From a virus, in IMG/VR virus record IMGVR_UViG_3300030333_005121, positions 1 through 21,384 of that record: DNA of 21,384 nucleotides. One strand, given 5' to 3'. Within the stretch, counting starts at the first letter, position 1; each line of letters starts with the position of its first letter. The notes beneath the pieces are model-generated. The model saw only the letters and a list, made by a program, of their open reading frames with translations. It made no database searches and was not told the origin of the DNA. Position numbers and translations under genes: made by a program. Shown here piece after piece: positions 1 through 21,384 of the stretch.

Positions 1-4
1 CAAG

Positions 5-32
5 AAAGGGGTTCTAACGAACCCCTTTTTTT
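5..32 (+). terminator. Rho-independent terminator, possibly bidirectional
   Basis: A perfect 10-bp stem (AAAGGGGTTC at 5-14 with GAACCCCTTT at 19-28) closes a TAAC loop and is followed by an unbroken T run from 26 to 32. This is a textbook intrinsic terminator for transcription arriving from the left of the window. Read leftward, the same hairpin lies just past the gp53 stop codon, with only a short T-rich tail (TTTCTTG), so it may also end the leftward operon, though less strongly. It sits where two converging transcription units would meet. Confidence 0.9.
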
Positions 33-711
33 ATGGCATTGTAATATTAGTATTTTCCGTTCTTATTAATTCATCATTTACAAATTGAGACGATCTACCA
101 TATACCATTATATCTCTAAAGTCATTTAAGAAATCTTGTAGATATTCTCTCTTAAGCAAATAAATGCTTCTTTTTTCATTATTTAAACGTGTTTCATAAA
201 CATAATTTGCAATTCCTGTTCTAGTATCAGCAGTAGAAGGAGTTACATAGGATCCTGTTTCTCCATCTATACTATTCCAGTATGTTACTTTAAAATCAGA
301 TTGAACAACTTTACCTTCTGGTAAAATTACATGTCCTCTACCATCTTTAATTTCTTTTGTTTCATAATGATGAGTTTCGGATAGTCCCCCTTCAGAACCA
401 TACTTATTAAGTGCAAACTCATATAATTCCTGATCACTTAAAGGCCAATCATTTCTCATGTGAACTATATTGGCAGTAATTAAAACAACCCAATCTAATT
501 CATCACTACCATAGTAATCTTCTGCTACATTTTCTGGACGAAATCCTATAGGTATTTCATACTTATCAAACATAGTGAAAACATTTTGTAAATCATCTCT
601 TAGTTTTACTCTACGAAATAAATTTTTTACTTCAACATAATCCAAAGAAGAATTTTTGGATTTTAAGAATGATTGATATAATATGTTTGGTAATTCTTTA
701 AAGTATGCCAT
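31..711 (-). CDS. 53: Baseplate wedge subunit gp53
   Basis: This 226-residue protein resembles the T4 gp53 family, which joins the baseplate wedges together during tail assembly; T4 gp53 is 196 residues. Recognisable parts are the N-terminal LPNILYQSF segment (about residues 7-15) and the block ELDWVVLITANIVHMRNDWP (about 72-91) followed by LSDQELYEFALNKYG, typical of the family in marine T4-like phages. The ATG overlaps the gp48 stop codon by one base (TAATG), so translation is probably coupled to gp48. It is the last gene of the leftward unit and its stop codon lies in the T run of the terminator at 5-32. The family assignment rests on remembered sequence pattern, not on a search. Confidence 0.82.
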   Translation of the reverse strand: MAYFKELPNILYQSFLKSKNSSLDYVEVKNLFRRVKLRDDLQNVFTMFDKYEIPIGFRPENVAEDYYGSDELDWVVLITANIVHMRNDWPLSDQELYEFALNKYGSEGGLSETHHYETKEIKDGRGHVILPEGKVVQSDFKVTYWNSIDGETGSYVTPSTADTRTGIANYVYETRLNNEKRSIYLLKREYLQDFLNDFRDIMVYGRSSQFVNDELIRTENTNITMP

Positions 712-1946
712 TAGTATCCTACCGTATTGTCTCTATCAGAACCACTATCATCAAGATAATCAATATCATAGATTGGTTCAAGTTCTTTGAAGGTTAAATC
801 CATAATCATAGCAATTGGTTCTTTATTTTCATATGTTGCATATACTCCTTCAGCAGTATAATTAACTGCTATATCAGTTAAGAAGCATTGCTTAAATTTA
901 TGAAGGAATGGATGATTTCTTCTTCCTGATTTATACCTTAGTTCAAATACGCTAGGTGTATCTAAGAATAATGCAGTACCTTGATTTGATGTAGAGGTTA
1001 CTTTTGGTGCCATATTCATTTTAAAGGTTCTTATAATTAATTTTATTTGTTCTGCTTCATCTCTACTTCTTGGCATCATTTTAAATGAGAACCTAAAGTT
1101 TCTTAGGGTAGGACCGTTGAATAACAATTCCATATTTGGATTGAATACTTGTCCACTTTCTCTTGCTAATAGTTGATTAACTGATACGTTACCCCCAAAT
1201 GTATTAACAACACTTGATGCTAATTTTTTAGTAATAAGTTTCCTAAGTTCCTCACCACCTACACCAGTAGCACTTAGTGTCTTTGTTAACATTTTAGATG
1301 CTGCATCTCTTGCATTTCCCAATTTAGTTTCACCTTCTCCTGGTTTAGCACCCAGTGCATCCCCTACATTTTCCATGAATCCTTGAGCACCACCTACTGC
1401 AGCACCTACTATAGTATTCATTTTAGAATCACCATAAGATGTTGAGTTACCATCTTGAATATTTGCTGGTATTTGTAATAGAATAGTTCCTTTATTAACT
1501 AGTGAATGATTAGATAATCCACCAGGAACATCTGATTTGCGTTTAGCTCTTCTACTACCAGGTGCACCTACATAAAAATCACCATCACCTTTTACTGGTA
1601 CATATTTTCCAATATCAATTTGTAGATAATCTGTGGAATCCGTCATTGCTTCTAACGGATATCTTAATATACCACCTCTTGCCCATATTGGTTTTTTAAT
1701 ATTAAATGATATTGAAGAATTGGTAGGTTTAAATTTATTATGTTCTGATGCATTATTAAATGCATCTTTTTCAGTTTCCCCATAATTATCAGGAAGACTT
1801 CCTGGAACTGTATTTTTGTCTAATCCAAATTTTTTAGCACGTTTTTCAATTGCTTTTTTTCGAGCATTTATTATTCTTATTCTTTCTCTTTCTTCTCTTT
1901 TCTTTCGATGATCTTCTCTTCTTTGAGAACCAGTCTTTCTTCCCAT
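711..1946 (-). CDS. 48: Baseplate tail tube cap, gp48-like
   Basis: The protein has 411 residues; T4 gp48 has 364. Residues 1-40 are densely charged (RREDHRKKREERERIR and following) and probably helical. A block starting LRYPLEAMTDSTDYLQIDI (about 94-112) is the conserved N-terminal segment seen in gp48-type proteins. The C-terminal third (about 260-395), including LFNGPTLRNFRFSFKMMPRS and a strand-rich stretch ending MIMDLTFKELEPI, looks like the tail-tube fold shared by gp48, gp54 and gp19. gp48 sits on top of the baseplate and, with gp54, starts tube polymerisation. A glycine/alanine-rich middle (about 170-230) is unassigned. A CTAAATA late promoter lies 27 bases upstream. The main alternative is gp54; the neighbouring gp53 and the 2792 gene favour gp48. 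Confidence 0.65.
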   Translation of the reverse strand: MGRKTGSQRREDHRKKREERERIRIINARKKAIEKRAKKFGLDKNTVPGSLPDNYGETEKDAFNNASEHNKFKPTNSSISFNIKKPIWARGGILRYPLEAMTDSTDYLQIDIGKYVPVKGDGDFYVGAPGSRRAKRKSDVPGGLSNHSLVNKGTILLQIPANIQDGNSTSYGDSKMNTIVGAAVGGAQGFMENVGDALGAKPGEGETKLGNARDAASKMLTKTLSATGVGGEELRKLITKKLASSVVNTFGGNVSVNQLLARESGQVFNPNMELLFNGPTLRNFRFSFKMMPRSRDEAEQIKLIIRTFKMNMAPKVTSTSNQGTALFLDTPSVFELRYKSGRRNHPFLHKFKQCFLTDIAVNYTAEGVYATYENKEPIAMIMDLTFKELEPIYDIDYLDDSGSDRDNTVGY

Positions 1947-1968
1947 TATCGACCTATTTCTTGAATTA

Positions 1969-2316
1969 TTAGTTATTTAGACGGATTTTTCCATAAGGTA
2001 TTCCACGTAAGGATTCTATCTCATTTGAAGTAACCGTATGTAGGTTTCCAACTACTTCTTGCCATGTATATTGTCTTACATTTCCCCAATGAAAATTTAA
2101 TCCTTTGAAACCCCAATTATAAACATCTGTGACTGCAACTAGAGGAAATTCATCATATTGGATACCAGGTGTTTTGGGTTGATAAACAAAAGTATAATAG
2201 TTCCCTGCCTCAGGGACTGCTTCTGTTTGAGGCAGTGCTTCTAGTATTTCTAACATTAAATCATCTGGACTTTCAATTCCAATTAAGTTATCTGATATTT
2301 CTGCGATTCTATCCAT
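1969..2316 (-). CDS. Conserved protein of T4-like marine phages, function unknown
   Basis: This 115-residue protein lies between gp4 and gp48. Its core reads TFVYQPKTPGIQYDEFPLV (about 42-60), then VYNWGFKGLNFHWGNVRQYTW (about 65-85). The pattern of Y-x-P-K, a P-L-V strand and a G-x-x-G-L-N-F-H turn is familiar from small conserved proteins in marine T4-like genomes, but I cannot attach a role. There is no signal peptide or membrane segment. Its ATG overlaps the gp4 stop codon by one base, so it is probably co-translated with gp4, and its last codons contain the late promoter for gp48. A minor virion or head/neck role is a guess from the neighbours. Confidence 0.7.
   Translation of the reverse strand: MDRIAEISDNLIGIESPDDLMLEILEALPQTEAVPEAGNYYTFVYQPKTPGIQYDEFPLVAVTDVYNWGFKGLNFHWGNVRQYTWQEVVGNLHTVTSNEIESLRGIPYGKIRLNN
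1974..1980 (-). promoter_or_regulatory. Late promoter (CTAAATA) for gp48-gp53
   Basis: Read leftward, the sequence is CTAAATA followed by an AT-rich stretch, ending 27 bases before the gp48 ATG. It is identical to the two CTAAATA motifs in the divergent spacer at 2754-2790 and differs only at its second base from the CATAAATA form of the T4-type late consensus NATAAATA. It is embedded in the last sense codons of the 115-residue gene, which leaves only 22 bases between the genes. Phage late promoters of this type need only this -10-like element. Confidence 0.55.
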
Positions 2317-2753
2317 TACTTAATACCTAGTTCGTTTTCTGTTAATACCTTAAATTCTACCATTCTATCTTTACAATATTCTGTTGCTGCTTCCCATTTT
2401 GCTTGATTCTTTGCATACTCACATACTTCACGAATATATGATTTAGTTTTTATTTTTTGTACTTTAGGTTCTATGCATTGCTTCTTTGGTTTTATTTCAA
2501 TTACATATTTTTTAACTTGCCCATTACTTTCTCGTACCTTAATATAGAAATCTGGAAAGTATCTATGGTATCTATTATCTATTGGTGACTTGTAAGGAAT
2601 AAAGAATTCTTCACTTCCCCATTCTAAAATATTTTTATTACTATCACAATATTTCATGAACTTTAGTTCCCATAAAGAACGATATATTATGTTGGTATAA
2701 TCTCCTTTATACTTCTTAGGAACACTTGGTCTGAATTTTCCTTTATAAGCCAT
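2316..2753 (-). CDS. 4: Head completion protein gp4 with PD-(D/E)XK nuclease-like motif
   Basis: This 145-residue protein matches T4 gp4 (also called gp50/65), about 150 residues, which acts on filled heads before tail joining. It begins MAYKGKFRPS and has the family's YRSLWELKF and EWGSEEFFIPY blocks. The catalytic-type residues of a PD-(D/E)XK nuclease fold are visible: E29 in the first helix, P67-D68 in RYFPDFYI, and E86-x-K88 in VIEIKPKK. The C-terminal 50 residues are lysine/glutamate-rich and helical. It is the first gene of the leftward unit, with a CTAAATA late promoter 31 bases upstream. T4 gp4 mutants make heads that cannot join tails; nuclease activity is inferred from the fold, not known from this sequence. 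Confidence 0.88.
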   Translation of the reverse strand: MAYKGKFRPSVPKKYKGDYTNIIYRSLWELKFMKYCDSNKNILEWGSEEFFIPYKSPIDNRYHRYFPDFYIKVRESNGQVKKYVIEIKPKKQCIEPKVQKIKTKSYIREVCEYAKNQAKWEAATEYCKDRMVEFKVLTENELGIK

Positions 2754-2760
2754 CTAAATA
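2754..2760 (+). promoter_or_regulatory. Late promoter (CTAAATA), rightward
   Basis: CTAAATA lies directly after the gp4 start codon in the divergent spacer, 31 bases before the GTG of the tube-fold gene, and is followed by an AT-rich stretch. It is the exact inverse of the motif at 2784-2790, so the two promoters face each other. Confidence 0.55.
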
Positions 2761-2783
2761 GAAATAATATAAGACTCGTAAGG

Positions 2784-2790
2784 TATTTAG
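2784..2790 (-). promoter_or_regulatory. Late promoter (CTAAATA), leftward, for gp4
   Basis: On the minus strand this is CTAAATA, placed 30 bases upstream of the gp4 ATG. With the plus-strand copy at 2754-2760 it forms a 7-bp perfect inverted repeat separated by 23 bases. Expected transcript starts a few bases beyond each motif would make the two RNAs overlap slightly. Confidence 0.55.
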
Positions 2791-2791
2791 A

Positions 2792-3445
2792 GTGGCAAAG
2801 GGTATAGTACAAAGAATCACGATGGATGAAGTCAAGGAGAAACTTGGCAAGCTGTCGTTGACGAATCAGTATCAAGTTAACTTCTCATCTTTGAATAAAA
2901 CTATAAGTGATTATCTTCAAAAATTGGGAATTGATAATGCTAAAAATTTCTTATCTAGAGATTTGGGTTTATTATGTTCTGATGCATCATTACCTGCTAG
3001 TGCATTTGCAACTGGTGAAGTGAAGGATAATTTTATGGGTATTCCTCAAGAGTTTGCTCATACTCGTTTATATACTGATATTGATTTTACTTTTTATGTT
3101 GATGAAGATTATACTTCATTGAATATCTTTGAGGGATGGATGGATTATATTTCTGATGGTGCAGACGTAGATCCAGAAACAAAGAATTTCTATAGAAGAT
3201 TTAGATATCCAGATGATTATAAAGTCAATACAATGACAATCACTAAATTTGAAAAGAATCTTCAAAGAACTTTGATGTATGAATTTAAGAATGCTTTTCC
3301 TAAATCAATTACATCTTTACCTGTTACTTATGGTACAGCAGATCTTTTAAAAGTGACAGTTAACTTTAATTATGATAGATACGTTGTAACAAGAAGTGGT
3401 AGTACACAACCAGAATATAGTATATTACCACTTACAAATTCATAG
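2792..3445 (+). CDS. 54: Tail-tube-fold protein, probable baseplate tube initiator gp54
   Basis: A 217-residue protein starting at GTG; AAGG lies about 8 bases upstream, while the next in-frame ATG (2822) has no ribosome site. The segment SDASLPASAFATGEVKDNFMGIPQEFAHTRLY (about 63-94), then DIDFTFYVDEDY and a C-terminal strand pair around LLKVTVNFNYDRYV, is the pattern of the T4 tube-protein fold shared by gp19 and by the C-terminal domains of gp48 and gp54. In T4, gp54 binds gp48 on the finished baseplate and nucleates the gp19 tube. I choose gp54 over gp19 because the gene stands among baseplate genes, away from any sheath gene in view, and because its N-terminus differs from gp19. T4 gp54 is longer (320 residues), so the call is tentative. 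Confidence 0.58.
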   Translation: MAKGIVQRITMDEVKEKLGKLSLTNQYQVNFSSLNKTISDYLQKLGIDNAKNFLSRDLGLLCSDASLPASAFATGEVKDNFMGIPQEFAHTRLYTDIDFTFYVDEDYTSLNIFEGWMDYISDGADVDPETKNFYRRFRYPDDYKVNTMTITKFEKNLQRTLMYEFKNAFPKSITSLPVTYGTADLLKVTVNFNYDRYVVTRSGSTQPEYSILPLTNS

Positions 3446-3458
3446 TTAGAATTACCCC

Positions 3459-3466
3459 TATAAATA
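3459..3466 (+). promoter_or_regulatory. Late promoter (TATAAATA) upstream of gp26
   Basis: A perfect match to the T4 late consensus TATAAATA lies in the 45-base gap between the tube-fold gene and gp26, 24 bases before the gp26 ATG. It would drive the hub and tape-measure genes. Confidence 0.75.
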
Positions 3467-3490
3467 AATTTACTGAAGTGTGAAAACATT

Positions 3491-4210
3491 ATGCCATTAC
3501 CAAAGATTAATACTCCAACTTATGAGTTGACATTACCTTCTACAGGAAAAAAGATTAAGTATCGTCCATTTCTTGTTAGAGAAGAAAAAATTCTCATTAT
3601 GGCGTTGGAGACTGAAGATACTGAACAGATAACAAATGCTGTTGTTGATATAATAAGTGGATGTATCCTTACAAAAGGAGTTGATGTTACTAAACTTGCT
3701 ACTTTTGATATTGAATACTTATTCTTAAATGTTCGTTCAAAGTCAGTTGGTGAAAGTGTTGAGGTTAATGTAATTTGTCCTGATGATAATAAAACATCAG
3801 TGCAAGTTGAAATTGATATTGATTCTATTAAAATCCAAAAAACTAAAGGACATAAAAATATTATTAAACTTGATGATCAATACTCTATGAAACTTAAGTA
3901 TCCATCACTTAATGAATTTATTGATACTAATTTTGAATCTAGTGAGGAAAGTGATGTAAATAAATCATTGAATATGATTACTAATTGTATTGAGATGATT
4001 TATGATAAAGAGGAGAGTTGGGATGCTTCTGATTCAACTAAGCAAGAGTTAGAAGAATTTATAGAACAATTAAATAGTAAACAATTTAAAACTATTGAAA
4101 ACTTCTTTGAGACAATGCCTAAACTTTCTCATAAAATTAAGGTAACAAATCCAACGACTGAGGTGGAATCTGAAGTAGTGTTGGAGGGGTTGGCAAGTTT
4201 TTTCACCTAA
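3491..4210 (+). CDS. 26: Baseplate hub assembly protein gp26 (tail chaperone position)
   Basis: A 239-residue protein; T4 gp26 has 208. The N-terminus has the family signature: PTYELTLPSTGKKIKYRPF (about 9-27) followed by LVREEKILIMA. In T4, gp26 is needed with gp51 to form the baseplate hub. The middle (about 70-130) is strand-rich, and the C-terminal half is helical and acidic. The gene lies one small gene upstream of the tape-measure-like protein, exactly where other long-tailed phages place tail-assembly chaperones. Its last codons contain T_TTT_TTC preceded by GGAGG and followed by a hairpin, so some ribosomes probably shift to the -1 frame and continue into the gp51-like gene, giving a 300-residue fusion. 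No strong ribosome site is visible upstream of the ATG. Confidence 0.85.
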   Translation: MPLPKINTPTYELTLPSTGKKIKYRPFLVREEKILIMALETEDTEQITNAVVDIISGCILTKGVDVTKLATFDIEYLFLNVRSKSVGESVEVNVICPDDNKTSVQVEIDIDSIKIQKTKGHKNIIKLDDQYSMKLKYPSLNEFIDTNFESSEESDVNKSLNMITNCIEMIYDKEESWDASDSTKQELEEFIEQLNSKQFKTIENFFETMPKLSHKIKVTNPTTEVESEVVLEGLASFFT

Positions 4211-4240
4211 GTATGGCTCATACCAATCTTGAGTCATACT
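4183..4240 (+). promoter_or_regulatory. Candidate programmed -1 ribosomal frameshift signal
   Basis: Four elements stand in the order and spacing of known bacterial -1 signals such as dnaX. First, an internal Shine-Dalgarno-like GGAGG (4183-4187). Second, after a gap of 10 bases, the slippery heptamer T_TTT_TTC (4198-4204), aligned with gp26 codons TTT (4199-4201) and TTC (4202-4204). Third, a 5-base spacer. Fourth, an 11-bp stem with one G-U pair (4210-4220 with 4230-4240) and a 9-base loop. The -1 frame is open from 4174 to the gp51 stop at 4392. A shift would add H-L-S and then the whole gp51-like sequence after gp26 residue 238. All elements are read directly; that they work together is inference. 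Confidence 0.7.
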
Positions 4241-4392
4241 ATAAAGTAAACTTTGCCTTGGTTCAGCATCATAAATACTCTTTAACAGAGATTGAAAATA
4301 TGATTCCTTGGGAGAAGGAAGTTTATGTAACGTTATTAAGACAGTATATAGAAGAAGAAAATTTAAAGCAAGAACAAAGTGGCACTAATTAA
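4213..4392 (+). CDS. 51: gp51-like hub assembly catalyst / chaperone extension
   Basis: A 59-residue frame, MAHTNLESYYKVNF to KQEQSGTN. The core HHKYSLTEIENMIPWEKEVY (20-39) and the helical tail LLRQYIEEENLKQEQ resemble the conserved C-terminal part of T4 gp51 (249 residues), the protein needed with gp26 to assemble the hub. The short version is usual, as I recall, in marine T4-like phages. Its ATG is two bases after the gp26 stop, has no ribosome site at normal distance (GGAGG is 25 bases away) and lies inside a hairpin stem. The frame is -1 relative to gp26 and is open back to 4174, so the segment is probably made at least partly as a gp26 fusion by frameshifting. It overlaps the GTG of the next gene by 14 bases. 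Confidence 0.75.
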   Translation: MAHTNLESYYKVNFALVQHHKYSLTEIENMIPWEKEVYVTLLRQYIEEENLKQEQSGTN

Positions 4393-5590
4393 TAGTCTAA
4401 CAACTAGACCAAAATTAAATATAAGTAATATCAAATCTCCTTTTGGTAGTAGTGCCACTATACCAAAAATTTCTGCTGGACCAATTGCAAAGGCATTAGG
4501 ACAAGGGATATCTAAACCTAAAACGAGTCCACTTAATATTGATACTTTCCAAATTAAGACAAATATACAAAATATAGATGCGAACATAGCTTTGCGAAAA
4601 CGCATTGATATGTTATCTGGAGCCGTATTCAATATAAATCAACAGTTATCAGAAGTTAATGCGATAATAGGAGATATTGGTAATGCTTTAGCAATGGATT
4701 TTGCAAATAGAATTACAGAACAAAAGCAAGATAATAAAGCATTAAGGGCACAGGCAAGTGCAGAGAAAACAAGTCTTGCTGAAGGTGCATTAGAAAGTAC
4801 AAAAAAAATTGGAAAGGGTATAGGATCTGGAATAACTGGTGTTGCTTCTTCGGTTGGAAAGACATTAGGGTTGGGTAATATATTAAGTGCTGCTAAAATT
4901 CTTGCTGCTGGTGTTGCAATTAATGCATTATGGCCTAGTTTAAAGAAGATATTTGATTGGTCGATGAATAATCTTGATAAGATATTGTTAGTTGGTGGAG
5001 CAATTCTTGCTCTTAATGTTGTTAGTGGAATTGCAGGTTTACTTAAAATTGGATCTTTATTTTTAAGTCCTTGGTTTTGGGCTGCAATGGGAATAGTAGC
5101 TCTCTTAGCAGGAGGTGCTCTTCATGCAAATCAACAACAAAGACTTAGACAAAGTTTTAATGAAACTCATGATGATGAGATTACAACTGTAGAGGAGTTT
5201 AGGGAGGAAAATAAAGGTAAACCTCCAAGCAAGAAAAAACTTAATTTAACTCCAAGTCAGGCATATCTTGAAATGAGTGGACAAGTTTATGGTGGATCTG
5301 CATTACCATTTAATAAGGGTGGAATAGTTCCTGGTTCAGGTAATACTGATACTGTTCCTGCAATGTTAACTCCTGGTGAACTTGTTATTCCTAAAGAATT
5401 AGTAGGAAGATTTACACAATCTAAGATAAATTTACTTGAGATGGATTTACCTACTATTAAGAAAGAACCAACTTTGAATCAAGTAAACCCACCATTACCA
5501 GAAACAACTGAAGTTGAATATATTTCCTCAATTAATCCTTTGAATTCCTATATGACTACAACGCCAGAATTACATGGAATTTGTGCGTAA
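4379..5590 (+). CDS. Tape-measure-like tail protein
   Basis: A 403-residue protein starting at GTG (next in-frame ATG is residue 79), overlapping the gp51-like gene by 14 bases. Residues 75-150 look helical or coiled-coil. Two hydrophobic segments follow: about 201-221 (ILLVGGAILALNVVSGIAGLL) and about 228-248. The stretch GGIVPGSGNTDTVPAMLTPG (314-333), then ELVIPKELV, is a signature common near the C-terminus of phage tape-measure proteins. Its position directly after the gp26/gp51 chaperone-type pair and before gp27 agrees with a tape measure. It is shorter than T4 gp29 (590 residues), and the following 250-residue gene may supply the rest of the length. T4 gp28/gp29 equivalence is inferred from position. 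Confidence 0.6.
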   Translation: MALINSLTTRPKLNISNIKSPFGSSATIPKISAGPIAKALGQGISKPKTSPLNIDTFQIKTNIQNIDANIALRKRIDMLSGAVFNINQQLSEVNAIIGDIGNALAMDFANRITEQKQDNKALRAQASAEKTSLAEGALESTKKIGKGIGSGITGVASSVGKTLGLGNILSAAKILAAGVAINALWPSLKKIFDWSMNNLDKILLVGGAILALNVVSGIAGLLKIGSLFLSPWFWAAMGIVALLAGGALHANQQQRLRQSFNETHDDEITTVEEFREENKGKPPSKKKLNLTPSQAYLEMSGQVYGGSALPFNKGGIVPGSGNTDTVPAMLTPGELVIPKELVGRFTQSKINLLEMDLPTIKKEPTLNQVNPPLPETTEVEYISSINPLNSYMTTTPELHGICA

Positions 5591-6326
5591 GATCATGACA
5601 GCACTAAAAGAAGCAAAAAAACTTAAAATAACAGTAACCAATCTTAGAAGTGTTCTTATAAAAAGAACTAAGAGATTGGCTAATTTAAAAAAGATAAATT
5701 CAAGAGATCAAAATAATTTATTTTCAATACAGAGAAGAAGAAGTAGAGAAAAGAGATTAGAATCTCCTTTAAAATCAATTACTAAGAAAATAGTATCACC
5801 AATAAAGAAAATAGTACCTAAATTAAATATTGGAAAAGTTGTGGGTTTACTTTTTACTGGAGTTGCAGTAAATGCGATTATGAATAACATGGATAAAATA
5901 ACAGAAGGTGCTAATAATTTAAAAGAAAAAGCAGATTCGTGGTTTGGTGGTAATAAAAGTAAGTTAAATAAGATGGAAAAAGAATTAGATAATATTGATA
6001 CTAATAAATTACAAAATATGTCCGATAAATTCTTTAATAATTCGAAATTATTAGATGAAGAATTGTCAAAATTTCAAGGTGAGAGATCAAGAATTAAAGA
6101 AAGCAGTCAAGAAGAGAATAAAAGGCGTTTAGAAAAAACATTTCAAATGGGTGTTTTAACTCCTGGTGGAATTAGTAAGAAAGAGAAAGAAAAGGCAGGA
6201 AAAATTTTTGATACGGATATGATTGTTCCAGAAAATGAAGATGTTAGTAGTGGATTAATGGATAGTAAGTTGTTTGCACAACGTGATACTACTCTTGTTT
6301 TCTTGAATCAACCAATAGAGGTATAA
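5574..6326 (+). CDS. Basic helical protein, probable second tape-measure or hub component
   Basis: A 250-residue protein. The N-terminal 85 residues are strongly basic (runs such as RRRSREKRLE and KSITKKIVSPIKKIVPKL). A hydrophobic stretch (about 87-105, around GKVVGLLFTGVAVNAIM) is followed by charged helical sequence with lysine and glutamate repeats. The segment MGVLTPGGISKKEKEKAGK (about 199-217) echoes the TPG element of the preceding protein. The ATG at 5574 overlaps the upstream gene by 17 bases; a second ATG at 5595, four bases after that gene's stop, is an equally plausible start, and neither has a clear ribosome site. I do not recognise a family. Context suggests a rod inside the tail tube or a hub protein at the place of T4 gp28/gp29. 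Confidence 0.5.
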   Translation: MEFVRKIMTALKEAKKLKITVTNLRSVLIKRTKRLANLKKINSRDQNNLFSIQRRRSREKRLESPLKSITKKIVSPIKKIVPKLNIGKVVGLLFTGVAVNAIMNNMDKITEGANNLKEKADSWFGGNKSKLNKMEKELDNIDTNKLQNMSDKFFNNSKLLDEELSKFQGERSRIKESSQEENKRRLEKTFQMGVLTPGGISKKEKEKAGKIFDTDMIVPENEDVSSGLMDSKLFAQRDTTLVFLNQPIEV

Positions 6327-6331
6327 GATAA

Positions 6332-7615
6332 ATGGCAGGAAGTGCAGCAAGAGCATCAATATATGAAAAGATGTTCATTCAAAAAGAACCTGGTAGGGGT
6401 GCAGATATAAAGGGAAAAACTACAAGTTTTGATTATTATGAAAGTGTATATTCTCCTGAAGTATCTGGTACTTTGACATTTTTTGATGCTGGTTCATCTA
6501 TTTCTGCACCAAAAGAACAAGATAAGCAGCAAAGAAAAGGAAGTATTAAATCTTCATTACCTCTTACTGGATATGAAAAATTAATTGTAAAAATAGCATC
6601 TAAATCTGGTACTTTAGATTTAACAAAAAATCCACTTATAGTAAATGGTGCACCAACTATTTCTCAAGAAGCAAATCGACAAACTGTTTTTCTTCCACTT
6701 AAATCTGGTTCTACATATGAAAATTTAGATATTAAAAATGATTGTAAGAAGTACGAAGGTCCTACAATTAGTGCTACTGTTAGAGCAATTTTAAAAGATT
6801 TAAATATATCAGAATCGAGAGCAGATATAGAGGATACTCAGAATAATTATAAATTTATTTCTGCTGCAACTGGTGGATTAGATTTAATAAATGATTTATG
6901 CAGAAGATCTATTCCTAAGAATGGTGGAGATCCTGGATTTTTCTTTTATGAAACACAGGATGGTGTTAACTTTAAATCTATTGATACTTTAATATCTCAA
7001 GATGAAGTTGAAACTTATACTTATAATGGTGCTTTAAAAGCAAATATTGATAATGATGAAAATGATTTTAGAATTGTATTACCACCAAATGTTATTAAGG
7101 ATCAAGATATTGAAGATGCATTAAAGTGGACTAATTCTCGTAATGTATTTTTTAATCCACATACTCTTGAAGTAGAAGATAGTATATATTCTATTAAAAC
7201 AAATCCACCCAAACAAACTTTAGGTAAAAGAGTTCCTTACACTAATAAATTAAAACCTAAATCATATAGTACCACTAACTATCATGTTTTAGATATTGGT
7301 AGTTTAAATCCTACTGATATTAATCCAAATAATGATCCAAGAGCATGGCAAGCAAAATCTCCTATGAGATATAATCTTCTTCATTCTCAATTAATGGAAA
7401 TACAAGTCCCATGTAATTTAAAATTAAGAGCAGGAAATGTAATTAGATGTGAAATTGAAAGGCAAGGTGATTTAAATGAATTAGGTGCATTGGATGAACA
7501 GCAAAGTGGTAAATACTTAATATTACATTTGTGTCATCATTTTGATACTACTAGATCATATACTTCTATGACTCTTGCTCGTGATACTTACGGACTATAC
7601 GTTAATAACAAATAG
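6332..7615 (+). CDS. 27: Baseplate central hub protein gp27
   Basis: A 427-residue protein; T4 gp27 has 391. The N-terminal part, with SIYEKMFIQKEPGRGADIKG (about 9-28), then YYESVYSPEVSGTLTFFDAG (about 35-54), is typical of gp27 in marine T4-like phages. The block DLCRRSIPKNGGDPGFFFYE (about 188-207), then DGVNFKSIDTLIS, corresponds to the hub domain shared with other contractile-tail hub proteins. In T4, gp27 forms a trimeric torus that joins the six-fold tail to the three-fold gp5 spike. GAGG lies 10 bases before the ATG. The stop codon is two bases before the ATG of the gp5-like gene, so the two partner proteins are made together. Confidence 0.85.
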   Translation: MAGSAARASIYEKMFIQKEPGRGADIKGKTTSFDYYESVYSPEVSGTLTFFDAGSSISAPKEQDKQQRKGSIKSSLPLTGYEKLIVKIASKSGTLDLTKNPLIVNGAPTISQEANRQTVFLPLKSGSTYENLDIKNDCKKYEGPTISATVRAILKDLNISESRADIEDTQNNYKFISAATGGLDLINDLCRRSIPKNGGDPGFFFYETQDGVNFKSIDTLISQDEVETYTYNGALKANIDNDENDFRIVLPPNVIKDQDIEDALKWTNSRNVFFNPHTLEVEDSIYSIKTNPPKQTLGKRVPYTNKLKPKSYSTTNYHVLDIGSLNPTDINPNNDPRAWQAKSPMRYNLLHSQLMEIQVPCNLKLRAGNVIRCEIERQGDLNELGALDEQQSGKYLILHLCHHFDTTRSYTSMTLARDTYGLYVNNK

Positions 7616-7617
7616 AT

Positions 7618-8658
7618 ATGGCATTAAAGAAGACATTTTTTGGTAAAGATATATCTTTTTGGATTGGGAAGATAGTAAATTTTGATGCTCAGAAAGCCCA
7701 ACTTTCTGGTGCAGGTGGAGAAGAATATTGGGGATGGAGATATAAGGTTCGTATTATAGGAGAATATTCTGAGAATGATGATGTTCCAGATATAGATGTT
7801 CATACTGCAGTTGCATTAATTCCAACAACTGGTGGAACAGGTGCTGCAGGTAGATTTGCAACTATAAGATTATCTCCTGGTGATATGGTTCTTGGTGCTT
7901 TTTTAGCACCTAATAAAGGATTTCCAGTTATTTTATCTGCTTTTGGTAGAAATCAAAAGATAAGTCAAATTGATGGTAAATTTGCTATAGAGAGTGGATT
8001 TGATGCAACTATAGATCCAACTGGTATAACAGGTACACAAGAATTTAGTGGTAATAGTCAAGTAGATACTCCTACATTGGGAGGTCCATCTAAAGGACCT
8101 GGCAATGATGAAAGAAAATCTCCAGATGATAGTTTAGAACAACAAGGTATAAGTACTGAGAAGGAACCAGTTGATGGTGCAATACCAGAACCAAAAACAC
8201 CATTGACAAAAGTAGGTGAAGAATTTGTTAATAGTGATACTCCTTCAAGAACTATAAATGATATACGAAGATTGTCTGCTGAGAAGAGAAGGAAAGCAGA
8301 AGAAAAGGATTATTATACTGATAAGAATGGTATTACAAGAGTAAGACCAGATTCGCCTATAATGGAAGAATTAAAGGCAGAACGTAATATTAATAAATCG
8401 AGATTTGTCTATAGTAAAGTTGATAGAGATTTAAATATAAGCAATTCAAAAGATGTTGCATTAGGAATTTCTGATGGTGCTGATGAATCTGAAGTAAAAC
8501 AAGTTCAATATAAGATTGGAAGAGAATGTCAAAGATATGATAACCAAGAATATAATGCAGATAACGGCAAATGGGAAGATCCCTTTGATGAAGCTGCATG
8601 GGAAGATGCAATGAATGCAACTCAAGAAGAACTTGATGAAGCATTTACTATGTATTAA
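7618..8658 (+). CDS. 5: Baseplate hub gp5-like protein, OB-fold only (no lysozyme)
   Basis: A 346-residue protein. Residues 1-120 resemble the N-terminal OB-fold of T4 gp5: a start like DISFWIGKIVNFDAQKAQ, then WGWRYKVRIIGEYS, a segment ALIPTTGGTGAAGRFATIRL and the closing strand pair GDMVLGAFLAPNKGFPVILSAFG. In T4 this domain binds gp27 and is followed by a lysozyme domain and a beta-helix needle. Here the remainder (about 125-346) is polar, low-complexity and charged, with no lysozyme-like motif and no beta-helix repeats. The needle function may sit in the 218-residue gene at 10651. It follows gp27 with a 2-base gap and has no strong ribosome site, so coupling is likely. Confidence 0.72.
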   Translation: MALKKTFFGKDISFWIGKIVNFDAQKAQLSGAGGEEYWGWRYKVRIIGEYSENDDVPDIDVHTAVALIPTTGGTGAAGRFATIRLSPGDMVLGAFLAPNKGFPVILSAFGRNQKISQIDGKFAIESGFDATIDPTGITGTQEFSGNSQVDTPTLGGPSKGPGNDERKSPDDSLEQQGISTEKEPVDGAIPEPKTPLTKVGEEFVNSDTPSRTINDIRRLSAEKRRKAEEKDYYTDKNGITRVRPDSPIMEELKAERNINKSRFVYSKVDRDLNISNSKDVALGISDGADESEVKQVQYKIGRECQRYDNQEYNADNGKWEDPFDEAAWEDAMNATQEELDEAFTMY

Positions 8659-8665
8659 TACCTCT

Positions 8666-8673
8666 AATAAATA
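8666..8673 (+). promoter_or_regulatory. Late promoter (AATAAATA)
   Basis: AATAAATA lies in the 37-base gap after the gp5-like gene, 22 bases before the ATG of the 651-residue gene. A good ribosome site (AGGAG, 8679-8683) follows it. It matches the NATAAATA late consensus. Confidence 0.6.
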
Positions 8674-8695
8674 ATAAAAGGAGATACTTTATAAA

Positions 8696-10651
8696 ATGTC
8701 TGCAACACTTAAACCAGATTATCTATCAGCATTTCAAACTGAAACATTTACTAATCTTATGAAGATTAATCCTAAAGGTTGGGATAAACAAATTAAAGAT
8801 ATTACAGATAATTATGGTGATCAATTGGGGGTTGTAAATGCATATACTAATGAGGAAATAAACTCTTTTACTACGGAACAATTTGATTTATATTATAATA
8901 ATAAAAAGTTTTTTGAGGATGCAATTGGAGAATCTGAGGAAGAAACTGATGCAAAGATAAAATGGTTGAATAAGACTAAGAATAGTCCAGCAGCTAAATC
9001 AGGTGCATTTACTGATAATGAAAGATGGGAACAATATAAAAAGAATAATCCCGATTGGAATAAGAAAGATAATGGTGTAGGAAGTGATAGTGATACTACA
9101 GGTAAAAAAGAACCTAAGGCAAATCCTTGTAAAAACAATTTCTTTAGTGATGTAGAAACAACTTTAGATAATTTTATAAATTTAATATCTAGAGCTCAAA
9201 ATATTGATATTGCTGGTGAAATTAAAGGAGTAACCAAATTAATTAGTGGTAAGGCAAAGAAATTTGTTGGGCAAATGTCAAATGCACTTTCTGAAGGATT
9301 AACTTCGTGGGTGAGTAATGGATTAGATATGGGTGCATCGAAAATATTTAATGCAATTCCTAAATTTAATAAAGCATTGAAAGCAGTTGTTGGATGGCAG
9401 AAAGGTTTGATAGGACCGATTAAGAAAATATTTGATGCAGTTGGTTGCCTAGCAAATAAAGTTACAAATGGATTAAAAGATACTATCACTGATATGCTAA
9501 CTGGTATGGCAAAGAATGTATTGAATGGTGTTGCTTGTGCTGCTCAATCATTTGTAGGTGCAATAACTAATAAGATAACTTCGATGATTGATGGGTTTGT
9601 TTCTCCTTTTACAGGTCCATTAAGTAAATTAATGGGTGGTGCAATGAAAATTAAAGGTTTACTTGGTAAAGGAGTTAATATAATGAAGAAGATTGGTAAT
9701 TTCTTTAATTGTTCAGATTCCAAAAAAGAATGTCCTGCTACTGATAATTATATTGTTGATGGAAATGCTGAAAAACCAAAAGGAACTAATGAGCAACAAG
9801 GTTTTATGAAAGGTGCCTTTAGATCTGCAAATAAGGCATTTGACAAAATAGAGAAAGATGGTTTAATTGATACATTAATTCCAGGTGAAGGTGGACCTAT
9901 TTCTGGAATTACAAAACAAGTAAATAAATTTGAAGAAAAATATGGTAAATGGGAAGTGTTTGGTTCTAAGGTTGGTGATGCTGATACTAATCTCGATGCC
10001 GAATGTTATGCTGGAAATATATTTAAATGTGGTGCACCTAAAATATCATTATTTGGTGGAAATGGTGTAGGTGGTGCAGGAAAGGTTCTTCTTGGTAAAT
10101 TTATAGATAAAATCGATCCAGAAGATTTGTATGGTGATATTAGAAGAACTGGAAGTATCATTGGTGTTAAGTTGGATGATCCAGGTGAAGGATATACTGA
10201 AGCACCTTATGTTTCATTTACTGATAGTTGTAATCAAGGAAAAGGTGCTTTTGGTAAGGCAATTATTGATAAAAATATAAATTCTCCTACTTATGGGCAA
10301 ATTACCGATATTATTATCACTAGTGAAGGTGAAAATTATCCAGTTGATTCTCCTGCAGAAGTAAGTGAAGTTTATATTGATAAAGTTATAGTTGAAGATC
10401 CTGGTGTTGGTTATGATGCTGCTTATATTGATGATGAATGTTTAGAACTTAATATTAAAGATGGTAGAATTGATAGTGTTGATATTAAGTGTCAAAAACC
10501 ATATACCTATATACCACAGTTAATAATTAAAAATCCTGGTATAGGTGCTATTCTTCGTCCTGTTATGAGTACTCAAACTAGAATAGTTCAACAAGAACTT
10601 ATTCAATCTATTGATTGTGTGGGTGATTTCCCTAATCCTGGAGATTCATAA
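8696..10651 (+). CDS. Large structural protein with hydrophobic helical core and PGxGY beta-repeats
   Basis: A 651-residue protein whose family I do not know by name, though similar genes follow gp5 in marine T4-like phages. Residues 1-140 are polar. Residues about 145-340 form a long amphipathic, glycine-rich helical region (for example KLISGKAKKFVGQMSNALSE, LTGMAKNVLNGVACAAQSFV) with several cysteines. The C-terminal part (about 490-640) has three or four degenerate beta-repeats with GEGY, GENY, GVGY and GIGA turns, each preceded by a short strand and followed by a proline. Such repeats occur in many phage fibre and baseplate proteins. A late promoter and an AGGAG ribosome site precede it, and its stop overlaps the ATG of the 218-residue gene. 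A hub or spike-associated role is inferred from context. Confidence 0.55.
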   Translation: MSATLKPDYLSAFQTETFTNLMKINPKGWDKQIKDITDNYGDQLGVVNAYTNEEINSFTTEQFDLYYNNKKFFEDAIGESEEETDAKIKWLNKTKNSPAAKSGAFTDNERWEQYKKNNPDWNKKDNGVGSDSDTTGKKEPKANPCKNNFFSDVETTLDNFINLISRAQNIDIAGEIKGVTKLISGKAKKFVGQMSNALSEGLTSWVSNGLDMGASKIFNAIPKFNKALKAVVGWQKGLIGPIKKIFDAVGCLANKVTNGLKDTITDMLTGMAKNVLNGVACAAQSFVGAITNKITSMIDGFVSPFTGPLSKLMGGAMKIKGLLGKGVNIMKKIGNFFNCSDSKKECPATDNYIVDGNAEKPKGTNEQQGFMKGAFRSANKAFDKIEKDGLIDTLIPGEGGPISGITKQVNKFEEKYGKWEVFGSKVGDADTNLDAECYAGNIFKCGAPKISLFGGNGVGGAGKVLLGKFIDKIDPEDLYGDIRRTGSIIGVKLDDPGEGYTEAPYVSFTDSCNQGKGAFGKAIIDKNINSPTYGQITDIIITSEGENYPVDSPAEVSEVYIDKVIVEDPGVGYDAAYIDDECLELNIKDGRIDSVDIKCQKPYTYIPQLIIKNPGIGAILRPVMSTQTRIVQQELIQSIDCVGDFPNPGDS

Positions 10652-11307
10652 TGGCACAAGAGAACCGTATATTAGAGGGATTAAATCAGCAATTTCTTAT
10701 AGAATCTGGTACAGATACTGTAGGTGCTGCTGGAAAAACAGCGTATATGTTACGCTCAGTTACAAAAGATGGTGTAAAATATAATCAAAGTCTTCATGAG
10801 GGTAGTGGTTTATCACGTCAATATGCAGATAAAACACTACAGGTAGAGTGTGGTGCTAAAGGAGCATCTGAAGGAAAGGCAAAAGATGCATATGCATTAA
10901 TAGCACATAATGGTGATGCTAATATTATTGCTTCTAAAGGTGCTGTTTTAATTAAAGGTACTCAAATTACACTTGATGCTGATGATATTGTTATTCAGGG
11001 TAGTAAAGTTCGTATTGGATATGAAGAACCAGGTGCAACTGATGAAGTTGTAATTTTTGGTGATAAGGTTCATGTAACTACTAAAGGTGGTAATATTGGT
11101 GATATACTTAGAACAAGTAATATGTTTGCAGCATTTTCTGGTAGTTTTGTGACTAATAGTCTTGCTGGAAAATTAGCAGCAGGATATGCATCAGGTGGTC
11201 TTGGTGGTTTTAGTCTTGGTTCTATTGCTAAAACTGCTGCTACTGCATATGGTGGTCCTGTGGCAGGTATAGCTGCTGAAACAGCAGTTAATAGTTTAAC
11301 AAGTTAG
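10651..11307 (+). CDS. Probable spike / beta-helix needle protein (detached gp5 C-terminal function)
   Basis: A 218-residue protein. Residues about 85-145 consist of short alternating strands with G and D at turns (ANIIASKGAVLIKGTQITLD, then DADDIVIQGSKVRIGY and VVIFGDKVHVTTKGG), which resembles the trimeric beta-helix of T4 gp5 and related spike proteins. The N-terminal 80 residues are polar (QFLIESGTDTVGAAGKTAY). The C-terminal 65 residues are rich in glycine, alanine and serine and fairly hydrophobic. Its ATG overlaps the stop of the 651-residue gene by one base, and GGAG lies about 7 bases upstream. Since the gp5-like gene here lacks a needle domain, this small protein is the best candidate for it. 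A separate baseplate structural role is the alternative. Confidence 0.5.
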   Translation: MAQENRILEGLNQQFLIESGTDTVGAAGKTAYMLRSVTKDGVKYNQSLHEGSGLSRQYADKTLQVECGAKGASEGKAKDAYALIAHNGDANIIASKGAVLIKGTQITLDADDIVIQGSKVRIGYEEPGATDEVVIFGDKVHVTTKGGNIGDILRTSNMFAAFSGSFVTNSLAGKLAAGYASGGLGGFSLGSIAKTAATAYGGPVAGIAAETAVNSLTS

Positions 11308-11317
11308 GGAATAATAT

Positions 11318-14300
11318 ATGACACAGAATTACGGTAATCAAAACGCACATGATGGTGATTCCATATTTGAAAATGTTTTTATCTATGGAAAACTTCACTA
11401 TGATTTTGATGGAGATACTGGAATATTTAAAGATCTACAGGTTGATACTCTAAAGGTTCTTAAAAATTCAGAGTTTGTTGGTGTTGCTACATTTAGAGAT
11501 GATGTCTTTATTGAAGGAAAATTAGATACTGAATTTGCATTAGTTAGACAAAGATTAGATGTTGGTGTTGCAGGAACTGTATTATCTGCTGATGCAAATA
11601 GTATTGGTAGGGTTGGTATAGCTAATACTTTACCTATTCATAGATTCCAAGTTGGAGGACCTAATACTAGTGGTACTCCTGTTAGTGGATTTCCTCTTGA
11701 AGGTGAAGATAAAGCTTTTATAGTATCAAGTGATGGTACCGTTGGAATAGGAACCACAGATCCTCTCAATTTCCCAAGTTATAGTGCTAGTCATGGAGCA
11801 CTAAAGATGGTTGCTGCTGGTAGTATAAAAATTGATAGAAACATTTATGACTCTGCTGATTCTGTTGGTTTTAATGGATATTATTTAAAGAGAGATGGTG
11901 AAGGTATAAGATGGGCAGAAGCATCTCCGATTGCGATGGAGGGAATATATGTTCAGGATGAAGGTAATTATCTTCCAACTGTTGGAACTGCTCAAACATT
12001 TTCTACTATTAATTTTGTACAAGTTAATAGTCTTGGAGTAGGTACTGATACAGTAGTTGCTATACCTGATCCAGATAATCCTACTGATATTGCTAGAATA
12101 CAGACTAGTGATTTGTGGGGATATACTAGTGCTGGTGATGCCAATAGTCCAATCTATAGAATGAGTAAGGTTGGTATTAACATTGCCATTCCTGATAAAG
12201 AGTTAGATGTAACTGGAGAAATTCATGCTACAGGTAATGTTGATTTTGATGCTGATTTAAATGTTGATGGAAATCAGCAACTTGATGGCACTTTGAATGT
12301 AGATGGTGCTACAACACTTAATAATACACTAGATGTGGATCTTGCCACAAGACTTAGGGATACGTTACAAGTTGATGGTGCTACTGATCTTAACGATACA
12401 TTAGATGTAGATGGTAAGGCAACATTTAATGATATTACACAGGCTACTAGTATTACTGATGGTGGTTCAGTAACAATTGATGGTGGAACTGCTATTGCTA
12501 AAAAATTATTTGTTGGTGGTGATACTAAGATTGAGTCGGTTACACAAGCTACTAGCACGACAAGTGCTGCACTCGTAGTTGGTGGTGGTGTTGGTATTGG
12601 ACTAAATCTTCACGTTGGTGGTATAGGTAAAATAAACAGTAATGCAACATCTACTAGTACAGCAAGTGGTGCACTTGTAGTTACTGGTGGTACTGGTATT
12701 GGAGAAAATTTATGGGTAGGTGGATATGCAAGAGTTGCTTCTACTCAAGGATCTACTGATAAAGATACTGGTTCTCTTGTAGTTGAAGGTGGTGTTGGTA
12801 TTGAAGAAAATTTAAATATTGGTGGTAATACTCCCTCAACTGATAAAGATACTGGTGCTCTTGTTATAGAAGAAGGTGGACTTGGTGTTGAGGAAAATGT
12901 AAATATTGGCGGTGAGATAAAGGTAGATTCAGATACGGATTCTACAAATTGTGTTACAGGTGCTGCTGTTGTTACAGGTGGTGTTGGTATTGGTGGAAGT
13001 GTTAATATTTGTGGTGATGCAACTGTTCATGGAATTACTGAATCAAATAATAAAGATACTGGTGCACTTGTAGTTGAAGGTGGTACTGGTATTGAAAAGA
13101 ACTTAAATGTTGGTGGTAATACAAGATTATTAGGAACTTTAGAATTAGAAAATTCTATTATTGATAAGTTAAACGATGCTGGTTATGATATTGCTCGTGC
13201 AAAAAATGATTATAGATTATCTGCTGTAGGTGCTGGTGTATCATGGAGACCTTCTGGTGTAGATACTGAAAATGCTATTTGGGTTACTGTAGACGGTGAC
13301 GATAGTAATACTGGATTCTTAGAAGGTGATGCAAAGAGAACTGTTGGTGCTGCTGCATCTATAGCAAAAGAAGGAGATACTATTATTATTCGTTCTGGTA
13401 GTTATACTGAAAATAATCCAATTGGATTAAGAACTGATGTTTCTGTATCTGGTGAAGATTTAAGACTTGTAACTATTATCCCTGAGAATAGAACTAAGGA
13501 TGTCTTCCATGTTAGAAGAGGATGTTTAATACAAAATATTAATTTCTCTGGTCCTCCTGATGATGGTAAAGGTGGAGTTTCTTATGCTCATACTGGTGCA
13601 GGTGCAGTTGCTTTCCCACCACCTGCAGGTGCTGAAAGTGCAGTGACTGGTTACTTAGAACCAGGACCAGCGAATGAAGGTGCTACTGGTAGGTGGAAGT
13701 CTCCATATATTAGAAACTGTACTAACTTTATGAGTAAGAGTATTGGTATGAAAATTGATGGTGATAATGCTAATGCTGATTTTACAGGAACTAATAATTT
13801 AGGGCAAGATTTGAAATCTATGGTTTGTGATGCATTTACTCAATATAATGAAGCAGGTATTGGAGTATCAATTACAAATAATGCATATGCTCAGTTAGTT
13901 TCTATTTTTACTATTGCTTCTGATATTGGAATATCATGTAGTAAAGGTGGACAATGTGATTTAACAAACTCTAACTCATCTTTTGGTAATTATGGGTTAT
14001 TTGCTGATGGTGTAGGTGATACAGAATTTACTGGAACAGTATTTAAATCGGCAATTGCTGATAGTGATTCTTTTGAATTAACTAATGTTCAAGATTCTCT
14101 AAGTAGATTTAGGAAACCATTTGATGGACAAGGTTTATTTTTTAAGATTAATTTAGCAGATTATAATGATACTACTGCAACAGGAACTTTAACTCAACCT
14201 TTACAATTAATTAGAGGTATTAGAGTTATTAATGGTGGTAATCCAGGAGATTATTTTGCATCCGCACCACCAGTTATTACTGTTCCAAATCCATTAGGAC

Positions 14301-14857
14301 CAGAAGCTATTCAAGCAGAATTTTCTGCGAATGTGAGTGCTGCTGGAACAATTACATCTGTTGATGTTGTTGCTAGTGGTAGAAATTTCTTGCCAAATCA
14401 ATCATTTACTGTTAACATAACAGGAACAGGAAATGCTGTACTTGAAGCAGATACAGATCCTATTTTATATACTGTAAATGTTGCTACTGAACCAACATCT
14501 GTTGGACTAACAACAGTAACATTTGATCAGTTTATTCCTTATGAAGTTCCTTCTGGAGTAGATATTGAACTTGTAAGATTAAGTAGAATTATAACCAGTT
14601 CTCATTCATTTGAATATATTGGTGCTGGTACGGATATAAATAAAGCGAACCCCTTCCAAGGTGGAGAACCTAAACCTGAAAATGAAGTAGTTGCAATAAA
14701 TGGAGGTCAATGTCCATTTACAAGTACGGATCAAAAAGGTAACTTTAGAATTGGTGATGGTTTAACAGTTGATCAAACAACTTCAACTATTCGAGGAAGA
14801 GACTTTAACAGAGCAATTCAAGCACAATTAACACCATTAATCCTAGCGTTGAGATAA
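11318..14857 (+). CDS. Large tail fibre / baseplate fibre protein with repeats and beta-helix
   Basis: A 1179-residue modular protein. Order: N-terminal attachment part with strand repeats such as FVGVATFRDDVFIEG (1-90); GIGTTDP and GINIAIPDKELDV fibre repeats (about 95-300); five 12-residue repeats around TLDVDG (313-372); six units of about 25-35 residues with a TGALVVEGGVGIEENLNIGG-type core (about 408-602); a probable right-handed parallel beta-helix (about 650-915) starting AIWVTVDGDDSNTGF and ending near GLFADGVGDTEFTG; then a strand-rich segment and a C-terminal block FRIGDGLTVDQTTSTIRGRD (about 1136-1155), typical of fibre-type proteins in marine T4-like phages. The beta-helix may bind or trim surface polysaccharide, but no catalytic site can be named. 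It is the first of three adjacent large fibre/structural genes. Confidence 0.65.
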   Translation: MTQNYGNQNAHDGDSIFENVFIYGKLHYDFDGDTGIFKDLQVDTLKVLKNSEFVGVATFRDDVFIEGKLDTEFALVRQRLDVGVAGTVLSADANSIGRVGIANTLPIHRFQVGGPNTSGTPVSGFPLEGEDKAFIVSSDGTVGIGTTDPLNFPSYSASHGALKMVAAGSIKIDRNIYDSADSVGFNGYYLKRDGEGIRWAEASPIAMEGIYVQDEGNYLPTVGTAQTFSTINFVQVNSLGVGTDTVVAIPDPDNPTDIARIQTSDLWGYTSAGDANSPIYRMSKVGINIAIPDKELDVTGEIHATGNVDFDADLNVDGNQQLDGTLNVDGATTLNNTLDVDLATRLRDTLQVDGATDLNDTLDVDGKATFNDITQATSITDGGSVTIDGGTAIAKKLFVGGDTKIESVTQATSTTSAALVVGGGVGIGLNLHVGGIGKINSNATSTSTASGALVVTGGTGIGENLWVGGYARVASTQGSTDKDTGSLVVEGGVGIEENLNIGGNTPSTDKDTGALVIEEGGLGVEENVNIGGEIKVDSDTDSTNCVTGAAVVTGGVGIGGSVNICGDATVHGITESNNKDTGALVVEGGTGIEKNLNVGGNTRLLGTLELENSIIDKLNDAGYDIARAKNDYRLSAVGAGVSWRPSGVDTENAIWVTVDGDDSNTGFLEGDAKRTVGAAASIAKEGDTIIIRSGSYTENNPIGLRTDVSVSGEDLRLVTIIPENRTKDVFHVRRGCLIQNINFSGPPDDGKGGVSYAHTGAGAVAFPPPAGAESAVTGYLEPGPANEGATGRWKSPYIRNCTNFMSKSIGMKIDGDNANADFTGTNNLGQDLKSMVCDAFTQYNEAGIGVSITNNAYAQLVSIFTIASDIGISCSKGGQCDLTNSNSSFGNYGLFADGVGDTEFTGTVFKSAIADSDSFELTNVQDSLSRFRKPFDGQGLFFKINLADYNDTTATGTLTQPLQLIRGIRVINGGNPGDYFASAPPVITVPNPLGPEAIQAEFSANVSAAGTITSVDVVASGRNFLPNQSFTVNITGTGNAVLEADTDPILYTVNVATEPTSVGLTTVTFDQFIPYEVPSGVDIELVRLSRIITSSHSFEYIGAGTDINKANPFQGGEPKPENEVVAINGGQCPFTSTDQKGNFRIGDGLTVDQTTSTIRGRDFNRAIQAQLTPLILALR
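12254..12433 (+). repeat. Five tandem 36-base repeats in the 1179-residue fibre gene
   Basis: Five consecutive 12-codon units start at 12254, 12290, 12326, 12362 and 12398. They encode DLNVDGNQQLDG, TLNVDGATTLNN, TLDVDLATRLRD, TLQVDGATDLND and TLDVDGKATFND. The regular period suggests one turn of a beta-solenoid or triple beta-spiral per unit. The DNA copies have diverged while the protein pattern is kept, so this is an old repeat under selection for structure. Confidence 0.85.
12541..13125 (+). repeat. Six TGALVVEGG-type fibre repeats
   Basis: Six imperfect units carry the core (T/S)GALVVxGGxGIxxNLxVGG, the last and clearest at about 13045-13122 (SNNKDTGALVVEGGTGIEKN). Spacing between cores varies from about 80 to 110 bases. 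A near-identical single unit occurs in another gene at 17690-17757. Confidence 0.85.
14635..14642 (+). promoter_or_regulatory. Possible internal late promoter (TATAAATA)
   Basis: A perfect TATAAATA lies inside the 3' end of the 1179-residue gene, 216 bases before the next ATG. It could boost the 537- and 1040-residue genes, which have no other promoter of their own. The coding context (codons ATA AAT AAA) can explain it by chance in AT-rich DNA. Confidence 0.3.
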
Positions 14858-14858
14858 T

Positions 14859-16472
14859 ATGGCAATAGCACCAGTAAATAAGTTTATATCAGTAATGGTT
14901 CCTGTGGCACCAGGATTGCAGAAATTGTATGAGGTTCCTACAGGAACTTCTGCGTTGGTATTGTATGCTCAAGTTGCTAATGTTGGTGTAGGTACATATC
15001 CAACAGTTACTTTTTTTCAGAGAAGAGAGTCTAGAAGTACGGGACTTACAAGGGATATAAGAGTTATAAAAGATGTAGAGATTCCACCTAATGATGGTGT
15101 AATCTTAGTTGATGGTAGAATGGTATTAGAAAAAACACCATTGATTGTTGACAGAATATATGTACAAGGAACTCAAAGTGGTTTAAGTACAATTACAGAT
15201 GTTGATTATTGTGAACCATTGGGTATTGCTACAATAACAACAATAGGTAATCATGGTTTTTCTGCTAATGATCAAATTACTTTAGGTGGAATAGTATTTG
15301 AGTGTACAAATAATAATTCAGGTATTACAACAACAATATTTCCAGATCCACAAGCATCTTATACAGTAGATGTGGTAAATGATAGTAAACAATTTACAAC
15401 TATTGTTGGTAGTGCAAATGGTATAATTCATACTTATAAAGCTGCAATTCATGAATTTGTAAAAGCTGATAAAAATTGTATTCATCAACAAAGTACTGGT
15501 GTTAAGTTTACTCCTAGTTTTGCTACTTATGAACCATCAACTGGATCATTAGTTTTAACTATGAATAATCATGGTATGACTGCTAGTGCATCATCACATA
15601 CTCCAAATGGTGCAGAATATGATGCTGTTTCTGGTATATTAACAGTAACTACTGCAGCAGCTCATGGGTTTTCAAGTGGAGATTTAATTAGGTTTGATGA
15701 TGATGCATTAACATTCAGTTGTACAATGGATTCTGGAACTAAAACTTATCCTCGTTCAACAGATCCTGTTAGTGGTACTTTTAAACCAATTACAGTAAAT
15801 AGTGGAACAGAATTTGAAATGAATGTTGGTACATCACCAATTGTTAACTTTACACCAACTGATGCTGAATATAATGGTGTTGCTGGTATTTTAACTTGTA
15901 CTATTGGTAGTCATAATTTAAAAGTAAATACAAGTGTCAAGATAGCAACAGAATCTATTAAATTTACTTGCTCTCAAGATGCTCATGCTTCTATAAAATC
16001 TTATCCAAGAGCAAGTGGTTGTACTGGACCTAATTGTGTAGGTGGTGCTGATCCTTTTTATAATAAAGCTGTTAATATTACTGCAGTAAGTGATACAACT
16101 ATTAGTTTAAATGTTGGGCAGACTTCTTCTGGTGGTATTCATACATTTTCATCAGCAGATCCTAATGCAATTATAAGTGGTGGTGCTTATGAGCATAGTT
16201 ATGTTAGTGCTCAACCTAATTCTATGAAGAGAACCACTGAGGCTATTGGTATTGATACTGGATCCATATACTTCACATGCAGTCAAGATGGATTTGCGAC
16301 AGAACATGCATATCCTCGTGTAACAGATCCTATAGTTGGTATTATGACTAATTTTATAGAGGCAACTACCAATACAATTACCGTTAATGTTGGACCATCA
16401 ACTTCAGGTGGACTTGCTGCTCCACTTCAAATGGAATTTCTTGCAAGTATTCTAGAGAATAGTAATGCCTAA
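14859..16472 (+). CDS. Virion structural protein with cysteine-containing beta-repeats
   Basis: A 537-residue protein. The N-terminal 115 residues (KFISVMVPVAPGLQKLYEVP, then TVTFFQRRESRSTGL and VILVDGRMVLEKTPLIVDRI) look like a conserved beta-sandwich seen in marine T4-like structural proteins. The rest is built of long imperfect repeats of about 84 residues with three recurring elements: xxxTGxLxxT..HG at the start, F(E/S/T)C in the middle and YPR soon after, ending in xxNVGxS. Clear units start near 15612, 15864 and 16194, with a partial unit at 15522 and a divergent one near 15200. The gene follows the 1179-residue gene after one base and overlaps the next by eight, so the three are co-translated. 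Exact role unknown; fibre-associated or decoration protein is the likely type. Confidence 0.55.
   Translation: MAIAPVNKFISVMVPVAPGLQKLYEVPTGTSALVLYAQVANVGVGTYPTVTFFQRRESRSTGLTRDIRVIKDVEIPPNDGVILVDGRMVLEKTPLIVDRIYVQGTQSGLSTITDVDYCEPLGIATITTIGNHGFSANDQITLGGIVFECTNNNSGITTTIFPDPQASYTVDVVNDSKQFTTIVGSANGIIHTYKAAIHEFVKADKNCIHQQSTGVKFTPSFATYEPSTGSLVLTMNNHGMTASASSHTPNGAEYDAVSGILTVTTAAAHGFSSGDLIRFDDDALTFSCTMDSGTKTYPRSTDPVSGTFKPITVNSGTEFEMNVGTSPIVNFTPTDAEYNGVAGILTCTIGSHNLKVNTSVKIATESIKFTCSQDAHASIKSYPRASGCTGPNCVGGADPFYNKAVNITAVSDTTISLNVGQTSSGGIHTFSSADPNAIISGGAYEHSYVSAQPNSMKRTTEAIGIDTGSIYFTCSQDGFATEHAYPRVTDPIVGIMTNFIEATTNTITVNVGPSTSGGLAAPLQMEFLASILENSNA
15522..16446 (+). repeat. About 84-residue repeats in the 537-residue structural gene
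   Basis: Units start at about 15522 (short), 15612, 15864 and 16194. The step from the second to the third is 252 bases (84 codons); the next is 330 bases because of an insertion that includes CTGPNC. Each full unit carries an F-x-C-(T/S) strand followed by a YPR tripeptide. Confidence 0.7.
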
Positions 16473-19400
16473 GTATTTAAGTGGAAGGGTTAAAAGAACC
16501 CCTCAAAATAAATTAACGGATGATAGATACACATACCTTGGATTAGAGCAGGCTGAACCAAATCTTGGTGATCCTACTCTTTCATTACCTTCTGTTCCTG
16601 TGGGGCAGCAGTATGAGATGGTTTCTTTTGTAGAACATCCAGGAGAAAGATATTGGGTTGTAAAGAGTGGTGGTATAATACCTGGTTCTATTAGTTTATA
16701 TGATGAAGGAAGTCTTGTAGGAACTGCTAATAGTGTTACTCAAGTTGATTTTCGAGGAAATGCAGTAACTGCGATTGCTGATCCTTATGTTGATGGAGTA
16801 TCCACAGGTGTCGCTGGAACTATTACAATTAGACCTCCTGGTGATAATGGAAGTGTTTTATTTAAAAGTTCTGATGATTTTGCAACATCTGATGGATTAA
16901 CATTTAATGATTCTGGAGATCGTCTTAGTGTTGGTGGATTTTTAGATGTTGGTGCTTCTAGACTTCAGGTTGATTCTGTTGGAGTAGGTATATTAACTGC
17001 TGCTCCCACACAAGAATTGCATGTTGTTGGTGATATTAGATTAGAAGGAACCATTTATGATGTTGAGAATAATCCTGGTACTCCAACTAATTTATTAACT
17101 AGGGGAGCAGATGGTGTTGAATGGATTAGTGCTACTGCTACTACAACTGGTGCTGGTGGTACAATATACCAAGTTCAGTATCATAACACTGCTGGACTTG
17201 TAGATGGTGCATCTAAACTTGTCTATACTGCAAATAACGATAGAGTAGGTATTGGTAGTACTCAACCTACTACCTTATTAGATGTTTTAGGTCCGTCAAT
17301 ATTTACTGATGGTGTTACTATTGATAGATTATATGTTACTGGTATATCTACATTCCTTAATCTTATTGAAGCTAATGGTGGTGTAACAGCATCAACTGCA
17401 AGAATTTCTGATTTAACTCAGGGTAGAGTTGTTTATGTTGGTCCTTCTGGTGAATTAGTAGATAGTTCTGATTTAACATTTGACGGTTCTCTTGTTAGTA
17501 CTGGTGTAAATGTTTCAGGAACGACTACTACTGTAAATTTAAATGCAACTGGTATAGCGACTGCAGGAAATATAAAGATATCAGGAAATACTGTACAGAC
17601 ATCAACTGGAGGATTAACTTTAGATTCTACTTCAGGTACAGTAACTGTTGCTGATATATTAGCTGTATCTGATACAACATACTCAGATGATAAAGATAGT
17701 GGTGCAGTTGTTATTGAGGGTGGTGTTGGCATTGAAAAAAATCTCAATGTTGGTGAGAATTTTAAATCTATTGGAGTTACAACATTAGCATCAGCAGGTG
17801 GTATTACTACTACAGGTGGAGACTTATATGTTGGTGGTGATTTATATACAAGTGGTAGCACTATTGTTGAAAGTGGTGTTTTCCAAAGACTTTTTGTAAG
17901 TGGTATTTCAACATTTAAAGATGATGTAGAATTTCATGGTAATACAGGTGTTACATCTGTTTTCTTTGATAAAGATGAAGATTCATTAAAGATATTAACT
18001 GGAAGTAAATTAGTAGTTGGTACAGATAATTTAGCAGGTTCTAACCATGTAGATATTTACAATAGTGGTGGTTCTAGTTACATAAGTGGTATTGGAACTT
18101 TTGATTTAAAAATTAATAGTGAAACTGTACGAATTGGTGGAAATAGTGGTAAGAGTAGTTTTGTAGGTATTGAGAGTGGATCTTCAATATTATTTTTTAA
18201 TGATGCTAATAAATTACAAACTTCTGGAATCGGTATTACAGTAACAGGAGTTACTAGTACAACTAGTGCATATGTCACGAGTGCTCTTACTGTTGATGGA
18301 GATACTCGATTAAATGGAAGTAGTATTTACTTAGGTAGTGATGATTTAGATAATATTTATTTTGCAGGTGAAGTAAATTCAAATATTGTACCAAATACAA
18401 CTACTGATTTTAATTTGGGTTCAGATTCAAAACGATGGAATACTGTTTATGCTAGAAATCTTGAAGGATTAACTAATGTTGATATTGAAAATCTATATGT
18501 AACTGGCATTGCGACATTTAAAAATGATGTGCAGCTTCATGGTTATGCTGGTGTTACTTCTGTTAGATGGGATAAGAGTCAAAATTCATTAGAATTTATT
18601 GATGGTGCATATGCAACATGGGGTACTGGCAGAGATTTACAGATATATCATGATAGGAGTCTTGCTGATCAAACTGATTCTAATGGAGAATCTATTGTTG
18701 ATGGTAGAACCTCAATAATTAAGGAGAATGGATCAGGTGGAATAGTATTTAAGTCAAATGGTGGTGATGGACCAGGAGCATATCAATTCTTTGATCAAGG
18801 TTGGCGACCATTATTAAAAATGCATGGTGGTACTAATGCAAGAACACTTCTTTATGCTAAAGGTATTCCACGAGTAGAAACATCTGGAGTTGGTGTTACT
18901 TTCTATGGTAATGCTGGTATCAATTCAATGACTGTATCAGGCATTGCTACTTTTTATGGACCTGTTCATGATAAGGATGGACAAGTGGGTGCTGCTGGTT
19001 CTTTATTACAATCAACTGGTTCTGGTGTAGATTGGGTTAATGCTACAGGTTTATCTGTAGATAAGGCAGAGCAGGTTAGAATATCACAAAAGAGTAATGA
19101 TGATACATATTATCTAACATTTGTCAATAACAATGCTGATGCATCTTTTGAGGGAATTTGTGTAGATGATACTACTTTAACTTGGAATCCAAGTACTGAT
19201 TTACTTACTATTCCGAATATAAAACCTACAAGTATAAAGGATACAAGTGGTGGATCAGGAACTGGTCAGCAAGTTATAACAGCAGATGGTTCTGGTGGAT
19301 GGACTTGGGAAAATAATGAGAGTGGTGGTATCGGTACGGTATTTGTTAAACAATTTACTAATGCATCTAGTTCATCAATAGCACCTTTTATTCCTGTTCC

Positions 19401-19587
19401 TGTAGAGAGAGTTTGTACTTCTTATATCACTGTAGATCAGACTACATCAGGTATTGCTACTATTGGTATTGCAGAAACTAGTAATGCTTATGGAAATAAG
19501 TATGTTCAGGATGATGATCCTACTTCTGTTGCAGGTGGTAGTTTAACTGTTTGTGACGGTGATATATGGTATGATACTTCAACATAA
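16465..19587 (+). CDS. Large tail fibre protein
   Basis: A 1040-residue protein beginning MPKYLSGRVKRTPQNKLTDD, an N-terminus I associate with marine T4-like virion structural proteins, followed by GLEQAEPNLGDPTLSLP. Downstream are fibre modules: GIGSTQPTTLLDV, four copies of a (V/S)GI(S/A)TF unit, a TGAVVIEGGVGIEKNLNVG-type repeat shared with the 1179-residue protein, an LGSDSKRWNTVYA unit, and a globular-looking segment (about 720-815) containing DLQIYHDRS, then GGIVFKSNGGDG and ETSGVGVTFYG. The C-terminus ends at GDIWYDTST, a motif that usually precedes a further domain in similar proteins, so the chain may stop early or hand over to the collagen-like partner. The ATG overlaps the previous gene by eight bases. 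Host-recognition or fibre-shaft role is inferred. Confidence 0.65.
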   Translation: MPKYLSGRVKRTPQNKLTDDRYTYLGLEQAEPNLGDPTLSLPSVPVGQQYEMVSFVEHPGERYWVVKSGGIIPGSISLYDEGSLVGTANSVTQVDFRGNAVTAIADPYVDGVSTGVAGTITIRPPGDNGSVLFKSSDDFATSDGLTFNDSGDRLSVGGFLDVGASRLQVDSVGVGILTAAPTQELHVVGDIRLEGTIYDVENNPGTPTNLLTRGADGVEWISATATTTGAGGTIYQVQYHNTAGLVDGASKLVYTANNDRVGIGSTQPTTLLDVLGPSIFTDGVTIDRLYVTGISTFLNLIEANGGVTASTARISDLTQGRVVYVGPSGELVDSSDLTFDGSLVSTGVNVSGTTTTVNLNATGIATAGNIKISGNTVQTSTGGLTLDSTSGTVTVADILAVSDTTYSDDKDSGAVVIEGGVGIEKNLNVGENFKSIGVTTLASAGGITTTGGDLYVGGDLYTSGSTIVESGVFQRLFVSGISTFKDDVEFHGNTGVTSVFFDKDEDSLKILTGSKLVVGTDNLAGSNHVDIYNSGGSSYISGIGTFDLKINSETVRIGGNSGKSSFVGIESGSSILFFNDANKLQTSGIGITVTGVTSTTSAYVTSALTVDGDTRLNGSSIYLGSDDLDNIYFAGEVNSNIVPNTTTDFNLGSDSKRWNTVYARNLEGLTNVDIENLYVTGIATFKNDVQLHGYAGVTSVRWDKSQNSLEFIDGAYATWGTGRDLQIYHDRSLADQTDSNGESIVDGRTSIIKENGSGGIVFKSNGGDGPGAYQFFDQGWRPLLKMHGGTNARTLLYAKGIPRVETSGVGVTFYGNAGINSMTVSGIATFYGPVHDKDGQVGAAGSLLQSTGSGVDWVNATGLSVDKAEQVRISQKSNDDTYYLTFVNNNADASFEGICVDDTTLTWNPSTDLLTIPNIKPTSIKDTSGGSGTGQQVITADGSGGWTWENNESGGIGTVFVKQFTNASSSSIAPFIPVPVERVCTSYITVDQTTSGIATIGIAETSNAYGNKYVQDDDPTSVAGGSLTVCDGDIWYDTST
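17690..17757 (+). repeat. Fibre repeat shared with the 1179-residue gene
   Basis: This segment encodes DKDSGAVVIEGGVGIEKNLN and matches the unit at about 13051-13122 of the other fibre gene nearly residue for residue. It is a single copy here, against six there. Confidence 0.75.
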
Positions 19588-19590
19588 ATA
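19583..19590 (+). promoter_or_regulatory. Late promoter (CATAAATA) for the collagen-like fibre gene
   Basis: CATAAATA spans the stop codon of the 1040-residue gene and lies 17 bases before the ATG of the collagen-like gene. A second, weaker TATAAATT follows at 19600-19607. The collagen-like gene therefore probably has its own late promoter. Confidence 0.6.
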
Positions 19591-19607
19591 GACAAAAGAT
19601 ATAAATT

Positions 19608-21281
19608 ATGGCATTAAAGGTAAGAAAAGATGGTGCTTGGGTAACTATTGCCGATACAGGCATTAAGGGAGAAAAGGGCCAAAAAGGTGAAAAGGGTGAA
19701 AAGGGTTCTAAAGGTGAGAAAGGACAGAAGGGCGAAAAAGGACAAAAAGGTGAAAAGGGAACTGAAGGATTTAAGGGTGAGAAAGGACAGAAGGGGCAAG
19801 AAGGTGATAAAGGAGAAAAGGGTGAGAAAGGTACTAAAGGGGAAGCTGGAGAAGTAGCAGAAAAAGGACAGAAAGGAGAGAAAGGGCAGAAAGGAGAACA
19901 GGGTGATAAAGGGCAGAAGGGAGAACAGGCTGAAAAAGGAGATAAAGGTGATAAGGGACAGAAGGGTATTAAAGGTGACTTTAAAGGACAGAAAGGTCAA
20001 AAGGGTGATGTAGAAGAACAGGGTAATAAAGGACAAAAAGGAGAAGAGGGTGATAAAGGACAAAAAGGTGAAAAGGGTGCTGTAGAAGAACAGGGTAATA
20101 AAGGTGAAAAGGGACAGAAGGGTATTAAAGGTGACTTTAAAGGACAAAAAGGTGAAAAGGGTGATGTAGAACAACAGGGTAATAAAGGTGATAAGGGAGA
20201 AGAGGGTACTAAAGGACAAAAGGGTGACTTTAAAGGACAGAAAGGAGAAAAAGGACTTAAAGGTGATGTAACACAAAAAGGTGCTAAAGGTGAACCATCT
20301 GATGAAAAAGGGCAAAAAGGTGAAAAGGGTGCTGTAGAGGATAAAGGTAATAAAGGCGATAAGGGACAGAAGGGTATTAAAGGTGACTTTAAAGGACAGA
20401 AAGGACAGAAAGGACTTAAAGGTGATGTAACACAAAAAGGTGCTAAAGGTGAACCCTCTGATGATAAAGGACAAAAAGGTGAAAAGGGTGCTGTAGAGGA
20501 TAAAGGTAATAAAGGTGATAAAGGAGAAAAGGGACTTAAAGGTGACTTTAAAGGACAGAAAGGACAGAAAGGAGTTAAAGGTGATGTAGAAGATAAAGGT
20601 GCTAAAGGTGATAAAGGATTAAAGGGACTTAAAGGTGCTACTGGAGCAGTTGAGGGTGGAGCAGTTCCTGATGGTGCTATTGTTATGATTGAATCTATAA
20701 CAAGCTTGCCATCTAGTTGGAAGGTGTGTAATGGTACTAATGACACACCAGATTTAAGAGACAGATTTATTTTGGGTGATGGTGGTAATAAAACAGATGA
20801 AAATGGTTCTGTTTATGGAACAACAGGTGGTCATTGGGATGGAATGGTATTAGGACACTTCCATGGAGGTGAGACTTTTGCTATTAAATCATGGAGTAAA
20901 CATACTGGTGCAATTAGAGGTATATCCGAAGCATTTAATGATGGTGGTGGTACTGCTGATGGTTTGTTTGCTCCAAGCAAACCAGATCCTAGATTGGATG
21001 CAACTAACGCAAGATATGCTGATAGAGGTAATTGTGGAACGGTTCTTTTAGATCTTGGAGATTGGCACACTAATACTCACCAACATAGTCTTAATACTTG
21101 GGGAGACCCTTATGATAATAACAGTTATGAGTATCCTAGTAATGAAAATATTCCTACTGCATGGACACAAATAGGCCTTGGTATGGATAATAATAGAAAT
21201 GCAGGTGCTTTGAATAGTAATCCTAAAGGAGCTAACATACCACCATATTATAAATTATACTTTATTAAATTTGGTGCTTGA
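19608..21281 (+). CDS. Collagen-like tail fibre with collar-type C-terminal tip
   Basis: A 557-residue protein in three parts. Residues 1-17 (MALKVRKDGAWVTIADT) are a short attachment segment of a type common in marine T4-like fibres. Residues 18 to about 345 are Gly-X-Y repeats dominated by GEK, GQK and GDK, with almost no proline, broken at regular places by GDFK, GDVEEQ, GAVEDK and GEPSDEK. Residues about 355-395 (GAIVMIESITSLPSSWKVCN, then DTPDLRDRFILGDGG) match the phage tail collar domain, and the C-terminus carries two HxH motifs (H417-F-H419, H491-Q-H493) like the metal-binding tips of T4 gp12 and gp37. It has its own late promoter. It probably forms a trimeric rod with a receptor-binding tip. 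Confidence 0.82.
   Translation: MALKVRKDGAWVTIADTGIKGEKGQKGEKGEKGSKGEKGQKGEKGQKGEKGTEGFKGEKGQKGQEGDKGEKGEKGTKGEAGEVAEKGQKGEKGQKGEQGDKGQKGEQAEKGDKGDKGQKGIKGDFKGQKGQKGDVEEQGNKGQKGEEGDKGQKGEKGAVEEQGNKGEKGQKGIKGDFKGQKGEKGDVEQQGNKGDKGEEGTKGQKGDFKGQKGEKGLKGDVTQKGAKGEPSDEKGQKGEKGAVEDKGNKGDKGQKGIKGDFKGQKGQKGLKGDVTQKGAKGEPSDDKGQKGEKGAVEDKGNKGDKGEKGLKGDFKGQKGQKGVKGDVEDKGAKGDKGLKGLKGATGAVEGGAVPDGAIVMIESITSLPSSWKVCNGTNDTPDLRDRFILGDGGNKTDENGSVYGTTGGHWDGMVLGHFHGGETFAIKSWSKHTGAIRGISEAFNDGGGTADGLFAPSKPDPRLDATNARYADRGNCGTVLLDLGDWHTNTHQHSLNTWGDPYDNNSYEYPSNENIPTAWTQIGLGMDNNRNAGALNSNPKGANIPPYYKLYFIKFGA
19659..20655 (+). repeat. Collagen-like Gly-X-Y coding repeat with 159-base higher-order units
   Basis: The repeat is an AAAGGxxxxAAAGG-type low-complexity run encoding Gly-X-Lys triplets. 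GDFKGQKG occurs five times, starting at 19974, 20130, 20223, 20382 and 20541. The last three steps are exactly 159 bases (53 codons), and the two complete 53-residue units at 20223 and 20382 differ at only about four residues, showing recent tandem duplication. Confidence 0.9.
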
Positions 21282-21306
21282 CATATTAAATCTAGTATGA
21301 TATAAT
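21278..21306 (+). promoter_or_regulatory. Consensus sigma70 promoter
   Basis: TTGACA (21278-21283) and TATAAT (21301-21306) are both exact consensus hexamers separated by exactly 17 bases. The -35 box overlaps the stop codon of the collagen-like gene. This is a host-type vegetative promoter, unlike the single-element late promoters elsewhere in the window, and suggests that the next gene is transcribed early. Confidence 0.88.
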
Positions 21307-21331
21307 GAAAAAATAGTGTAAGTACAATTCA

Positions 21332-21384
21332 ATGGATGATGATACAGTATTGGGAATTGTAGTTGATTTATGTTCTCGTAGGTT
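21332..21384 (+). CDS. Start of an early gene, cut by the window edge
   Basis: An open frame starts at ATG 26 bases after the -10 box and reads MDDDTVLGIVVDLCSRR to the window end with no stop. The first residues resemble short conserved early proteins of marine T4-like phages, but 17 residues are too few to assign a family. The ribosome site is weak (GTAAG about 10 bases upstream). Its promoter is the consensus one just upstream. Confidence 0.5.
   Translation, partial: MDDDTVLGIVVDLCSRR

Follow-up and report, generated by a model that had tools for sequence, protein, structure and literature searches.

A putative programmed -1 frameshift joining gp26 to a gp51-like extension at the tail assembly chaperone locus of a marine cyanophage-like virus

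In phage P2, a short and a long tail assembly chaperone, E and E+E', are made by a -1 shift, for which the slippery site is T TTT TTG. The corresponding site of lambda G/GT is G GGA AAG, unlike the T TTT TTC considered here, and we know of no hairpin paired with a Shine-Dalgarno-like (SD-like) element in either phage. In E. coli dnaX, the heptamer A AAA AAG is flanked by an SD-like element about 10 nt 5' and by a hairpin about 5 nt 3'. For T4-like phages, Vladimirov, Gautam and Davidson (2022, Virology 566:9-15) reportedly described both poly-T slippery sites and the occurrence of separate short and fused long genes.

The lambda locus is similar to the one analysed here in that a -1 shift close to the 3' end lets a single locus encode both chaperone lengths, and the excerpt consulted describes the G-T shift as conserved among long-tailed phages, T4 excepted (PMC5009743). 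T4 gp26 and gp51 are listed as hub assembly chaperones in an excerpt of PMC3004832. Two further excerpts credit Vladimirov 2022, one with poly-T -1 slippery sequences in the short tail assembly chaperone (TAC-N) genes of T4-like phages (PMC12846349), the other with separate short and fused long genes in some of these phages (PMC10885494); as far as the excerpts extend, the chaperones concerned are the same genes as those analysed here. A sequence-only reading of the present DNA had held such a frameshift to be unfamiliar for T4-like phages; according to the excerpt of PMC12846349, however, slippery sites of the poly-T kind have already been published for the chaperone genes of this group. The excerpts of PMC9024508, PMC12859696 and PMC12671138 add nothing on the site, and the excerpts of the literature searched, which did not cover Vladimirov 2022 itself, mention neither the stems nor the SD-like element. 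We regard the kind of frameshift signal and the gene pair as already known, and the exchanged hairpins and the SD-like element as possibly new.

In this study, we analysed a stretch of 21,384 bases (the window), which is virus record IMGVR_UViG_3300030333_005121, positions 1 to 21,384, itself a fragment. We conclude that a programmed -1 ribosomal frameshift very probably operates near the 3' end of its tail assembly chaperone gene, and that the locus is best read as a short/long tail assembly chaperone of the lambda G/GT type with a presumed chaperone function. The proposal that a -1 shift joins gp26 to a gp51-like frame is strongly supported by comparison, through the heptamer, the phase, the RNA structure and the homology to T4 gp51; we infer the shifting itself, its rate and the stimulatory roles of the hairpin and the SD-like element.

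The gp26 gene and the signal at its 3' end

The window appears to come from a virus of the T4-like cyanophage type. Its best gp26 match among the phage records listed is Marine virus AG-345-L05 (85.8% identical), which is assigned to Kyanoviridae in its own record. The gp26 gene (3491 to 4210; plus strand, as are the parts of the signal and the genes at 2792 to 3445 and 4379 to 5590) encodes a protein of 239 aa that is assigned as TAC-N on the basis of PF12322 and phrog_150. The match to PF12322 (T4_baseplate; E 8.4e-72) reaches 241.8 bits, above the cutoff of 24.5, and that to phrog_150 reaches 268.4 bits (E 1.4e-79). Directly 5' lies the gene of the tail tube protein (2792 to 3445, GTG start as listed; phrog_45, E 4.1e-42; PF23849 Phage_TTP_2, E 1.8e-21), and gp26 is thus placed after the tail tube (major tail) protein gene, as are lambda G/GT-type chaperones. 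The ORF that follows gp51 (4379 to 5590, 403 aa) occupies the usual place of tape measure genes, and family profile searches gave no tape-measure family match to it. This ORF and the next one (5574 to 6326, 250 aa) overlap by 17 nt in different frames at the expected tape measure position, and the profile searches yielded no family match that names either of them. Pfam and NCBIfam matches of the downstream ORFs and of gp51 alone fell under the cutoff and were treated as chance. Farther downstream, an ORF of 557 aa (19608 to 21281) contains a long collagen-like G-x-K-G-x-K repeat and possibly encodes a tail fibre or adhesin.

Near the gp26 stop, the SD-like GGAGG (4183 to 4187) is read directly 10 nt 5' of the slippery heptamer, with the gap at 4188 to 4197. 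The heptamer T TTT TTC (4198 to 4204) is in the gp26 phase (AGT TTT TTC ACC TAA), and the zero-frame stop TAA (4208 to 4210) follows one codon 3' of it. After a 5-nt spacer (4205 to 4209), a putative stimulatory hairpin occupies 4210 to 4240, in which 4210 to 4220 pairs with 4230 to 4240 in 11 bp, one of them G-U. GGAGG, the heptamer and the hairpin, with their gap, phase and spacer, were re-read exactly as the sequence-only reading had placed them. The fold of 4198 to 4260 has an energy of -15.2 kcal/mol, small second stem included (z -4.82; 0/200 shuffles equally stable). As sequence anatomy, the three-part layout of dnaX is therefore present in the window, with gaps of 10 and 5 nt, whereas the heptamer differs and the gene is unrelated.

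The -1 frame C-terminal extension (gp51-like, TAC-C; 4204 to 4392) consists of 62 codons and a stop, the first codon taking the C of the heptamer. It had been described as open from 4174 to 4392; the frame is indeed open over this interval, but 4174 is only where it opens, and the -1 part of the fusion begins at 4204. Translation of the -1 product of gp26 and the gp51-like frame gives 300 residues, in agreement with the size claimed for the joined protein. The gp51 part matches phrog_634 (E 1.1e-27) as well as columns 239-278 of phrog_150 (E 9.7e-6). The hairpin's 5' arm includes an ATG (4213 to 4215) from which annotations of relatives start gp51 as a gene by itself; read from there, gp51 is a frame of 59 residues.

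In the mechanism that we propose, most ribosomes would translate gp26 to the TAA at 4208-4210, releasing TAC-N, the short form of 239 aa. The hairpin at 4210-4240 would pause a minority of them, which, aided by pairing of GGAGG at 4183-4187 with 16S rRNA, would slip one base back on T TTT TTC, where both tRNA-Phe could re-pair with TTT TTT. Reading in the -1 frame from 4204 would then give the 300-aa long form (TAC-NC) with its gp51-like end. The two forms would act like lambda gpG and gpGT by binding the tape measure protein and bringing in tail tube subunits, and neither would be retained in the virion.

The slippery heptamer among relatives

Relatives were found by gp26 similarity, blind to the slippery site, and the sample consisted of the best 80 loci for each of four queries, 11 from a fifth query and 25 phage records, T4 included. 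From 357 records, the window included, T4 (L084, gene 26 on the opposite strand) and two that end before the stop (L156 and L336) were dropped, leaving 354 with a gp26 stop. Those that were long enough and closed (346) reduced to 206 non-redundant loci (<90% identity over 600 nt), and tests on 203 loci refer to these minus three without the heptamer. Locus counts are not independent, as the loci are kin and the scans took in at most the best 80 matches per query. Four loci fetched later (L358-L361) stand outside the counts; the two XZ1-like ones have the T6 heptamer and the two KNP4-like ones have G GTT TTC.

The T6 heptamer is present in phase in 351/354 of the loci listed, in 336 of these as TTTTTTC at -10 from the stop. 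Among the 203 non-redundant loci, the Phe-Phe pair is TTT TTC in 201, TTT TTT in one and TTT TTG in one, and the codon before it (AGT, TCT, AAT, GAT, GCT or GGT) ends in T in all 203, where usage predicts 133. At the remaining positions of these genes, 71% of Phe codons are TTT, and only 1/223 of the other Phe-Phe pairs reads T TTT TTC. When codon columns were tested one by one, the two Phe codons of the site were the sole 2 of 202 that showed full identity (1.00) across 6000 compared pairs. Their excess (0.28, z 2.9) over what is expected is equalled or surpassed by two columns at the start of gp26. None of the 203 fusions has an internal stop. Conservation of the slippery site far exceeds what codon constraint would give, and the check for which the sequence-only reading had called, conservation of heptamer and phase in relatives, was borne out. 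The conserved -1 residues between the heptamer and the ATG (FFR-I-A and similar) were not counted as evidence because they are partly fixed by the last gp26 codon and the stop.

The heptamer by itself is not unusual in the window, in which TTTTTTC occurs 11 times on both strands against 10.7 expected. This frequency is what might be cited for the view that two adjacent genes lie in -1 phase by accident, or that the join is a sequencing artefact. What exceeds chance at the site is its phase, its place and its conservation, not mere occurrence of the heptamer, and the recurrence of the same phase and T6 at nearly all loci listed, from many contigs and isolates, refutes accident or artefact, to which we give practically no credence.

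TTTTTTC is found as far as Schizotequatrovirus XZ1, Aeromonas ZPAH1, Stenotrophomonas Ps15 and Agrobacterium OLIVR5, with variant sites in Sinorhizobium phiN3 (TTTTTTT) and Rhizobium RHph_N34 (TTTTTTG, the same as the P2 site). The sequence-only reading had named relatives with the same gene order that lack a slippery site or have an unjoinable phase as what would refute the frameshift, and such relatives turned up only at the margin. Three distant loci do lack the heptamer, namely phiA8-29 and KNP4 (Ackermannviridae per their records) and Vibrio K397 (no family given), but their -1 frame is still open. No heptamer of the form X XXY YYZ is present near the gp26 stop in these three or in two of the four later-fetched loci, both KNP4-like. 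In all five (L088, L089, L091, L358 and L359), the -1 frame is open and gp51-like, and A CTT TTC or G GTT TTC replaces T6; the latter is also the site of T7 gene 10.

The T run is exactly six in 202/203 loci, and the second Phe codon is TTT in only one of the 203, though TTT is the commoner Phe codon. A limit on the rate of shifting, or on transcriptional slippage, may be under selection at this run. Transcriptional slippage might also join the frames directly, by adding or dropping a base on the T run, and six consecutive T in a genome rich in AT would suit this. We nevertheless consider it highly improbable: the run reaches seven or more in just 1/203 loci, the closing C is kept in 201/203 despite the preference for TTT, contrary to what selection for a slippery template would produce, and RNA stems with covariation are located downstream.

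Downstream stems and the SD-like element

Over the 203 loci, the 45-nt window just 3' of the heptamer has a mean minimum free energy of -12.0 kcal/mol against a background of -5.1 kcal/mol, the lowest of the region scanned; it is the single most stable window of the locus in 45% and among the top 5% in 68%. Synonymous randomisations averaged -5.2 against the observed -12.0 (mean z -3.1, p<=0.05 in 79%). A further, shallower minimum (-8.4) of the folding profile lies about 95 nt 3' of the heptamer.

The downstream stem is not one homologous element, but rather a set of lineage-specific hairpins, which we call A, B and C. Type A is the 11-bp stem of the window. Type B (S-WAM2-like) is a different stem in which CTCTTCCA is paired with TGGAAGGG, and type C is a short G-R-T-Y-C stem around ATAT. 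Loci more stable than their synonymous randomisations number 75/76 in type A, 32/41 in type B, 25/30 in type C and 28/56 among the others.

Of the 11 type A pairs, 10 are formed in 33 or more of the 34 distinct windows with at least 70% gp26 identity, chosen blind to structure, and the remaining one in 30; covariation was absent from these 34, in which the pairs hardly vary. In the 73 distinct type A sequences, one pair changes from U-A to A-U or G-C, with both sides changed in 16 sequences. Altogether there are 17 double-change cells, and this number and the covariation score were each reached by 0/500 shuffles, a count that leans towards structure as types were assigned by pairing or motif. 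The weak point of type A is the number of pairs with both sides changed, since the observed 2 were reached by 32/500 shuffles and a control slid by +2 gave 4, while the cells and the score were not exceeded by that control. Stem C was assessed in the full set of 48 non-A loci with 55-70% identity, taken with no selection for a stem; 86% of cells pair, and double changes occur in 5/5 pairs (5/500 shuffles) and in 30 cells (0/500). The 20 S-RIM2-like loci have no clear hairpin within 45 nt (mean z -0.62, 4/20 below -1.65), and wider windows of 80 and 120 nt gave mean z values of -0.24 and -1.34, with 4 and 9 loci below -1.65. Conservation of the hairpin, which had likewise been proposed for checking, thus holds on average, with covariation in two different stems, but is not universal.

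GGAGG occurs within 20 nt 5' of the heptamer in 68/203 loci, always separated from it by 10 nt, compared with 22 of 6675 control windows from the same genes. Glu at this site is encoded by GAG in 128/155 cases against 30% elsewhere, and GGAGG is absent upstream of the heptamer in all 41 type B loci. Because of the fixed gap, the GAG bias and the absence from type B, the SD-like element looks to be under selection in some lineages and would not be a universal part of the signal.

gp51 as an extension and its relation to T4

An alternative to frameshifting is that termination and reinitiation yield gp51 as a small protein of its own: after termination at TAA 4208-4210, with the hairpin opened, ribosomes would restart at ATG 4213. 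The spacing TAAgtATG suits this alternative, gp51 is annotated as a gene in relatives, and an early start codon is present in 139/203 loci, including every locus of types A (76/76) and C (30/30), along with 33/56 of the others. No type B locus (0/41) has one, however. As far as 15 nt beyond the gp26 stop, the -1 frame offers neither ATG nor GTG nor TTG in 66/206 loci, all 41 of type B among them, and yet it stays open. Reinitiation would moreover leave unexplained the codon-independent conservation of T TTT TTC and the makeup of T4 gp51, a gp26-like plus gp51-like protein. As a replacement for the frameshift, we consider it very unlikely. The two processes may operate side by side in the lineage of the window, where a free gp51 started at ATG 4213 beside the fusion is possible. 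A separate gp51 gene is not the general rule. The 21,384-base fragment contains no second gp51 match at E<=1 besides this locus, and the window does not carry the long form as a full-length gene of its own, as in the two-gene pair of the T4 type.

In T4, genes 26 (-) and 51 (+) are divergently placed, and therefore no frameshift can join them. T4 gp26 matches PF12322 as well as columns 14-235 of phrog_150 and aligns only with the first part of the fusion. T4 gp51, on the other hand, matches PF12322 over residues 1-201 and phrog_150 over columns 13-280, of which cyanophage gp26 fills 5-233 and cyanophage gp51 fills 239-278. A profile of the 203 fusions aligned with T4 gp51 across the junction in hhalign (fusion columns 12-282, probability 96.5), and in hmmsearch it scored 32.9 bits over columns 76-284, the best of 1000 shuffled proteins reaching 9.6; the C-terminal part alone scored 19.8 against 9.2 for shuffled proteins. 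As it aligns along the fusion, across the junction, T4 gp51 is the long form, a gp26-like part with the C-terminal domain, encoded as its own gene. In this comparison T4 gp26 corresponds to the short form and T4 gp51 to the -1 fusion. The earlier suggestion that T4 gp26 and gp51 are a split form of the same system is too simple, as T4 gp51 already carries both domains.

The predicted model of gp26 (pLDDT 88.7) was compared with solved structures. VIA-align placed 11/916 chains at Z >=2, led by 3fgx (8.0), the HK97 tail assembly chaperone 2ob9 at rank 2 (7.9, favourable though short of Z 8, the caution level of the tool; rmsd 4.1 over 84 residues), 3klu (6.9) and 5ir0 (5.1), before a drop to 2.7. 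We take 3fgx and 3klu to be prophage proteins of the same chaperone kind. Foldseek found no PDB match at E 0.001; 2ob9 ranked 13 (E 1.3), with a probability of 0.72 that was the highest among the best 50 matches. In the set of predicted viral structures, the top matches that carry a name were baseplate hub subunits from myophages, T4-like and others. A search of the gp26 profile against the sequences of solved structures returned three chains at E<=5, the best at 0.21 (MtrB), and nothing meaningful.

Beyond the window, we lean towards a broader picture in which T4-like cyanophages, and some further T4-like groups, retain an almost invariant heptamer while the stimulators turn over. At least three unrelated hairpins (A, B and C) would have been swapped at one place, with some lineages retaining the SD-like element and another lacking it, and with the S-RIM2-like group having no clear stem. 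In the same picture, gp51 would be only a frameshift extension where there is no start codon, and T4 gene 51 would be derived from this arrangement, the short and long forms having become two genes. This turnover of stimulators beside a constant heptamer is what deserves further attention, and the natural variants, with three stems and with or without the SD-like element, offer a ready series on how stimulators tune -1 frameshifting. That cyanophage 'gp51' has about a quarter of the length of T4 gp51 would be explained by its being the tail of a longer chaperone. Records in which its annotation is missing could be corrected, as gp51 is unannotated in 5/12 cyanophage records (ACG-2014d, S-CAM1, S-WAM2, ACG-2014e and DSL-LC03).
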